Source: Limnothrix sp. FACHB-406 | GTDB lineage: Bacteria > Cyanobacteriota > Cyanobacteriia > CACIAM-69d | DNA: 64,000 bases | Assembly: GCF_014698235.1 (NCBI RefSeq) | Contig: NZ_JACJSP010000001.1 | Span: forward strand, 62,001 to 126,000 | Direction: 5' to 3' | Shown here: piece by piece, positions 1 through 64,000 of the stretch | Numbering within the stretch: the stretch's first letter is position 1 | Layout of the letters: each line of letters opens with the position of its first letter | Program-made: the position numbers and the translations under genes | Notes under the pieces: model-generated | Seen by the model: the letters and a program-made list of their open reading frames with translations, nothing else | What the model was told of the DNA's origin: nothing | Database searches by the model: none

Positions 1-341
1 CCGTGAATGACACTGTGGTGATTTACGATCGGGTGCGGGAAAACATTGCCCAAAATCCCACCGCCCCGATCGATACAGTAGTGAACGATGCGGTGAATCA
101 AACCCTGACCCGATCGCTCAACACCACCGCCAGCACCTTGCTTTCGGTTGTGGCGATCTTCCTGTTTGGGGGTTCCACCCTGCGGGACTTTTCGCTAGCC
201 CTGATCATTGGGTTCATCTCTGGGGCTTACTCCAGTATTTTCATCGCCAGTACCCTGCTAGCCTGGTGGCGATCGCGCCCAGGCTATGTGCCCCCCAAAC
301 CTGCCACGGAAACCGAAACCAAGCTCCAAGACTCTATTTAG
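1..341 (+). CDS. secF: Protein translocase subunit SecF, C-terminal part
   Basis: The 5' end lies outside the window. The remaining 112 or so residues match the last third of SecF: the conserved stretch [13 protein letters not shown] opens the fragment, followed by [11 protein letters not shown] and two hydrophobic segments, one ending in FLFGG and one containing [13 protein letters not shown]. In the family SecF works with SecD in the inner membrane and uses the proton gradient to help release proteins from the SecYEG channel. SecD would be expected just upstream. The C-terminal tail is short and charged, as usual. The SecA ATPase of the same pathway is encoded at 47570-50374. Identification rests on recognised motifs and is firm. 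Confidence 0.95.
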
Positions 342-363
342 CCATTCCCTTCTTTGCTGAACT

Positions 364-428
364 GATTTACTGAGTCGGTTTACTGAATCGGTTGGCTGAA
401 CAGGTTTACTGAACGGGTTTTCTGAGCT
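364..428. repeat. 13-bp tandem repeat, five degenerate copies
   Basis: Starting 23 bases after the secF stop codon, five consecutive 13-bp units can be read: gatttactgagtc, ggtttactgaatc, ggttggctgaaca, ggtttactgaacg, ggttttctgagct. They share a ggttNactga core. No reading frame of interest uses them. Similar 11-13 bp tandem repeats lie in other spacers of the window, so this is probably a genome habit and not a specific operator. Confidence 0.75.
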
Positions 429-458
429 TCTGCAACTTTGCTGTTGCTGATTGCCCCA

Positions 459-815
459 ATGCCAGTTTCTTGCTCAACTCCAGAGACTTCTCAATCGGCC
501 GTTTGTCTTTTCTTCCTCGCCCCTTGCCCAAGTGTGCCTGCTCCTTCTTCCTCTCGCTTGCCCAGTCGATCGCGCTGGTTGCTGCTCGTCCTCTGTTGGG
601 GCACGATCGGCCTAGCTAGTCTCTGGGCAATGCGCGAAGAATTTGATCTCTGGCGCACCTATTTCACCTGGGCTGCGGTGCGCTATGCCATTTTTTTCAA
701 CCGCTGGCCGGTTTTTGGCCTGTCCCTTTGCCTGGGGCTGACTGTCACCACGCTGATCGATTACGGTCGCCATTATTTCTGTGATCAGCAGCCCGATCGC
801 CCACGTAAACCCTAA
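459..815 (+). CDS. Small hypothetical membrane protein
   Basis: I do not recognise this 118-residue product. The frame is open from a TTG at 438, but the ATG at 459 is the more likely start; an even later start is possible because the first 40 residues are Ser/Pro/Cys-rich and look unlike a folded domain. From about residue 50 there are two hydrophobic stretches, LLLVLCWGTIGLASLW and PVFGLSLCLGLTVTTLI, separated by a polar segment with several aromatic residues, which suggests a two-span membrane protein. The C-terminal tail is basic and proline-rich. It sits alone between secF and clpS with no close operon partner. Gene reality is moderately supported by position and hydrophobic pattern only. 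Confidence 0.45.
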   Translation: MPVSCSTPETSQSAVCLFFLAPCPSVPAPSSSRLPSRSRWLLLVLCWGTIGLASLWAMREEFDLWRTYFTWAAVRYAIFFNRWPVFGLSLCLGLTVTTLIDYGRHYFCDQQPDRPRKP

Positions 816-1024
816 ATGGGTCACAGGCGTAAACGCTTTAACCAACCCCCAGACCTAGGCATTTTCAGAACCGCGATCGCAAGTTGACTGTCGAGAAAAG
901 TTGATAATAATAAAGAGTGAATTGCAGTGAGCGATCGCTCCTCTTGCTAATCGGGTTTAAGCAATTAGGCCAACGGCTCGATCGCCCCAATGGTTACTTA
1001 TGCCGTTTACCGAGGAACTACGCC

Positions 1025-1312
1025 ATGTCCGTTGAAATCATAGAAAAGAAGTCAGCCGCCACCATCCGTAAACCAGCACCTCGCTACAAAGTGCTGCTGC
1101 ATAACGATGACTTTAATTCCATGGAATACGTGGTGGAAACGCTGTTACAAACCGTTAGCAGCCTTACCCAACCCCAAGCCGTTAACATCATGATGGAAGC
1201 CCATTTTAACGGCTTGGCTTTAGTGATTACCTGTGCCCAAGAACATGCGGAATTTTATTGCGAAACCCTCAAAAACAAAGGGCTAACCAGCACGATCGAG
1301 CCAGATGAATAG
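1025..1312 (+). CDS. clpS: ATP-dependent Clp protease adaptor ClpS
   Basis: The 95-residue product has the ClpS core: PRYKVLLHNDDFNSMEYVVE at about residues 18-37, where the NDD motif and the nearby methionine form the pocket that reads destabilising N-terminal residues, then MMEAHFNGLALV and the CAQEHAEFY helix. In the family ClpS binds the N-domain of ClpA/ClpC and delivers N-degron substrates to ClpP. The open frame extends back to 917, but the preceding 36 codons look like leader sequence; ATG 1025 gives the normal family length. The aminoacyl-transferase Aat, which creates N-degrons, is encoded at 19507-20088. A dispersed repeat follows the stop codon. Confidence 0.93.
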   Translation: MSVEIIEKKSAATIRKPAPRYKVLLHNDDFNSMEYVVETLLQTVSSLTQPQAVNIMMEAHFNGLALVITCAQEHAEFYCETLKNKGLTSTIEPDE

Positions 1313-1354
1313 GAACCAATTCATCAGTCGTTTTGAGCGATTCTAAGGAACCAA

Positions 1355-1433
1355 AGACAAGGGGCTTAAGCCCCTTGTCTTCACCACTACTGGTGCTTTG
1401 CCAGTACCCCAAGTTATTGCTCAGACATCTTCT
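1355..1433. repeat. Dispersed intergenic repeat, copy A, with terminator-like palindrome
   Basis: This 79-bp stretch begins with a perfect palindrome around ggggcttaagcccc (arms gacaaggggc/gccccttgtc, 1356-1379) and continues with a less symmetric tail containing actggtgctttgcc. A second copy lies at 47463-47540, with the first 23 bases identical and most of the tail conserved. Both copies sit between convergent genes, here clpS (+) and sasA (-). The hairpin could end transcription in both directions, although no long T-run follows it. The conserved tail beyond the hairpin suggests a repeat family and not just a terminator. Confidence 0.75.
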
Positions 1434-1452
1434 TGATCAGTTAATGGTTGCC

Positions 1453-2649
1453 CTATAAAGCAGACGGCTTGTACCCCAGCTTTTGGTAAACCGGGAGGGT
1501 GAAATGAAAACAACTCCCGCCGCCCGGCCGCTCATCAACCCAAATTTGTCCATAGTGGGCCCGAATCGCCCGCTGACAGGCAGCTAGCCCAATGCCATAT
1601 CCTTCTGAGCGTTGATCTCGTTGCAGTCGGAATCGCTCTTTAAAGATGGAGCTACGTTGACTGTCGGGAATGCCGGGGCCACTGTCGCAAATGCTGACCT
1701 GCACATTCTGGGTGGTGCGGTGGAGGGCGGCCACATGGATTGTGCCCCCATCCGGCGTGTATTTCACGGCATTGTCCAGCAGGTTGGAAATCACTTGCCG
1801 AATTCGATCGGGGTCGGCATAAACCACCGGCAAGTCCTGGGGAATATCCGTTTCTAGGGTTTGGTGCTTCAGGTGAATTCGACTGCTGAAGGTGTCGATC
1901 ACCGCGTGACACAGGGCCTTGAGATCAACGGACTGGGGTTGAATGTCGGCCTCTTGCCCCTCCCCTTGGGACACTTCCAACAGGTTGGCAATCAAGCGAT
2001 CGATCGCCCGAATTTGCGATCGCGCCTGCATCAACAGTCGCTCCCGCAGGCTATCGGTCATCTGGGCCGCCTGAATGGTGTTGGGTCGATAGCTGGCCTC
2101 CAGGGTCTCGATCGCCATCGAAGCCGCCGCTAAAGGGTTTCGCAAATCGTGGGCCACAATCTCGATCGCCCGATCCTTAAACCGCAACAGTTCCCTTAAC
2201 TCCGCCTTTTCCCGCCCTAACCGAAAGACTTCATCTGACAGACGAATCACCTCCGCCGCCGTTGCCAACGACGAGGGCGAACCATCCGTCGGCATCATGT
2301 CCATCGACTGGTTCTTCTCCGGCGAGTCCAAGCTGTCGTGAATTGCCTCCTGCCACCGCTCCCACCAAGCATCCAGTTGCTGGGCCAAGTCCATTCCCGT
2401 CAGGGTTTGGCGAGGGTGGGGATGCACCTTCACCAGCGCGGGCGTGGCAATCAGCCGGAAATGTTCAGCCACGTAGGGTTGCTCGGCCACGTCCACAATG
2501 TCGAAAGCAAAGGGATAGCGGGCTTTTAGGGCCTGTAATCGGCCCTGAATTAGGCTTGCTTGCTCCCAGGAACTGGAGCGGTGATCCACAAACAGAAGCA
2601 GTTGCAAGGGCGCGCGTGAGGCAGGGAAAGGATCGGGCGAAACCGACAT
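1453..2649 (-). CDS. sasA: Circadian clock output histidine kinase SasA
   Basis: The 398-residue product joins an N-terminal KaiB-like thioredoxin-fold domain (about residues 13-100, LQLLLFVDHRSSS through the ATPALVKVHPHPR segment) to a histidine kinase. The H-box is AHDLRNPLAAA with phospho-acceptor His167, followed by an N box (NLLDNAVKYTP), a G1 box (DSGPGIP) and a G2 box (GYGIGLAACQ). This architecture and length are those of SasA, the kinase that binds KaiC and phosphorylates the response regulator RpaA to drive circadian transcription. No membrane segment is present, consistent with a cytosolic sensor. It converges with clpS. RpaA and the kai genes are not in the window. Confidence 0.93.
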   Translation of the reverse strand: MSVSPDPFPASRAPLQLLLFVDHRSSSWEQASLIQGRLQALKARYPFAFDIVDVAEQPYVAEHFRLIATPALVKVHPHPRQTLTGMDLAQQLDAWWERWQEAIHDSLDSPEKNQSMDMMPTDGSPSSLATAAEVIRLSDEVFRLGREKAELRELLRFKDRAIEIVAHDLRNPLAAASMAIETLEASYRPNTIQAAQMTDSLRERLLMQARSQIRAIDRLIANLLEVSQGEGQEADIQPQSVDLKALCHAVIDTFSSRIHLKHQTLETDIPQDLPVVYADPDRIRQVISNLLDNAVKYTPDGGTIHVAALHRTTQNVQVSICDSGPGIPDSQRSSIFKERFRLQRDQRSEGYGIGLAACQRAIRAHYGQIWVDERPGGGSCFHFTLPVYQKLGYKPSAL

Positions 2650-3026
2650 AAGCGATGAACCATAAGATCAATAAGTTATGGATCGAGGCGGGCCTGCACC
2701 GTGACCATCCACCCGCATTCCAACCAAAAAGGCGCAAACTCTTTACAATCAACGTCAATCAAAATCAAGCTGCAAGCCAGTTGCAATCAAACTACATGCA
2801 AACGCCCATCAAGGGCAGTGGGGGGTGATGGAGCTGGCAGTGGTTGCCTCTGTCGATACCAATACCGTAGAAATGCCGTCGCTGGATCAACCGTTACTGG
2901 ATCAAGGGTGGGGTTAGAAATGAGGCCGCAGGCTAAAAGTCGCCAGTCGGTTGCGTTCAGGCTAAGTTGAGCTTGAATGGGTGTTGATTTCTCCAGCCTA
3001 TCGCTTTTTTCAGCGGGAGCTGCCAA
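2650..3026. other. Spacer upstream of sasA
   Basis: This 377-bp gap lies between the TVP38-type gene and sasA, both on the minus strand, so it should carry the sasA promoter. Short open frames exist on both strands but show no family resemblance and no good ribosome binding site. I see no clear hairpin or repeat. Confidence 0.5.
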
Positions 3027-3665
3027 TTACGGTAAATCGGGAGGGGTGGAAGCGGCAATTCGATCGAGCGCCGAGCGGGCCGCCTTCGTCACGATCCCGG
3101 TTACAACTAGGGTGGCGATCAAACCCAAAACAAAGAGTAACCACTCGATCGGGCTTTTGGCTCGTTCTCCATACCCCGCAAACAGGCTAGCCAAGTCCCG
3201 AAAAGAAGCCCCGATATAGACATAAGCAACCGTTCCCGGCAACATCCCGATCGAAGCCAATAGGTAGTCTCGGATCGAAACCTGCGTTAGCCCCAACATA
3301 TAGTTCAAGGCATTAAAGGGAAACAGCGGCGACAAGCGCATCAGCAACACAATCTTGAGGCCATCTTCTGCAATGGCGCGATCGATCGCCTGAAATTGTC
3401 GATTTCCAGCAATCCAGCGCTGTTCCACCCAATCCCGAATGCCATAGCGCCCCACCAGGAACGCCGCCAGCGACCCCAGCGTGGCCGCCCAGAAAACAAT
3501 CACCGACCCCCAACCCACCCCAAACAGCACCCCGGCCCCCAAGGTCAACAGCGATCCGGGAACCAGCGCCACCGTGGCAACCACATACACAACCATGAAA
3601 GCGACACCGCTCCAGGGCCCCAGATGCATAATTTCCGATAAAACCCACTCCAAGAACGCCTGCAC
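3027..3665 (-). CDS. TVP38/TMEM64 (DedA-like) membrane protein
   Basis: The 212-residue product begins at a GTG. It has about five hydrophobic segments and the family signature regions: PGSLLTLGAGVLFG near residue 36, then GSLAAFLVGRYGIRDWV, LLMRLSPLFPFNALNYMLGLT around residues 110-130, and LPGTVAYVYIGAS further on. These are diagnostic of the SNARE-associated/VTT domain family. Bacterial members are integral membrane proteins linked to lipid scrambling or membrane homeostasis; the substrate is unknown here. It is monocistronic, transcribed toward sasA, with a 440-bp upstream spacer. Family assignment is firm, precise function is not. Confidence 0.88.
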   Translation of the reverse strand: MQAFLEWVLSEIMHLGPWSGVAFMVVYVVATVALVPGSLLTLGAGVLFGVGWGSVIVFWAATLGSLAAFLVGRYGIRDWVEQRWIAGNRQFQAIDRAIAEDGLKIVLLMRLSPLFPFNALNYMLGLTQVSIRDYLLASIGMLPGTVAYVYIGASFRDLASLFAGYGERAKSPIEWLLFVLGLIATLVVTGIVTKAARSALDRIAASTPPDLP

Positions 3666-4105
3666 GCTAACCAGCCTCCCTCAACCCCAAATCGGTGAAT
3701 TTCAAGAAATCCCTCGTTTTAGCCCCCCAATGCTCTCCGTCTATAAAAATCCGCATCTATAAATCTGCTTCTGCCAGCCATCAAGTCATCAAAAATTTTT
3801 GGAAAATCTTACTTGAAATTTAGCTTGATCTTTGCCTGATCGCTACTCGATAAATACTGAACCTATATCCCCTTCCTCGTGCTCTTCCCCATGGACAGTT
3901 AAAAGGCCTAAATCGAAATTTTCCCGATGAAGGCCCCGACAATAGCAGTAAAATGGTTCAATATTATCTATTGCCACAAAATATTGCCACAGAATTGATT
4001 CCCACAAAATCACTGGAGCAAAAGCTGCAACTAAAACGGTAACCAAATCCCACTAACCTTGAACTTGACTTTAGAATCTTTTCAGAATCACTTCGTGAAT
4101 GTCCT
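3666..4105. other. Spacer between divergent genes
   Basis: This 440-bp AT-rich stretch separates the TVP38-type gene (-) and the short conserved gene at 4106 (+), so it should hold both promoters. A weakly repeated ccacaaaat/ccacagaat pattern occurs near 3972-4010. No credible gene was seen; the small minus-strand open frames here look random. Confidence 0.4.
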
Positions 4106-4384
4106 ATGGATCGGCCGTCCCAAACTCCAATTCCGCTGCCTTCACACATTCACTACGAACTACTTCTTCAGTTGCTGGAACGAGAAACCAGTGGCACTCT
4201 CAAACGAGGCACGGAGGAACACCGACAGCTCCAAGAATTGGTGGCCACCCTCCGCCGGGCACTCGCCGTTCAAAAACAGTTGGAAGCCAGTTGCCAAAAC
4301 AAACAGCTCCCGATCGAATATCACTGGTCGTTGAATCTGCCAGCCGTTGGCCCTCTGAGCAACGCTGCCAAAGGCGAAGAATAA
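4106..4384 (+). CDS. Short conserved cyanobacterial protein (DUF5340-like)
   Basis: The 92-residue product has a recognisable N-terminal core, PIPLPSHIHYELLLQLLERE, followed by a helix rich in Arg, Glu and Leu (EEHRQLQELVATLRRALAVQ) and a tail ending in AAKGEE. From memory this pattern matches a cyanobacterial family of unknown function, DUF5340; that label is a recollection and has not been searched. The protein has no membrane segment and looks mostly helical. Two overlapping frames on the same strand lack this pattern. It stands alone, with a 1-kb gene-free spacer downstream. Confidence 0.65.
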   Translation: MDRPSQTPIPLPSHIHYELLLQLLERETSGTLKRGTEEHRQLQELVATLRRALAVQKQLEASCQNKQLPIEYHWSLNLPAVGPLSNAAKGEE

Positions 4385-5382
4385 TCCAGGATCAATGATC
4401 AATCAGGAACGATTGATTGATTGGCCAACTATCATCAATCAATTTCACCGATCAATGCTTGATCGAATTTTCATTTCGTATTGATCAATTTTTCATGATT
4501 GGCAGTTTGACTATAACCACCAAATTAGTGATTTTGGTTTGATATTGAAATAAATTCAAATGATTCAAGCAATTTCGATAACCTTTGAATAATTTCCAAT
4601 TAAACTCACTATCGACTCTTTTTCTCCATTTGAATATTTTCTGAAAAAACTATCGCAGTTAATCAATAAAGTAATTTAGTTGCCAGCTTTAACTGATTAG
4701 AAATTGGCAAACCCAAAGCTGATTTGATCAGAAAATTAAAGATCAAAGGCTAACAGGCTAATTTAACGAATTTAAATTAACCAAAATAGATCAACATGGA
4801 TTAATCAAGATCAAAGGATCGATTGATCACCAAAATTGCTGGCTTTTGCTCAATTTTTTGCCAGTTCAATTGGTTTCTCACGCCGTGCTCAGTTCCCAAT
4901 CTTCCCAAGCAGGATGCCAAAGGCCCCAGGCGATCGCCCAAAGTGCTTGGGATAGCTCGTTTTGTAACCCATGGCGATCGCTAATTCTTAAGGATTGACC
5001 CAAGCCAGCCCGATCAAATCGACCCCATTTCAGAGAAGCTTGTGCCAGTTAGCGGCAGATTTATTTTGGTTTTGTCCATATTTTTAGCTGAATCCTAATT
5101 GCAAAAGATTCTTGTTTATGCCGATTCCGAAACCTGTAAAAACCCCTCCCAATTAAAGATCCAGCCCATCAACGACTCAAGACAAATCTGCCGGATCAGG
5201 CGATCGCTTACAGTTTCCAATTTGCAACAAACTGAAATAATTAGCAGGATTATTTTTATCGAATTGTGTCAGATCCTAGAATTGCAGATCAGCGCCAATC
5301 GGCGATCTGGTAAAAGTGCCTAGAGAGCAAGCGTTTTCGAGTTTCCATCCTCATCCAACCCAGCCGCAGGAGAGAGTACCGG
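4385..5382. other. Gene-free AT-rich spacer rich in gatcaa/ttgatc
   Basis: About 1 kb without a credible gene precedes chlH. Base composition is markedly more AT-rich than the flanks. Its first 120 bases and the section around 4780-4830 are packed with gatcaat/attgatc words, partly as consecutive heptamers (gatcaatgatcaat near 4391). The chlH ribosome binding site caggagag lies near 5367-5376. The chlH promoter and a long leader are probably in the 3' half, but no clean -35/-10 pair stands out. An open frame at 5099-5323 shows no family features and is not called. Confidence 0.55.
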
Positions 5383-8300
5383 ATGTTCACCTACGTCAAG
5401 CCCGCCGTGCGCCACGTCCAACCCGAAGATCTTCGGGGGCGGTCTTTAGTCAAGGTGGTCTACGTCGTTCTGGAAGCGCAGTACCAGAGCGCCTTGACGG
5501 CAGCAGTCAAGTCGATTAATGCCAACAATCCGAATGTGGCCGTGGAAATCAGCGGCTATTTGATTGAAGAGCTGCGTAGCCCCGAAAATTACGAAGCTTT
5601 TTGTGATGATGTGGCCAGAGCCAACATCTTCATTGCTTCATTGATCTTTATTGAAGACCTGGCCGAAAAGGTGGTGGCCGCCGTGCAGCCCCACCGCGAT
5701 CGCCTTGATGCGGCCGTGGTTTTCCCCTCCATGCCCCCCGTGATGCGGCTGAACAAGCTGGGCACCTTCTCGATGGCGCAATTGGGCCAGTCCAAGAGCG
5801 TGATCGGTGAGTTCATGAAGAAGCGCAAACAGCAAAACGGCAGCGGCTTTGAAGACGCGATGCTGAAGCTGTTGCGGACGCTGCCCAACGTGCTGAAATT
5901 CCTGCCCGTGGAAAAGGCGCAGGATGCCCGCAGTTTCATGCTCAGCTTCCAATATTGGCTGGGTGGTTCGCCGGAGAACCTGGAAAACTTCCTGCTGATG
6001 CTGGCCGATAAATATGTCTTTAAGACGGACAAATCGGGGCGCGATCAGTCAGTCGAAAAAATTGATTTGGACTATGCCGAGCCGGTGACCTATCCCGATA
6101 TGGGGATTTGGCACCCGCTGGCTCCCAAGATGTTTGAGGACACGAACGAGTATTTGGCTTGGTATCGCAGCTCGTCCGTCGTGCCCGATGCGGTGCGTGA
6201 TCCCGATGCGCCCTGTGTGGGTTTGGTGTTGCAGCGGACGCACTTGGTAACGGGTGATGACGCGCACTATGTGGGCATGGTGCAAGAGTTTGAAGCCCAA
6301 GGCGCGAAGGTGATCCCGGTGTTTGCCGGGGGCTTGGACTTCTCGAAGCCGGTGGATGAATATTTCTACTTGCCGAGCAAGAACGGCGGCGAACCGACCA
6401 CGATCGTCGATGCGGTGGTGTCGCTGACGGGATTTGCCCTGGTGGGCGGCCCGGCCCGGCAGGATCATCCGAAGGCGATCGAATCCCTGAAGCGCCTGAA
6501 CCGTCCCTACATGGTGGCGCTGCCGTTGGTGTTCCAAACCACCGAAGAGTGGGAAGAAAGCGAGCTGGGCTTGCACCCGATCCAGGTGGCCCTGCAAATC
6601 GCGATTCCTGAGTTGGACGGGGCGATCGAGCCGATTATCGTCTCCGGTCGCGACGGCAACACCGGCAAGGCGATCGCCCTGCAAGACCGAGTCCAGGCGA
6701 TCGCCGAGCGCGCCCTCAAGTGGGCCAACCTGCGTCGCAAGCCGAAGCTGCACAAGAAAGTGGCGATCACCGTCTTCAGCTTCCCGCCGGACAAGGGCAA
6801 CGTGGGCACGGCGGCCTATCTGGACGTGTTTGGCTCGATCCATGAGGTGCTGAAGGGGCTGCAACGGGAAGGCTACGACCTACGCGACGTGCCCGAGTCG
6901 CCCAAGGAACTGATGGAAGCCGTCCTCAAGGATGCCCAGGCCCAATACGCCAGCCCCGAGCTGAACGTGGCCTACCGGATGAGCGTGGCGGAATACGAAA
7001 AGCTCACTCCCTATTCCAAGAAGCTGGAAGAAAACTGGGGCAAACCGCCGGGGAACCTGAACAGCGACGGCCAAAACCTGCTGGTGTTCGGGAAGCATTT
7101 CGGCAACGTGTTCATCGGTGTGCAGCCCACCTTCGGCTACGAAGGTGACCCGATGTTGCTGCTGTTCTCGCGATCGGCTAGCCCCCACCACGGCTTTGCT
7201 GCCTACTACACCTACCTGGAAAAGGTCTGGGGCGCAGATGCGGTGCTGCACTTCGGCACCCACGGTTCGCTGGAGTTCATGCCCGGTAAGCAAATCGGCA
7301 TGTCCAACGACTGCTATCCCGATAGCCTGATTGGTTCGATCCCCAACCTCTACTACTACGCGGCCAACAACCCCAGCGAAGCGACGATCGCTAAGCGCCG
7401 GGGCTACGCGGAAACCATTTCCTACCTGACCCCGCCCGCCGAAAACGCGGGTCTCTATAAGGGTCTGAAGGAACTGAGCGATCTGATCGGTTCCTACCAA
7501 ACCCTGAAGGACACGGGCCGCGGCCCCTCGATCGTCGATGCGATTATCGAGCAAGCCCGCGCTGTCAACCTCGACAAAGACGTGAACTTGCCGGAAACGA
7601 CCGCCAAGGACTTGACCGACAGCGAACGCGATACGGTGGTCGGCTCCGTCTACCGGAAGTTGATGGAAATTGAGTCGCGCCTGTTGCCTTGCGGCCTGCA
7701 CGTGATTGGTAAGCCGCCGACGGCCGAAGAAGCGGTGGCCACCCTGGTCAACATTGCTGCACTCGATCGTCCCGAAGACGGGATCATCGCCCTGCCCCGG
7801 ATCATCGCCAACAGCATCTATCGCGACATCGAAGAGATCTATCGCAACAGCGATAAGGGCGTGCTGGCCGATGTGGAACTGTTGCAACAAATCACCCTGG
7901 CCACCCGCACGGCAGTCAAGGCCATGGTTGATGCCCAAATCGACACCGATGGTCGCCTCTCGAAGCTAGCCAAGTTCAACTTCTTTGGCTTCGGCACGCA
8001 AAAGCAGCCCTGGGTTGAAGCCCTGGGCGAGGCTGGGTTTAACAACGTCGATCGCGACTCCCTAAAACCGTTGTTCGAGTACTTGGAATTCTGCCTCCAG
8101 CAAATCGTGGCCGACAACGAAATGGCCTCCCTGCTGCGGGCCCTCGAAGGGGAATACATCCTGCCCGGCCCCGGCGGCGACCCGGTTCGGAACCCGGAAG
8201 TGCTGCCCACGGGCAAGAACATGCACGCCCTCGATCCCCAGTCGATTCCGACCACGGCGGCGGTGCAGTCGGCCAAGGTGGTGGTTGATCGGCTGCTCGA

Positions 8301-9399
8301 TCGCCAACGCCAAGACAACGGCGGCGCATACCCCGAGACGATCGCCTGCGTCCTCTGGGGAACCGACAACATCAAGACCTACGGCGAATCCCTGGCACAG
8401 ATCCTCTGGCTGGTGGGCGTGAAGCCCGTGCCCGATGCCCTGGGTCGCGTCAACAAGCTGGAACTCGTCTCCCTTGAGGAACTGGGTCGCCCCCGGATCG
8501 ACACGGTGATCACCTGCTCCGGCGTGTTCCGTGACTTGTTTGTGAACCAAATGGCCCTGCTCGATCGCGCCGTCAAGATGGCCGCCGAAGCCGACGAGCC
8601 GTTGGAAATGAACTTCGTCCGCAAGCACGCCATGGCCCAAGCGGCAGAACTCGGCATCAACCTGCGCCAAGCCGCCACCCGCGTGTTCACCAACTCCTCC
8701 GGCTCCTACTCCACCAACGTCGGTCTAGCGGTGGAAAACGGCACCTGGGAACAGGAAAAAGACCTGCAAGACATGTACCTGTCGCGCAAGTCCTTCGCCT
8801 TCTCCGCCGACAACCCCGGCGAAATGGAGCAGTCCCGCGAGTTGCTGGAACGCGCCCTGAAGACCGTAGACGTGACCTTCCAAAACCTGGATTCGTCGGA
8901 AATTTCCATGACCGACGTGTCGCACTACTACGACTCCGACCCGACCAAGGTGGTGGCCAGCCTGCGTGGTGACGGCAAAAAGCCCGCCGCCTACATGGCC
9001 GACACCAGCACCGCCAACGCCCAAGTGCGTACCCTGTCGGAAACCGTCCGCTTGGATGCCCGCACCAAGATGTTGAATCCCAAGTGGTACGAAGGGATGC
9101 TGTCCCACGGCTACGAAGGGGTGCGCGAGCTGGCCAAGCGCCTAAACAACACCCTGGGCTGGAGCGCCACGGCGGACGCAGTGGACAACTGGGTCTATGA
9201 GGACACAAACGACACCTTCATCGCTGACCCCGAAATGTGCAAGCGACTGATGGATCTGAATCCTCACTCTTTCCGCCGGATGCTCGGCACGCTGCTGGAA
9301 GCCAACGGCCGTGGCTACTGGGATACGAGCGATGAAAACCTCGATCGCCTGCGGGATCTCTACCAAGAAGTGGAAGACCGCATCGAAGGCATCGAGTAA
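5383..9399 (+). CDS. chlH: Magnesium chelatase subunit H
   Basis: The 1338-residue product has the length and sequence of cyanobacterial ChlH (CobN/BchH superfamily). Recognisable blocks include the N-terminal domain with [12 protein letters not shown], the [18 protein letters not shown] stretch, [14 protein letters not shown] near residue 350, the conserved [20 protein letters not shown] block, [15 protein letters not shown] and the C-terminal [18 protein letters not shown] segment. ChlH binds protoporphyrin IX and is the catalytic subunit that inserts Mg2+ with the ChlI-ChlD AAA+ motor, the first committed chlorophyll step. ChlI and ChlD are not in the window. ATG 5383 is supported by an AGGAG upstream. 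A strong hairpin terminator follows. Confidence 0.97.
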
Positions 9400-9408
9400 G
9401 GGCGGCTG

Positions 9409-9476
9409 TAGACTCTATTGTGAGTCTAGGCTAGACTAAACTTCGAGGGTAGACAGCAACCTGTCTACCCTTTGTT
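9409..9476 (+). terminator. chlH terminator: two consecutive hairpins
   Basis: The first hairpin pairs tagactc (9409-9415) with gagtcta (9422-9428). The second, stronger one pairs agggtagacag (9446-9456) with ctgtctaccct (9461-9471) across a caac loop and is followed by ttgttgt. The 11-bp perfect stem immediately after chlH makes an intrinsic terminator likely and insulates the accessory genes that follow. Confidence 0.85.
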
Positions 9477-9491
9477 GTATGCGATAAGCTG

Positions 9492-9947
9492 ATGATTGAA
9501 GACTATGCAAGCGCCTTTGTGGAACGCGCTCAAGACCAAGCTGTTCTCGCCAAAGCCGATCGTCGAATTGCGGCTATGCACATGGGCGGTATTGTCATTG
9601 AATGTCGTTTGAAAGCATTAATCCTCGGATATTTTCCTGAAAACCAACGGTACTGGAGGCCGCACCCGAGATCTGAACATCAACCTAGTCAACATTGCAA
9701 CATTTCTAATCCTGGACATAACCTAGAGGAAGCACTGAATAAACTAGAAGAGATTGGAGTTATCCCATCACCCAGTAGTCAAATTCGAGACGCTTTAACT
9801 GCGATTCAGAATCCTTTGCCTGGATACCCATTTATTAATCTTCGATATTACGGCGGTTCTTTAGAGGCTTCAGATTACGAGCGATGGAAAGTCAACTATC
9901 AAGCCCTCACGACTTGGTTGAATCGGCAATCATTGCAGTCTTCTTAA
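9492..9947 (+). CDS. HEPN-like hypothetical protein
   Basis: The 151-residue helical product has a segment RIAAMHMGGIVIECRLKALI at about residues 22-41 and a later GHNLEEALNKLEEIG. These resemble the two signature helices of HEPN-fold proteins, in which an 'ECxLKAL' helix is followed by a '(G/T)H-x-L' turn. The RNase motif RxxxxH of toxic HEPN proteins is not evident, so it may be a non-catalytic binding member. It lies 21 bp upstream of the large dual-ATPase gene on the same strand, presumably co-transcribed. The sequence is AT-richer than chlH and has few HIP1 sites, which fits acquisition. The fold assignment is an inference by eye. Confidence 0.6.
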   Translation: MIEDYASAFVERAQDQAVLAKADRRIAAMHMGGIVIECRLKALILGYFPENQRYWRPHPRSEHQPSQHCNISNPGHNLEEALNKLEEIGVIPSPSSQIRDALTAIQNPLPGYPFINLRYYGGSLEASDYERWKVNYQALTTWLNRQSLQSS

Positions 9948-9968
9948 TTCATAGTTCCAACAATTTGT

Positions 9969-12647
9969 ATGAGCCAAAAGTTATCTGAATCTTGGGATAT
10001 TCAAACCATTTACCAACGATTGGTTGATCATTTTGTTGCCAATGCATCAACTAATTGGGTTCATTTATATCGATCGCCCTCCGGATTATTGAACATTACG
10101 GTGGTCAGCGATCAATTTCGTGGGACTAGCCATAGCGACCGCCGCGCTCAGGTCAATGAAATTGTTCAAAGTCCGACGGGCTTTCTATCGCTGTATACAC
10201 AAGATGAAGCAAAAACGTTGGAAATTGAGCGGCCTGCTAGCGATCGTGTTCAATCAGTTAGAACTTGGCATGACTTAGCAATTTGGGCGCAAAATCCCCA
10301 GAATCACGGTGAGGTGAAGGAACGATCGCCCCGATCGCCCCGTACTGTTGCTTTCTATTCCTTCAAAGGGGGTGTTGGCCGCACAACAGCCCTGATTCAT
10401 GTGGCTTGGCTATTGGTAAAACAGGGCAAGAAAGTTGTAGTTGTCGATCTGGATATCGAAGCTCCAGGACTCAGTAAAGCTTTGGATCTGGATGATTCGC
10501 CAGAAGTCGGCATTGTTGATTATTTCTATGAGCGGGCTTATGCGCCTGACGGAGCAAATTATGAAATTCAAATCGGCGATATCTTAGCGGAATATCGAGA
10601 TCAGCAATTAGGCGATACCCGTGGTGGTCGCTTCTTTGTTGTGCCCACGGGAAAACTCGATCTTGATTACTTAGCAAAAGTGGACGACTTAAAGGCCAGT
10701 ACTTGGGTTAATGGTAATGAGTCTTTGTGGGATGTCTTTACCCGCGATATCAAAAAACAGATTGAGCCAGATTTGATTTTAGTAGATTCTCGAACTGGCT
10801 TGAATCAATGGGGTGCTTTTTCCTTGGTTCAAGCAGCAGATTCTGCCATTTTGGTGTTGTTCCCCAATGCTCAAAATGCAGAGGGAGCAAAAATTTTAGT
10901 GCAAGCTCTCGGCTCATTGGGCAAGCAGAATATTAATTTTGTCTTTTCACCAATTCCCAACTCGGATTCTAAGAAAACAGCCCAACTAATTCAGAGCGAT
11001 TTAAGCGAAATTCTTAATCACTTCATTCCGCAAGACAGTGAAGAAGAGATCGACAATGCTGAGAGTGATGATTCAGCTAGCACTGATAACGCGATTTGTA
11101 TTGAATATCTTCTCCCGATTGCAGTAGCTCCTCACTACCCTGTCCATACTGTCGTGGACTGGTATCAGCCGATTGCAAATTTAATCCTAAAAGACTCAAC
11201 TTCTAGCTTGTCCGTATCAACTCAATTAAAAGATGATCGTTGGGAAATCATTAAAAATCTGCGATTTTCTGATGTTGATGCTACGCAAGAGCAAGCAAAT
11301 CTCAGTGATCTTTTTCAGAAGACCTCTAATTTTTACGATTTCCTAGATGACAGAGTTTGTCTAGTTACTGGTCGTAAAGGAACTGGTAAAACGGCTCTTT
11401 ATTTTCTATTTTTGAAGCATTTTGATTTTGCCCAAAAGCTTACTGATCGTTTGAAGAACATTACGATTCTTTCAGGGCATGGTATGTTGTCCTCTGGTCG
11501 CCCAACAGAGAGTGAATTTGACTTTATTCGTACCGATTTACGCGATTCTCAAACCAGTTGGTTGGGCTTTTGGGCCTCTTATGCGCTCTTTAGAATACTG
11601 ACTGATTATAGCCAGTCATTGATTAGTCTGAGAAAAGAAAAATATAAACTACTAAAAGACAGTTTTGGTAATGTAAAAAATCTTCAATTTGGCTCAGAAC
11701 ACCAAAATTTATTGCTTCAGTGGTCTCAAGGCCGAGAGCTACGACCATTGATTTTTGATGCTCTAAAAGATATTAACAACTATCTCAAGAGGCAAGGCCA
11801 AAAAATTTGGCTGCTTTATGACAATCTAGATCAAGACTTGGCGGAAGCCAATAACTTGCGCAGTGATGCATTGATCGGACTCTTTAAATTGGTTCAAGAG
11901 TTTGATGCCAAAGAATTAACCAATCTTCGGATTAAAATCTTTCTCCGTGAAGATATTTGGGAAAGATTAATTTTCGACAACAGAAGTCATCTTCGCGGAC
12001 GATCTATCAGATTAGAGTGGAAGCGTATTGAATTACTACGCTTTGCCTATCGCCAGGTTACGCAATCAGAGAAGTTTAAAAAGCTGGTTAGTCGAGTTAC
12101 TCCGATCCCAGATCCCAATTCCGCAACAGAAGAGATGCTGGTTGAAGCGTTAAAGGTTCTGTGGGGTGATCGCATCCGGTTGGGATCGCGTGGAAAATAT
12201 CTCTATCGCTGGGTCTATGACCGCCTTAGCGACACCAGTGGTGCGACCTATCCCCGTAGCTTGGTCGTGTTGCTCGCTGAAGCCAAAAAATTAGAATTGC
12301 AACATAAAGATGATTCTAAATTCCAAGCGGATCGTCTTTTCCGAAGCCGCTTTATGGCACTCGCACTCGAAGAAGCCTCACGAGCACGTTGCCAAGAAAT
12401 GCGTGAAGAGTATGGCAATCTCTCAGCGTTCTTTGATTCCTTGTCAGGAAAAGATGCCTTACTGGAACTGAAAGAGTTGGAGCAATGCTGGGAAAATTCT
12501 GCCCGAGAGGTTGAGCCAGATTTTGAGCGTTTTGTGCAGCTTTTGAAGTCGATCGGGCTGGCGGAATGGCGACCTAAGGATGAGCGATATCGCTTTGCTG
12601 ACCTTTACGTTTATGGGTTTAATATGAACAAAAAAGGGATGCGATAA
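9969..12647 (+). CDS. KGGVGR-type ParA-like ATPase fused to a second P-loop (STAND/Sll1717-like) ATPase
   Basis: The 892-residue protein has three parts. Residues 1-120 are an unrecognised N-terminal domain. Residues 125-410 are a ParA/MinD-type ATPase with the variant deviant Walker A KGGVGRTT (133-140), DLDIEAPG just after the first strand, and LILVDSRTG (269-277) as Walker B region. Residues 430-892 carry a second P-loop, VTGRKGTGKTALYFLF (466-481), and a Walker B-like KIWLLYDNLDQ near 613-623, recalling the Sll1717 family of STAND-type ATPases. The rest is charged and helical. Such variant ParA and STAND domains often occur in phage-defence operons. Its partner is the HEPN-like gene immediately upstream. 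The target is unknown. Confidence 0.75.
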   Translation: MSQKLSESWDIQTIYQRLVDHFVANASTNWVHLYRSPSGLLNITVVSDQFRGTSHSDRRAQVNEIVQSPTGFLSLYTQDEAKTLEIERPASDRVQSVRTWHDLAIWAQNPQNHGEVKERSPRSPRTVAFYSFKGGVGRTTALIHVAWLLVKQGKKVVVVDLDIEAPGLSKALDLDDSPEVGIVDYFYERAYAPDGANYEIQIGDILAEYRDQQLGDTRGGRFFVVPTGKLDLDYLAKVDDLKASTWVNGNESLWDVFTRDIKKQIEPDLILVDSRTGLNQWGAFSLVQAADSAILVLFPNAQNAEGAKILVQALGSLGKQNINFVFSPIPNSDSKKTAQLIQSDLSEILNHFIPQDSEEEIDNAESDDSASTDNAICIEYLLPIAVAPHYPVHTVVDWYQPIANLILKDSTSSLSVSTQLKDDRWEIIKNLRFSDVDATQEQANLSDLFQKTSNFYDFLDDRVCLVTGRKGTGKTALYFLFLKHFDFAQKLTDRLKNITILSGHGMLSSGRPTESEFDFIRTDLRDSQTSWLGFWASYALFRILTDYSQSLISLRKEKYKLLKDSFGNVKNLQFGSEHQNLLLQWSQGRELRPLIFDALKDINNYLKRQGQKIWLLYDNLDQDLAEANNLRSDALIGLFKLVQEFDAKELTNLRIKIFLREDIWERLIFDNRSHLRGRSIRLEWKRIELLRFAYRQVTQSEKFKKLVSRVTPIPDPNSATEEMLVEALKVLWGDRIRLGSRGKYLYRWVYDRLSDTSGATYPRSLVVLLAEAKKLELQHKDDSKFQADRLFRSRFMALALEEASRARCQEMREEYGNLSAFFDSLSGKDALLELKELEQCWENSAREVEPDFERFVQLLKSIGLAEWRPKDERYRFADLYVYGFNMNKKGMR

Positions 12648-12770
12648 AGCATTTTGTTGATGTAGCTGGTTACGGGCTGGTCGAGATAGCACGGAACTAG
12701 GGATCAGGAAGAGCGTTGAAGAAACTACAAGCCGATCGCCCTGTTTAAGAATATCGATTTCATTATTGAT

Positions 12771-12815
12771 TTTAGTGTGGAAGTAATGCATCGCATCGCC
12801 TCCACACTAAATTTT
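12771..12815. terminator. Bidirectional terminator between convergent units
   Basis: A perfect 11-bp inverted repeat, tttagtgtgga (12771-12781) and tccacactaaa (12801-12811), with a 19-base loop and a short T-run after it on the plus strand, lies between the dual-ATPase gene (+) and the end of the cyn operon (-). The large loop makes it weaker than the chlH terminator, but position and symmetry fit termination from both sides. Confidence 0.6.
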
Positions 12816-12822
12816 GCACCTA

Positions 12823-12957
12823 TCAAAACCAATGAGTCAACAACTGGGCACTGTTAGAAATGACTTGCCAAAGTCCGATGAAGGCTAAGATTTTGGTGAT
12901 GTAGGCTAGCCAGTCAGTTTTAGCTGTTGACCTAGCAGCAGCATGGCGCTGTTTCAT
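12823..12957 (-). CDS. 44-residue membrane protein at the 3' end of the cyn operon
   Basis: Reading the minus strand, ATG at 12957-12955 opens a 44-codon frame ending in TGA at 12825-12823. The product starts MKQRHAAARSTAKTDW and continues with a single hydrophobic helix, LAYITKILAFIGLWQVI, before a short tail ending LLTHWF. That is a basic N-terminus followed by one membrane span. An AGGAG sits eight bases before the ATG, a near-ideal ribosome binding site, and the frame begins 15 bases after the cynS stop codon. I do not recognise a family. The strong translation signal and operon position support a real gene that a length cutoff would miss. A role in cyanate or bicarbonate handling is only a guess from context. 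Confidence 0.65.
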   Translation of the reverse strand: MKQRHAAARSTAKTDWLAYITKILAFIGLWQVISNSAQLLTHWF

Positions 12958-12972
12958 GGTTGATGCTCCTGA

Positions 12973-13422
12973 TTACCATTTTTTGTAGGGCAGGAATTTA
13001 CCATTCATGGTGATTTTCACGCGATCGCCCTTGGGATCTTCCTCTTTTTCAATGTCCAAGGTGAAGTCGATCGCGCTCATGATCCCATCACCAAACTTCT
13101 CATGAATCACAGCTTTCATCGGCATTCCATAGACCTGCATGATTTCGTAGAACCGATAGATCAGCGGATCGGTGGGAACCACAGGCCCCAGCCCTTTCAC
13201 CGAAGATTCTGTCAGTTCTGGCACTAAATCTTCGCTGAGTCCCAGAGCGCTGAGCAGCTTGCTAGCTTCATCAGCAGAGGCAGAAGCTTGGCGATAGATC
13301 ACCGCTGCAATCCACACTTCATCCCGACCGATCGCCTGTTCTAACTCCGTGAATGTCACCCCCTTTGCCTTTTTAGCTGCCAATAGGGTTGCGGTGATCG
13401 CGGGAATTTCAGTGGTAGACAT
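12973..13422 (-). CDS. cynS: Cyanate hydratase (cyanase)
   Basis: The 149-residue product has the full cyanase length and fold: an N-terminal helix-turn-helix-like domain (residues 1-85) and the short C-terminal catalytic domain. The catalytic residues known from the E. coli enzyme are present as Arg90 and Glu93 in [11 protein letters not shown] and Ser116 in GIMSAIDF. The enzyme converts cyanate and bicarbonate to ammonia and two CO2 (through carbamate), so it supplies nitrogen and detoxifies cyanate. An AGGA precedes the ATG. It is the enzyme gene of the cynABDS operon, 82 bp after cynD, and is followed by a small membrane-protein gene. Confidence 0.97.
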
Positions 13423-13504
13423 ATTTTTTCCTTTCTTTTCCTTTCAATGTTTGGGTTGCGTTGCTGATTTTGACGGGGTTGATTCTGTCTGCGGCCAACG
13501 GTAG

Positions 13505-14386
13505 TTATTTCCGCACCCGAGACTCTTCCACAGCCCGTGTTTCGTAGGACAAATGCTGCTCCATGGCCGCTTTCAGTTCGTGGTAGCCCGGATATTGATC
13601 CAGTTCTTCCCGACGGCGCGGCCGAGGAAATGGCACATCCAGCACCTGAGCAATACCCGCAGCCGGGCCCCGTGTCATCATCACAATCTTGTCAGACAAC
13701 AGCAGCGCTTCTTCAATGCTGTGAGTAATCAAGATCACGGTCTTGCGCTCTTGTTCCCAAATTCGCTCAATTTCGTCTTGGAGAAAACCGCGTGTGAGCG
13801 CATCCAAAGCGCCAAAGGGTTCATCCATCAACAAAATTTGTGGATTGATTGCCAGCGCCCTAGCAATGCCCACCCGTTGCTTCATTCCCCCTGAAAGTTC
13901 ATGGGGGTGTTTAGCCTCAGCTCCCCGTAGCCCCACCAAACCAATGTAGTCTTGGACGATCGATTTTCGCTGGGCAATTCCCATGGTTGGGTAGACTGTT
14001 TCCACCGCAAAATCGATGTTTTCGGCAACCGTCATCCAGGGCATCAGGGCATAGTTTTGAAACACAACGCCGCGATCGGGCCCAGGTGCAGAAACCGGCT
14101 GACCATTGATGCTGACTTGTCCCGTGGTGGGCTGAGATAATCCCGCAATAATGTTCAGCAACGTGGACTTGCCGCAACCCGATGGCCCAATGATCGAAAC
14201 GAAGGTGTTAGGCTCCACTTCCAGATCAATATCCGCGATCGCCACAAAAGATTTTGAGGTGCGCCGCAGCAATTTGTCCATCTTGCCCGTGCGTCCCGGG
14301 AATACTTTGGAAATACCGTGCAGTGTCAGATGCGCTACAGGCGGTTCAAGGGAGGGGAGCGCCATTTTAGATGCAGGAACTTGCAT
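13505..14386 (-). CDS. cynD: Cyanate ABC transporter ATP-binding protein
   Basis: The 293-residue product is an NrtD/TauB-type ABC ATPase: Walker [10 protein letters not shown] near residue 70, Q-loop [11 protein letters not shown], signature LSGGMKQR, Walker [13 protein letters not shown] and the H-loop [11 protein letters not shown]. In this family it energises import of nitrate, cyanate, bicarbonate or sulfonates; context with cynS makes cyanate the likely substrate. A stretch of about 20 residues between strand 1 and Walker A ([16 protein letters not shown]) is a local insertion also seen in nitrate-type members. It begins 3 bp after the cynB stop codon, so translation is probably coupled. 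No regulatory C-terminal domain like that of NrtC is present. Confidence 0.92.
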
Positions 14387-14389
14387 GGA

Positions 14390-15220
14390 TTAAGACCTTT
14401 GGCCAAAGGAAACTCGATGTTGCAATACACCAAATAGGTAGTCCATCAGCAGCCCTACCAGCCCAACAATCAAGATGGCAGTAATGATGCTGGTGATCTT
14501 CAAGTTATTCCATTCATTCCAAACGAAATAGCCAATTCCACCACTCAACAGAATCTCCGCCGCTACAATCACCAACCAAGCAATTCCTAGGCTAATTCGT
14601 AGCCCGGACACAATGTTGGGAGCAGCGGCCGGCAAAATTACCCTGGTAATGATTCGCCAGCGGGAAGCGCCTAAGGTGTGGGCCACGTTCAGATAGGCTG
14701 GATCCACATTACTGACCCCGAACTTGGTGTTAATTAGGGTGGGCCAAATGCTGGTGATTGCGATGACAAACAGGGCTGTTCTTTCCGAATCTCGCATGAG
14801 CGCCAGACCCAATGGCAGCCAGGCGAGCGGAGAAACAGGACGCAGAATTTGAATGAAGGGATCAACGGCTTTGGAAACCACGGGCGATAGACCAATCAAA
14901 ATTCCCAGGGGAATGGCGATCGTCGTGCCAATCAAAAAACCGCTCAAAACTCGGCGCAAACTGGTCAATAACAAGAGACCAATGCCCTGATCATTAGGCC
15001 CATTATCAAAAAACGGGTTTGAGATCCAAAACCAAAGATCGGCGATCGTTTGGCTAGCAGAGGGCATGATGGGCAAGAAGAGTTTGGAATTTGCGCCCAA
15101 CTCCCACAAACCCAAAAACACTAGCAGAATTCCCACAAACAACAAGAAGGCTTGTTGGTCAGTATTCAGCCGAAATGGCTTAACCTTTGATGGAGCAGAG
15201 CGGAGTACTTCATTGGTCAC
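14390..15220 (-). CDS. cynB: Cyanate ABC transporter permease
   Basis: The 276-residue membrane protein has about six hydrophobic segments and the EAA-type coupling loop of the BPD_transp_1 family, visible as NVAHTLGASRWRIITRVILPAAAP around residues 177-200. Sequence such as ILRPVSPLAWLPLGLALMRDS is typical of NrtB/SsuC-class permeases. It forms the membrane channel with CynD and receives substrate from CynA. It lies 14 bp after cynA and 3 bp before cynD. Substrate assignment rests on operon context with cyanase; by sequence alone a nitrate-type transporter could not be excluded. Confidence 0.9.
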   Translation of the reverse strand: MTNEVLRSAPSKVKPFRLNTDQQAFLLFVGILLVFLGLWELGANSKLFLPIMPSASQTIADLWFWISNPFFDNGPNDQGIGLLLLTSLRRVLSGFLIGTTIAIPLGILIGLSPVVSKAVDPFIQILRPVSPLAWLPLGLALMRDSERTALFVIAITSIWPTLINTKFGVSNVDPAYLNVAHTLGASRWRIITRVILPAAAPNIVSGLRISLGIAWLVIVAAEILLSGGIGYFVWNEWNNLKITSIITAILIVGLVGLLMDYLFGVLQHRVSFGQRS

Positions 15221-15234
15221 GATGGTAAACCTCG

Positions 15235-16812
15235 CTAGACTTTAAACCGCTTGATTTGCTCATCAACATAAGCGGCGGGGTCTTTGGGATCGAAGGTGTC
15301 GTACTTCAGCTTTTCAGACCGCTCGGCAGTGCTGGGCGGCGTTTGACCCAGTTCTTTTTGCAGTTCCGCTGCCAAATCCGTCAAGAAGATATCTTGGGCC
15401 ATCTTGTCGTAATCTGCTTTGTCTTTGGGCATCAGATCCCAGCGGACTAATTGTGCTGCAATCCACTTGGAAAAACTCTTCCAAGGATAGGGATCAAAGC
15501 CAATACGATCGGGCACATCCTGCGTATTACCCAGCCCATCTTCAAATTTGCCCGTTAGCACAGCTTCCACCACAGGCAAGGGTTGATTGAGATACTTACG
15601 CTCAATCAAAGCCCTGGCAATTTCAGGACGATTAGCTGGCGTATTTGCATAGGCAGCCGCGTCAATAATCGACTTGTTTACGGCCCGGAAGGTGTTGGGA
15701 TTTGCATCAATCCACGATTGACTAGCGGCAAAAGCACAGCAAGGGTGTCCATCCCACAGATCTTTCGTCAACATGTGAATGAACCCAACCTGTTCAAAAA
15801 CAGCCCGTTGATTGAAGGGATCAGGCATCAACATGGCATCAATTTCACCTGCTGCCATTTTGGCAACACTGTCCGGCGGTGGCACGGGTGAAATTTGCAC
15901 ATCCTTATCTGGATTCAGTCCCCCAGCCGCTAGGTAATAGCGAATCAGCATATTGTGCATCGAGAAGGGGAAGGGCACGCCAATTTTGAAGCCCTTGAAG
16001 TCTTTGGCTTCCTTCACCTTGCCTTTATGCTTGGCAGCAACGGTAATTGCCTGACCATTGATGTTTTCAATGCTGGCCAGCTTGATGGGAAATGCTGCTG
16101 AACCTAAGCCGAGGGTGATTGCGATCGGCATGGGAGAAAGCATGTGATAAGCATCGAGTTCACCCGCGATCGCGGAGTCCCGAACAGCAGCCCAGTTGGG
16201 CATCTTTTTCACTTGCACATTCAAGCCATATTTGCTGTAGAAACCCAGCGGCTCCGACATCACGATCGGGGTGGCACAGGTGATGGGAATGAACCCGATC
16301 GTTAAATCCTTTTTCTCCAAATTCGTTGGCGCATCCGCCGCAGGGGACTGATCTGTTGTGGGGGCTTGACCCTGTTGTGGGCCGCAGCTAGCAGCGGCGA
16401 TCAATGCTCCAGCCACCACCACTCGTTTTAGGAATTCTCGTCGGCTAAATTCACTATTGTGAATGGTGTTGCTAAAAAATTCCGTGGAGTGAACACCGAA
16501 TGCGGCTGCAAATACCTGATCAAGCCCGCCTGCTTCCTTAATCAGCGCCTGACAAAAGCGTTCTCGCTCTGGGTTGCCGCCCATCTGTCGTAGCAGCAGC
16601 GCTTCTTTCATCTCCACTTCAGTCAGTGTCCTGGCCAGCTCTAGGGTTTCAGGCTTGTACAAACCCATCCGAATGAGATCATTAACGAGTTCTGCCGGAT
16701 CGTGGGGCATTCCTTCGGCCGCTTGCCAGTGATCCTGAGGAAAATGAGTTCCTCCGCAGGGACAACGACTGAGTTCGACTTGAGCCTGAGAGCGAATATC
16801 CACTGATGACAT
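15235..16812 (-). CDS. cynA: Cyanate ABC transporter substrate-binding lipoprotein with N-terminal extension
   Basis: From ATG 16812 the product has 525 residues; the frame is open to 16866 but the first 18 codons look like leader. Residues 150-525 are an NrtA/CmpA-type binding protein (LTIGFIPITCATPIVMSEP, DAYHMLSPMPIAITLG, MLMPDPFNQRAVFE). The export signal is internal: a twin-arginine motif SRREFLK at 123-129, a hydrophobic core, and lipobox Cys143, so the binding domain should be a Tat-exported lipoprotein. The preceding 120 residues are hydrophilic, contain CPCGGTH at 17-23, and would have to remain cytosolic or be removed. Normal relatives begin close to their signal peptide. It is the first gene of the operon. 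Confidence 0.88.
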   Translation of the reverse strand: MSSVDIRSQAQVELSRCPCGGTHFPQDHWQAAEGMPHDPAELVNDLIRMGLYKPETLELARTLTEVEMKEALLLRQMGGNPERERFCQALIKEAGGLDQVFAAAFGVHSTEFFSNTIHNSEFSRREFLKRVVVAGALIAAASCGPQQGQAPTTDQSPAADAPTNLEKKDLTIGFIPITCATPIVMSEPLGFYSKYGLNVQVKKMPNWAAVRDSAIAGELDAYHMLSPMPIAITLGLGSAAFPIKLASIENINGQAITVAAKHKGKVKEAKDFKGFKIGVPFPFSMHNMLIRYYLAAGGLNPDKDVQISPVPPPDSVAKMAAGEIDAMLMPDPFNQRAVFEQVGFIHMLTKDLWDGHPCCAFAASQSWIDANPNTFRAVNKSIIDAAAYANTPANRPEIARALIERKYLNQPLPVVEAVLTGKFEDGLGNTQDVPDRIGFDPYPWKSFSKWIAAQLVRWDLMPKDKADYDKMAQDIFLTDLAAELQKELGQTPPSTAERSEKLKYDTFDPKDPAAYVDEQIKRFKV

Positions 16813-17130
16813 GAGCTGCTCCAATTGGTATTGCGCAGGACAACATTCGGGTCTGTTGCCTTGCACAATACCAAGGAATAATGGGCGATCGCATTAGAAT
16901 TTTTTTGGCAAGAGTAGGATTTTTTTTCGCTCTTCAAAGAACAACCTAGAACTTTGTGGGAAGTTTAGAAAATTCTCATTTGGAAAATAATGCGCTAGAA
17001 TCCCCTGATTTCGGAAAAATCAAGCAAAAAGCGTCAATTTTTCTGAAATTTTGGAATCACACCTGCGCTTTATGCAGAGATAGTTCTATACACAAATAAT
17101 TGATCTATTTTGTTGTATTCAATACCATTC
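16813..17130 (-). promoter_or_regulatory. cyn operon upstream region
   Basis: The roughly 320-bp AT-rich gap between the response-regulator gene and cynA should contain the cyn promoter. I looked for the NtcA consensus GTA-N8-TAC and found no good match. A half-site atacac at 17088-17093 resembles the tacac arm of the inverted repeat in the divergent promoter at 17986-18001, which is weak but suggestive. Confidence 0.35.
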
Positions 17131-17907
17131 CTATGCGAATCGTAGTCGCACAGAGTTTCGCCAGGACTGGGGCGGATCGCCATAGAGCTGCCGAAATTGG
17201 CGAGTGAAGTAAGCCACGTCTGCATAGCCCACTCCCGCTGCAATTTGGCGCACGGGTTGATCGGTTTCACAAAGTAACATTCGTGCCTGGGACATACGGC
17301 GTTCCGTAATCCAACGCTTGATGCTATAGCCCGTTAGCTCTTGGGTCAAATTCGTTAAATAGGCGGGAGAATAGCCGACCGCCTTGGCCACATCATTTAA
17401 CCCGATCGGGCGGTGATAGTTGGCTTCGATGAATGCAAATACTTGCGATAAACGAGAACAGTCAGGAAAAATTCCGTTTTCGGATTGACCGTTTATTGTG
17501 CTTTCTGCTGGGGATGCATGAAAACTCGCTGCCAATTGGGCTTTTCGTTCTAGGCGAGTAGTGATCGCCGCCAACAATTGTTCAACGCTACAGGGCTTGG
17601 TTAAATAATCATCTGCGCCCAATTCCATCCCCTGGCGCAAATCTGCCATGGTTGCTTTGGCAGTGAGGAAAATAAATGGAATTGCAGCGGTGGCCGGATG
17701 GCGACGAATGGCCGATAGAACGCTGTAACCATCAAGATCGGGCATCATAACGTCGCAGATAATCAAATCTGGCAGATGCATTTGGGCTAACTTGATCCCG
17801 ATCGAACCGTTCTCAGCCTCGATCGCACAAAACCCCTCAAACGTCAGACATCCCATGAAGATGCTGCGGGTTTGCGCTTCGTCTTCAATCACCAAAACTT
17901 TCGTCAT
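17131..17907 (-). CDS. Response regulator with AraC-type DNA-binding domain
   Basis: The 258-residue product has a CheY-like receiver domain (1-120) with acidic pair Glu8-Asp9, phospho-acceptor Asp52 in IICDVMMPDLDG, Thr in FLTAKA and Lys in LTKPC. A linker leads to a C-terminal AraC/XylS domain (about 150-258) with two helix-turn-helix units; the second carries the family signature IAAGVGYADVAYFTRQFRQL. It should be a phosphorylation-controlled transcription factor. It is read toward cynA and away from a histidine kinase gene at 18043, with a 135-bp divergent spacer, so the two probably form one signalling pair. Regulation of the cyn operon is inferred from position only. Confidence 0.88.
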   Translation of the reverse strand: MTKVLVIEDEAQTRSIFMGCLTFEGFCAIEAENGSIGIKLAQMHLPDLIICDVMMPDLDGYSVLSAIRRHPATAAIPFIFLTAKATMADLRQGMELGADDYLTKPCSVEQLLAAITTRLERKAQLAASFHASPAESTINGQSENGIFPDCSRLSQVFAFIEANYHRPIGLNDVAKAVGYSPAYLTNLTQELTGYSIKRWITERRMSQARMLLCETDQPVRQIAAGVGYADVAYFTRQFRQLYGDPPQSWRNSVRLRFA

Positions 17908-17985
17908 GAACTGCCTGATTTACAGTAATGACCTGGGTGGTGTACCATGCCGGCCAAGTTTCGGGCGTATTCTCCAAACCGTGTA

Positions 17986-18001
17986 GTGTAAGAGGATACA
18001 C
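17986..18001. promoter_or_regulatory. Inverted repeat between divergent regulator and kinase genes
   Basis: The sequence gtgtaagaggatacac holds a perfect gtgta-N6-tacac dyad, preceded directly by another gtgta at 17981-17985. It is central in the 135-bp spacer from which the response regulator (-) and the kinase (+) diverge, a suitable place for an autoregulatory operator. This is a position-and-symmetry argument only. Confidence 0.4.
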
Positions 18002-18042
18002 ATCCTCATCAGTCGCAAAATTTGTCAGGAATTCTGGACATC

Positions 18043-19311
18043 ATGCGGCAATATTATTGGTCACAGCCTGTTTCAAAGCCGACCACGACACCGGCTGAGG
18101 CGCATATCTCCGCCTTACGAGCATCGCCGGAAACTGACCTAGAAGCCCTGCGTCGCCAGCATGAGTTAATCCTGAATGCGGTGGGCGAGGGGGTCTATGG
18201 GCTGGATTTAGCAGGTCGAGTAACTTTTGTGAATCCAGCAGCGGCCAGCATGATTGGTTGGGAAATTCAGGACTTAATTGGTCAGTCCATGCATTCGGTT
18301 TTGCATCATTCCAAACCCGATGGCCAACCCTATCCCATCCATGACTGCCCAATTTATCAAGCTTTTCAAGACGGACGAATTCATCGTGCCAATACGGAAG
18401 TTTTTTGGCGCAAGGATGGATCGAGTTTTCCCGTTGAATATATCAGCACGCCCATGCAAGATCAGCAAGGAAATGTGATTGGAACGGTGGTTACCTTCCA
18501 AGATATTACCCAACGCAAATGGGCAGAGACTTTGTTGCAGCGAACCAATGAGGAACTTGAGTTAAAAGTGCGCGATCGCACGGCTCAACTTCATCGTGCC
18601 AATCAAGAACTCCAGGAGCTAAGCGATCTCAAATCTCGCTTTGTTTCGATGGTTTGTCATGAATTTCGCAATCCACTGAATAATATTTTGCTGTCAGCAT
18701 CATCGCTTGACCGTTATGATGCACAACTTTCCCACGAGCAGCGCCAAAATTATCTTCAGGGAGTCAAGAACGATGTAGAACGCATGACTCAAATGATTGA
18801 TGACATTCTAGTGATCGGTAAAACTGAGGCCCATAAGCTCATGGTTCAACCTCAGCCGATCGAGCTAGTGCAGTTTTGCCATGGCTTGGTAGCAGAAATG
18901 CAGGCGACATCTGCTCAACAATCAATATCGATGTTGAGTCGGCATCGTCATATGATGGCCAATTTAGACGAAAAACTATTGCGATCGATTCTGACCAATA
19001 TTCTCTCTAATTCAATTCGATATTCCCATCACCGTCAAAGCCCAATTTGTTTGCGACTGTCAAAGCGCAGCGGCCAGGTGACGTTCCAAATTTGCGATCA
19101 AGGCATCGGCATTCCCCGCGAAGATTTACCCCACCTATTTGAACCTTTTCGTCGAGGTAAAAACGTCAGTAATATTCCTGGAACTGGCTTGGGTTTGAAT
19201 ATTGTCAAGCGCTTTGTAGACTTGCAGCATGGAACAATCAAAGTAGACAGCAAGCTTAATGTAGGGACAACTTTTAAAATTACGTTACCGCTTGGCTGGA
19301 GCGAAACATAG
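18043..19311 (+). CDS. PAS-domain sensor histidine kinase
   Basis: From ATG 18043 the product has 422 residues (a TTG at 18022 would add seven). Residues 40-155 are a PAS domain (LILNAVGEGVYGLDLAGRV and WRKDGSSFPVEY, then VVTFQDITQRK), followed by a coiled-coil linker. The dimerisation domain has the H-box MVCHEFRNPLNNIL with His206, and the ATPase domain has N box ILSNSIRYSH, G1 CDQGIGIP and G2 GTGLGLNIVK. No membrane segment is visible, so the sensor is probably cytosolic and detects a small molecule or redox signal through PAS. It is divergent from the AraC-type response regulator, its likely partner. Confidence 0.88.
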   Translation: MRQYYWSQPVSKPTTTPAEAHISALRASPETDLEALRRQHELILNAVGEGVYGLDLAGRVTFVNPAAASMIGWEIQDLIGQSMHSVLHHSKPDGQPYPIHDCPIYQAFQDGRIHRANTEVFWRKDGSSFPVEYISTPMQDQQGNVIGTVVTFQDITQRKWAETLLQRTNEELELKVRDRTAQLHRANQELQELSDLKSRFVSMVCHEFRNPLNNILLSASSLDRYDAQLSHEQRQNYLQGVKNDVERMTQMIDDILVIGKTEAHKLMVQPQPIELVQFCHGLVAEMQATSAQQSISMLSRHRHMMANLDEKLLRSILTNILSNSIRYSHHRQSPICLRLSKRSGQVTFQICDQGIGIPREDLPHLFEPFRRGKNVSNIPGTGLGLNIVKRFVDLQHGTIKVDSKLNVGTTFKITLPLGWSET

Positions 19312-19506
19312 AAATAAGCCATCAATTGCGAAATTAAGCGAGCGATCGCAGCGAAATCGCCCAAACAAGTATTTCTAATTTGCATGGGGCTGGCTGATCA
19401 GTTGCAGAGATTCAGAGGATTGGTTGCATAGGGATCAGGCGATCGCGCTAGAATCGGCTCCACTGTGCTATTTCAAGGGCCGATGGGCAACACCACCGAC
19501 TCCTGC

Positions 19507-20088
19507 ATGTCCCAATACGATATTCCGGCGCTGATTGCTGGCTATTCGCGCGGCTATTTTTTGATGGCCGATGAAACGGGTAACGATTTGGGCTGGTATT
19601 GCAGCCGGGAACGGACACTGATTCCGCTGGACGATCGCTTCCGATATCCCAAGTCCCTGCGGCGAGTGCTGAATCAAAATCGGTTTACGGTGGCGATCGA
19701 TCGAGCATTTCGGGATGTGGTGGAAGGCTGTGCCGATCGGGACACCACTTGGATCTCGGAAGAGCTAAAGGAAATTTATTGGGCGCTCCATTGCGCTGGC
19801 TATGCCCACAGTTTTGAAACCTGGCAGGGCGACCACCTGGCCGGCGGCGTTTTGGGGATTGTGATCGGTGGGGCGTTCATTGGCGAATCGATGTTTTATC
19901 AAATTCCCGATGGCTCGAAGGTGGCAATGGTCAAGCTGGTTGAGCATCTGCGCCGTCGCGATTTTCTGTTGTTTGATGCCCAAATGATGAATCCACACTT
20001 GGAACGATTTGGGGCTTACAACATCCGCGATCGCCACTACGAGGTGCTGTTGCATCGTGCAACCCAGCATCGCTGCTCATTTTGCTAG
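19507..20088 (+). CDS. aat: Leucyl/phenylalanyl-tRNA-protein transferase
   Basis: The 193-residue product is the short cyanobacterial form of Aat. Diagnostic stretches are IPALIAGYSRGYFLMADE at the N-terminus, RYPKSLRRVLNQNRFTVAID, TWISEELKEIYWALHCAGYAHS, and GVLGIVIGGAFIGESMF followed by SKVAMVKLVEHL. The enzyme transfers Leu or Phe from tRNA to proteins with N-terminal Lys or Arg, generating N-degrons that ClpS recognises; clpS is in the same window at 1025. The frame is open from GTG 19465, but ATG 19507 (MSQYD) fits family alignments better. It ends in a Cys-rich HRCSFC tail. Confidence 0.92.
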   Translation: MSQYDIPALIAGYSRGYFLMADETGNDLGWYCSRERTLIPLDDRFRYPKSLRRVLNQNRFTVAIDRAFRDVVEGCADRDTTWISEELKEIYWALHCAGYAHSFETWQGDHLAGGVLGIVIGGAFIGESMFYQIPDGSKVAMVKLVEHLRRRDFLLFDAQMMNPHLERFGAYNIRDRHYEVLLHRATQHRCSFC

Positions 20089-20101
20089 CCATTTTGCCAG
20101 G

Positions 20102-20146
20102 GGTTAGCAATGCAGTTAGCCAAGCGGTTAGCAATGCAGTTAGCCA
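20102..20146. repeat. Perfect 24-bp-period tandem duplication
   Basis: Two identical 21-bp copies begin at 20102 and 20126 (each starts ggttagcaatgc and ends agttagcca), just downstream of aat. They could extend a small open frame at 20110-20292, which has no family features and is not called. It looks like recent slippage in non-coding DNA. Confidence 0.7.
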
Positions 20147-20327
20147 GTTTGAAAAAGTCAGAGATCAAAAAGCGATCGACTCCTCTGTTTCAGGAATCGA
20201 TCGCGCTGTGCCAAACGGTGAGTAACGCTGGCAATTGTTCGGAAATTGTTCCGCAAACCACCGTTAATCAGACGATGGTAATGGGACGCTAATCAACTGG
20301 GATCAGTAATCAACCGGGAGCAATTAC

Positions 20328-21197
20328 CTACCGACGGCGGAAGCTGCCAAAGCTCGATCGCATCCGCACGGGCGATCGCCCAAAGCTGCTGCCAAAGCTG
20401 CTGCGGGGCCGGGGAGCAGCCACGCGGCGGTTGGGGTTGCTGCGGAAGGTGCTGCTCCCAAAGCCGGAGCCAGTGGCCTTGGCTCGGTTGTTGGCGGCCG
20501 GGCGGTTCAGCCCCGTAGCATTGCGAGCCACATTGCCGGTGGCGCGGAACTGCTGGCGGTTGCGCTCGGCCACGGGGGCAGCGTTGTAGCGGTTTTGATA
20601 GCTGCTGATGGCATCACCGTAGCTGCGACCATAGCCGCCGTAGCCCACCAAGGGGCGACCGGGCAGATAGGCCGGGGGCAGCACGTAATGGGGTGCAAAC
20701 AAAGCATTCGCCACCACTTGACCCGCGATCGCTCCAGCAAAGGGAGACCAGAAACTAGACTCACGGCGAACAATCACCGCTTGTTGCTCACCCGTTTGGG
20801 GATTGGTTTGGACAGCGGTTTCGCTATGGAGATATTCGATTTTGAAGTCTTCGTTGAGGTACAGCACGGGCCGACCGTCTTTCATGGCCAGGTAGGGCTT
20901 TTTCCCTTGGGCGATCGCCTCGTCATCCAGCCGGGCCATCTGCAACTCGGAGGTGCGAAAAACCGGCGAAGCACCAGCGGGCGTGTTTAACAGCATCAGG
21001 GCATATTCCCCCGTGCCGTCGTCATAGGCGGCCTGCTGAACCGGATAGTCGCCCGTGGGCAGGGATTTGGCAGCACTAGGCGCGGCGGCCACAATGGCGC
21101 TGGGCAAGGCTTCCGCTCGCACCACCGTTGGTGAGCCGGTGATTGTGACCCAGGCGATCGCGATCGCCAGTACCAAAGCCAATAATTTTCGGAGCAT
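20328..21197 (-). CDS. Secreted hypothetical protein with Gly/Ser/Arg-rich tail
   Basis: The 289-residue product begins with a classical signal peptide: LRKLLALVLAIAIAWVTI, cleaved probably after VRAEA near residue 30. Residues 45-150 form a plausible globular region (SELQMARLDDEAIAQGKKPY, VLYLNEDFKIEYLHSETA). The middle is hydrophobic (FAGAIAGQVVANALF), then low-complexity sequence rich in Gly, Tyr, Asn, Arg and Ser continues to a basic end (GSFRRR). I do not recognise a named family. Secretion and a disordered basic tail suggest an envelope or surface protein. It lies 267 bp downstream of a DUF1517 gene on the same strand, but the gap is too wide to assume an operon. Confidence 0.72.
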   Translation of the reverse strand: MLRKLLALVLAIAIAWVTITGSPTVVRAEALPSAIVAAAPSAAKSLPTGDYPVQQAAYDDGTGEYALMLLNTPAGASPVFRTSELQMARLDDEAIAQGKKPYLAMKDGRPVLYLNEDFKIEYLHSETAVQTNPQTGEQQAVIVRRESSFWSPFAGAIAGQVVANALFAPHYVLPPAYLPGRPLVGYGGYGRSYGDAISSYQNRYNAAPVAERNRQQFRATGNVARNATGLNRPAANNRAKATGSGFGSSTFRSNPNRRVAAPRPRSSFGSSFGRSPVRMRSSFGSFRRR

Positions 21198-21464
21198 AGG
21201 GCTATCTCAAAACAACAAAATCACGCTTGAGGCCATTGGGCGGCCAAGAAGCTGAGTTCTGTGGGCCAAGCCGGCAATGGGCCAAGTCTGCAATCCGCCA
21301 GCAACGAATCGATCGCGCGGTGGCGGCCGAACCAAGAGCCGCAGCCCCAAAACAGCAAGCCAAAACAGCAAGCGAGCATTGATTAAAAAAGACCGACCCT
21401 GATTTCTCGGATTGAAATTCCGATGGGACGGCATTCCTCCAAAAGACCCCCTAAGCGGGAGTTT

Positions 21465-22067
21465 CTACAGCGGAATCAGTTCCGGGAAATTTTGCAGGAG
21501 CTGATCATTCGTTAGCTCATCTCCCAGACGGGCAGGGGCAAAGTGTACCTGCACAGCCCGCAATTTTTGATTGTAGTGGAGGTTTGCCAGAGCCTTGAGA
21601 CCCGTTGCTAAGGCTTCAGAATCGGCCAGGTTGGTTTCGAGGCTGGGGACTTCGCCTTCATAGCCCACCGTCAACATCACCAACAGGTTGCTCGTGGCCG
21701 GGAGGGTCAGCAGGTCGTCATCCAGTTGGCTGGGCAAATCCAGGTCAGGTTGACTGAGATAACGGGCCGCCGAGTCGGTGAATAGGTCATTGAACCGATC
21801 GCCCGCTTCTCCTTCATCCCAAAACACATCCCCCTCATTGCTGGCGGACTGCCAATAGGTTCGATATTGCAGCAGGCTTTCGCAAAGGTCTGACAGGCCT
21901 TGGCCCAAAACGTCCAAGTCCCCTTCCGCTTCGATCGCCTCCCGAGCAATTTGGTTGAGCTTGCCCAGCAGGGGGGCCACTTCTGACCCAGCTAGATGCA
22001 CAAAAATGCGGGTGACGACGAAGCGGCTTTTGCCCGTCAGTCGATTCCACTGATCACCTAAACTCAT
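21465..22067 (-). CDS. DUF1517 family protein
   Basis: The 200-residue acidic product contains the motif set of DUF1517 proteins: LLVMLTVGYEGEVPSLETNL around residue 130, followed by LANLHYNQKLRAVQVHFAPA, which ends in the conserved 'WTPQ/FAPA' type strand, and the DELTNDQLLQNFPELIPL tail. Members are common in cyanobacteria and plant plastids and their biochemical role is not established. Unlike many relatives, no hydrophobic N-terminal span or Gly-rich stretch is present, so this member looks soluble. It is divergent from the secreted protein at 22446. Confidence 0.8.
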   Translation of the reverse strand: MSLGDQWNRLTGKSRFVVTRIFVHLAGSEVAPLLGKLNQIAREAIEAEGDLDVLGQGLSDLCESLLQYRTYWQSASNEGDVFWDEGEAGDRFNDLFTDSAARYLSQPDLDLPSQLDDDLLTLPATSNLLVMLTVGYEGEVPSLETNLADSEALATGLKALANLHYNQKLRAVQVHFAPARLGDELTNDQLLQNFPELIPL

Positions 22068-22100
22068 GGTTCTGGAACGCTATTGACGCGATGTTGACGC

Positions 22101-22196
22101 GGTACTGATTCGGTCTTGATTCAGTCTTGATTCGGTACTGATTCGAGATCAAATCAATCCGGTTTGAATGCAAGTTGAATACAAATTGAATGCAAC
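22101..22196. repeat. Two adjacent 11-bp tandem repeat blocks
   Basis: Four 11-bp units (ggtactgattc, ggtcttgattc, agtcttgattc, ggtactgattc) fill 22101-22144, and after a 19-bp break three further 11-bp units (ttgaatgcaag, ttgaatacaaa, ttgaatgcaac) fill 22164-22196. The period is one helical turn. They lie in the 378-bp spacer between divergent genes at 22067 (-) and 22446 (+), so phased protein binding is conceivable, but similar repeats occur in other spacers. Confidence 0.75.
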
Positions 22197-22445
22197 AGGA
22201 GTGGCTCAAAATCCAAAAGCGTGCAAGCCTTGGCTTGCCTACTATCCAGCTTATCCTGTGGAGCGGGGGCGGCTCTGGCGAGATAACCGACCGCTGGCCG
22301 GCCTAGCGGAATGGTGGCTGATCGGGTACCGATTGCGTTGCATTCCTGAGGCGTGGTGGGACGAGGGGAGTTTTAGGGAAGCGATCGATCGCGCGATCGG
22401 GGCAAATGGGCGGCGTTTGGGCGATGATTCGGCGGTAGTCGGGAC

Positions 22446-23261
22446 TTGGGAATGGTGAAAGGTGTGCGGAGTGGTTGGTGTTGGCGAACAATCGGGCTGG
22501 TGGGCTGCCTGGGATGGCTGTGGGGTGGAATCCTGACCCCAGCCGGGGCCGAGCCGGGGCCGGCTGTGCAAGCGCCCCAAACGCCCTTGGACTGGCGTTA
22601 TCAATATCGCAAAGTGCGCCATCCCCAAGGCTTTTGGGCGATCGAACTGCCGATCGATTGGAATATGCCGCTCCATCGGGATTATCACTCGGTGTTCTAT
22701 AGCGAGCCGATCGCCCCGTCTCGGGGATGGCAACCCAAACCCCTGCCCCGATCGCTGATTCGGTTGGATTTGGTGCTGCTAGATCAATCCATGGAAGCGG
22801 CGGAAACGGATTTAACAACTCGGGCAGAAGCGGCAGGCTTGACCTTAACCGAGCGATCGACTCTGAGCTTGGCCGGGCGATCGGCTGTGCGGATGGTTTT
22901 AGATCGAGTGATTTCAGATCGGGTGATTTCAGACCAAGTAATCTCGGATCAGGCGATGCCAAATCCGGTGAGTTCAGAGGCCAAAGACGCAAAGGACACA
23001 AAACCAGAAGCGGGCCCAGAGTTCGATCGCACCTGGCTCACCCTGATTCCCGTCACCCCGCGCTTGAGTTTGTTGCTGGTGGGGAGCTATAACCCCCGCG
23101 AAAATCCGACGGCGGAGGCGGTGCTAACCAAAATTCACCGCTCGATCGAGCTGTTTTTTGAGCAACCCACCGACATACGCACACCGGCCCAGCAGTTACT
23201 TCCCCTGGAGTTGCCGCCCTTGGAAAATTCACCTGGCGATCGAGAACCCCAAACCCCCTAG
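22446..23261 (+). CDS. Secreted hypothetical protein
   Basis: The 271-residue product has a signal peptide: basic start, TIGLVGCLGWLWGGIL core and a probable cut after TPAGA near residue 35. The mature part contains YRKVRHPQGFWAIELPIDWN and a later RTWLTLIPVTPRLSLLLVGSYNPREN, a strand-rich layout that could be a PsbP-like or similar beta fold, but I do not claim the family. Around residues 150-165 the peptide D(R/Q)VIS is repeated three times (VISDRVISDQVISDQ), reflecting a short tandem DNA duplication near 22906-22960, so this surface loop is probably variable. A bidirectional terminator follows the gene. Confidence 0.62.
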   Translation: MGMVKGVRSGWCWRTIGLVGCLGWLWGGILTPAGAEPGPAVQAPQTPLDWRYQYRKVRHPQGFWAIELPIDWNMPLHRDYHSVFYSEPIAPSRGWQPKPLPRSLIRLDLVLLDQSMEAAETDLTTRAEAAGLTLTERSTLSLAGRSAVRMVLDRVISDRVISDQVISDQAMPNPVSSEAKDAKDTKPEAGPEFDRTWLTLIPVTPRLSLLLVGSYNPRENPTAEAVLTKIHRSIELFFEQPTDIRTPAQQLLPLELPPLENSPGDREPQTP

Positions 23262-23330
23262 AAATAATCCAATTCAAAACAACTCAACACAATTCAATTC
23301 AAAACCATCCCAACTATCAAAACCATCAAA

Positions 23331-23363
23331 AATGGGGCGATCGAGAAGTTCGATCGCCCCATT
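23331..23363. terminator. Bidirectional terminator between convergent genes
   Basis: aatggggcgatcga (23331-23344) pairs perfectly with tcgatcgccccatt (23350-23363) across a five-base loop. A-rich sequence precedes it (ccatcaaa) and T-containing sequence follows, so it can act in both directions. It sits between the secreted hypothetical (+) and purF (-). The stem includes the HIP1 core cgatcg. Confidence 0.8.
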
Positions 23364-23411
23364 AGTTAATTCCTGGTTAATGCATGGGTCGCTGATAACA
23401 GGCCCTTGGAA

Positions 23412-24896
23412 CTAAGAACCCACCGTAGCCGGTTCCAGCTTTTCCAACATCAGCTTCGATCGCTTCAACAGGGCTGGCACTGGAATTGGGTAGCGACCAT
23501 TGAAACAAGCCGTACAGAAATTCTGCGTGGCATCCTGGGTCGCCTCCAGCATCCCTTCTTCGCTCAGGTAAGCCAGCGTATCCACACCAATTTGATCGGC
23601 AATTTCCTGCACTGACTTGGTGGCCGCAATCAGTTGCGATTGGTTATCCGTGTCGATGCCATAGAAGCAAGGATGGGTGACCGGCGGCGAAGAAATGCGC
23701 ATGTGAACTTCCGTGGCTCCCGCATCCCGCAAGGCTTTTACAATCTTGCGGCTGGTGGTTCCCCGGACGATCGAATCATCCACAATAATCACCCGTTTGC
23801 CCGCGAGCACATCCCGCAGCGGGTTCAGCTTCATCCGAATTCCCGATTCCCGCATGGTTTGGGTCGGTTGAATGAAGGTGCGGCCCACGTAGCGGTTTTT
23901 GATCAACCCTTCGGCGTAGGTGATGCCCGAAACCTGGGAATAGCCGATCGCGGCAGGAACACCGGAATCGGGCACAGCAATCACAATGTCCGCATCGATC
24001 GGGGTTTCGATCGCCAAACGCCGTCCCAACCGCATTCGATAGCTATAAAGGCTGTCGTTGTGGAACTTGCTGTCTGGGCGAGCGAAATAGATCATCTCAA
24101 AAACGCACAGCTTCGGCTCCGGCTGCGTGGCCCAAAAGAAGGAGGCGAGACCATCGTTCGTGATCCAAACCATTTCCCCCGGTTCCACATCCCGCAGATA
24201 GTCCGCGCCGATGATGTCTAGGGCACAGGTTTCCGAAGCCAGCACATAGCGCTCGGGCGCACCGGGCAGCGTGCCAATCACCAGCGGTCGCACGCCGTTG
24301 GTGTCGCGAGTGCCGATCATGCCGTCGGGAGTCCCAATGACCAAACTGAAGGCCCCTTGGCATTGCTGGAAGGCCCGAATGGCCCCTTCCATCCAACCCA
24401 AACCGCTGTCCACCTCTTGGCCAATGGCGATCGCGATCGCCTCGGAGTCCGTGGTGGTGGCAAATTCACAGTTGCGGGCGGCCAAGGAATCTCGCAGTTC
24501 CGCCGTGTTGACCAAGTTGCCATTGTGGGCCAGGGCCAAAGACCCCAAGCGCGTTTTCACCACGGCCGGTTGTGCATTGACGCGACGGCTGGATCCGGTG
24601 GTGGAGTAGCGGGTGTGGCCCACGGCCAAATTTCCCGGTAGCTCTTGCAGGATTTTTTCGTTGAAGACTTGCGAAACGAGGCCCATGTCCTTGTGGACAT
24701 GCACCGTTGAGCCATCAAAGGTGGCAATCCCCGCCGATTCTTGCCCCCGGTGCTGGAGTGCAAAGAGGCCAAAATAAGCAAGGGTGGCGATGTTTTCGCC
24801 CGGCGCGTAAACCCCAAAAACGCCACAGGCTTCTTCGGGTTTGTCGGGCCGATCGCCCATCAGATCGAACAGGTCTTCAGACTCGGAGGGAAACAT
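23412..24896 (-). CDS. purF: Amidophosphoribosyltransferase
   Basis: The 494-residue product is PurF, the first committed enzyme of purine synthesis, which makes phosphoribosylamine from PRPP and glutamine. A propeptide of 23 residues precedes Cys24 (EEACGVFGVY), the N-terminal nucleophile of the class II glutamine amidotransferase domain. Supporting blocks are FALQHRGQESAGI, GHTRYSTTG and HNGNLVN. The C-terminal phosphoribosyltransferase domain has the PRPP loop VIIVDDSIVRGTTS and, towards the end, FCTACFNGRYP with cysteines that may bind the Fe-S cluster typical of the B. subtilis type. It is read away from purL's end, 520 bp downstream of it on the same strand. Confidence 0.96.
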   Translation of the reverse strand: MFPSESEDLFDLMGDRPDKPEEACGVFGVYAPGENIATLAYFGLFALQHRGQESAGIATFDGSTVHVHKDMGLVSQVFNEKILQELPGNLAVGHTRYSTTGSSRRVNAQPAVVKTRLGSLALAHNGNLVNTAELRDSLAARNCEFATTTDSEAIAIAIGQEVDSGLGWMEGAIRAFQQCQGAFSLVIGTPDGMIGTRDTNGVRPLVIGTLPGAPERYVLASETCALDIIGADYLRDVEPGEMVWITNDGLASFFWATQPEPKLCVFEMIYFARPDSKFHNDSLYSYRMRLGRRLAIETPIDADIVIAVPDSGVPAAIGYSQVSGITYAEGLIKNRYVGRTFIQPTQTMRESGIRMKLNPLRDVLAGKRVIIVDDSIVRGTTSRKIVKALRDAGATEVHMRISSPPVTHPCFYGIDTDNQSQLIAATKSVQEIADQIGVDTLAYLSEEGMLEATQDATQNFCTACFNGRYPIPVPALLKRSKLMLEKLEPATVGS

Positions 24897-25416
24897 TGGG
24901 CGACAATGACTCCTAGCAGCAAGAGCGGGTGAATTAGCAAAAAGACGGTCAGAATCGCGATCGAGTGAGGCTGGCGCGGCTGGTTAGCGCAACGTTTCCT
25001 GAGCCAGGTGATTCCTGGTGCAGCGATTGGAAGCCAAAAAATCGGCCACTCAGGAAGTTAACAAGCTCTTAACGATCCCGCCTTAACAGTAACAGAAGTT
25101 GCGGAATCGATCGGCTGTGGCGATGGCGAATTCAAGGGCAATCATCATCGGGGCAATTTCCATGGCTGCCCGATCGCGCCTCCAATGATCCTGCTGGCTC
25201 CCGATCGGCTTGCTGGGCAAGCACCAAGCTCGCCCCTGTGGCTGATCAGCGGTTCATCACCTGATTGCACTGCTGATTGATCGTCGTTGATCATTAAGTT
25301 GATCGTTATCGATCATCAACCTGACGATCGATGAACGATCAAACGATCAATCGATAACGATCAGCAGTGATCCTTGGTGGGCGATCGAGCGGCGCGAGAT
25401 GACGGGGCAATCTCCC
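24897..25416. other. purL-purF spacer with long inverted repeats
   Basis: This 520-bp gap precedes purF. The part at 25268-25369 is dense with dyads: gatcgttatcgat (25301-25313) is a perfect 13-bp inverse of atcgataacgatc (25350-25362), and cactgctgat (25268-25277) of atcagcagtg (25360-25369). Between them aacgatc is repeated. The array could be a purL terminator, a repeat-derived hairpin or an operator region. No gene was seen. Confidence 0.55.
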
Positions 25417-27744
25417 TTAAACCAACCGCTCCATCCGGCGGGCGATCGACTCGCTCCAGCCTTCGGTCATGGTCGCCAGGGCCGCATCGATCGCCGTTGT
25501 GCCGTCCGGTGCGTTGATCACCAGCCGATCGCCCCCGACAGTGCCCAGCTTGGCCCAATCGGAGCCGAGCTGCTCCGTCAGCCAACTTTCAAACTCGGCC
25601 GCGCGATCGCCCGCCACGGACACCACGATCCGCGCGCCGCCTTCGCCAAACAGGGCCGCATCCCAGCGATCGGCTCCGGGGTCGATCGTCACCGTTGCGC
25701 CCAGGTTGCCGCTAATGCAGGACTCGGCCAGGGTGACGGCCAGGCCCCCTTCTGCGCAGTCGTGGGCCGATCGAATCCAGCCCTGGCGAATGCCGTTGCG
25801 GCAGGCGGCTTGCACGGCCCGCTCCCGATCGAACTCCACCACGGGCGGCCGACCGGCGATCGTGCCATGGATTGCCGCCAAATAATCCGACGCACCAAGG
25901 GTGACGGGAGCCTGAGCACCCAGTAGATAGATCCCATCGCCCGCCCCTTGGAAACCCTGGCCAGCGATTTGGTGAATGTTCTCGATCGCCCCCACCATGC
26001 CCACCACGGGCGTGGGATAGATCGCCTGGGGATTGCCCTCGGAATCCAAGGTTTCGTTGTAGAGCGACACGTTGCCGCCCGTGACCGGCGTACCCAACTC
26101 CCGGCAGGCATCGGCCAGGCCGCGACAAGCATTCGCCAGTTGCCAATAGCCCACGGGCTTTTCGGGGCTGCCGAAGTTCAGGTTATCGGTCACGGCCAAC
26201 GGTTCCGCGCCCACGCAAGACAGGTTGCGGGCCGCCTCCGCCACCACACCCAAGGCCCCTTGGTAGGGATCGAGGTACACATGGCGAGCATTGCAATCCA
26301 CCGTGGCCGCCACGCCCTTGGTGAAGGGAGTGCCGTTGTCTGTGACCAGTTGGGGCCGCAGCCGCACCACCGCCGCATCGGCTCCACCGGGCACAATCAC
26401 CGTGTTGTTCTGCACCTGGTGATCGTATTGGCGATAGACCCAGGATTTCGAGGCGATCGAGGGGGTTTCCAGCAGGCTTTGCAGCACCGCGCTCCAGGGG
26501 CGATCGGCTAGCCCCGTCACCGAACAAGCGGGCAACGAGTCCGGCGACCAAGCCCAGGCCTGTTGCGCGTAGGCCGGCGCTTCCGCCATCAGTTCCCGGC
26601 GATAGATTGGGGTGTTGTCCGCCAGGGCCGTCGCCGGAATTTCCGCCGCAATTCCCCCCTGGAACCGAATCCGGACGATCGACTCCTCGATCACTTCCCC
26701 GGCCACCACCGCTTGCAGACCCCAGCGGTGGAAGATGTCGATCAGCTCCTGCTCGCGGCCCTTGTGCGCCACAAACAGCATCCGCTCCTGGGATTCCGAT
26801 AGCAGATATTCGTAGGGAACCATCCCCGACTCGCGCACGGGAATCTTGTCGAGATCCAAATCGATGCCCACGCCGCCCTTGGCCGCCATTTCCGCCGTGG
26901 AGCAGGTGATGCCCGCCGCGCCCATGTCCTGGGCCGCTGCCACTGCGCCGGTTTTGAAGGCTTCCAAACAGGCTTCGATCAGGGACTTTTCGAGGAACGG
27001 ATCACCCACCTGTACGGCCGGGCGATCGTCCATCGACTCATCGGTCAACTCCGCGCTGGCAAAGCTGGCCCCGCCCATGCCGTCGCGGCCCGTCGTGGAT
27101 CCCACGTACAGCACCGGGTTGCCAATGCCATAGGCTCCCGCCTTGACGATTTCCGGTGTTTCCATCAGCCCCAGGGCCATGGCATTCACCAGCGGGTTGC
27201 CACTGTAAGCGGGGTCAAAATAGACCTCACCGCCAACGGTGGGCACGCCCACGCAGTTGCCGTAGTGGGAAATGCCAGCCACCACCCCTTCAAACAGGCG
27301 GCGGTTGCGGGCATCATCCAGGGAGCCAAACCGCAGGGCATTCAAAATGGCGATCGGGCGGGCCCCCATGGTGAAGATGTCCCGCAGGATGCCGCCCACG
27401 CCGGTCGCCGCCCCCTGGAAGGGTTCCACGGCGGACGGGTGGTTGTGGGATTCGATCTTGAAGGCCAGGTGCAGCCCATCGCCCAGATCCACCACGCCAG
27501 CGTTTTCGCCGGGGCCCACGAGGATGCGCGGGCCGCTGGTGGGAAATTGGCTGAGCAGGGGGCGAGAATTCTTGTAGCAGCAGTGTTCCGACCACATCAC
27601 ACCAAACATCCCCAGTTCGGCTTTGTTGGGGTGGCGGCCCAGTCGATTCACAATATCGACGTATTCATCGGGCTTGATGCCTTCGGCGGTGATTTCAGCG
27701 ATCGGGAAGGGTGCGGATTCGAGAACGGTTTCGGGGGTTGACAC
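25417..27744 (-). CDS. purL: Phosphoribosylformylglycinamidine synthase subunit II
   Basis: The product has about 775 residues from GTG 27744 (an upstream ATG at 27813 would add 23 residues that look like leader). It is the small, multi-subunit form of Pur[16 protein letters not shown] near the start, [40 protein letters not shown] and [17 protein letters not shown]. The enzyme turns FGAR, ATP and glutamine into FGAM together with PurQ (encoded here at 56096) and PurS (not seen in the window). It lies upstream of purF on the same strand. The start codon remains uncertain because no clear ribosome binding site is visible for either candidate. Confidence 0.95.
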
Positions 27745-27952
27745 GGCTTTGGTGGCGCGATTCAGAAAGCGCCCTAATTGTACAACCGAGGCGATCGGCG
27801 CGCCCGCCCCCACTTCCCTTACTCCTTCAGTAACTAAAGTTCAGTTTATCTTGTAGCTCGCAAGCACTATAGCAGCGCACAGCTAGTGAAGTAATGGTAC
27901 GGCTCTACCAGAGTAGTGATCACAGGCACGATCAGGGACTATGTGGTAGTGG

Positions 27953-27990
27953 TAAAATTGTTGTAGACATCTAAAATTATTGTAGGCATC
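27953..27990. repeat. 19-bp tandem repeat upstream of the AIPR-type gene
   Basis: taaaattgttgtagacatc (27953-27971) is directly followed by taaaattattgtaggcatc (27972-27990), differing at two positions. The pair lies 143-180 bp before the ATG at 28133, in the promoter region of the defence-like gene, and could be a regulator site. Confidence 0.5.
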
Positions 27991-28132
27991 AGGGTTCTAT
28001 TTAACCTTTACTCAGTTATTCGCAGCTCTTAATACTACCTTAAGACTGAAATCAACACAGGAACAATCGTAAGATGTGAAGCTTGTCCATCGTCAAGGTA
28101 AAACACTACTAAGCAATATCTGGGATAATAAA

Positions 28133-29965
28133 ATGGCAACACTTCCTAACTTTTTGGAATCGCGAGAGAAACTAGCAGAATTCTTTTCTCAGCAGTTTAC
28201 CGACAAGGAAAAAGGACAAGCCTTTGAAGATTTTTGCAAGGCATTAATTATTCAAATGCAAAATCCAAATCAATCTTCTTTGGAAGTAATTCCTGACCTG
28301 TCTCGAATTGAAACCACCAAGGGAAGTCATGACAAAGGAATTGACTTGAAAGGTTTTGGGGAAGAAGGACAGCTAGTCCTTATAGGACAATCTAAGTTCA
28401 GAATTAGAACCATTGAAGAAATTGATTCAGTTATTTCAAAATTCGAGGGATTTATCCAAGAGACTGATCATCAACAGCCTCCACAACAGCTCAGTCTTCT
28501 AAAACATAACTCATCTCTTGGTGATGGTTACGGCATCACCTTTATTGTTTTGACGATGAGTGATTTACGCAGTTCTGAAAATGGTCTTTTGGCAAAATAC
28601 TCAAGAGCCAACTTGTCATCATGCGCCTTCCACAGAAGCTTAGAAGAGCGAAATAAAATACTATTCATTGATGGAACAGATATCCTATCTATCCTAAAGG
28701 CAAACTTTTCCAAGCTTTCCGGAAAACTGCCTGATATAGAACTACGTTTTTATGGGCAAATACTTCAAGTTGAAAATGCTTACATCGGCGTTGTTTCTGG
28801 ATATGAATTGAAGCGCCTGTACCATGAATTTGGTGAAGCAATTTTCTTTGAAAATATCAGGCTCTTTCTTGGCGAAGGAAGCAAGGTTTCAAAATCTGGA
28901 GGTGATAGCGTAAATCAAGTTATTCTCAAAACGGTCAAACAGGAACCAGAAGTGATGCTGGCTCGCAACAACGGAATTACCTTTAGATCATCTAAAATTA
29001 TTGCTGGTGACACAACAATACTTAATTTGTCCGAGGCAAGCATTATTAATGGTTGTCAAACAACTATGTGTTTCGTCAAGGGATTGATTGATGATGAATC
29101 TTTGGAGAAAGATAATATCTCTTTGTACGATAAGCCTCCTTTTGTATTAGTTAAAGTTGTTGAAACAAACAATTCTTGGGATATAGCAAAATCGGCTAAT
29201 TTTCAGAATGAAGTCGTCCAGATTGATTTGGAGCTGGCAAGGTATTTCCGTCCGCAAATTGTACAGCGCGCCAGTGTAAACCTTGGTATCTTTGCTGAGC
29301 AGGCTTCTTTGGAAAATCAAAAAGACACGCCATATTCGATTATTAAAACCATGACGAAAGTAACAGTGGATTATGATTCAACAAGATCCACGTTTATTGG
29401 TTTATTTAGTCGAGTGCTAAACAATACAATTGCAGGAGACTATACAGCACTCAGGACAGACCTTCTTGAAGAATTTCTGAGTAATGATGACACCGGACAA
29501 AAAATATTTGGACTGATTTTTGATATGAACTCTAAGTTTCTTAGTGATTATTCAAAGATTAGTGAATTGAAATCCAGGAAGTCTCAAGAAAAGGATAAAA
29601 ATCAAGAATCAGTAGCCGATACCCTCTGGTCTCGTCTGGAAAAGCCAAATTACCAAGCATTCATGAATATACTTGTTGCTTGCGTGATTAACCGTAGGAA
29701 TATCTATGCTCAATCTCGTCAAATTGCATTCCATGAAATGGAAAGCTTTTTAGAAGGAGTTATCAATTTCAATGATAAACAAAGAACTAAGTATTATCTC
29801 GAGTGCTGGAAAGCGATAACAACAGTGGCAATTGAGAATAAGGTTGCTAGAGAAATAAACCTGAAACAACTGTTTGCCAAATTTCGCGATTTGGGAACTG
29901 GCGTTGGCTTTAGCAATCTCTATGAAACTATTACTAGTACATACCTTCTAGAACTAGAGCTTTAG
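28133..29965 (+). CDS. AIPR-family abortive-infection protein with N-terminal nuclease-like domain
   Basis: From ATG 28133 the product has 610 residues (a GTG at 28076 would add 19). The C-terminal two thirds carry the AIPR signatures ARNNGITF (277-284) and IINGCQTT (304-311); the family is named for abortive phage resistance. The N-terminal part looks like a PD-(D/E)XK fold: helix with Glu (FEDFCKALII, 31-40), Asp71 in KGIDLKGF, and the strand LIGQSKFR (83-90), with Gln-Ser-Lys as an atypical catalytic end. It stands alone without a methylase partner. AT-rich sequence with almost no HIP1 sites suggests acquisition. Function as a phage-defence nuclease is a family-based inference. Confidence 0.82.
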   Translation: MATLPNFLESREKLAEFFSQQFTDKEKGQAFEDFCKALIIQMQNPNQSSLEVIPDLSRIETTKGSHDKGIDLKGFGEEGQLVLIGQSKFRIRTIEEIDSVISKFEGFIQETDHQQPPQQLSLLKHNSSLGDGYGITFIVLTMSDLRSSENGLLAKYSRANLSSCAFHRSLEERNKILFIDGTDILSILKANFSKLSGKLPDIELRFYGQILQVENAYIGVVSGYELKRLYHEFGEAIFFENIRLFLGEGSKVSKSGGDSVNQVILKTVKQEPEVMLARNNGITFRSSKIIAGDTTILNLSEASIINGCQTTMCFVKGLIDDESLEKDNISLYDKPPFVLVKVVETNNSWDIAKSANFQNEVVQIDLELARYFRPQIVQRASVNLGIFAEQASLENQKDTPYSIIKTMTKVTVDYDSTRSTFIGLFSRVLNNTIAGDYTALRTDLLEEFLSNDDTGQKIFGLIFDMNSKFLSDYSKISELKSRKSQEKDKNQESVADTLWSRLEKPNYQAFMNILVACVINRRNIYAQSRQIAFHEMESFLEGVINFNDKQRTKYYLECWKAITTVAIENKVAREINLKQLFAKFRDLGTGVGFSNLYETITSTYLLELEL

Positions 29966-30065
29966 GGTCACGTATTAATGTCGCGTATTAATTCTGTACG
30001 ATATGGGTTGTCATTTCTCGCACAGCTAGAATCAGGGCAAATTGCGCGATCGCCCCAGTCATCCC

Positions 30066-30401
30066 ATGCAAGTCCCCGATTTACCAGCAGCTCTGATTCC
30101 CATCACCCATCAACTGCGGGCATACTTTCAGCAAACCTACCCCGATCGCCTCGATCGACTAATGCTATTCGGCTCATGGGCACGGGGAGAGGCAACCGCT
30201 GATTCAGACCTGGATCTATTGGTGGTTTTACGCGATCCGGTTTCACCCAGCCGAGAAATTAGCCAAACCAGTGAATTTATTGGTCAACTTTGCTTAGATC
30301 ACAACATTTTGATATCGCGACTCTTTATGGGGCGATCGCGCTTTGAATTTGAGAATTCTCCTCTGCTGCGAAATATCCGGCGCGAGGGAATTACACTATG
30401 A
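30066..30401 (+). CDS. Nucleotidyltransferase (MNT) of a HEPN/MNT pair
   Basis: The 111-residue product has the minimal nucleotidyltransferase core: LMLFGSWARGEATADSDLDLLVV with the GSxxRG motif at 36-41 and metal-binding Asp48 and Asp50. ATG 30066 is preferred over an in-frame start at 30042. Its stop overlaps the next gene's start by 4 bp (ATGA), so the two are translationally coupled. In described MNT/HEPN modules the nucleotidyltransferase is the antitoxin, neutralising the HEPN RNase by AMPylation in some cases. Here the partner is a different HEPN subtype from the one at 59334. Confidence 0.85.
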   Translation: MQVPDLPAALIPITHQLRAYFQQTYPDRLDRLMLFGSWARGEATADSDLDLLVVLRDPVSPSREISQTSEFIGQLCLDHNILISRLFMGRSRFEFENSPLLRNIRREGITL

Positions 30402-30778
30402 CCCCAGAGCAAGCCGCTCTTTTGGTAAAGTCACAACGCAGCTTGCAAGCAGCCGATAGCCTATTAACGCAGGGCTTCTACGATTTTGCAGTTTCTCGGG
30501 CTTATTACGCTGCCTTTTATATCGCAGAAGCCTTGCTAGATCGCGAAGGGTTGGCCTTTTCGAGTCACGCAGCAGTCATCGGTGCTTTTGGACAGCACTT
30601 GGCCCGGACAGGGATTGTTCCTGTGAAATTTCACCGGTTTCTAATCGATGCGCAGGCTCAAAGAACTCGCGCTGATTATGACACCAGTTCTGACCTTTCC
30701 CTCACTGATGCTCAAGCGCTAATTGATCAGGCACAGGAACTCTATTCCGTTGCGGTAGACCTGCTGCGCGACGAATAG
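30398..30778 (+). CDS. HEPN-domain protein, partner of the upstream MNT
   Basis: The 126-residue helical product has the HEPN hallmark SRAYYAAFYIAEALL at about residues 33-47, after an N-terminal helix of the type (A)LLxKSQRSLQAADSLL, and a C-terminal TRADYD segment. These match the family of small HEPN proteins that pair with MNT nucleotidyltransferases. The classical RxxxxH RNase motif is not obvious; several members of this 'YYAAFY' subtype also lack it, so toxicity is uncertain. It overlaps the MNT gene by 4 bp. A role as toxin-antitoxin or as a regulatory RNA-binding pair are both possible. Confidence 0.82.
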   Translation: MTPEQAALLVKSQRSLQAADSLLTQGFYDFAVSRAYYAAFYIAEALLDREGLAFSSHAAVIGAFGQHLARTGIVPVKFHRFLIDAQAQRTRADYDTSSDLSLTDAQALIDQAQELYSVAVDLLRDE

Positions 30779-31000
30779 CTACACACGTGATCGCGACAGG
30801 ATTCGCACCACTTGATCGGGTTGGCCCGTGGGGACGGCGGGACTCCACAGGATGGTTTCGCCGATGCCGCAGAGGTGCAGGCTCTTGACAAGGTGATCGA
30901 CCCACTCGCTTTGACCCACGAGGATGATCCGGTTGCAGCGATCGTCCAGATGGTTCAGGCGTTCCAGAATGGGTCGATCGCCGTTGGTTGGGGTAGTCAT
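30779..31000 (-). CDS. Small hypothetical protein
   Basis: The 73-residue product from ATG 31000 begins MTTPTNGDRPILERLNHLDD and continues with alternating hydrophobic residues (NRIILVGQSEWVDHLVKSLHL, then ILWSPAVPTGQPDQVVRILS), which reads like a compact alpha/beta protein. I do not recognise a family. Its frame ends one base after the HEPN gene on the other strand, so the two genes converge without spacer. A longer frame to 31063 exists but would run into the promoter of the XRE genes. It is divergent from those XRE genes, and the spacer contains a dyad. Confidence 0.5.
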   Translation of the reverse strand: MTTPTNGDRPILERLNHLDDRCNRIILVGQSEWVDHLVKSLHLCGIGETILWSPAVPTGQPDQVVRILSRSRV

Positions 31001-31019
31001 ATCGATTGAGTGCTGCGAA

Positions 31020-31056
31020 TTGACAACAAACTTACTGTAGTCGATCAAGTTGTCAA
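31020..31056. promoter_or_regulatory. Dyad in the divergent promoter of the XRE cluster
   Basis: ttgacaac (31020-31027) and gttgtcaa (31049-31056) are perfect inverse copies centred in the spacer between the small minus-strand gene and the first XRE gene. ttgaca also fits a -35 element on either strand, so a bound repressor would overlap both promoters. A nearby gtttgacacc just before the XRE start may be a third half-site. A natural candidate ligand is the XRE protein itself. Confidence 0.5.
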
Positions 31057-31092
31057 CTCGCAACCTTTACGCGATTTCCCGAGTTTGACACC

Positions 31093-31365
31093 ATGAGCGG
31101 CATGGGAAAAGCCGGGAAAGCACTACGCGAAACGCTACAGCAACACAACCTCACGCAAAATCGTTTAGCCGTAACGATGGGAATTGCGCGCGGCACGATG
31201 AGCCATTGGGTGGCGGAAACACGCGACCCGACGGCGGAATCGATTCCAACCATTGTGGATGCCCTGGAGCAGTTGAACCCGGAAGCCGCGCGAACATTTG
31301 TTGAGGCGTACTTGGGCCGAGCGATCGGGGAACTGTCGCCCAAGCAGATTGAAGATGGAAGCTGA
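31093..31365 (+). CDS. XRE-type helix-turn-helix protein, copy 1
   Basis: The 90-residue product is a single helix-turn-helix domain: LRETLQQHNLTQNRLAVTMGIARGTMSHWVAE forms the helices (the recognition helix is around GTMSHWV), followed by RDPTAESIPTIVDALEQLNPEA and a short C-terminal helix LGRAIGEL. It has no effector domain. The next gene is a near-identical copy starting directly after this stop codon, and a fragment of a third copy follows. The likely role is a small DNA-binding regulator of neighbouring accessory genes. Confidence 0.82.
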   Translation: MSGMGKAGKALRETLQQHNLTQNRLAVTMGIARGTMSHWVAETRDPTAESIPTIVDALEQLNPEAARTFVEAYLGRAIGELSPKQIEDGS

Positions 31366-31629
31366 ATGGGAAAAGCCGGGAAAGCACTACGCAAAACATT
31401 GCAGCAGTACAACATCGCCCAGAATCGACTGGCGGTGAGCATGGGCATCAATCGCGCCACCATTAGCCATTGGTTTGCGGAAACACGCGACCCGACGGCG
31501 GAATCGATTCCGGCGATCGTGGATGCCCTAGAGCAGTTGAACCCGGAAGCGGCGCAGGCTTTTGTTGAAGCCTATTTGGGCCGGGCGATCGGGGAGCTGG
31601 CTTCTAAAGAGTCTGAGGGCGAGGGCTGA
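31366..31629 (+). CDS. XRE-type helix-turn-helix protein, copy 2
   Basis: The 87-residue product repeats copy 1 with about three quarters identity: LRKTLQQYNIAQNRLAVSMGINRATISHWFAETRDPTAESIP. Its ATG follows the copy-1 TGA with no spacer. Differences cluster in and near the recognition helix (ARGTMSHWV versus NRATISHWF), which could change operator preference, while the helix-3 to C-terminal region is nearly unchanged. The DNA identity shows the pair arose by tandem duplication. Both copies are open and have intact folds, so both are probably functional. Confidence 0.82.
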   Translation: MGKAGKALRKTLQQYNIAQNRLAVSMGINRATISHWFAETRDPTAESIPAIVDALEQLNPEAAQAFVEAYLGRAIGELASKESEGEG

Positions 31630-31670
31630 GCGGAAACAGCCGGAAAAGCATTACGCGAAACACCCCACAG
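31630..31670 (+). pseudogene. Remnant of a third XRE copy
   Basis: Directly after the copy-2 stop codon the sequence agccggaaaagcattacgcg matches the 5' end of copies 1 and 2 (agccgggaaagcactacgcg) with two mismatches. It has no ATG at the expected place and similarity fades after about 40 bp. It is best read as the start of a deleted third tandem copy. The following 320 bp to the kinase gene hold no gene; a tatact at 31950-31955 may be that gene's -10 element. Confidence 0.65.
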
Positions 31671-31991
31671 TTAGCCCGCTGTCCGAAGTCAGCAGACGAG
31701 GGCTATGGGTATTGGTTGGGCGGCCAAGAGCGGGCCGCAGATGAGCTGTTGATTAGGTCATTCAACAGTTAATTGATCGTGGGCAAAAATGTTAACTGCT
31801 GTTAGATTTGTTGTATCTTTCTCAGTCTAATTTAAAAATTTAGCATCCATAAATTTAGGACTCAATTATATTTTTATACCTCGTGATTTTGCCATGTGCC
31901 TTAACAAGCGTTTCAGACTAGGTTTTCTTTAGTTAAAGAGGTGCTTCTTTATACTTTGCACAGTTCACCACTGAGGCTACTGGGCTAAACA

Positions 31992-34058
31992 ATGACAAGC
32001 CATTCAACCCAAAACGGTCTAACCGTTCCGGCTAAATCAATGAAATTTGGACTTCGTTCGATCGGCACTCGCTTGTTTGTGGCGGTGATTTCTGCCGCTG
32101 CCATTGGTCTCGGCAGCTTAGGGTATTTATTTTATAGTGAGCTGAAGTCCGTTCGGATTTTGCAACTAACGTCGGAAACGGATAACAAGGTTCGACATCT
32201 TGATGCGGAGCTGCTCAGTGGTGAAACTTTTTTAAAAAGTTTGGTTTCCGCAACGATCTTCTTGCACGATAGTGGTGTGCGATCGCCCGAGGCATACGAG
32301 AAATTAGTACTTTCATTTATGTCAGCTCGTCCTAAGCTGATCACTGGATTTGGGGTGATGCAGTTCCCCAAGGGTTTGGTCGATCGTGAGTGGTTTGGGC
32401 CCTATATTGAAGAATCTATTCCCGATCGCGGGGTTAGCCTGGCTCAAAATCCTAAATTTACGCTGGTTGATCTATGGGCAGTAGATCAATATCCCAAGAT
32501 GCAATATTTTAAAGACGCGGTTAAGGCCGATCGCTATCTTTGGTCAAAGCCTTATATGAATGATAATTATCCCATTCCGCTCATGACCTTTTCAGGGACG
32601 ATTCGTAATCAAAAAGGTCAATTAATTGCCGTGATGAACGGAGATATTAATATTGATGATCTTAATAAAGATATTGATGCTAGTGATCTTAATTTGAGTC
32701 AAGATGATCCTTCATTCAATAGCAATGGCTACCATGCCCTAATTACAAAAAATGGGCAACTCTTGAGTTATTCTCTTGATCCTCGTCAGGCTGCCCAAAT
32801 GGCTAATGTTTCATCCATTCCATCCCTAAAACCGGTTTGGGAACAAATTCGTTACCGAATTAACCAAGGCATTGAAAAATCACATTTTGAATTTGATTCA
32901 ATCTATTGGGTTTATCAAACAGTTCCCAGAACTCAATGGGTGATGCTGGAAGCAATTCCCTATGAGACGGTTGCCAAGCCTGCTCTGCTAGGAGCCATTA
33001 GCGCCACAATCATTGCAGCCGTCTTTTTGCTTTTGGTTGTTTGGTTGTTTATTCGATTTTTAAATCGCCGTTTGCAACCCATTTTAGATGTTTGCGATCG
33101 CACGATTGGGAATCATAGGGACATCAACAATTCAGGCGATGAAATTAGCCATTTGTCTGATGTCTTTTTCAATATGGTTAATCAGCAGCAAACCCTACTG
33201 CGCAAGTTGCAAACAGCCAACAATCAACTCGCGCAGTCAAATCGACTGAAAGATAATTTCTTGGCAACCATGAGCCACGAACTCCGCACTCCGTTAAATA
33301 CGATTTTGGGAGTGGCGGAAATTTTGCAAGAGGGCATCTTTGGTGGAGTTAATAAGCAACAGCACAAAGCCTTAGAAAATATTGAAAAAAGCGGCGCGCA
33401 TCTTCTGTCTCTAATTAACGATATTTTGGATATTGCCAAGATCGAGTCGGAATTTTTGGAGCTGAATTGCACGACCGTCGCGATCGGGGCGCTTTGCACA
33501 TCAAGCGTGGCATTCATTCAGCCCCAAGCCGAACAGAAGAATATTCGACTGGAAACCAATCTATCGCCTAATTTGCCAGATCTATACATCGATGAACGTC
33601 GTATCCGCCAAGTTTTGCTGAATTTGCTCAATAATGCTTTTAAATTTACGCCAGAAGGGGGACACATCACCCTAGAAGTGACTTGCCAAAAGGAAGAGGG
33701 CGAGGACGAGGCAGACAAAAATGGAGAATTACAAAAATATTTTGTGCGAATTTCGATCACTGATACGGGTATTGGGATTGCGCCAGAAGATATCAAGCGT
33801 CTTTTTCAGCCGTTCGTGCAAATTGATAGTGCCCTCAATCGTAAATATGAGGGAACGGGTTTGGGTTTGGCTCTGGTGAAGCGAATTGTTGAACTTCACG
33901 GTGGTCGTGTGGGGTTGACCAGTGAAGTGAATGTGGGTAGTTGTTTTACGATCGATTTGCCTTATATTGAAACGCGATTTTCCGTCGGGCGAGAACGAGA
34001 AAGCAAGCCCAATTTACAGAAAGATCGGGAAACCTGCACTGAAGTAGCCCGAGAATGA
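31992..34058 (+). CDS. Membrane sensor histidine kinase with Cache-type sensor
   Basis: The 688-residue protein has a first membrane span at about 27-48, an extracytoplasmic region of 280 residues that looks like a double Cache domain (ITGFGVMQFPKGLVD, WSKPYMNDNYPIPLMTFSG, IAVMNGDINIDDL), a second span at 331-357, a HAMP-like linker, then the kinase core: H-box ATMSHELRTPLNTILG with His429, N box LLNLLNNAFKFTPEGG, G1 DTGIGIAP and G2 GTGLGLALVK. It should sense an external small molecule. No response regulator is adjacent, so it is an orphan. It converges with the three-gene minus-strand operon, 18 bp away. Confidence 0.9.
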   Translation: MTSHSTQNGLTVPAKSMKFGLRSIGTRLFVAVISAAAIGLGSLGYLFYSELKSVRILQLTSETDNKVRHLDAELLSGETFLKSLVSATIFLHDSGVRSPEAYEKLVLSFMSARPKLITGFGVMQFPKGLVDREWFGPYIEESIPDRGVSLAQNPKFTLVDLWAVDQYPKMQYFKDAVKADRYLWSKPYMNDNYPIPLMTFSGTIRNQKGQLIAVMNGDINIDDLNKDIDASDLNLSQDDPSFNSNGYHALITKNGQLLSYSLDPRQAAQMANVSSIPSLKPVWEQIRYRINQGIEKSHFEFDSIYWVYQTVPRTQWVMLEAIPYETVAKPALLGAISATIIAAVFLLLVVWLFIRFLNRRLQPILDVCDRTIGNHRDINNSGDEISHLSDVFFNMVNQQQTLLRKLQTANNQLAQSNRLKDNFLATMSHELRTPLNTILGVAEILQEGIFGGVNKQQHKALENIEKSGAHLLSLINDILDIAKIESEFLELNCTTVAIGALCTSSVAFIQPQAEQKNIRLETNLSPNLPDLYIDERRIRQVLLNLLNNAFKFTPEGGHITLEVTCQKEEGEDEADKNGELQKYFVRISITDTGIGIAPEDIKRLFQPFVQIDSALNRKYEGTGLGLALVKRIVELHGGRVGLTSEVNVGSCFTIDLPYIETRFSVGRERESKPNLQKDRETCTEVARE

Positions 34059-34076
34059 GGACTGAAAAGGAATCGC

Positions 34077-35531
34077 CTAGATTTTTTCGATCGCCAGGTC
34101 GCGCAACCAAAAAAAGCGATCGTCCCGCCATTCACGACCCTTTTCGCGGCTTAGATAACCGGTGAGTGGGGAAGCCAGTTCGATCGCCACGCTGTGCAGA
34201 TCTTCCATTTCCAGTAATTTTGGTGGCTGGGAAGTGATATAGACCGCGTGAAGCTCGACTGTGCTGGCTCCTCTATTTTGATTGTTACTTGTTAGTCGTT
34301 TCAGGCAATCAATCAAAAATGCACGAATTCGCAATTGTTCGATTTTTTCATCTATAAAGTTATTGATTTGGTCATCGGCTTCTTGAGCATAGGGCGGATT
34401 TTTTAGGCAATTTTCTAGCTCCCATAAGTTCAACGAACCAGGATAGGAAACATTGAGCTTAACCAAGCGTTCTAGGGTAGTGGGTTTAATCAAATTCATA
34501 CGGTTACCTTGGGCTGTTTTTTGAGCATGGTGGTTGGGTTTACCAACAGAAATGACTAATTTTATGGCTTGTTCATAGTCTTCAGGATTGAGATATTTGT
34601 TACCAAGTTTCATAAGCTGCGAAAACACCCCATCGGGTAGCGTATCGCGGCTGCTGGATTTACATTCACCGATGATTAAATAGGGCGATTCACAAACAAA
34701 ATCTAGACCGCCTGCGCCGCCAACACTATCAGGATCAAGGCTAGCTTTGGGGTTTTGATTGCGGTTAGAAAATCCCAAAGAAATCATGGCTTGGCGCACC
34801 AGCCGCTCGAATTCATTGCCTTCGCTGGATGCGCCGACTTTAGAAATTTTGCTCATCCAGGGACTGAGACGGGACGATCGCCCTGGCACGCGCCACCCCA
34901 AAAAGGCTTGGATGCGGTTGTCTAATTGTGTGGCGCTGGGCAGTGTGTTGGCTAAATCAGCAAGGGTGGATTGGAGGGCTTCGAGTTCTGAATGTTCGGG
35001 CGGCTGTCGATCGCGCAGTTGTTGCGATCGCCGTTTGAAAACCGCTTCTGGCAGCACCGGCTCAGGATTTTCGCCTGTGAAGGGACGGGGCATCACCACG
35101 CATTTTCCGATCACGCTGAGGTCTTCAAAATCGTGCTCCAGCGGGTGGGGGGTGAGCAGTCGAAAAGCACGGACGGTGGCTAGGAATAAATGTCCTTTGG
35201 TGGCGATCGAGCGAGCGAGGAAATCCTCAGACCAAATGGTGAGGGCGGCGATCGCATCAACGGCCGCCAAGTCGTCAATAATTTGGCATTCCACACAGGT
35301 GACGATCGCCCGGATCGCGGGGGGAAAGCTCTCGGAACCCAAATCTGCGAATCGGTAGGGGCGATCGTGCGATCGGGGATTGAGGCGATCGGGAATCGGC
35401 TGAAGCGCCAACATACGCTGGGGCTTGATGAACGTGGCGGACAACATCGCCAACATTCGCCCTTGCAACAGTGCTGAAATCTCAGATTCTGGCAAGCAGA
35501 GGGCGGCGGTGGGTTTGGGTTGTAGTTCCAT
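34077..35531 (-). CDS. PD-(D/E)XK nuclease-like protein, third gene of an unassigned operon
   Basis: The 484-residue product has a nuclease-like centre. An acidic helix EGNEFERLVRQAMISLGF (about 237-254) is followed by GGLDFVC with Asp277 and by the strand LIIGECKSSS with Glu289 and Lys291, the order expected of a PD-(D/E)XK active site. A C-terminal helical part follows. The N-terminal 200 residues include TCVECQIIDDLAAVDAIAALTIW and look like a separate, unrecognised domain. It is read 12 bp after the ATPase gene at 35544, so co-transcription is very likely. Nuclease activity is inferred from the motif only. Confidence 0.7.
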   Translation of the reverse strand: MELQPKPTAALCLPESEISALLQGRMLAMLSATFIKPQRMLALQPIPDRLNPRSHDRPYRFADLGSESFPPAIRAIVTCVECQIIDDLAAVDAIAALTIWSEDFLARSIATKGHLFLATVRAFRLLTPHPLEHDFEDLSVIGKCVVMPRPFTGENPEPVLPEAVFKRRSQQLRDRQPPEHSELEALQSTLADLANTLPSATQLDNRIQAFLGWRVPGRSSRLSPWMSKISKVGASSEGNEFERLVRQAMISLGFSNRNQNPKASLDPDSVGGAGGLDFVCESPYLIIGECKSSSRDTLPDGVFSQLMKLGNKYLNPEDYEQAIKLVISVGKPNHHAQKTAQGNRMNLIKPTTLERLVKLNVSYPGSLNLWELENCLKNPPYAQEADDQINNFIDEKIEQLRIRAFLIDCLKRLTSNNQNRGASTVELHAVYITSQPPKLLEMEDLHSVAIELASPLTGYLSREKGREWRDDRFFWLRDLAIEKI

Positions 35532-35543
35532 GTGGCTGGATTA

Positions 35544-37946
35544 CTAATTAATTTTGTCAACCACTTGCAAAGTCAATTCGTCCTCCAAATACCCCAGAGG
35601 AGCTAGCAGTTTTTCCGTGAGGGTTAGAACGCTAGAAATTCCCAAATCTGTTTCAATGTATAGCTCTACCTTTTCTAGGAAGATAGGCTTAAACATCCCC
35701 TCAGTTTTTTGAGAAAACCGAGCCTTTCGGCCATTGGACTCCAGCGCAACTTTGACAAATTTCTCGGCGTGTTTCTCTGCCAGTACTTGGTTAATGGTGA
35801 TAAAGAACTCGCGCCAGCTCTTGACCGAATAATTTTCGCCACGCAGGGTAAAAGCACAAAGTTTTTTGCCTTTGTAATCAGACTTGAGAGTGAGTGACTG
35901 AATTGTCGATGCATCAGTGGGTGGAGTTGTGGACTGGCTCGCGCCGTCTGGTTCTAAATCATCGTCGCCACTACCCACCAAAAAATCGATCAGGTCTTCT
36001 TCGTTGTCCTCGATCGCGCTGGTATCGATCAAATCATCGTCACCAATAATGATGCTGACGAGGGTTTCATCATCGATAATGCTCGGATCAATCAAACCCG
36101 ATGGATCACTGAGAATTTCCAGCAAAATTTCATTATTCAGTGCAATTTCGCGAGAAAACTCCTGTACTTCTGCTTCCGTCAAGCCATAAATTGAAGCGCT
36201 TTCAAAGACGGCTTTTAGAGCCATCAAGACTTTCAACTGTTCCGGGTCAGGTTCAATGTGTTCGCCGCCTTGGCGCTGGATAAAGTTCTGGTAGGTTTTG
36301 TAGGAATCCCAGAAGGTCTTGATCTTGAAGTCTGCGCCACGAATCAGACAGCCGCGCGTCAGCCCATAGGTTTTGTAGTCCACTAGGCGATTCAAACCGG
36401 CGGCAAAGGAGAGGCCCGATTGTTGCAGGACGGCTACCCCGATCGCGAAGGGTTTGTCCTGTTCGGTTCCGACAATCTTGAAGTTGATGTAGCCAGCATT
36501 TTTGGCTTTGGGTTCAATATTGGCGATCGCGGTAATTGTAGCCCCTTCAATTTTCTCGCCGGATTTTGTTTCACCGCTGATGGTTTGATTGACGACCAAC
36601 TCAAAGCAATAGCGCAGGGTTTCAGCAACAGTAGTGCCATCGGCCATTGCTTCGCGATAATCATCTTGGAGTTTCTCTTCAAATCCCTTTTGAAAACGCT
36701 CCTCAGGCGGAATCGGTGGCGCTGTTACCACAAAGTTTTCAGCGCACCAACGCAGGGCGTAACGAATTGGTGGGCGTTCTTTTTTACCAAGTTCCCTCAG
36801 CTCATCTTCATCAAAGGGATAGAACGGATGAGGCGGCGTTAAATTGCGTGGCTCATAAAATTTCTTCTCTAGTAAGAATCTGACTAGCTTGAGGAGTAAC
36901 TGACTATCTAGTTGCTTCAGGCTAATAGGCTGACCAGTACCCGCTGTCATTCGATCAGTAGCACCAGCCAGAGACGGTATTTCAGATTGCCATGAATTGG
37001 GAAATAAGAAGGAGGTTAGAATTAATCCACAATCTTCCTCGGAAAGATGTAATGAATCAAAGATAGACTTGATCAAATAAGCTAAAACTTGCGTTGAGGT
37101 CAAGCCCTGATTATTCAATTGTGAAATTTCAGTCTCATCAAAACAAAGTAAAACAGGACGATGAGCAACCAAAAGCTTTAAAATTGCCAGGTTCGCTTTT
37201 AAAGATTCCGACTCCCTAGATGAATCAGAAGCTGGAATACTGGGTAAACCCATTTTCTCAAGATAGGCTGTCGATAGTTCATCGCCGCTCAGCCATTTAA
37301 TAGCATAAGGAGCATAAGATTCTGATAGAGTCCAAATTAAGGCCTTGAGGATGTCAGGATCAACGTCTGGAAAGCAAGGCTGGCACTTAGCAAACAGCGT
37401 CTCAATTAAGCTTTTTCCCTTTGCTTGATAGCTACGGCAGTTTTCATCAAATTGCTTAACAAAGCGTACTGAATCGAGACTCTGATTACTTTTGGTGTTC
37501 AGTATTCTTTTCTCGATAATAGAAGTTGCCAATGCTTGCCACTGAGAAATGCCTAGCACAGTAAGTTGTGACAAGCTTCGGGAAATAGCTTGACGTAGCT
37601 CATAATTGATCAGATCAATATTTCCACATAGAGAAAAACTCATGTAGAGAAAAAAAGCATCTTGGGCTTCATAGATCCGCCTGTGAAGCCGCCGAACCAA
37701 GTGACTTTTTCCCATCCCCTGTTCGGCAGTGATTACGAAAGATGAAATCTTTCTTTCTCGATCAGAATTTTCTTGAACTTCCTTCAGTCTTTTTAAAATC
37801 AAGTCCGATGCCGAAGCGTGCAAAAACTCAAAATCGATAAAGTTTGTATTCCAAACATCCTGATGCTTGACAACAGATCGCAAGTTGAACGGATTATATT
37901 CCTGAATGGCCTGATGAATTTCATGCAAAGGGGAAGCATTCGTCAT
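35544..37946 (-). CDS. Large P-loop ATPase, second gene of an unassigned operon
   Basis: From ATG 37946 the product has 800 residues (a TTG at 37997 would add 17). Walker A is TAEQGMGKSHLV (73-84) and Walker B LLCFDETEIS (266-275), typical of AAA+/STAND-like NTPases. About residues 480-600 form a middle domain (FAIGVAVLQQSGLSFAAG), followed by an acidic, Asp-rich linker with repeated SxxDDxxLID motifs at about 620-690. The C-terminal segment YKGKKLCAFTLRGENYSVKS resembles a small beta module found at the ends of several restriction-type proteins. I do not recognise the whole. The neighbours are a winged-helix protein and a nuclease-like protein, a defence-like layout. Confidence 0.75.
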   Translation of the reverse strand: MTNASPLHEIHQAIQEYNPFNLRSVVKHQDVWNTNFIDFEFLHASASDLILKRLKEVQENSDRERKISSFVITAEQGMGKSHLVRRLHRRIYEAQDAFFLYMSFSLCGNIDLINYELRQAISRSLSQLTVLGISQWQALATSIIEKRILNTKSNQSLDSVRFVKQFDENCRSYQAKGKSLIETLFAKCQPCFPDVDPDILKALIWTLSESYAPYAIKWLSGDELSTAYLEKMGLPSIPASDSSRESESLKANLAILKLLVAHRPVLLCFDETEISQLNNQGLTSTQVLAYLIKSIFDSLHLSEEDCGLILTSFLFPNSWQSEIPSLAGATDRMTAGTGQPISLKQLDSQLLLKLVRFLLEKKFYEPRNLTPPHPFYPFDEDELRELGKKERPPIRYALRWCAENFVVTAPPIPPEERFQKGFEEKLQDDYREAMADGTTVAETLRYCFELVVNQTISGETKSGEKIEGATITAIANIEPKAKNAGYINFKIVGTEQDKPFAIGVAVLQQSGLSFAAGLNRLVDYKTYGLTRGCLIRGADFKIKTFWDSYKTYQNFIQRQGGEHIEPDPEQLKVLMALKAVFESASIYGLTEAEVQEFSREIALNNEILLEILSDPSGLIDPSIIDDETLVSIIIGDDDLIDTSAIEDNEEDLIDFLVGSGDDDLEPDGASQSTTPPTDASTIQSLTLKSDYKGKKLCAFTLRGENYSVKSWREFFITINQVLAEKHAEKFVKVALESNGRKARFSQKTEGMFKPIFLEKVELYIETDLGISSVLTLTEKLLAPLGYLEDELTLQVVDKIN

Positions 37947-38008
37947 AACCCAAAACTCAACTTTGCGATCTGGTGTGCAAGGAACAAAACAAGACAAATC
38001 AAGCCGCT

Positions 38009-38671
38009 TTACAGCAGCTTGGCATAGAACCGTAAACCACTAGTTTTTGTTTCAATTGAGTCTTTGAGCTGATCCTTCGACGCATCGGATGCATTGCCCT
38101 TTTCCAATTGGAAAATGTCATCGCCCTGCATTTCCAGTAGCCATTCATCGAATTGTGTGCGCGAAATTCGATCGCCCAGTTGCCGACGAATTTGGTAGAT
38201 CGGCACAAAATTTTCGCAGCGATGTTCCTCATTCAAGAACTTGTGGGTGTCCAAAACCACCGTCTTAAATTCGTCGTAGGACGTAATTTTTTCGCCCGCC
38301 GAAACAGCCCCAGCCGCCGGAGCGGGAGCCTGTTGCAACCAATTCAACGCCGCCTGAGCATTTTTGGCACTCACCACCGTGCCCTTTTGTCCCTTTGTCC
38401 AAAACGTCAGTTTGCCCGCCCGCAATTCTTGATCCAGCCGCGCCTTGCCCGCCGCCGTCAGGGATAACCGTCCCCCGTTCTCGCTCACAGCTCCCGCTTG
38501 GAGCAGCGCATCCACCGCTTCCTCAAAATCCGAAACCTTGACCTTGCTGCCACAGCGAGATCGCGCCGTGTCGTCCTTACCCTTGCCACTAACTTTGCCT
38601 TTGCGAGGTACGCCCGCCCCCGTCATGCGTTCTAGATCCCACAAGACCAGCAACAGCAGCGTTGATTGCAT
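38009..38671 (-). CDS. Two-domain winged-helix-like protein, first gene of an unassigned operon
   Basis: The 220-residue product has an N-terminal part beginning with a hydrophobic helix, followed by a basic Gly/Lys-rich linker (GKVSGKGKDD), then SDFEEAVDALLQAGAVSENGGRLSLTAAGKARLDQ, a clear winged-helix pattern (about 47-82). The C-terminal part, VPIYQIRRQLGDRISRTQFDEWLLEM at about 150-175 followed by a wing-like stretch ending LRFYAKLL, reads as a second winged helix. It could bind DNA or serve as an adaptor for the ATPase next door. An AGGAG nine bases before ATG 38671 supports the start. It is the promoter-proximal gene of the three. Confidence 0.72.
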   Translation of the reverse strand: MQSTLLLLVLWDLERMTGAGVPRKGKVSGKGKDDTARSRCGSKVKVSDFEEAVDALLQAGAVSENGGRLSLTAAGKARLDQELRAGKLTFWTKGQKGTVVSAKNAQAALNWLQQAPAPAAGAVSAGEKITSYDEFKTVVLDTHKFLNEEHRCENFVPIYQIRRQLGDRISRTQFDEWLLEMQGDDIFQLEKGNASDASKDQLKDSIETKTSGLRFYAKLL

Positions 38672-38961
38672 CTCGCCTTACTCCTTTGTGACCCGTGCAT
38701 GGATGAATGGATCACGTAAACCATGGTAAACGATTTTGCTGATTGCGGTTTGCGAAATCTAGAAAAAGTGAATTTTGAAAATGATTTTTTGAGATTTGCT
38801 TTAAAGGCGAAATAAAAATTAAACCTGTGATGAATCTATTACCAGAGGATGAAATTGATTTCTCAGGAAGCAAATAAGGGAGGTTTTCGGCTGTTTTCTA
38901 AGCAGAACGCGCCTATTTGCGCTGGGAGGCTCAATCGTGGCTGATTGTGCTGATCACCTCA

Positions 38962-38996
38962 TAAAAATCCTCCAACCGATGGCTAGATTGGAGGAT
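38962..38996 (-). terminator. Intrinsic terminator of the SGNH hydrolase gene
   Basis: On the minus strand atcctccaa pairs with ttggaggat (38988-38996 with 38967-38975) and is followed by tttttat, a standard Rho-independent terminator 55 bp after the hydrolase stop. The rest of the 381-bp spacer up to 38672 is AT-rich, should contain the promoter of the three-gene operon, and shows no gene. Confidence 0.85.
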
Positions 38997-39052
38997 GGGA
39001 CTGAAGGAAAGGGCGATCGAGTGGTTGGGGATGGATTAAACCAAAACTGGTT

Positions 39053-39787
39053 TTAGGCGATCGGCTTGGTGTCCATGGCGGCAAGTTGGGCGATCGGTTG
39101 CCATGCGGTCACATCAGCCAGGAGACTTTCATAGCCCAGATCATTGGGGTGCAAACCATCGGAGCCGAGGCGCTGTTCAACCCAGGAAGCCCCACGCGCG
39201 AGCCACAATTCAAAACAGTCTAAAAACGGAATCCGTCGCGTCTCACAGGCCCGACGGATCACTTCTTTATATTGATACTGATCGGCGTGGTTGTAATACA
39301 AACACTCTAAGAAGGGCATTTTGCTGGGGTTGACGGGAATCATGCCCACAAACAAGACGGGACAGAGGCCCTGGGCCCGATCGAGCAAGGCTTCCACTTG
39401 CGGGCCAAAGATTTCAATGGGGGTCATGTTTTTGCCATCGGCCCGGCCCACTCGCGGCGAATCATTGGTGCCCACGGAAAGAATCAGGCGATCGGGCAGG
39501 CGATTGCGCAACTCGCCCCGGCTGCGAAATTCCAACTCCAGTCGATCGCTCACTTGGCTCACCTTGTCGCCCCGAACGCCCAAGTTATAAATCACATGGC
39601 CGGCTGAGTCGGGAGCCATCCACTGGCGGCGCAATCGTTCAACCCAACCGCCGCCACTGAGATCGCCGTAGCCATAAATCACACTGTCGCCCATGGCAAT
39701 GATGCGGAGGGGTTGCGGTTGCTTGGGCCGAAATGGAGTCACCACGGCGTTATGGCGCATGACAGGAGACGCGATCGGAGCTTGCAT
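39053..39787 (-). CDS. SGNH/GDSL-family hydrolase
   Basis: The 244-residue product shows the four SGNH blocks in order: IIAMGDSVIYGYG with nucleophile Ser35 (block I), NLGVRGDKVSQ (block II), LSVGTNDSPR (block III) and DGLHPNDLGY carrying the catalytic Asp and His (block V). The family contains esterases, lipases and acyl-hydrolases acting on lipids or cell-wall acyl groups; the substrate cannot be told here. No signal peptide is visible, so a cytosolic role is more likely. It is monocistronic, ends in a clear terminator, and diverges from the TrpD-like gene. Confidence 0.87.
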   Translation of the reverse strand: MQAPIASPVMRHNAVVTPFRPKQPQPLRIIAMGDSVIYGYGDLSGGGWVERLRRQWMAPDSAGHVIYNLGVRGDKVSQVSDRLELEFRSRGELRNRLPDRLILSVGTNDSPRVGRADGKNMTPIEIFGPQVEALLDRAQGLCPVLFVGMIPVNPSKMPFLECLYYNHADQYQYKEVIRRACETRRIPFLDCFELWLARGASWVEQRLGSDGLHPNDLGYESLLADVTAWQPIAQLAAMDTKPIA

Positions 39788-40014
39788 AGGCTGCGGCGTG
39801 GAACGCGATCGAGAAAGGAATTGAGCCGGAATGTATCACTGCTGGGATGCTTGAGGCAATCACCCATCCCTAATCATCCTCACAGTGGGATTGAGCCTGA
39901 TTCCGGGTCAAAGGAGCCGATCGGGACAGTTTTGGCGATGGTTGTGGCGATGGTTGCGGCGGCTGGGTCAAGGCTGGACAAATTCGGTTGGGGCAAAGTT
40001 GGGGGACATTCAGG

Positions 40015-40046
40015 GCGAATCCGGAGCGAATCCGGAGCGAATCCGG
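40015..40046. repeat. 11-bp tandem repeat, three copies
   Basis: gcgaatccgga occurs three times without gap (40015-40025, 40026-40036, and 40037-40046 lacking the last base), in the 423-bp spacer between the divergent SGNH hydrolase and TrpD-like genes. Copies are identical. The rest of the spacer is without a gene, and its 11-bp period matches the repeats at 22101-22196. Confidence 0.75.
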
Positions 40047-40210
40047 TTTGAACCAAAAGAACGCAACAGGCTACATCGGCCACCAAGGGAGTTTGCTAAT
40101 CTCTCGATCGCCCTTGATAATACGCCCCGGACTGCCCAGGCCCCGACCGCCTCTCCCGCCAAACTCCGCTGAACCACCTTCAACCACCCGCAAGTAACCT
40201 GCCGTTTCCC

Positions 40211-41302
40211 ATGAGCAAAGTCTTCCGCGAGCTGCTGAAAACCATCGGCAGCGGGCCCCACACAGGCAAAAATTTGGATCGATCGCAGGCCGCCGAAGCC
40301 ATGCGACTGATGTTGACCCAGGCGGCCACCCCAGCCCAAATTGGTGCGTTTCTGATTGCCCATCGGATTAAGCGGCCCACGGGCGAAGAGTTGGCGGGCA
40401 TGTTGGATGCTTACGCTGAGTTGGGGCCGCGCTTGGGGCCGATCGACCTCGATCGGCCCTTGGTCAGCTTTGGGATTCCCTATGACGGGCGATCGCGCAC
40501 GGCCCCTTTGGGCATCGCCACGGGGTTGATCTTGGCGGCGGCGGGGTTTCCCTTGCTGTTTCATGGGGGCGATCGCATGGCCACGAAATATGGCATCACC
40601 CTCACGGAACTGTGGCAGGCCTTGGGTTTGGATTGGACTCGGGCCCGTTGGGAGCAGGTGGAACGGTGCTTGGTAGAACAGGGCCTAACCTACTGCTACC
40701 TGCCGAAGCATTTCCCCGAAACCTTGCCCCTGGCGGCCTACCGCGATGAAATTGGCAAACGGCCGCCCCTGGCCACCCTGGAGCTGTTGTGGTCGCCCTA
40801 CCAAGGGCTCCAACATCGGGTGATGGGGTTTGTGCATCCGCCCACGGAACAGATGATGCGTGATGCCTTGGCGCTGCATCAAATTGAGTCTTTCACCACG
40901 GTCAAGGGCCTCGAAGGCAGTCCCGACTTACCGCACGATCGGACAGTAATCACGGGATTGGGGCAACCGGGCCGGTTCGATCGCCTCTGTCTCAACCCCT
41001 GGGATTTGGGATATAGCCAAAGCAATTTGCCCCTGGGGACGGCTGTTGAATGGGCTGAAAACTTGAGTTCCCTGTTCCAAGGGAACCATGGCCAAGATCA
41101 CCCCTGGCGCACCAGTGTGATTTGGAATGCGGGTTTCTATCTTTGGCGACTGAGCAGCGCTGGCTCCGATCGGCCCGATGACTTCACCGATCGAACGCCA
41201 TTGAAGAATTACTTGGCTCAGGCGGCCACGATTTTGGATCAAGGATTAGCCTGGCAGAAGCTTTTGGATCTGCGATCCCATCTGGCGATCGCCCCAGAAT
41301 AG
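40211..41302 (+). CDS. Anthranilate phosphoribosyltransferase-like protein (TrpD2 type)
   Basis: The 363-residue product matches the glycosyltransferase family 3 fold: N-terminal helical domain with LTQAATPAQIGAFLIAHRIK and PTGEELAGMLDAYAE, then SFGIPYDGRSRTAPLGIATGL and FHGGDRMATKYGITLTELWQ. True TrpD has a GTGGD motif in the PRPP loop; here the equivalent reads GIPYDGR, and the DR-M-TKYG region is in place of the usual anthranilate-site residues. It is therefore a paralogue of the TrpD2/YbiB kind, in which nucleic-acid binding instead of tryptophan synthesis has been reported. The real tryptophan enzyme is probably elsewhere. It is monocistronic. Confidence 0.8.
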   Translation: MSKVFRELLKTIGSGPHTGKNLDRSQAAEAMRLMLTQAATPAQIGAFLIAHRIKRPTGEELAGMLDAYAELGPRLGPIDLDRPLVSFGIPYDGRSRTAPLGIATGLILAAAGFPLLFHGGDRMATKYGITLTELWQALGLDWTRARWEQVERCLVEQGLTYCYLPKHFPETLPLAAYRDEIGKRPPLATLELLWSPYQGLQHRVMGFVHPPTEQMMRDALALHQIESFTTVKGLEGSPDLPHDRTVITGLGQPGRFDRLCLNPWDLGYSQSNLPLGTAVEWAENLSSLFQGNHGQDHPWRTSVIWNAGFYLWRLSSAGSDRPDDFTDRTPLKNYLAQAATILDQGLAWQKLLDLRSHLAIAPE

Positions 41303-41410
41303 GCAAGAATGGGCAAGCAGAATCAACCCCAAACCGGTTAACAATTCCGGCCCAGAGGGGTCTGACTCCCATGTTAGACTCGCATGTGACTCATCAAAAC
41401 GATCGACTAT

Positions 41411-41453
41411 CGCTCCTCTGCACACGAGCGTCCCATCGGTGGGGCGCTTTTTC
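41411..41453 (+). terminator. Terminator with a competing upstream hairpin
   Basis: agcgtccc (41427-41434) pairs with ggggcgct (41441-41448) and is followed by ttttc, an intrinsic terminator. Immediately upstream cgctc (41411-41415) can pair with gagcg (41426-41430), using bases of the terminator's left arm, so the two hairpins exclude each other. The structure lies 110-150 bp after the TrpD-like gene and about 195 bp before the DUF3172 gene. It could be a plain terminator, the end of a small RNA, or an attenuator. The rest of the 346-bp spacer, 41543-41630, has loosely repeated agactga/gatgatcag words. Confidence 0.65.
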
Positions 41454-41648
41454 GTAGGTGAGCGATCGCTTGCAGGATACCAGACTCGTTGAAACTTTGG
41501 GGCTGGGAATCCCGATCGGGGCCCCAAGAGATCCACAAACCATGCATCAATCCAGACTGGATCAATTTAGACTGAAATCTAGACTGAGATTCAGATTGAT
41601 GATCAGTTTGATGATCAGTAAATTCCTATCGGTGATTAACCATTGGCT

Positions 41649-42272
41649 ATGAACCGCAAACGGCAACCCGCCCGCGATCCCTACCGCGATCGCGACAGTT
41701 ATCGCAGTGATTATCGGGGAAACGCTCGCGAGTCGGCCGGGCGCGACGCGGATCGCGAACCGAGATCGGAAGGGCGATCGCCCGAACCACCCAAGAAAAA
41801 AGGCTTTAACTACACGGTGGTGGCGATTTTGGCCGGCGTGTTCATCCTGGGTATGGGCGTGGGCATTGGGTTCAGCTCTTCGGCCAGTGTTGATCCGCAA
41901 AATGTGGCTTCGCGGGAATTTATCGATCGGGCGGCTCCCAACCCGGAACTTTGTGCCCAATTTGGAGCCAGCGCCATTTCCATGAATGCGCGCATTTTTG
42001 TGACCCTCAGCCCCTTCAGTGTTTACGTGTCCCAGCCGGAAATGCAGCCCGGTTGCGTCATGCGCAGCAACAACTGGGCCGTGCTGCAACAACGGGGCGT
42101 GGTGACGGATAAACAGGTTTCCGAATGCAAAAACCGGATGAATACCTTTGCTTTCACCGGCAGCATTGACAGCAAACCCCGTGTGGACTGTGTTTATCAA
42201 AACGACTCGGCGGGGAACCTGTTCTTGAATCAGCCCGGCGTGGTTCCGGCCCAAGAAAGCGATCGTTTCTAG
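41649..42272 (+). CDS. DUF3172 family membrane-anchored protein
   Basis: The 207-residue product (ATG 41649; a TTG lies two codons earlier) has a 50-residue disordered, Arg/Asp-rich N-terminus, a single membrane span (YTVVAILAGVFILGMGVGIGF at about residues 56-76), and a C-terminal domain with conserved NPELCAQFGASAISMNARIF, FVTLSPFSVYVSQPEM and PGCVMRSNNWAVLQQRG. This is the DUF3172 pattern of cyanobacteria and, in the conserved domain, of plastid-bearing relatives. Function is unknown. Two or three cysteines are conserved-looking. It is followed by ycf66 after 27 bp on the same strand and may be co-transcribed. Confidence 0.82.
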   Translation: MNRKRQPARDPYRDRDSYRSDYRGNARESAGRDADREPRSEGRSPEPPKKKGFNYTVVAILAGVFILGMGVGIGFSSSASVDPQNVASREFIDRAAPNPELCAQFGASAISMNARIFVTLSPFSVYVSQPEMQPGCVMRSNNWAVLQQRGVVTDKQVSECKNRMNTFAFTGSIDSKPRVDCVYQNDSAGNLFLNQPGVVPAQESDRF

Positions 42273-42299
42273 CGTGACCCACGGGGGAATAAAGACGGG

Positions 42300-43340
42300 A
42301 TGTTGGCTTATGGATTGGCGATTTTAGTGGCGATCGGGAGCCTGTTGCTCTACGCGATCGCCCTGCGGTTTCCGATCCTGTCACGGCGTAGTGACGTGAT
42401 TTGGAGCAGCTTTGGCCTGTTTTATGCCCTCGTGTTGTGGGTTTGCAGTGGTCAACTGCATGGGGCCGTGCTGCTCAGCCAAGGGGTGGTGGTGGGGTTG
42501 ATGGCCTGGCAAGGGTGGCAAACCCTGGTGCTGCGCGAACAAGTGGCGCGATCGAGCCTGGATGAGGTGCTGGTTGCCGCGTTGCCCCAGTTCGATCGCT
42601 GGGCCGGGTTGCTGAATCTCTTTCGCCCCAGCCAGCCTAACTTGACCGGTTGGCAAGCTTTCCGCCAATCCCTCACTGGTTTTGGGATCGTGCTTTGGAT
42701 CCAGATCCAGACCCAATTGGCCAACCTGCGAGCTTCCCGATCGCCCGGCAGCAGTCCTGCCCCAACGCCTAGCCCAGCACCCAAACCAACGCCCAGCCCA
42801 ACGCCACCCCCGACCAACGCCGCAGCCGCGCCGCCCGCTCCGGTCAGCCCCACCACAGGCAGCGAAGGGCAAAGCACAGGGCAAAGTGCAGAGCAAAGCA
42901 CAAGGCAAAGTGCAGAGCAAAGCACAGGGCAACCGGTTTACGTGCGCAAGAAATATCGCCAACCGCCGGAAGGTGCGCCCCCCAATCAGACTACGCCGTC
43001 GCCTGCTCCTTCCCCTGAGCCTGTGCCCGAGGGTTCCAAGCCCGTTTACGTGCGCAAGAAATATCGTCAGGCCCTGGAAAACTCATCTCCTGTCCCCAGT
43101 CCAAATTCTGTCCCCAGTGCAAACCCCGTAACGCCTGCCAATGCGTCGGCGGATTCACCGTCGCCCGCTGCTGCAAGACCGGACAACTCAGAACCGATCG
43201 CCCCCAGACCACCCCGCCCCCGACCCACCCCCTCGCGCACGGTCAAACTCGACGGGGCCAATTTGCCCGATGAAGTGGTGGTGGATTACGAAGAGTTGCC
43301 CCCGCGCCCGCCACGGCCCCGTCGCCCACCGGCCGGGTAA
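42300..43340 (+). CDS. ycf66: Ycf66 family protein with repetitive Pro-rich tail
   Basis: The 346-residue product starts with the Ycf66 core (residues 1-130): LAYGLAILVAIGSLLLYAIA, LSRRSDVIWSSFGLFYALVLW, GQLHGAVLLSQGVVVGLMAW and WQTLVLREQVARSS, with three likely membrane spans. Ycf66 is conserved in cyanobacteria and some plastids and of uncertain role, linked to photosynthesis. The remaining 200 residues are low complexity. They hold an in-frame 24-bp tandem repeat encoding QST(G/R)QSAE and two copies of the peptide PVYVRKKYRQ, at about residues 212 and 249. A core with a long extended tail is known in the family; the exact repeats are particular to this gene. Confidence 0.85.
   Translation: MLAYGLAILVAIGSLLLYAIALRFPILSRRSDVIWSSFGLFYALVLWVCSGQLHGAVLLSQGVVVGLMAWQGWQTLVLREQVARSSLDEVLVAALPQFDRWAGLLNLFRPSQPNLTGWQAFRQSLTGFGIVLWIQIQTQLANLRASRSPGSSPAPTPSPAPKPTPSPTPPPTNAAAAPPAPVSPTTGSEGQSTGQSAEQSTRQSAEQSTGQPVYVRKKYRQPPEGAPPNQTTPSPAPSPEPVPEGSKPVYVRKKYRQALENSSPVPSPNSVPSANPVTPANASADSPSPAAARPDNSEPIAPRPPRPRPTPSRTVKLDGANLPDEVVVDYEELPPRPPRPRRPPAG
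42870..42932 (+). repeat. 24-bp in-frame tandem repeat within ycf66
   Basis: Two full 24-bp units (42870-42893 and 42894-42917) differ at one base, and a third partial unit follows (42918-42932). They encode QSTGQSAE, QSTRQSAE and QSTGQ. A longer duplication elsewhere in the gene gives two copies of tttacgtgcgcaagaaatat, at about 42939 and 43047. The codon-level identity indicates recent expansion. Confidence 0.85.
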
Positions 43341-43410
43341 GGGGAGTTTGGGTGGTTCGGGAGGAACCGATTCGCACTCCTTCGCTTCCCAGACCGGTCA
43401 AAGCAAGCCG

Positions 43411-43500
43411 CTACAATGGTTAACAGCCGTGCTGAACGGTCGTTGGCCGCGTTCTGGTGAACAGCAGGAGCCAACCATGCTGGTTAACAGCGCTGAAGTT
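43411..43500 (+). promoter_or_regulatory. Repeated ggttaacagc motif upstream of the ABC ATPase gene
   Basis: ggttaacagc occurs at 43418 and 43482 and a variant ggtgaacagc at 43456, the outer two each followed by (cgt)gctgaa. Tiny frames begin at the two exact copies (MVNSRAERSLAAFW and MLVNSAEVCF), so they may be a leader or just operator repeats. A tacaat at 43412-43417 could be a -10 element. Confidence 0.35.
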
Positions 43501-43520
43501 TGTTTTTGAGTGCCTGCCCC

Positions 43521-44315
43521 GTGAGTTCCACCGTTCCTCCAGTGCGATCGACCTTGCAACCCGCCATTTCCCTGAGCAACGTCACCAAGGCCTTTTCCAC
43601 GGGAACCGTTGCCCTACAAGATGTGTCCCTCACGATCCACGAGGGCGAATTTTTGAGCTTGGTGGGGCCCTCTGGTTGTGGGAAAAGCACCATTTTGAGC
43701 CTGATTGCGGGTCTGAGCAGTCCCACCCAAGGAGATTTGACTTGGCAGATGCCGGACGCTCGCCGGAATTTGGCCTTTGTGTTCCAAGATTCTGCCCTGC
43801 TGCCTTGGGCAACGGTGCAGGAAAATATTCGGTTGCCATTGAAGTTGGCGGGAATTTCCCGATCGGCCAGCGAAGACCGCGTGGCCGAAGCGATCGAGCT
43901 GGTGGGGTTAAAGGGGTTTGAAAAATCCTTTCCCCGGCAACTCTCCGGCGGGATGAAAATGCGGGTTTCGATCGCCCGGGCGATCGTCACCCAACCCAAG
44001 GTGTTGTTGATGGATGAACCCTTTGGGGCCCTTGATGAAATTACCCGCAACAAACTGAATGAAGACGTGATGAATTTGTGGCATCAAAAGCGCTGGACGA
44101 TCGCTTTTGTGACCCACAACATCTATGAAGCCGTTTATTTGTCAACGCGGGTGGCGGTGATGGGGGTTAATCCCGGGCGCATCGTCACGGAGCTGGACAT
44201 TCCCGAACCCTATCCTCGATCGGAAACTTTCCGTCAATCTCCAACTTTTGGCCAATATCGCTACCAACTGGCGGAAGCGTTGGCCCTCGGCATGGGTGCG
44301 ACGGTTCCCTTGTAA
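43521..44315 (+). CDS. ABC transporter ATP-binding protein (nitrate/sulfonate/taurine class)
   Basis: The 264-residue product from GTG 43521 (an in-frame TTG at 43500 would add seven residues) has Walker [12 protein letters not shown]-loop FVFQDSALLPW, signature LSGGMKMR, Walker [14 protein letters not shown] and H-loop FVTHNIYEAV. This is the TauB/SsuB/NrtD type used by importers of nitrate, sulfonates, aliphatic compounds or pyrimidine precursors. The permease gene starts 256 bp downstream on the same strand. No substrate-binding protein gene is next to either, so the substrate cannot be inferred. It differs from CynD of this window in lacking the insertion before Walker A. Confidence 0.87.
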   Translation: MSSTVPPVRSTLQPAISLSNVTKAFSTGTVALQDVSLTIHEGEFLSLVGPSGCGKSTILSLIAGLSSPTQGDLTWQMPDARRNLAFVFQDSALLPWATVQENIRLPLKLAGISRSASEDRVAEAIELVGLKGFEKSFPRQLSGGMKMRVSIARAIVTQPKVLLMDEPFGALDEITRNKLNEDVMNLWHQKRWTIAFVTHNIYEAVYLSTRVAVMGVNPGRIVTELDIPEPYPRSETFRQSPTFGQYRYQLAEALALGMGATVPL

Positions 44316-44571
44316 GGGTGTCAATGGGAATGGTGCAAATGTCGATTTCGCAAAGTTGACCCAATTTACTCAAAATTGACTGAGCATTAACTGAGCTTGA
44401 ATTGCAAAATTCTGGTTTTGAATGGCGGGGAAACTCCCTACAATGATTCCAGAGCCACCCAGCAATTCCTTAAAAACTGCTTGAGAACTGCCGAAAACCC
44501 GCTGAAAGATCGGTTTTGAGCATTCCTTCCTGATCCTGAATCTTCTGAATTATTCCCGCAATTTAAAGCCT

Positions 44572-45405
44572 ATGAGTCGCAGTCGTTCTCCCCTAATTTC
44601 CAAGCGATCGCTCATTCAGCGCGTTTTTTCCGCCGACGTGCTGGCCCCCTTGGGGGTGGGACTGACTTTTCTGTTGGCTTGGGATTTATTTGTGCAAATC
44701 ACCGGACTGCCACCCTATCTACTCCCTCGGCCTGGCTTGGTGTTGCAAACCCTATTTGAAAACTGGAATGAGCTGTTTTCGGCCCTAATGGTGACGCTGC
44801 AAATTACGATCATTGCGTTTTTGGCGGCGGCAGTTTCTGGACTAGGGATTTCCGTGCTGTTTACGGTGAACAAGTGGATTGAACGGAGCCTGTTTCCCTA
44901 TGCGGTGATTCTGCAAACCACACCCTTGGTGGCGATCGCGCCGCTGATTGTGATTTGGCTCAAGGATAATACGTTGGGAGCATTGGTGCTTTGTGCCTGG
45001 ATTGCGGCCTTTTTTCCGGTGGTTGCTAACACCACCTTGGGGCTGAACAGTGTCGATCGGAACCTAACTAACCTCTTTAAGCTCTATAACACCAGTCCTT
45101 GGCAGCGATTGATTTATCTCCGGTTACCCAGCGCGTTGCCCTACTTCCTAGGAGGATTACGAATCAGCGGTGGCCTGTCCTTAATTGGAGCCGTGGTGGC
45201 GGAATTTGTGGCCGGAACCGGTGGCGCAAAATCAGGCATTGCCTATCAAATTCTGATTGCCAGTTACAATCTACAAATTCCGAAAATGTTTGCAGCATTG
45301 TTGTTGGTGACGGGCTTGGGGATTTTGATTTTTGTGGGTCTTTCGGCCCTGTCCGATGCCCTTCTCAAAGATTGGCATGAAAGTGCTGTCAAGCAGGAAA
45401 GTTAG
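44572..45405 (+). CDS. ABC transporter permease, SsuC/TauC class
   Basis: The 277-residue membrane protein has six or so spans and the EAA loop of the binding-protein-dependent permease family, here LFKLYNTSPWQRLIYLRLPSALPYFLGGLR at about residues 163-192. Other typical blocks are GLPPYLLPRPGLVLQTLFENW and PLVAIAPLIVIWLKDNTLGA. It should form the channel for the ATPase encoded upstream. The 256-bp gap between them contains its own likely promoter region (tacaat near 44439-44444) and no gene, so the two may be separately controlled. Substrate unknown. Confidence 0.87.
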   Translation: MSRSRSPLISKRSLIQRVFSADVLAPLGVGLTFLLAWDLFVQITGLPPYLLPRPGLVLQTLFENWNELFSALMVTLQITIIAFLAAAVSGLGISVLFTVNKWIERSLFPYAVILQTTPLVAIAPLIVIWLKDNTLGALVLCAWIAAFFPVVANTTLGLNSVDRNLTNLFKLYNTSPWQRLIYLRLPSALPYFLGGLRISGGLSLIGAVVAEFVAGTGGAKSGIAYQILIASYNLQIPKMFAALLLVTGLGILIFVGLSALSDALLKDWHESAVKQES

Positions 45406-45532
45406 GTGGCTTGAAAAGGGAGCTTGAACGCTCTTAAAAGTGGCTGACTTCCAATCCCTGATTTGCAAACAATCTCCCAACAATCAAACTCCCAACAATT
45501 AAACCCTGAAATTGAGCCTTGAAATTATTCCC

Positions 45533-46114
45533 ATGACCGCCCCCTCACCCGTTGAAAATGCTGCTCAGTCGATCGCCCTAGTCGCTCCAACCCTGACGGA
45601 AGGGGTTGAGTTGCCCTCAATGGTGAGCGACTTGGCAGGACTGCAACGGGCGATCGCCCAGGATCCCGATCGCTGGCGACCGTTGGTGTTCACCAATGGC
45701 TGTTTTGATTTGCTCCATGCGGGCCATGTGCGCTACCTGAATGCGGCGCGTGCGTTGGGGCGATCGTTGGTGGTGGGGTTGAACAGTGATCAATCGGTGG
45801 CGGGCTTGAAACCAGCGCGGCCCGGATTTCCCCCTCGCCCGATCGTGCCCCAGACCCAGCGGGCGGAGGTGTTGTTGGCGCTGCGGGCGGTGGCGGCGGT
45901 GGTGATTTTTGAGCAACCCACAGCCACGGCACTGATCGAAGCGTTGCAGCCCGATATCTATGTCAAAGGGGGCGATTATCGGGTGGAAACCTTGCCGGAA
46001 GCGCCGGCCGTCTTTGCCGGAGGTGGCCGCATTGAGCTGGTGAAAATTGAAGTGCCCAGCAGCACCAGCGGTTTGGTGGAGCGGATTTTGGCGGCCCGTC
46101 CCCAGGAGCCATAG
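45533..46114 (+). CDS. rfaE2: RfaE2/HldE-type nucleotidyltransferase
   Basis: The 193-residue product is a cytidylyltransferase-fold enzyme: VFTNGCFDLLHAGHVRYLNA contains the HxGH nucleotide-binding motif (here HAGH) and GCFD; VVGLNSDQSVAGLKP is the second block, and IYVKGGDYRVETLPE the third, with final SSTSGLVERI. This matches the C-terminal half of HldE/RfaE (ADP-heptose precursor synthesis, adenylyltransferase of D-glycero-beta-D-manno-heptose 1-phosphate). Stand-alone versions are common in cyanobacteria. ATG 45533 is chosen over TTG 45512. It ends 3 bp before xseA, so these two are almost certainly one operon. Confidence 0.85.
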   Translation: MTAPSPVENAAQSIALVAPTLTEGVELPSMVSDLAGLQRAIAQDPDRWRPLVFTNGCFDLLHAGHVRYLNAARALGRSLVVGLNSDQSVAGLKPARPGFPPRPIVPQTQRAEVLLALRAVAAVVIFEQPTATALIEALQPDIYVKGGDYRVETLPEAPAVFAGGGRIELVKIEVPSSTSGLVERILAARPQEP

Positions 46115-46117
46115 GCC

Positions 46118-47398
46118 ATGGCGGAGGATTGGGCTGCGGAGTTGGCCCCCAGCAGCGCCACGGAACCTTGGTCAGTGGCCACCCTCAACCAGTGGCTGAA
46201 GGATTGCGTGGAGGCGGAACCGGCGCTTCATCGGGTTTGGGTGATTGGGGAGGTGTCCAGCGCCAAGCCATTTCCCAGCGGCATCTATTTCACTTTGACC
46301 GATCGGGAGGCAACGGCCGCGATCGGCTGCGTGGTGTGGCGAGGTCAGGTCGATCGACTGGCGAGCTTGCCCGAACCGGGTCAGCAGGTGATCGCCTTGG
46401 GAGAATTGCAGCTTTGGCCCAAACGGGGCGAGCTGAAGCTAGTGACCTGGCAACTGCTGCCGGCCGGGGCGGGTTTGCAGGCGCTGCGAATGCAACAGCT
46501 CCACGATCGCCTGGCCGCCGAAGGGTTGTTTGATCCCGATCGCCGTCGGCCCCTGCCCGCTTTTCCCCAAACCGTGGCGGTGATCACGTCTCCTCGCGCG
46601 GCGGCCTGGGGAGACATCCAGCGCACCTTGCTTCAGCGCCATCCCGGCTTGCGGGTGTTGTTTGTGCCCGCTTTGGTGCAGGGCGATCGGGCCCCAATCA
46701 GTCTGATGCGGGCGATCGCGCAAGTGGTGGTGGATGGTCGAGCCGATCTGCTGATTTTGGCCCGGGGTGGCGGGGCCACGGAGGATCTATCCTGCTTCAA
46801 CGATGAGCAACTGGTGCGCACCCTAGCAGACTGCCCAATTCCCGTGATCACCGGCATTGGTCACCAACGGGATCAATCCCTTTGCGATCGGGTGGCGGAC
46901 TGGTGTGCCCACACGCCCACGGCCGCAGCGGAACGGGCCGTGCCGAGCTTGGCGGAGTTGCGCAACCGCTGGGCTGAACAGGCCTTGGGCCTGAAGTTAG
47001 CCATGGATCGCTACTTACAAGACCGACTCGATCGGGTGGATTTGCTCCAGCAACGGTTGGGACGGCTGCGCCCCGATCGTCAATGGCAGCGGGAAACGGA
47101 GCGGCTGACGGATCTTCGGCGGCGGTTGGGCATGGCCATGCAACACCAGCTCGATCGGGAACAGCAACGGCAGCGGGCCCTCAACCAGACCCTGCGATCG
47201 CTGGATCCAAACCAAGTGTTGCAACGGGGCTATAGCTTGGTGCGCAATGATCAAGGGGCGATCGTTCGGCGGGCGGCCCAAGCCCAACCGGGCGATCAAC
47301 TCCGAATTCAGTTGGCCGATGGGTGGTTAGAGGTGAAAGTGATTCCACCCCCAACCAAGATCGCGCAACTCTCGATCGACCTTGATCCGTTGCCCTGA
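46118..47398 (+). CDS. xseA: Exodeoxyribonuclease VII large subunit
   Basis: The 426-residue product has the XseA layout: N-terminal OB-fold domain (RVWVIGEVSSAKPFPSGIYFTL, WRGQVDRLASLPEPGQQVIALG), catalytic domain with AVITSPRAAAWGDIQRTLLQRHP and ARGGGATEDLSCFNDEQLVR followed by GIGHQRDQSLCD, and a long coiled-coil C-terminus ending in VLQRGYSLVRNDQGAIV. The enzyme degrades single-stranded DNA from both ends together with XseB, which is not adjacent here. ATG 46118 lies 3 bp after the rfaE2 stop. It converges with secA, and a dispersed repeat separates them. Confidence 0.95.
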   Translation: MAEDWAAELAPSSATEPWSVATLNQWLKDCVEAEPALHRVWVIGEVSSAKPFPSGIYFTLTDREATAAIGCVVWRGQVDRLASLPEPGQQVIALGELQLWPKRGELKLVTWQLLPAGAGLQALRMQQLHDRLAAEGLFDPDRRRPLPAFPQTVAVITSPRAAAWGDIQRTLLQRHPGLRVLFVPALVQGDRAPISLMRAIAQVVVDGRADLLILARGGGATEDLSCFNDEQLVRTLADCPIPVITGIGHQRDQSLCDRVADWCAHTPTAAAERAVPSLAELRNRWAEQALGLKLAMDRYLQDRLDRVDLLQQRLGRLRPDRQWQRETERLTDLRRRLGMAMQHQLDREQQRQRALNQTLRSLDPNQVLQRGYSLVRNDQGAIVRRAAQAQPGDQLRIQLADGWLEVKVIPPPTKIAQLSIDLDPLP

Positions 47399-47462
47399 GA
47401 GGATGTCTGCACAGTCAAAACAGCAACCTTGTGAATCTCGAACACAGACAAGCGACCAACAC

Positions 47463-47540
47463 AGACAAGGGGCTTAAGCCCCTTGCTTAGACGACGACTG
47501 GTGTTTTGCAAGCGTCCCAAAGACTTCTCAGATATCCTCT
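47463..47540. repeat. Dispersed intergenic repeat, copy B
   Basis: This is the second copy of the element at 1355-1433. It begins with the same ggggcttaagcccc palindrome and flanks (23 bases identical), then the tail shows actggtgttttgca and cccaaag followed by ctcagatatc, each matching copy A with few changes. It sits between the convergent xseA (+) and secA (-) genes, the same type of location as copy A. Confidence 0.75.
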
Positions 47541-47569
47541 GGGGCTGTCTAAATCTGCCCTAATCTGCC

Positions 47570-50374
47570 CTAAACCGTTTCTGGTTCGCGTTCCTGGACT
47601 TGCGGTTGGAATTGGAACAGGGAATAAACCACATTCCGGCGCATGTTGGTCATCATGTCCAAGAAGAGTTCATAACCTTCGCTCTTATATTCCACCAGCG
47701 GATCCTTCTGGCCATAGCCGCGCAGGCCCACCGTTTCCCGCAGCGCATCCATCTGTTGCAAGTGCTCGCGCCAGAGGGTGTCAATTTGCTGAAGGATGAA
47801 ATAGCGTTCCGCGTCGCGCATCAGGCCAGGGCGCAGGCTGTCGATTTGCCCTTCCTTGATGTCGTAGGCAATCCGCACTTGCTCGGCCAGGAAAGTCTTG
47901 ATTTCCGTGGGGTTGAAGTCCTCAATCTGTTGGGGAGTCAGGTCTTGGATGGTGCTGACAAATTCCTTTACCTTGTCCACCATCTTCTCCAGATTCCATT
48001 CCTCCGCTGGCAAATCGGGGTTCACATAGGCATCCACAATGTCGAACATTGTCCGCTCGGCATATTCAATCACCCGCTCTTTCAGGTCTTCCCCTTCAAG
48101 GACGCGGCGGCGCTCGGCATAGATGGCCCGACGCTGGTTATTCATCACCTCGTCGTATTCAAAAACCTGCTTCCGAATGTCGTAGTAATAGGTTTCGACT
48201 TTCCGTTGGGCCCCTTCGAGCGATCGGGTCAGCATTCCCGACTCGATCGGCATGTCCTCTTCCACGCGGAACATCTGCATCAGGCCGGCCACCCGATCGC
48301 CCCCAAAGATCCGCAGCAGGTTATCTTCCAAGCTCAGGAAAAACCGAGTGGAACCGGGGTCACCTTGGCGACCCGCCCGCCCGCGCAACTGGTTATCAAT
48401 CCGGCGCGATTCGTGGCGCTCCGTGCCGATCACATGCAGGCCACCCAGTTGGATCACCTCTTCATGTTCACTGTCGGTGAAAGCTTCGTATTCCCGGCGA
48501 ATTTGGTTGTAGGCTTCCCGCAGACCTTGCACCACTTCATTATCGGTGGGGGCCTTTTCCGAGGCGATCGCCAACAGTTCTTCGGCTTCTAGCTCCGGGA
48601 GCGATCGCTCGCCATAGGTCTTGACCGCAAAGGCCACCGCATCCTTCAGCATCTTTTCCGCCTCGGTCGTAATTGGCGTGGGGAAAATTTCCGGAGCCGC
48701 TTGCCAGGTTTTGCGCTTCTTGCCCGAGTTGCCAAAGCCCTGGGCCTTTTGCCGGCCACTCAGGCCCGCCACCTGCATCACCTCAAACTCATCTTCCTCT
48801 TCCAGGCGCACCAGCTTGGGCATCAGGTATTCCCGCACCTTCAGCCGGGCCATGTAGTCCGCGTTCCCGCCCAAGATGATGTCCGTGCCGCGACCGGCCA
48901 TGTTCGTGGCGATCGTCACGGCTCTGCGCCGCCCCGCCTGGGCCACGATTTCCGATTCCCGCTCCACGTTTTCCGGCTTGGCGTTCAGCAGGTTGTGGGG
49001 AATGTTGCGCTCCGCCAGCAGTTCCGACAGCAATTCCGACTTTTCAACGCTCGTGGTTCCCACCAACACGGGGCGACCCATTTCGTGCATTTCCAAGCAC
49101 TCTTCGGCCACGGCCTTCCACTTGGCCACCTCGGTTTTGTAAACCACATCCGAGTAGTTCTTCCGCGAGTTGGTGCGGTTGGTGGGAATGATCGTCACTT
49201 CCAAGTTGTAGATCTTCTCAAACTCGGCCTCTTCGGTTTTGGCCGTGCCGGTCATGCCCGCCAGTTTGGGATAGAGCAGGAAGAAGTTTTGATAGGTGAT
49301 GGAGGCGAGGGTTTGGGTTTCGTTCTGGATTTCCACCCGCTCCTTGGCTTCGATCGCCTGGTGCAAGCCATCGCTCCAGCGGCGACCCGGCATCACCCGC
49401 CCGGTGAATTCATCCACAATCACCACTTCCCCGGCCCGCACGATGTAGTTCACATCCCGCAGGTAGAGTTCTTTGGCCTTCAGGGCGTTGAAGATGTAGT
49501 GGGCCCAGGGATCTTCCGAATCAAACAGATCCGTAACCCCCAACATTTGCTCGGCGGCGATGAATCCCTCATCACTCATGATCACGTTGCGGGCTTTTTC
49601 GTCCACTTCGTAGTGGTCATCGCGCACCAGTTGCCGCACCAGCTCATCGGCGGTCAGATATTTTTCGGTGGGGCGATCGACCTGGCCAGAAATGATCAAC
49701 GGGGTGCGAGCCTCATCAACCAGCACCGAATCCACTTCATCAATCACGCAATAGTTAAAGGGCCGCTGCACCACTTCATTGATAGTGGTGGCCATGTTGT
49801 CGCGCAGATAATCAAACCCTAGCTCACTGTTGGTGGCGTAGGTGATGTCGCAAGCATAGTTCCGGCGGCGTTCTTCGGGACTCATGCCCTGCTGAATCAG
49901 CCCCACGGACAGGCCCAGGAACCGATGCACCTGGCCCATCCACTCGGCATCCCGGCGGGCCAAGTAATCGTTCACCGTCACCACATGCACCCCGCGGCCC
50001 GTGAGGGCGTTCAGGTAGGACGGCAGGGTGGCCACCAGGGTTTTTCCTTCCCCGGTTTTCATTTCTGCAATTTGCCCGTTGTGCAGCACAATGCCGCCCA
50101 GGAGTTGCACATCAAAGTGGCGCATTCCCAACACCCGCTTGCCCGCTTCGCGAACCACGGCAAAGGCTTCGGGCAGGATGTCGTCTAGCAGTTCCTTGCG
50201 TTCGCTGTCGTTGCGGGCTTGGGCCAGTTTTTGGCGAAATTCGGCGGTTTTGCCCCTGAGTTCGTCGTCCGACAGCTTCGCGATGTCCTCTTCAAGGAGG
50301 TTGACTTCCACCACGTCGGGTTGGAACCGCTTGAGTTTGCGGGCGTTGGGGTCTCCCAGCAGAGCTTTCAACAT
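47570..50374 (-). CDS. secA: Protein translocase motor SecA
   Basis: The 934-residue product is SecA. Walker A appears as [20 protein letters not shown] near residue 106-110, the DEAD-box-like [20 protein letters not shown] follows, with the later [18 protein letters not shown] and [16 protein letters not shown] motifs of the second nucleotide-binding fold and [22 protein letters not shown]. SecA drives pre-proteins through SecYEG with ATP. The C-terminal zinc-binding tail found in many bacteria is absent, ending [10 protein letters not shown], as is common in cyanobacteria and plastids. Its N-terminus matches the usual start. It pairs functionally with SecF in this window. Confidence 0.97.
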
Positions 50375-50633
50375 GGCAGGCGATCGGGTGGCGTACTAGG
50401 CGAGATAATGGGGGCCAATGCAGTTGGCCGGTGGCGATCGCCCGATCGAGCGTCATGACGCGATCGAGCTGTGGCGCGCCTCCATCGTATCACCGCACCT
50501 TTGCGCCGGGCCGGTTCGGTTTCCCGTCGCGGCCGGTGCAAGGGCACGATCGACCGGAGGCCCAGGGCCCACAACGCCACTCAACCGCATTGGCCCGCCG
50601 TTGCACGCTATTGAGATTGAGGCCGATCGAGCC

Positions 50634-52028
50634 ATGACCACCACCCTTGACAATCAGATGAACCAACCGGAATGGAAACAGGGGGCGGCGATCGAGCTGG
50701 AAATTACCGACCTGGCCGATTCGGGGGATGGCGTGGGCCGTTGGGCCGATCGGGTGGTGTTTGTGCCGGAAACCGTACCGGGCGACTACCTATCGGTGCG
50801 GCTGTTGCAGGTGAAGCCCACCTTTGCCCGGGCCAAAATTTTGTCGATTCTGGATCCTTCGCCCGATCGCGTCCGCCCCGGCTGCATCGTGGCGGACAAG
50901 TGCGGCGGTTGCCAATGGCAGCATGTGGCCTATGGATCCCAACTGCTGGCCAAACAGCGACAGGTGGAACAGGCCCTCACCCGGCTCGGAGGCTTTGAAG
51001 AGCCACCCGTTTTGCCCATTTTGGCCGCCGCTGCCCCCTTGGCCTACCGCAACAAAGCCACCTATCCCGTGGCTCCCGGCCCCGATGATCAAATTCGGGC
51101 GGGCTATTACCAAAAGGGCAGCCACAAAATTGTGAATCTGAACCAATGTCCCGTACAGGACGATCGACTCGATCCCCTGCTGCGACAGGTGAAACAGGAC
51201 TTGACCGCCAGCGGTTGGGAACCCTACGACGAAACCACCCACACGGGCACGGTGCGTCACTTGGCCCTACGGATTGGGCGGCGCACGGGCGAAATGCTCC
51301 TCACCCTGGTGGTGCGCGACTGGGAAGCGCTGCCCGGTTTGGCCACCCAAGCGGAACTGTGGCGCGAGCAATTTCCGCAGTTGGTGGGGGTCTGTGTGAA
51401 CCAGCAGCCCCAGCGCAACAACGTGATTTTTGGGCCCGAAACCCGCTGCGTTCTGGGGCGGCCGGCCCTGGAGGAACACCTGAATGGATTGGTGTTTGAA
51501 ATTCGCCCGGAAACCTTCTTTCAGGTGAACACCGACCAAACAGAAGAACTGCTGAAAACCATTCACCAACAACTGGCCCTGACCGGCCGGGAAATTTTGG
51601 TGGATGCCTATTGCGGCGTGGGAACCCTGACCCTGCCCTTGGCCCAGCGAGCCGGCCGGGCGATCGGGATTGAAGCCCAAGCGGAAGCCGTCACCCAAGC
51701 CCGCCACAACGCCGAACGCAACCAGCTCACCAATGTTGAATTTCAGGTGGGGAAAGTGGCGGATCTGCTGCCCCAATTGGGACTGCAACCGGACGTGGTG
51801 TTGTTGGATCCGCCCCGAAAAGGTTGTGAGCCGGGCGTGATTGAAGCCTTACGGGCGATCGCCCCAGCACGAATTGTTTACATGAGCTGCAAGCCGGCCA
51901 CCCTGGCCCGAGATTTGAAGCTGCTCTGTGAACAGGGACAATATCAGCTCGATCGAGTGCAGCCAGCGGACTTTTTCCCCCAAACGCCCCATGTGGAATG
52001 TGTCGCCTTTCTGAGTGAGCGCCGTTAA
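50634..52028 (+). CDS. rlmD: 23S rRNA (uracil-C5)-methyltransferase, RlmD/RumA type
   Basis: The 464-residue product from ATG 50634 (upstream frame discarded as leader) starts with a TRAM-like OB domain (IELEITDLADSGDGVGRWAD, VVFVPETVPGDYLSVRL). Cysteines at 84, 90 and 93 in PGCIVADKCGGCQWQH plus one near NLNQCPVQ bind a 4Fe-4S cluster. The methyltransferase domain has EILVDAYCGVGTLTLPLAQ (SAM motif I) and MSCKPATLARDL with the catalytic Cys. The enzyme methylates uridine 1939 (E. coli numbering) or a relative in 23S rRNA; specificity between RlmD and RlmCD-type relatives is not certain. It is divergent from secA. Confidence 0.9.
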   Translation: MTTTLDNQMNQPEWKQGAAIELEITDLADSGDGVGRWADRVVFVPETVPGDYLSVRLLQVKPTFARAKILSILDPSPDRVRPGCIVADKCGGCQWQHVAYGSQLLAKQRQVEQALTRLGGFEEPPVLPILAAAAPLAYRNKATYPVAPGPDDQIRAGYYQKGSHKIVNLNQCPVQDDRLDPLLRQVKQDLTASGWEPYDETTHTGTVRHLALRIGRRTGEMLLTLVVRDWEALPGLATQAELWREQFPQLVGVCVNQQPQRNNVIFGPETRCVLGRPALEEHLNGLVFEIRPETFFQVNTDQTEELLKTIHQQLALTGREILVDAYCGVGTLTLPLAQRAGRAIGIEAQAEAVTQARHNAERNQLTNVEFQVGKVADLLPQLGLQPDVVLLDPPRKGCEPGVIEALRAIAPARIVYMSCKPATLARDLKLLCEQGQYQLDRVQPADFFPQTPHVECVAFLSERR

Positions 52029-52150
52029 GATGAGCGATTGAAATTTTGCCGCACGCTATGACGATCTAGAAGGGCGATCGTTTATTCAATAAACTGCATT
52101 CTAAAAGCACCTTTCTGGTTCCGAAATCTCATCCAATTTCAATTCTAATC

Positions 52151-52762
52151 ATGCCATTCACACAGTACAAAACCATCGCGGATGTTTTGGCAGAGTTCCC
52201 GATGACTTATCAGGAAGCGTCTTTCCTTGAACATCACGCTCTAGCGATCGATCCCAGCTTTGTGGATCGCTTGCAACTGGTTTTGACCGAAGGCATGGTT
52301 TTCAATTCGGAATATGCAATTTGCGAAAATATTATTTCGCCGATTTTGACGGAAGTGTGGCGATCGTATGTGGGTGAGTTGCTGATTTGGAGTCATCAAC
52401 CGTTGCGCTACAACGATCAGCTTTCGGGCACACCGGATTATGTGGTGGCGAAGCGATCGCCCAGAGGGAAGGTGTTGTTTGAGCAGCCTTATTTGATTCT
52501 GATTGAAGCCAAGCGAGATGACTTTGAAGCGGGCTGGGGTCAATGTTTGGCAGAATTGTGGGCGGCGCAACGGTTGAACCAAGAGGGCGATCGCCCGTTG
52601 TTTGGCATTGTCTCCAACGGGAAGTTATGGGAATTTGGGCGGCTGTGGGGCGAAACCTTCACAAAACACCCGACGGGCTACACGCTCGATCGATTGTCTG
52701 AACTGATGGGGGCGATCGACTGGATTTTCGCTACAAGTGCCAGATTTTCAGCTCTTATGTAG
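52151..52762 (+). CDS. PD-(D/E)XK nuclease-like hypothetical protein
   Basis: The 203-residue product has a conserved region NSEYAICENIISPILTEVW near residue 52 that supplies an acidic helix, GTPDYVVA with Asp96, and a hydrophobic strand LILIEAKRDDF with Glu119 and Lys121, the layout of a PD-(D/E)XK nuclease-like site. After it comes WGQCLAELWAAQRLN and GIVSNGKLWEFGRL, both typical of a family of cyanobacterial restriction-type hypotheticals. It stands alone, with no methylase nearby, so a role as restriction enzyme is unlikely without a partner. The 292-bp spacer after it is AT-rich with two gttaac words and no gene. Confidence 0.72.
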   Translation: MPFTQYKTIADVLAEFPMTYQEASFLEHHALAIDPSFVDRLQLVLTEGMVFNSEYAICENIISPILTEVWRSYVGELLIWSHQPLRYNDQLSGTPDYVVAKRSPRGKVLFEQPYLILIEAKRDDFEAGWGQCLAELWAAQRLNQEGDRPLFGIVSNGKLWEFGRLWGETFTKHPTGYTLDRLSELMGAIDWIFATSARFSALM

Positions 52763-53054
52763 GTTAAATTTCATAGACTTATGTATAAGATTTTTCTATA
52801 GATGATTTTATGGATTTTATGATTAAAATGATAACCTAAATGTAGGTGTACTTGATCACTTTATCGAGCTTTATTGAATATTTTAGCTATGTGCCAGCGA
52901 ATCTGAGCAAGCTTAGCAACATTGTTAACGCGCTGTTGTCAATAGGTCGTTAACACGCTTACTAATTCAATTTTGTTAGAGTTGCTTTATTAGCATAAGT
53001 GTTTGATTTTTCGCTTCAGGTCAACCCAAATAGCAGCACTTCTGGAGACTTCTC

Positions 53055-54086
53055 ATGATTTTTATCATCCCGCTTATTTTTGGTGCGGCAGCAGTGATTA
53101 CGGCTGGCGTTGGCATTGCAACAGGAGCAGATGGTGTCTCTAAAATGCAAGAAGCTAAAAAGATTGGTAAAGCTGCTGAGAAGCGGCATAAAGCCAAGCA
53201 TAAGGCACTCAAGAAGACGCTTCAATCAACGCAGGAACTTGCCGAGGAATATGGTCAACTACAAATTAAAGTAAAGGTTCAGACTATAAAAAGGTTTATT
53301 GAATTTATTTCTCGAATTAATCGCCAAGGTTCACTGGAAAACAAGCAATTCCTTGAAGAGCTAGAAGGTGAGATTCTTCATCAGATCGCAGTGTATCAAG
53401 CAGATGTGCTAGAGGCTGAGAAGCTAGCGACTGGCAGTGGTCAAGCAATAGGAGCGGCATATGCAGCAGGACAAGGAACAGTCGCACTAGTTGGCCTATT
53501 TGGGACAGCCAGCACTGGAACTGCTATCAGTGGTCTTAGCGGTGCTGCGGCTTGGAATGCAACTCTAGCTTGGCTTGGCGGTGGCTCTCTAGCCGCAGGC
53601 GGTGGTGGCATGGCACTAGGATCACTTGTTTTGGGTGGAATTGCTGTGGGGCCAGCTCTAATGATTGGTGGGTTTGTCTTGGGCGGCGAGGGAGAAAAAG
53701 CATTAACCAAGGCGCGTAAATATGAGGCTAAGGTAAAAGCGGAAAGCGCCAAAATGGATGCTTCCGAAGATTTTCTGAAACAAGTTCAACAGCGAATTAC
53801 AGAAGTCAGCGACCTTGTAAATAGCCTAGATATCAAGGCGCTGAATCTCCTATCAGAACTTGAATCTAAAGTATTGATTGGTTGCGGCATAATGGCTCCA
53901 GGGGCAGAAGAACTTGCCATTGGAAAAGCTGAATTTGATTCTCAGAGAGATGGCAAGCAATTTCAGCAAGTCATGCTGCTCATCAAAGCCTTGTCTGAAA
54001 TCATGAGAACACCAGTTCTGAATGCTGACGGCAAGCTAAATCAAGATGGATTTTTATTGCAAGAAAAATACAGCAATTTTGAGTAA
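53055..54086 (+). CDS. Glycine-zipper membrane protein of unknown function
   Basis: The 343-residue product begins with a hydrophobic Gly/Ala stretch (residues 2-25), then a Lys-rich coiled-coil segment (KIGKAAEKRHKAKHKALKK). The centre, about 125-215, is a glycine-rich hydrophobic region with several GxxxG-like repeats, including GAAAWNATLAWLGGGSLAAG. The C-terminal third is helical and charged. This 'NATLAWLGGGSLA' signature recurs in bacterial hypotheticals of unknown role, and I know of no established function. A GGAG lies about nine bases before the ATG. The next gene, 6 bp downstream, is an apparent partner. AT-richer codon use suggests an accessory origin. Confidence 0.75.
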   Translation: MIFIIPLIFGAAAVITAGVGIATGADGVSKMQEAKKIGKAAEKRHKAKHKALKKTLQSTQELAEEYGQLQIKVKVQTIKRFIEFISRINRQGSLENKQFLEELEGEILHQIAVYQADVLEAEKLATGSGQAIGAAYAAGQGTVALVGLFGTASTGTAISGLSGAAAWNATLAWLGGGSLAAGGGGMALGSLVLGGIAVGPALMIGGFVLGGEGEKALTKARKYEAKVKAESAKMDASEDFLKQVQQRITEVSDLVNSLDIKALNLLSELESKVLIGCGIMAPGAEELAIGKAEFDSQRDGKQFQQVMLLIKALSEIMRTPVLNADGKLNQDGFLLQEKYSNFE

Positions 54087-54092
54087 AAATCT

Positions 54093-54509
54093 ATGACGAT
54101 CAAGAAAAATTCATCAGACTCTTTTCAGGACTGGAATTCTTCAGTTGATGCAGTTCAATGCCTTAATGATGTTCTACAGGCTTGGACAACCTATGTAGAA
54201 ATTTGCGAAACAGAGCAGACCAAGCGACGCGCAATTGAAGCTTGGGAAAAAACAACCCTCGAGACTATTCAAGCCAAGCGGGACTTTTTGATTGGCTATC
54301 TCGAACGTTCATTTGATGAACGAGCTATGAACTTTCAGGCTCTCTTCCAAGTAGTTGATCAAGCCATTGTGTCTGGAAATAATCAGCAATTGGGCTTGAC
54401 GCTTAATGCAATTACTGAACTAGCTAAGACCAGCCCTTTTAAAGACTTGGCAGATTTATCCGCTGTCCAAGCAGCACTCGATGACCCAGATCATCTGTGG
54501 GAATTTTGA
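54093..54509 (+). CDS. Helical partner of the glycine-zipper protein
   Basis: The 138-residue product is acidic and almost wholly helical: an N-terminal region with SVDAVQCLNDVLQAWTTYVE, then TKRRAIEAWEKTTLETIQAK as a long basic-acidic helix, FDERAMNFQALFQVVDQAI, and a C-terminus SPFKDLADLSAVQAALDDPD followed by HLWEF. No transmembrane segment or enzymatic motif is visible. It starts 6 bp after its neighbour, so the two are co-translated. It may bind or regulate the membrane protein. The TM0106-type gene that follows is convergent, 23 bp away. Confidence 0.7.
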   Translation: MTIKKNSSDSFQDWNSSVDAVQCLNDVLQAWTTYVEICETEQTKRRAIEAWEKTTLETIQAKRDFLIGYLERSFDERAMNFQALFQVVDQAIVSGNNQQLGLTLNAITELAKTSPFKDLADLSAVQAALDDPDHLWEF

Positions 54510-54532
54510 GAAACTAGATTTCGTTATTTTTG

Positions 54533-56032
54533 TCAACCTCGACCAGCCTTAGCAAGTTCTGATTGCGTTGCTAATTGCTGTTGATGGAACTGTTCGAGCC
54601 AATGTTTGACCCGGTAGGTGGCCAAACAATCGTCCTCGTTGTAGGTAACGATCGCCTCTAGATAGGAGCGATCGCCCGTTTTCAGCCATCGATCGTACCA
54701 ATAGACCGCCTGGGAACCATTGGCCGTGCTGTCTCGCCACCCAAACCCCAAATACCCAGCGATTTGCTTCAGGGCATAGCCTTCCACCGGCAACACCACC
54801 GTTTGCGTCACCCAAGCATGGACATCCACAAACCGATCGAGCAGACGCTCTAGCCGCTGACTGGCGCAACCATAGAGCTTGGCCAGGCGCTTGCTGGCAT
54901 CCCGCTCATACTCACAAAAGTGGAAAATCGGCGCGGTGGGGTAGCGATCGACCAGCGCCAAAAAGTCATCCCAAACCCGCTGCTCATCCTCGGGGGTTTC
55001 CGCCAGGAAGCGGTGAAACGTCGGCTCCGGCTGCGATCGATCCACCACCAACACGCCCAGCAGGTAATCCAGCGAAAGATCCGGCTCCGCTTCGATGTCG
55101 AAATAGAGTTCCACCGGAGCGGCCGGCAGGCGATCGGGCGACCAGGCCTCGCGGCGGGCCAGGGCGATCGGCTGTTGGGTCAAGGTGGCGCGGGTTTGCA
55201 CCAACACCGCCTCCGCCGCGCCGTCAAATTCGGGAAACTCCTGGAGCCGATCGAGCGGTGTGGCCGCCAACTGTTCGATCGTCTCAATTTTTAGCCGCTC
55301 CAACACCCGGTAGCGGGCAGGAGTCACGCCGGGGATCAGCGACAGGTGCTTGGCTTGCCGCGCTCGATCGGTGCAGTCGCCCACCCAATGGCAGAGGGAA
55401 CAGCGGTTGCGAGAAATGAACAGATCCGGCTCCCGATCGTCCTCCATCAGTGTGTCGATTAGGTTCGCCAGCAAGTCTTGCACCTGCTTCAGCCGCGTCC
55501 GCAAGTCCACCCAATGGGGCGATCGACCGCGCAACACCACCCCCGCCTTAGCCGGAGCCGCCCCCTGAATCATTGTCAACAAATCCGCGTGGAGCGCCGC
55601 CACGAGCTGATATTCCAGCTTTGGCTTCTTGCCCAACCGGATATCCACCGGCTCATAGATCCAATCGCCAAAGGCCGACTGGCCCGGCCGTTTCACCAAC
55701 AAATCGGGATGGCCCACCAGCTCCACGCCGGGGATTTCCTCCACCCGCAGCAGCCCCCCGACGATCAACCCCGCCCCCGCTTCCATCAGGGCCAAAGTAG
55801 CCGCCGCGCCCGCATCCCGATCGCCCCGGCGAAACTGCGGCCGCACTAGCTCCAGTTCCAGCTTCTCGGCAATTTGCTGGGCCGCATCGCGCTTGTGGCG
55901 ATCGCTCTCGTCGTGGAGTTTTTGGATAAAACCGGCCGTGGGGGCGCGCCGACGGGGATCGCCATAGAAATCCAAAAAGACGCGCCGGGGGCAGCGCTGA
56001 AAAAAGAGTAGGTCGTCAGCGGTTAGCAGCAT
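54533..56032 (-). CDS. TM0106-family RecB-like nuclease
   Basis: The 499-residue product from ATG 56032 (14 more codons are open upstream but look like leader) joins two nuclease modules. The N-terminal part is RecB-like: [15 protein letters not shown] opens, [12 protein letters not shown] supplies Asp and [17 protein letters not shown] the Glu-x-Lys-like strand. Four cysteines of [14 protein letters not shown] around residues 213-226 may bind metal. A helix-hairpin-helix region follows, and the C-terminal half is an RNase H-like fold with [10 protein letters not shown] and [12 protein letters not shown]. In this family such proteins are thought to act in DNA processing, but no specific role is shown. 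It is divergent from purQ with a 63-bp spacer. Confidence 0.86.
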
Positions 56033-56095
56033 GAAACTAAAGTTAACCGATCGCACGATAGGATAGGAGCGCAAGTCGCGGGTTTGCTCCAGTCC

Positions 56096-56767
56096 ATGAA
56101 AGTTGGCGTTATCGTTTTTCCGGGTTCCAATTGCGATCGGGATATGCAGTGGGTGTTTCAGGGGCTATTGGGCCTGCCCACGCGCATGGTTTGGCACCAA
56201 GACAGCGACCTCAGCGATCTTGATGCAATTGTGATTCCTGGCGGCTTCAGCTATGGCGACTATCTGCGTTGCGGGGCGATCGCCCGGTTCTCGCCGGCCA
56301 TGCGATCGGTGATCGAAGCGGCCGAGCAGGGCAAGCCGGTGCTGGGGGTTTGCAATGGGTTCCAAATCCTGACGGAGGCGGGGCTGCTGCCGGGGGCGCT
56401 GATCCGCAATGAGAATTTGCACTTTGTGTGCGATCGGGTGCCGGTGAAGGTGGAACGCAGCGCCCGCCTGTGGACGGAGGGCTACGCGGCGGGGCAAGTG
56501 CTGAACCTGCCGATCGCCCACGGGGAGGGTCGCTACTACGCCGATCCGGACACGCTGCAGCAAATTGAGGACAAGGGCCAAGTGCTGTTCCGCTACGCAG
56601 GGCGAAATCCCAACGGCTCTTGGAACCAGATCGCGGGCATCTGCAACGATCGGGGCAATGTGTTGGGGATGATGCCCCACCCGGAACGGGCGGCCGATGC
56701 AGCGTTGGGCAGTACGGACGGGTTGGCGCTGTTCCAAACCATGACGGCGGCGTTAGTGAGTGTCTAG
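56096..56767 (+). CDS. purQ: Phosphoribosylformylglycinamidine synthase subunit I
   Basis: The 223-residue product is a class I glutamine amidotransferase: [19 protein letters not shown] at the start, [19 protein letters not shown], the nucleophile Cys in [11 protein letters not shown], and the catalytic His/Glu in [10 protein letters not shown]. It hydrolyses glutamine and passes ammonia to PurL (25417-27744) in FGAM synthesis, with PurS as third subunit. ATG 56096 (MKVGV) is preferred over the upstream start at 56084. It is separated from the other pur genes by about 28 kb. The DUF192 gene follows after 26 bp on the same strand. Confidence 0.95.
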
Positions 56768-56793
56768 GACGCTCAAGGATTGGCTCTGAATCT

Positions 56794-57333
56794 ATGACCC
56801 TGCGATCGCCCGATCAACCGGATTTGCCAGATCTATTTGTTGCAGTGGCTCACAAAATGGCGCGATCGCTCCTGGTGTTGGGGGCGATCGGCTTGATGGC
56901 CTGTGCGCCTTTGGAGGCGAGCACACCGGAGCCAGGCGGGCAGCAGTTGCCGATTCAAGCGCGCACCCTGATCGGGACTCAGGAGATTTTGCTGGAGGTG
57001 GCCCGCACGCCGGAGCAACAGGAAATTGGCCTGATGTTTCGGCGCGATTTGCCACCCGATCGGGGGATGTTGTTTCCCTTTGAGCAATCGCGGATGGCGC
57101 GGTTTTGGATGAAAAACACGCTGATTCCGTTGGATATGGTCTTTTTGCGGGAGGGGCGCGTGGTGGCGATCGAGGTGAATGTGCCGCCATGCCGTGAAGA
57201 TCCCTGCCCGAGTTATGGCCCGAGTTTGTGGGTGGATGCGGTGTTGGAATTACCAGCGGGGCGATCGGCTCAGTTAGGTCTCAAGGTGGGCGATCGGCTC
57301 ACCATCACCCCCGCCCCACCCGCCAAACCTTAA
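56794..57333 (+). CDS. DUF192 lipoprotein
   Basis: The 179-residue product has a DUF192 domain: ARTPEQQEIGLMFRRDLPPD, GMLFPFEQSRMARFWMKNT and LIPLDMVFLREGRVVAIE. Residues 22-37 (ARSLLVLGAIGLMACA) form a signal peptide with lipobox LMAC, so it should be a periplasmic lipoprotein. The family's role is unknown, although members are often secreted. An open frame begins at 56620, overlapping purQ, but ATG 56794 gives the right N-terminal signal. It is 26 bp after purQ and may share its transcript. Confidence 0.87.
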   Translation: MTLRSPDQPDLPDLFVAVAHKMARSLLVLGAIGLMACAPLEASTPEPGGQQLPIQARTLIGTQEILLEVARTPEQQEIGLMFRRDLPPDRGMLFPFEQSRMARFWMKNTLIPLDMVFLREGRVVAIEVNVPPCREDPCPSYGPSLWVDAVLELPAGRSAQLGLKVGDRLTITPAPPAKP

Positions 57334-57463
57334 CGAACTCAGTAATCGATCATCACCTGGCTTTTTGAAAGTAATCGGCTGCATTCCTCACTTATGCAAA
57401 TTTCCTCTAAAATTGAATATGATATGGGTATCTAAAAGCTGACTCTCCGGCACGAGGGAAGTT

Positions 57464-57709
57464 ATGGGCAAGGCTAAAAGGCTGTTGGGCAAAGTTAAAC
57501 GGAAAGCTAAAAAGGCTTTGGGCGCGGCGGGCGCAGGCGGCGCAGGAGCTGCTGCTGGTTATGGTGTTGTTACGGCAACTGGCATGACTGCGGCTGGGAT
57601 GGTTGGTGGCGGCGCTGGTGTTGGTGCAGCAGCAGGGCCGGTAGGTGCAGCCGCTGGCGCATTAGCTGGCCTCGCAGCCTACGGAATTTATCGAGTCTTG
57701 AAGGACTAG
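57464..57709 (+). CDS. 81-residue cationic Gly/Ala-rich membrane protein
   Basis: The N-terminal 20 residues are strongly basic (KAKRLLGKVKRKAKKAL). From residue 20 the rest is Gly/Ala-rich with repeated glycine-zipper spacing (AGAGGAGAAAGYG, GMVGGGAGVGAAAG, GAAAGALAGLAAYG) and only one or two bulky residues per turn. That is the look of small membrane-permeabilising or oligomerising peptides. A RBS-like AGGGA precedes ATG 57464. It lies 123 bp before a GTPase gene on the same strand with a similar membrane-active C-terminal half, so a shared operon is possible. No family name is assigned. Confidence 0.65.
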   Translation: MGKAKRLLGKVKRKAKKALGAAGAGGAGAAAGYGVVTATGMTAAGMVGGGAGVGAAAGPVGAAAGALAGLAAYGIYRVLKD

Positions 57710-57832
57710 CATCGGTAACTTTCAATCATCAAGTAAGTTTTGGCTGAATTTGACTACCTACCAGCTAAGTCATCCAAAACTTACCCTAAGAATTTTATCT
57801 AGTTGTTATCTCAACCGAATGGAGATCAAAAA

Positions 57833-58942
57833 ATGGTAGCTCCAGGAAATTTCAATCTTGAATCTTTAGTGGAAGCCGCCCTACAAGAAGCCTTAAGGGA
57901 ACGCGGTCATGTCAATATACTAATTGCCGGACGTACTGGCGTTGGAAAAAGTACATTGATTAATTCAGTGTTTCAAGGCAACTTTGCTACCACTGGGCAA
58001 GGTCGTCCTGTTACACAGAATACGCGAGAAATTAAGAAAGAAGGAATACCGATTTCCATCTTCGACACTCGCGGTCTAGAGATGGCAGATTTCACAGAAA
58101 CATTACAATCTCTCAAAGTTTTTATCAGTGAGCGATCACGAAGTGCCGATGCAAATCAATATGTTCATGCAGCCTGGGTCTGTATAGCCGAGGATTCCCG
58201 ACGTGTTGAGCCAGCCGAAGAAGAGTTGGTGAAAATGCTGTCAGATCGCAATATACCTACTATTGTTGTCATCACGAAAGCAAGATCCGATAATGGTTTT
58301 CGTGCTGAAGTTTTACAGATATTGACACTTGTAGGTCTCGTGGGTAATGCTGTTCGAGTCCGAGCGATCGAGGAAGTTTTGGATGAAGGTATAACTCTTT
58401 CTCCAATGGGTCTTAATGATCTTGTGCAAGCCACAATGCAAGTGGTTCCAGATGGATTGAAAAGAGCCTTTGCAGCAGCGCAAAAGGTAGATATTGATCT
58501 AAAAAAAACACGATCACATCTGATAGTTGGGTCGGCAGCAGCTAGCGCAGCGGGTATAGCTGCCGCACCGATACCCTTTTCCGATGCTGTTGCAATCATC
58601 CCTATACAGGTTGGTATGCTCGCTGGGGTTTCAGCTACTTTTGGACTATCAATTGATAAAAGTTTACTGAGTACAATTGTAGGTAGTATTGTTGCTGGAT
58701 CCGGCGGTACGCTTGCAGGTCGAGCCATTGTGTCTAATTTTCTTAAATTTATTCCTGGGGCAGGCTCTGTGGCAGGTGGAACAATTGCCGCAGCTACAGC
58801 AGGAGCACTTACTGTAGCAATTGGTGAAGCCTATATTGCTGTTTTGGATATGCTTTTTCTAAATAATAATGGTGAACCTCCTACTACTGAAGCAGTAGCT
58901 GAGGCCTTTAGAGAAAAATGCTCAAAACTTGTTATTAGATAG
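57833..58942 (+). CDS. Era-like GTPase with C-terminal DUF697-like membrane region
   Basis: The 369-residue product from ATG 57833 (GGAG upstream) has a GTPase domain: G1 GRTGVGKSTL at 33-42, G3 DTRGLE at 78-83, and a G4 region TKARSD that departs from the usual NKxD. The C-terminal half (about 210-340) has three hydrophobic stretches, LIVGSAAASAAGIAAAPIPFSDAVAI, IQVGMLAGVSATFGLS and LSTIVGSIVAGSGGTLAG, recalling DUF697. Such GTPases are thought to act at membranes; some relatives lie in defence islands. The tiny glycine-zipper protein is just upstream. The G4 substitution may affect nucleotide specificity. Confidence 0.82.
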   Translation: MVAPGNFNLESLVEAALQEALRERGHVNILIAGRTGVGKSTLINSVFQGNFATTGQGRPVTQNTREIKKEGIPISIFDTRGLEMADFTETLQSLKVFISERSRSADANQYVHAAWVCIAEDSRRVEPAEEELVKMLSDRNIPTIVVITKARSDNGFRAEVLQILTLVGLVGNAVRVRAIEEVLDEGITLSPMGLNDLVQATMQVVPDGLKRAFAAAQKVDIDLKKTRSHLIVGSAAASAAGIAAAPIPFSDAVAIIPIQVGMLAGVSATFGLSIDKSLLSTIVGSIVAGSGGTLAGRAIVSNFLKFIPGAGSVAGGTIAAATAGALTVAIGEAYIAVLDMLFLNNNGEPPTTEAVAEAFREKCSKLVIR

Positions 58943-59038
58943 AAGTAAGTTAATTGATTGGATTAAGTAAAATTTACACTAATTTCATTAATCGAGTTGA
59001 ATTTTGTAAATCTTAACCTAGACTACCATCGATGGCTC

Positions 59039-59350
59039 ATGAAGCTCAGGAATATTGATGTTGCACGTGAACAGCTTTCGGATATTTGTCAGCAGTGGCA
59101 TATTTCTAAGCTGTCACTGTTTGGTTCAGTGCTGCGCGATGACTTCACCCCAGCCAGCGACGTTGATGTTTTAGTCGAGTTTGAACCTGGTTTCACTCCA
59201 GGCTTTCTAAAACTCCATCAACTCCAAGAAGAACTATCCGCCTGTTTAGACAACCGCCCAATTGATTTAGTCACCTTCAAATCGCTAAATCCCAGAATTC
59301 GCGACCATGTTCTAGAAACTTCTGAGGTCTGTTATGTCGCCCAAAAATGA
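59039..59350 (+). CDS. mntA: MntA-type nucleotidyltransferase antitoxin
   Basis: The 103-residue product has the minimal nucleotidyltransferase fold: SKLSLFGSVLRDDFTPASDVDVLVEF contains the GS (29-30) and the Asp41/Asp43 pair that binds metal. ATG 59039 is used; an in-frame start at 58997 would add 14 unlikely residues. In characterised MntA/HepT systems MntA transfers AMP onto HepT and neutralises it. The next gene, HepT, overlaps it by 17 bp. A second, unlike MNT gene is at 30066. Confidence 0.88.
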   Translation: MKLRNIDVAREQLSDICQQWHISKLSLFGSVLRDDFTPASDVDVLVEFEPGFTPGFLKLHQLQEELSACLDNRPIDLVTFKSLNPRIRDHVLETSEVCYVAQK

Positions 59351-59663
59351 TTATGTCTACATTGGGCACATGATCGATAATGCCAACAAAGCAATCAGCT
59401 TTATTGCGGGATTAAGTCGTTCAGACTTTGATCAAGACGAGCAACTACGATTAGCCGTCACACATCTATTGCAGATCGTTGGCGAAGCTGCCCGAAGAGT
59501 GTCTGTAGAGTTTCGAGAAGCTCATCCAGAGATTCCTTGGAAAGCGATTGTTGGGATGAGAAGTAAGGTGGTTCATGACTACTTCAGCGTAGATGATGAT
59601 GTAATTTGGGACACCATTAAGAACGATCTACCTGCTTTAGTCAAACAGTTAGAGACGTTATAA
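59334..59663 (+). CDS. hepT: HepT-type HEPN RNase toxin (DUF86)
   Basis: The 109-residue product carries the HepT signature R-x4-H-x-Y as Arg76, His81 and Tyr83 in MRSKVVHDYFSVD. The preceding QLRLAVTHLLQIVGEAARRVS and the WKAIVGM helix are typical of DUF86. The family is an RNase that cuts tRNA or mRNA and is held inactive by MntA. It overlaps mntA by 17 bp, consistent with a tightly coupled toxin-antitoxin operon. All catalytic residues are intact, so the toxin is probably active. Confidence 0.9.
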   Translation: MSPKNDYVYIGHMIDNANKAISFIAGLSRSDFDQDEQLRLAVTHLLQIVGEAARRVSVEFREAHPEIPWKAIVGMRSKVVHDYFSVDDDVIWDTIKNDLPALVKQLETL

Positions 59664-59678
59664 ATTTATCATGTGATC

Positions 59679-60158
59679 ATGGGGTTCATCGTCACTGATT
59701 CTAGCGTTTTAAAGATTTTTAAGGCAGCAATTCTGACGGGATTAGCTGACCATTACTATTTGGCTGAGTATGCAGACAGCCCCAATTCTCTAGGGTGGGG
59801 CCCCAATGGGCTGGAGCTGAAAGGATCGGTCAGAATTACAGCAGAAGAACTGGAGCGCATCGAACAATTTATGTCGGCCGCTCAGTATAGCCTAGCGATC
59901 CATAACTGCGAACACTTCGCCAATTATGTTCTTTACGGCATTGATTTTTCTTCTCAACAACATCTTTGGTGGAAATCCCTAGGATCAAGCATTCTCAGCC
60001 AGTTGCAGCCCGTCCAAAGCGTGCGATCGAACTACAACAGCATCATGAGGCAGCAAATATCGGATGTTTTAAAAGAAAATCTCAGACAAGCCAAAATTCA
60101 ACAAGCGAATCAAAAGCGTATTGAATTTTGGAAAAGCAAGGGGATTGATGTCCAGTGA
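59679..60158 (+). CDS. LRAT/NlpC-like protein with NCEHF motif
   Basis: The 159-residue product has the motif HNCEHFANYVLYG at 75-87. The Asn-Cys-Glu-His-Phe core is characteristic of the LRAT subgroup of NlpC/P60 papain-like enzymes (acyltransferase or hydrolase), with Cys77 as likely nucleophile. A candidate catalytic His lies upstream in DHYYLAEY, but the usual N-terminal His block is not clear; the first part may be degenerate or truncated. The rest is basic and helical. It follows hepT by 15 bp on the same strand. ATG 59679 follows a GTG/ATC pair. Enzyme activity is not assured. Confidence 0.65.
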   Translation: MGFIVTDSSVLKIFKAAILTGLADHYYLAEYADSPNSLGWGPNGLELKGSVRITAEELERIEQFMSAAQYSLAIHNCEHFANYVLYGIDFSSQQHLWWKSLGSSILSQLQPVQSVRSNYNSIMRQQISDVLKENLRQAKIQQANQKRIEFWKSKGIDVQ

Positions 60159-60332
60159 ATCTGTCTGAACGAGAGAGTGTTTAGGAAAAGTAGCTACTGG
60201 AAAAGTTCCGCCGCGATCGCCAAAATTCGACCCGGTGACACGATCGCCCTGAAAAGCATTGATTTGCACTTCCCGATCGAGCAGATCTATCGCGGCCTCA
60301 ACCTAACCCCAGCCGCCGACTCTCAAGAATGA
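60159..60332 (+). pseudogene. In-frame continuation after the LRAT-like stop codon
   Basis: After the TGA at 60156-60158 the same frame stays open for 57 codons to TGA 60330-60332. The later part reads RPGDTIALKSIDLHFPIEQI and looks protein-like, with HIP1 sites and GC-richer codons unlike the LRAT gene. It could be a remnant of a separate gene fused by chance or a stop-codon-interrupted tail. Evidence is weak. Confidence 0.3.
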
Positions 60333-60406
60333 GTCAGGAAACTGACCGATTCAGCCAGATCAAGGCTACTTTCTGCGGCTCCGACCGTGAAATGAACTGC
60401 CCACCC

Positions 60407-61138
60407 TCAACCACATTGCCAAAAGAACCAACCTTCGGGTTTGTCAGCACCAAATCGCAGAAAAATATAGCCAATGCCGCCATCACCAAAGTTCGGCCCC
60501 TCGCAAATCCAAGTATTTTCTGATTCATCCCAAAAAATATCGATTGGACTAGTAGGCTGCTCTAAAAATTGGTATGAATCACTGAGTTGACCCACAAAAA
60601 CCCAGCCTTCCCCAGGGCCCTCACTCGGGCTTTGCAACCATGCCGGAACGCTACCTAACTTGGTCACACAATCAACGCTGTCGGTGGCAGCATCGGGCAA
60701 GTCCCAATATTGATCATCATCAAAAAATGCTGGTTTTTGATTCTTGGTCACCGCATCTTTTTTGGGAATCCAGGTCGTAATTCGGGCTTCTAGCTCTAGC
60801 GGCGGTGAGTCGGCTGGCATGGGCACAAGCCGATCGGACAATACTTCCGGATCCAGAATTAGACAGGCGTTGGCTCCTGATCCCCCTTCCCAGGTGGGGC
60901 ATGTGCCCGGGTCGTGATTGCACTGAAAAACGAGCAGCACACGACCCGATCGCCCCAAATCTAGTCGCTTTGGATGGTGAATGAGTTGTGCCAAGAGGGA
61001 CTGACTTTTTCCGCAATGACTACAGATTGGATACTGCTCTGGCGGTAGGCCCCAAGGGAGTCCCCCTAGCTTATCTTCTAACTGATTTTGAGGCGGTAGA
61101 TCGGCACTGAGCTTGAGGTTCGGTACAAAATATTTCAT
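60407..61138 (-). CDS. DUF1963 family protein
   Basis: The 243-residue product is of the DUF1963/YwqG-like type: KLGGLPWGLPPEQYPICSHCGKSQSL at the start, VLLVFQCNHDPGTCPTWE, PAWLQSP and the C-terminal GDGGIGYIFLRFG. Cysteines around 39-42 and 83-89 may bind metal. The family has no established biochemical role. Ordinary composition and HIP1 presence mark it as a resident gene. It is convergent with the LRAT-like gene, and the ABC exporter operon upstream ends 80 bp from its start. Confidence 0.8.
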   Translation of the reverse strand: MKYFVPNLKLSADLPPQNQLEDKLGGLPWGLPPEQYPICSHCGKSQSLLAQLIHHPKRLDLGRSGRVLLVFQCNHDPGTCPTWEGGSGANACLILDPEVLSDRLVPMPADSPPLELEARITTWIPKKDAVTKNQKPAFFDDDQYWDLPDAATDSVDCVTKLGSVPAWLQSPSEGPGEGWVFVGQLSDSYQFLEQPTSPIDIFWDESENTWICEGPNFGDGGIGYIFLRFGADKPEGWFFWQCG

Positions 61139-61218
61139 GGTTTGACTTGAGTGAAAAAATGGATGAAACCCGCTTGAGTTGTTGATGAATCATGCGGGTA
61201 TGAATTCCTGTTGAATTC

Positions 61219-62925
61219 CTAGACTTGGGGGCGATCGTCCTGAATTAGCGCCGCCGACTCCGATCGACCCAACCGATCGAGCTGGTTCAGGGCCACATAA
61301 CTGATCCCCACGGCCGCCACACCGTTAATCGCAAAGGCCACTCCCGCCATGCTCAGGGATAGCGGATCAGAAACAATCCCCATCAGCATCGGAGCCACAG
61401 GGGTCATGAGCCAAACCCAGTCCCAAGCATTCGTCCACCCGATCGCGTCGCGCGATCGCATCATCAGGCCCAACAAGAGCGAACCGACGATCGCCGCCCC
61501 CACCAATCCCGCGGCCCAGGCGACCGGTCGGCGCACCTGCCACAGCAAGGCCCATTGGGCCAGCGCTCCATAGAGCAGCATCAAACCCGTGGTGCAGCCG
61601 ATCGCCACCAACACCAACAGGCCTTGGGTGGAACTGTTGAAACAAAAGGCCAGGGCCCAAGGCGACCAAAGGGCGATCGTCAACCCACCATTCACCAGCA
61701 AGGCCAACAGGGGCGGGCTGTTTTCGCCCCAAAGCCAGTCATCGATCGCCCGTTGGCTCGATCGCGCGTCTCGGGTTCTTTGAAAATGGCGATAGCGGGC
61801 CCAATCCAACAGGGTTTGGCGCGTCGGCAACAGCAACACAACCCAAGCGAACATTTGGATCAGCCAAAAGAAGCCCACCACCGCCCAGCCTTGGAAGTGG
61901 TTGGCATTCCAGGGCATAAAAAAGCCCATGGCCAACAGGTTGAACCCGATCGTCAGCCAATAGCTTCGCACTTTGGTGATGAAGGTGTTGGCGGGGTTCT
62001 GAAAACGCCGGATCACGGCTTGCCAAAAGGTCAGCGCCACCCCCGCACACCCCGCGATCGCGATGGCGGCGCAAAGCTGCGGCTGGAGGATTAAATCTTG
62101 ACCAAACCAGAACCAGGAAGGGGATACGGGGGTGTCCATTGTGCCTCGGATCATCACCCCTCGGGCGATTGTCAGGGCGGGGGCAAACAGGAAGAGGCCC
62201 AGAATGCCAAAGGCCCAGCTTGATATGGCCTGTTTGCTGTCGCTGACGCTGGCATAAAACAACCCCAACAGATAAAGCGCACCCAGAAAAGCCACCGCCA
62301 CCCCATCCGCCAGCAACAGACCGCCGAGGCCCAGGCCCGCTTGCAGGCCGGCGAGGGTCTGGAGGGGCAAGGCCAGCAGCACCGCCCAATGGATCAGGGC
62401 CGGCGCACCTAAGAGTTTTCCCCACAGGATCCGGTGGCTGGGTTCCGGAGTCATGCGAATGAAGTCGAGGGTTCCCTGTTTGCTTTCCTCAAGCCAGTTG
62501 GTGATCAGGGCTTGCGTGCCACCCAGCACTAACAGGCCCACCAGAATTGAAGACAGCCAAAAGAACAAGTCCAACCACCACAGGGGCCAATTCACCGCAA
62601 AGGTTGAGGACGACAGCAATTCACAAGCTCGCAGTTCTTCATCGGCCTGGCCGGTGCAATAAAACCGCAGGATGCCTTCGGTTTCGGTGGAAACGGTGGC
62701 GGTTTCAACGGCGATCCTTTGCCAGTTCATCCAAAAGGCTGCTTGGGCAATCAGGGAACTGAGGGTGGCTAAGGTCAAGTTGCGCGAGGTGCAGTTGCCT
62801 TTCAGTTCTCGCAACAGTTGGGGATTCCAGTTTCCGAGCCGATCGAGCCAGCGATCAAGATGAATTTTGAGCGATCGTTGGCTGGTTTGCAAGCGATTCA
62901 GCCAGCTTGAGGGGCGGGGGTTCAT
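61219..62925 (-). CDS. ABC-2 type permease
   Basis: The 568-residue integral membrane protein has about twelve hydrophobic segments, including LNWQRIAVETATVST flanked by spans, LDLFFWLSSILVGLLVLGGTQALI, and several Trp/Leu-rich pairs near the C-terminus (SLSMAGVAFAINGVAAVGISYVALNQL). An ESKQGTLDFIRMTPEPSHRILWGK loop near residue 150 is characteristic of ABC-2 permeases. Its ATG overlaps the ATPase stop by 4 bp (ATGA), so it is the permease of the exporter encoded by 62922-63896. Likely substrates are lipids, glycans or drugs, unknown here. Confidence 0.82.
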   Translation of the reverse strand: MNPRPSSWLNRLQTSQRSLKIHLDRWLDRLGNWNPQLLRELKGNCTSRNLTLATLSSLIAQAAFWMNWQRIAVETATVSTETEGILRFYCTGQADEELRACELLSSSTFAVNWPLWWLDLFFWLSSILVGLLVLGGTQALITNWLEESKQGTLDFIRMTPEPSHRILWGKLLGAPALIHWAVLLALPLQTLAGLQAGLGLGGLLLADGVAVAFLGALYLLGLFYASVSDSKQAISSWAFGILGLFLFAPALTIARGVMIRGTMDTPVSPSWFWFGQDLILQPQLCAAIAIAGCAGVALTFWQAVIRRFQNPANTFITKVRSYWLTIGFNLLAMGFFMPWNANHFQGWAVVGFFWLIQMFAWVVLLLPTRQTLLDWARYRHFQRTRDARSSQRAIDDWLWGENSPPLLALLVNGGLTIALWSPWALAFCFNSSTQGLLVLVAIGCTTGLMLLYGALAQWALLWQVRRPVAWAAGLVGAAIVGSLLLGLMMRSRDAIGWTNAWDWVWLMTPVAPMLMGIVSDPLSLSMAGVAFAINGVAAVGISYVALNQLDRLGRSESAALIQDDRPQV

Positions 62926-63896
62926 GAGGCTTGTTGGTGTCCCAGTTTCAAGAAAATTTGCTCCAGGCTTTCTCGATCGCGCCGGAATTCCACAATCGGA
63001 ATTTGGGCCCGCACCATTTCCCCGAGCAGGTCGGCACAGTCGGTTTCATCACCCTGAAAGTCCACAGTAATGCGGCCGGTGGTGGGATGACATTCCCAGG
63101 CGATCGCCCTGGGGTCGGTTCTCAGGATCGTTTGCAAATCATTGAGCCGATCGAGGGCTGTGATCACCAGGGTGTGGCGGGCAAATTGGGCGTAAAGGGC
63201 TTCCAGAGGTGCGCTGGCCACCAACCGCCCCAGTTCCATCACCCCGATCGCGGTGCAAAGTTCCGCCAAGTCGCTGAGCACATGGGAGGAAATCAGCACG
63301 GTCATGCCAGCCCCTTGCAGAATCCGCATCAGGTTGCGAAATTCCAAACGGGCGATCGGATCAAGGCCGGAAACGGGTTCATCCAACAGGAGCAAAATCG
63401 GCTCGTGAATGATAGTGCGAGCTAGGCTCAACCGTTGTTTCATGCCGCGCGAGAGGGTGGCGATCGGGCTATCGCGCTTCGGCAACAGTTGCACCAAATC
63501 CAGCACCTCATAAAGCCGCTGCCGCAAGTGCGATCGCCGCAGGCCATAGAGCCGCCCAAAATAGTCTAAATAATCCCAAACGGTCAGATCTTCATAGACC
63601 GGGAAATCGTCCGGTAAAAAGCCAATTCGCTGTTTCAGTTTTGCCCGCCGACTGCGCCGATTGGGATCTTCACCGCTGAGGGATTCACCAGTTAAATATT
63701 CACCATCAATCAAAATTTTTCCAAGGGTTGGTTCCTCCACGGCCGCCAACATCCGAATCAGGGTGGTTTTGCCTGCTCCGTTGGGGCCAATTAGCCCATA
63801 AACTTCCCCAGGGGAAATTTTCAGATCCACCTGATTGACGGCCAGCTTGCGATCGAACTGTTTACTTAAACCACGGGTTTCAATTGCCCAGTTCAT
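62922..63896 (-). CDS. ABC transporter ATP-binding protein (ABC-2 exporter)
   Basis: The 324-residue product from ATG 63896 (27 more codons are open upstream) has Walker A GPNGAGKTTLI, Q-loop IGFLPDDFPVYEDLTVWDYL, signature LSRGMKQR, Walker B LLLLDEPVSGLDP and H-loop ISSHVLSDLAEL. The RGMKQR/SGLDP type with a C-terminal 100-residue domain (LVITALDRLNDLQTIL) is that of CcmA/DrrA/NatA-like exporters. It pairs with the ABC-2 permease that follows. The last 100 bp of the window are non-coding or belong to an unseen neighbour. Confidence 0.9.
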   Translation of the reverse strand: MNWAIETRGLSKQFDRKLAVNQVDLKISPGEVYGLIGPNGAGKTTLIRMLAAVEEPTLGKILIDGEYLTGESLSGEDPNRRSRRAKLKQRIGFLPDDFPVYEDLTVWDYLDYFGRLYGLRRSHLRQRLYEVLDLVQLLPKRDSPIATLSRGMKQRLSLARTIIHEPILLLLDEPVSGLDPIARLEFRNLMRILQGAGMTVLISSHVLSDLAELCTAIGVMELGRLVASAPLEALYAQFARHTLVITALDRLNDLQTILRTDPRAIAWECHPTTGRITVDFQGDETDCADLLGEMVRAQIPIVEFRRDRESLEQIFLKLGHQQAS

Positions 63897-64000
63897 GGCC
63901 AGGTTCTCGGTTGGGGTGTCTTGCCTGGGGTGTCCGCCTGATTGATGCGATGGCGAAGGGGCATGGTGAAGGGTCAAGCATTCAGCGGCAACGTTCAGCA

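Follow-up and report, generated by a model that had tools for sequence, protein, structure and literature searches.

The window (the whole 64,000-nucleotide stretch of DNA from Limnothrix sp. FACHB-406 that was analysed) carries an operon of three genes, described in the initial annotation as encoding a winged-helix (WH) protein, a large P-loop ATPase and a PD-(D/E)XK-like nuclease, in a layout typical of phage defence that it could not match to a system it knew. This raises the question of what the three proteins do together, and of whether the DNA that they would act upon is foreign or that of the host. We regard it as fairly probable that the trio is an unnamed accessory, restriction-like system that targets DNA in defence.

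The operon and its proteins

The open reading frames (ORFs) of the window place all three genes on the minus strand, co-directional, at 34077-38671 (Table 1). The ATPase and nuclease genes are 12 bp apart, and the gap between the WH and ATPase genes is 11 bp if the ATPase is read from a TTG at 37997, or 62 bp from an ATG at 37946; the ORFs thus bear out the coordinates, strand and 11-62 bp spacing first reported. Read from the TTG, the ATPase ORF (35544-37997) has 817 aa; its start is probably the internal ATG, giving 800 aa, since an alignment of relatives favours this codon. The three frames are not chance ORFs, because they are open and adjacent in all 43 loci that were fetched with long flanks, and because dN/dS against the copy in the same genus is 0.04-0.09 (dS is saturated for the ATPase); one of the ATPase genes among the 43 loci is interrupted by a stop. 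Purifying selection acts on the trio.

Table 1. Features of the trio locus, in window coordinates.
Feature	Position	Strand	Basis
Gene 1, winged-helix (WH) adaptor, 220 aa	38009..38671	-	ORF; first trio gene in 43/43 loci
Gene 2, AAA_16 / Orc-Cdc6-like P-loop ATPase, 800 aa from conserved ATG	35544..37946	-	Pfam, 44-homologue alignment, AF2
Gene 3, DUF1802 + Mrr-type PD-(D/E)XK nuclease, 484 aa	34077..35531	-	ORF, Pfam, AF2
Walker A, AEQGMGKSH	37701..37727	-	G77, G79, K80 invariant in 44 sequences
Walker B, LLCFDE	37134..37151	-	F269, D270 invariant; E271 at least 90%
ATPase C-terminal extension, ~residues 640-800	35547..36029	-	Present in two same-genus copies only
DUF1802 domain, predicted ASCH/PUA-superfamily fold, candidate reader	35019..35504	-	Pfam residues 10-171; Foldseek
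Mrr-type PD-(D/E)XK catalytic domain (E242, D277, E289, K291)	34464..34823	-	Invariance in 43 sequences, model, Foldseek
Presence/absence segment, trio + flanking spacer	34021..39050	.	BLAST of window vs G001

The original label of a two-domain winged-helix protein for the first gene is plausible, on weak sequence matches: SelB-wing_2, WH_III-A and MkoB in Pfam and PADLOC, and the winged-helix folds of RIO2 and eS10 in PDB profile searches, at E-values of only 0.2-0.5. No convincing PDB relatives of the trio proteins were found by sequence. For the second gene, the 800-residue ATPase with intact Walker A and Walker B motifs proved correct, the key residues being conserved across 44 homologues (Table 1). 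From the broader term "helicase/ATPase" the ATPase half stands, as an AAA_16/Orc-Cdc6-like protein (Pfam AAA_16, E = 1.2e-7, with AAA_16/AAA_22 and weaker non-McrB matches), and the helicase half falls, as the trio encodes no helicase. Foldseek matches the AF2 model (pLDDT 80, with low confidence in the C-terminal extension) weakly, at E 1e-3 to 1e-2, to ORC/Cdc6, RdrA and BrxC among others. In the alignment, the extension (~640-800) is missing from homologues of other families. The predicted strand order of the ATPase C-terminal region looked PD-(D/E)XK-like, which prompted a comparison with the nuclease domain; hhalign found nothing, and homology between the two was dropped.

The "D...ECK" site noticed earlier in the third gene belongs to a complete PD-(D/E)XK signature: E242, D277, E289 and K291 are invariant in all 43 aligned nucleases, and the AF2 model (pLDDT 87) places E242 in a helix and E289/K291 on a strand, which is the arrangement of PD-(D/E)XK enzymes. 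The Pfam match to Mrr_cat is sub-threshold (E 0.094); in the Foldseek viral library, the top matches of the nuclease model are named restriction endonuclease or type IV Mrr, and ASCH-named models also appear. N-terminal to the catalytic domain lies DUF1802 (PF08819; Pfam E = 3e-15, 56.9 bits against a curated cut-off of 25), which the initial annotation did not mention. Against the PDB, the whole nuclease model matches ZmASCH (prob 0.99-1.00, TMt 0.54-0.62, E 0.01-0.06) and, at lower rank, the ASCH domain of TRIP4. The Foldseek output gives no query ranges for this search, and the ASCH match was assigned to DUF1802 because of its length of ~150 residues and its strand-helix-strand order. DUF1802 is therefore predicted, from the model, to have an ASCH/PUA-superfamily fold, and may read a base modification. 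PUA/ASCH domains include known modified-base readers (PMC7641849), and among the modification-dependent endonucleases already known are some in which a PUA-superfamily reader is fused to a nuclease (PMC7897488).

PUA/ASCH domains also often bind RNA (PMC7641849), which would suit an RNA-targeting stress or abortive-infection system with RNA binding by the ASCH-like domain and RNA cleavage by the nuclease; several neighbours of trio loci, moreover, are toxin-antitoxin genes of the PIN and DUF433 families. We consider such a system highly improbable, given that the Mrr-type domain belongs to a DNA-endonuclease family, that the adaptor is a winged-helix protein, and that a sister operon (see below) uses a DNA translocase.

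DUF1802 is single-copy in this genome and occurs in Deinobacterium too; our literature search found no functional study of it. A CxxC pair (C79/C82) on a DUF1802 strand is conserved in at least 90% of sequences and is a possible metal or structural site.

Distribution, turnover and neighbourhood

The search covered 39 relatives and then 390 cyanobacteria. Among the latter, strong matches to the trio ATPase were found in 73 genomes, to the nuclease in 75 and to both in 72 (cut-offs of ~300 and ~200 bits, respectively, set after inspection of the table). The two genes thus occur together in 72 of the 76 genomes that have either, and the trio in about one-fifth of the sampled cyanobacterial genomes. 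The four exceptions comprise two partial ATPase matches, one nuclease at a contig end, and a match in G183 that resembles the lone ATPase of locus L019. The order WH-ATPase-nuclease on one strand was constant in 43 of 43 loci from many cyanobacterial families, in agreement with the expectation that the trio would recur as a unit in varied genomes. It is close to certain that the three genes constitute one functional unit. L019 itself was rejected as a trio, its flanking genes being unrelated; this trio-ATPase relative (L019:8830-11473, in G026) stands without either partner beside a vWA-like protein (DRSGSMS), and G183 has a similar solo match.

A tree of the concatenated trio (quick search, SH-aLRT support) groups by family, yet families f16, f24 and f32 need at least five, four and three label changes, respectively, so that copies have likely passed from one family to another as well as being inherited vertically. 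The f23 copies form one clade, and several f32 loci have a common conserved neighbourhood. Neither the plasmid nor the phage collection gave a match to the ATPase or nuclease of the trio, and the ATPase had no match in viral contigs; one of these searches hit only the sister operon. The idea that the trio came from a plasmid or phage was rejected.

The trio is accessory DNA, gained and lost between close relatives as anti-virus genes are. In the sister species G001 (L097), with flanks that are 92-96% identical, 116 bp stand in place of window 34021-39050; the BLAST segments between window and G001 stop at 34020 and restart at 39051, and no target-site duplication was seen by eye at this empty site. 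The trio is present in G002, a more distant member of the same genus, with a different upstream context. Losses that left remnants were seen in two other families. In G106, the locus is conserved relative to trio-bearing G128 of the same genus and the trio is gone, apart from ~80 bp at the 3' end of the nuclease gene. Within genus g25, the trio of G116 adjoins a PAD_porph gene; beside the same gene in G143, the trio's place is taken by a type II restriction-modification (R-M) gene of the BsuBI/PstI type and small ORFs. In G076 nothing but the 5' part of the WH gene is left, G054 has a transposase at the site, and in G178 and G184 the site is occupied by ordinary genes. The R-M gene (L182:5224-7746, G143:C1) encodes a single 840-aa protein with an Eco57I-type methylase and a BsuBI/PstI restriction endonuclease domain.

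Two repeats were observed near trio loci or in trio-bearing genera. A ~105-bp element (L123:4893-5003), probably a MITE-like repeat, has many copies of 75-92% identity across the g25 genomes searched. An insertion-sequence-like element of 1.67 kb lies a few kb from the trio of G128 (L109:4038-5706), and seven more full-length, ~100% identical copies are spread over three contigs.

In the window, the trio lies near a small HTH gene and genes of the AIPR, MNT and HEPN families; AIPR and MNT/HEPN are at 28076-30778, beside purL. The same place beside purL in G001 (L097:9856-13093) encodes an AAA_15/AbiEii-like ATPase and DUF3226 and HSDR_N proteins, so this neighbourhood is a locally variable, defence-type site. 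The proximity to defence genes seen in the initial annotation thus holds for the window and does not generalize. Two genes per side were taken at 35 loci, eight f32 loci with overlapping neighbourhoods being left out; the 133 nearest neighbours matched 62 PADLOC families at E<=1e-10 versus 140 for 132 control ORFs, figures that count families rather than genes and include generic kinase and ATPase models, each scan listing 25 of its families. Control places were arbitrary, not random, coordinates in trio-bearing genomes (one, L165, gave no ORFs). With no excess over these places, a general defence-island association was rejected. By Pfam, the neighbours are mostly ordinary genes, apart from the toxin-antitoxin families DUF433 (in five) and PIN (in three).

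These neighbourhoods would also suit an accessory DNA-repair or replication complex with no role in defence, in which the ATPase and WH protein act on structures in the chromosomal DNA, and host DNA that is damaged or modified is processed by the nuclease. The fold match of the ATPase to origin-recognition proteins, the conserved f32 neighbourhood, the single f23 clade and the failure to find the trio on the searched phages or plasmids are all consistent with such a complex. We judge it unlikely; the lack of neighbourhood enrichment and the partly vertical descent speak for it, and it sits poorly with a trio that is absent from most genomes and is gained and lost within genera with remnants left behind, with an R-M gene in the trio's site in one relative, and with a sister operon that encodes an SspH/MAD8-like translocase and has one copy on a conjugative plasmid.

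A sister operon and the named systems

The weaker ATPase matches belong to a second operon of near-constant order: a WH gene (~280 aa, range 270-300), an ATPase gene (~690 aa) and a third gene. What is new here is this sister operon, homologous to the trio in its WH-ATPase core and different in its third gene. In profile comparisons by hhalign, the alignment of the trio and sister ATPases spans 549 columns (prob 99.8, E 1.7e-30) and that of the WH proteins 169 columns (prob 97.9, E 4.5e-13). The two operons are alike in gene order, and their WH and ATPase proteins are homologous for the greater part of their length. They differ in the third gene, which in the sister is not DUF1802-Mrr but, in the three genes scanned with Pfam (L023, L025 and L140), a fusion of a PD-(D/E)XK nuclease with an FtsK translocase, two of these three having an N-terminal exonuclease domain (DNA_pol_A_exo1). 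In PADLOC, two sister third genes match SspH (E 3e-61 and 2e-61, covering only the C-terminal translocase part) and mad8 (E 5e-26). Since both WH and ATPase are homologous and the third genes differ, one adaptor-ATPase core is joined to two different DNA-acting effectors. The libraries searched hold no name for the sister operon. Pseudanabaena sp. PCC 7367 has one copy (WH, P-loop ATPase and FtsK; L177:4630-9589, NC_019690.1:190629-195588) on its conjugative plasmid pPSE7367.01, where the operon adjoins genes for an SNF2 helicase and a SWIM zinc-finger protein.

The trio itself is reached by no family of PADLOC 2.0 or NCBIfam (June 2026), as the initial annotation had anticipated: no PADLOC model accounts for any of the three proteins, NCBIfam gives sub-threshold matches only (best, ATPase_Sll1717), and the literature searches made found no paper that names the system. 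The features tested place the trio outside SspFGH, MADS, McrBC, Menshen, BREX and Dpd. The three genes of SspFGH include one for a Walker A protein and one for an FtsK-like protein (PMC8092258); SspFGH/DndFGH resembles the trio as a three-gene set with a P-loop protein, its SspH being matched by the sister translocase. No SspH/FtsK-like gene was found in the window trio by Pfam or in the 43 loci, such a gene being seen only in the sister operon. At E<=0.1 the window trio gave no SspF or SspG match, and neither family is among the 25 listed for the 44 trio ATPases; the phosphorothioation genes sspBCD were found neither among the window ORFs scanned nor among the 25 of 62 families listed for the 133 neighbours. 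For MADS (mad1-mad8), mad8 matched 8 of the 44 trio ATPases weakly, at the level of the P-loop, and mad2-like matches were scattered over 4 of the 133 neighbours, with no MADS operon.

Membership or degenerate kinship in a named system, likeliest SspFGH or MADS, with an ATPase and adaptor that have diverged beyond the library models, would fit the SspH and mad8 matches of the sister third gene and the three-gene make-up of SspFGH (PMC8092258). We find it distinctly improbable: no SspF, SspG or mad7 is among the matches listed for the trio or for the sister ATPase and WH protein, the trio has no translocase, and the best mad8 match to its ATPases is E 0.0016.

McrBC and other type IV systems resemble the trio in combining an AAA+ ATPase with a PD-(D/E)XK nuclease, in a candidate PUA-superfamily reader and in the lack of an operon methyltransferase. 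The intact nuclease active site of type IV enzymes is present in 43 trio sequences, and DUF1802, predicted to be ASCH-like by fold match only, is a candidate modified-base reader. However, the trio ATPase is AAA_16/Orc-like, no McrB-type NTPase was found in the trio by Pfam, and the candidate reader is on the nuclease rather than on the ATPase. The EVE-HNH enzyme VcaM4I likewise fuses a reader-like PUA-superfamily domain to a nuclease (PMC7897488); the trio differs in its Mrr-type nuclease, in DUF1802 (ASCH-like by fold only) and in its constant WH and ATPase partners. By description, the predicted COG1743-DUF499-SWI2/SNF2-nuclease-EVE restriction system is also similar, with a Cdc6/Orc1-type ATPase, a nuclease and a PUA-superfamily domain in one operon (PMC7641849); unlike the trio, it has a methyltransferase and an SWI2/SNF2 helicase. 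For Menshen (NsnABC), 1 of the 44 ATPases matched NsnC at E 0.013, and the window trio matched none of NsnA, NsnB and NsnC; for BREX and Dpd, the window ATPase gave DpdH at E 0.06 only, and BrxC was only a weak fold match.

Proposed function and significance

Restriction of foreign DNA is preferred because of the type of nuclease, the gain and loss of the trio, the R-M gene that a relative has in its place, and the translocase of the sister operon. The three proteins would form a physical complex with DNA as its substrate: the WH protein and the Orc/Cdc6-like AAA+ ATPase would together make up a core that binds DNA in an ATP-dependent manner and surveys incoming DNA or loads onto it, the ASCH/PUA-like DUF1802 domain may check that DNA for a chemical mark, and the Mrr-type PD-(D/E)XK nuclease would cut it, restricting phage or other foreign DNA. 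Against a role in defence, the operon has no modification gene, which leaves self/non-self discrimination without an explanation, and the individual Foldseek matches are weak (E 0.001-0.06); the neighbourhood counts, the partly vertical inheritance and the absence from the searched plasmids and phages weigh in the same direction.

On a broader scale, we tentatively raise the possibility that the trio and the sister operon represent two branches of an immune superfamily not yet described, with an ORC-like AAA+ ATPase and WH surveillance core and interchangeable DNA-destroying effectors (a modification reader-Mrr nuclease, or a nuclease-bearing translocase). If the restriction reading is true, cyanobacteria would gain an unnamed and fairly common DNA-restriction system, one adaptor-ATPase core would be common to two different DNA-cutting effectors, and DUF1802 would receive its first testable role, as a DNA reader.
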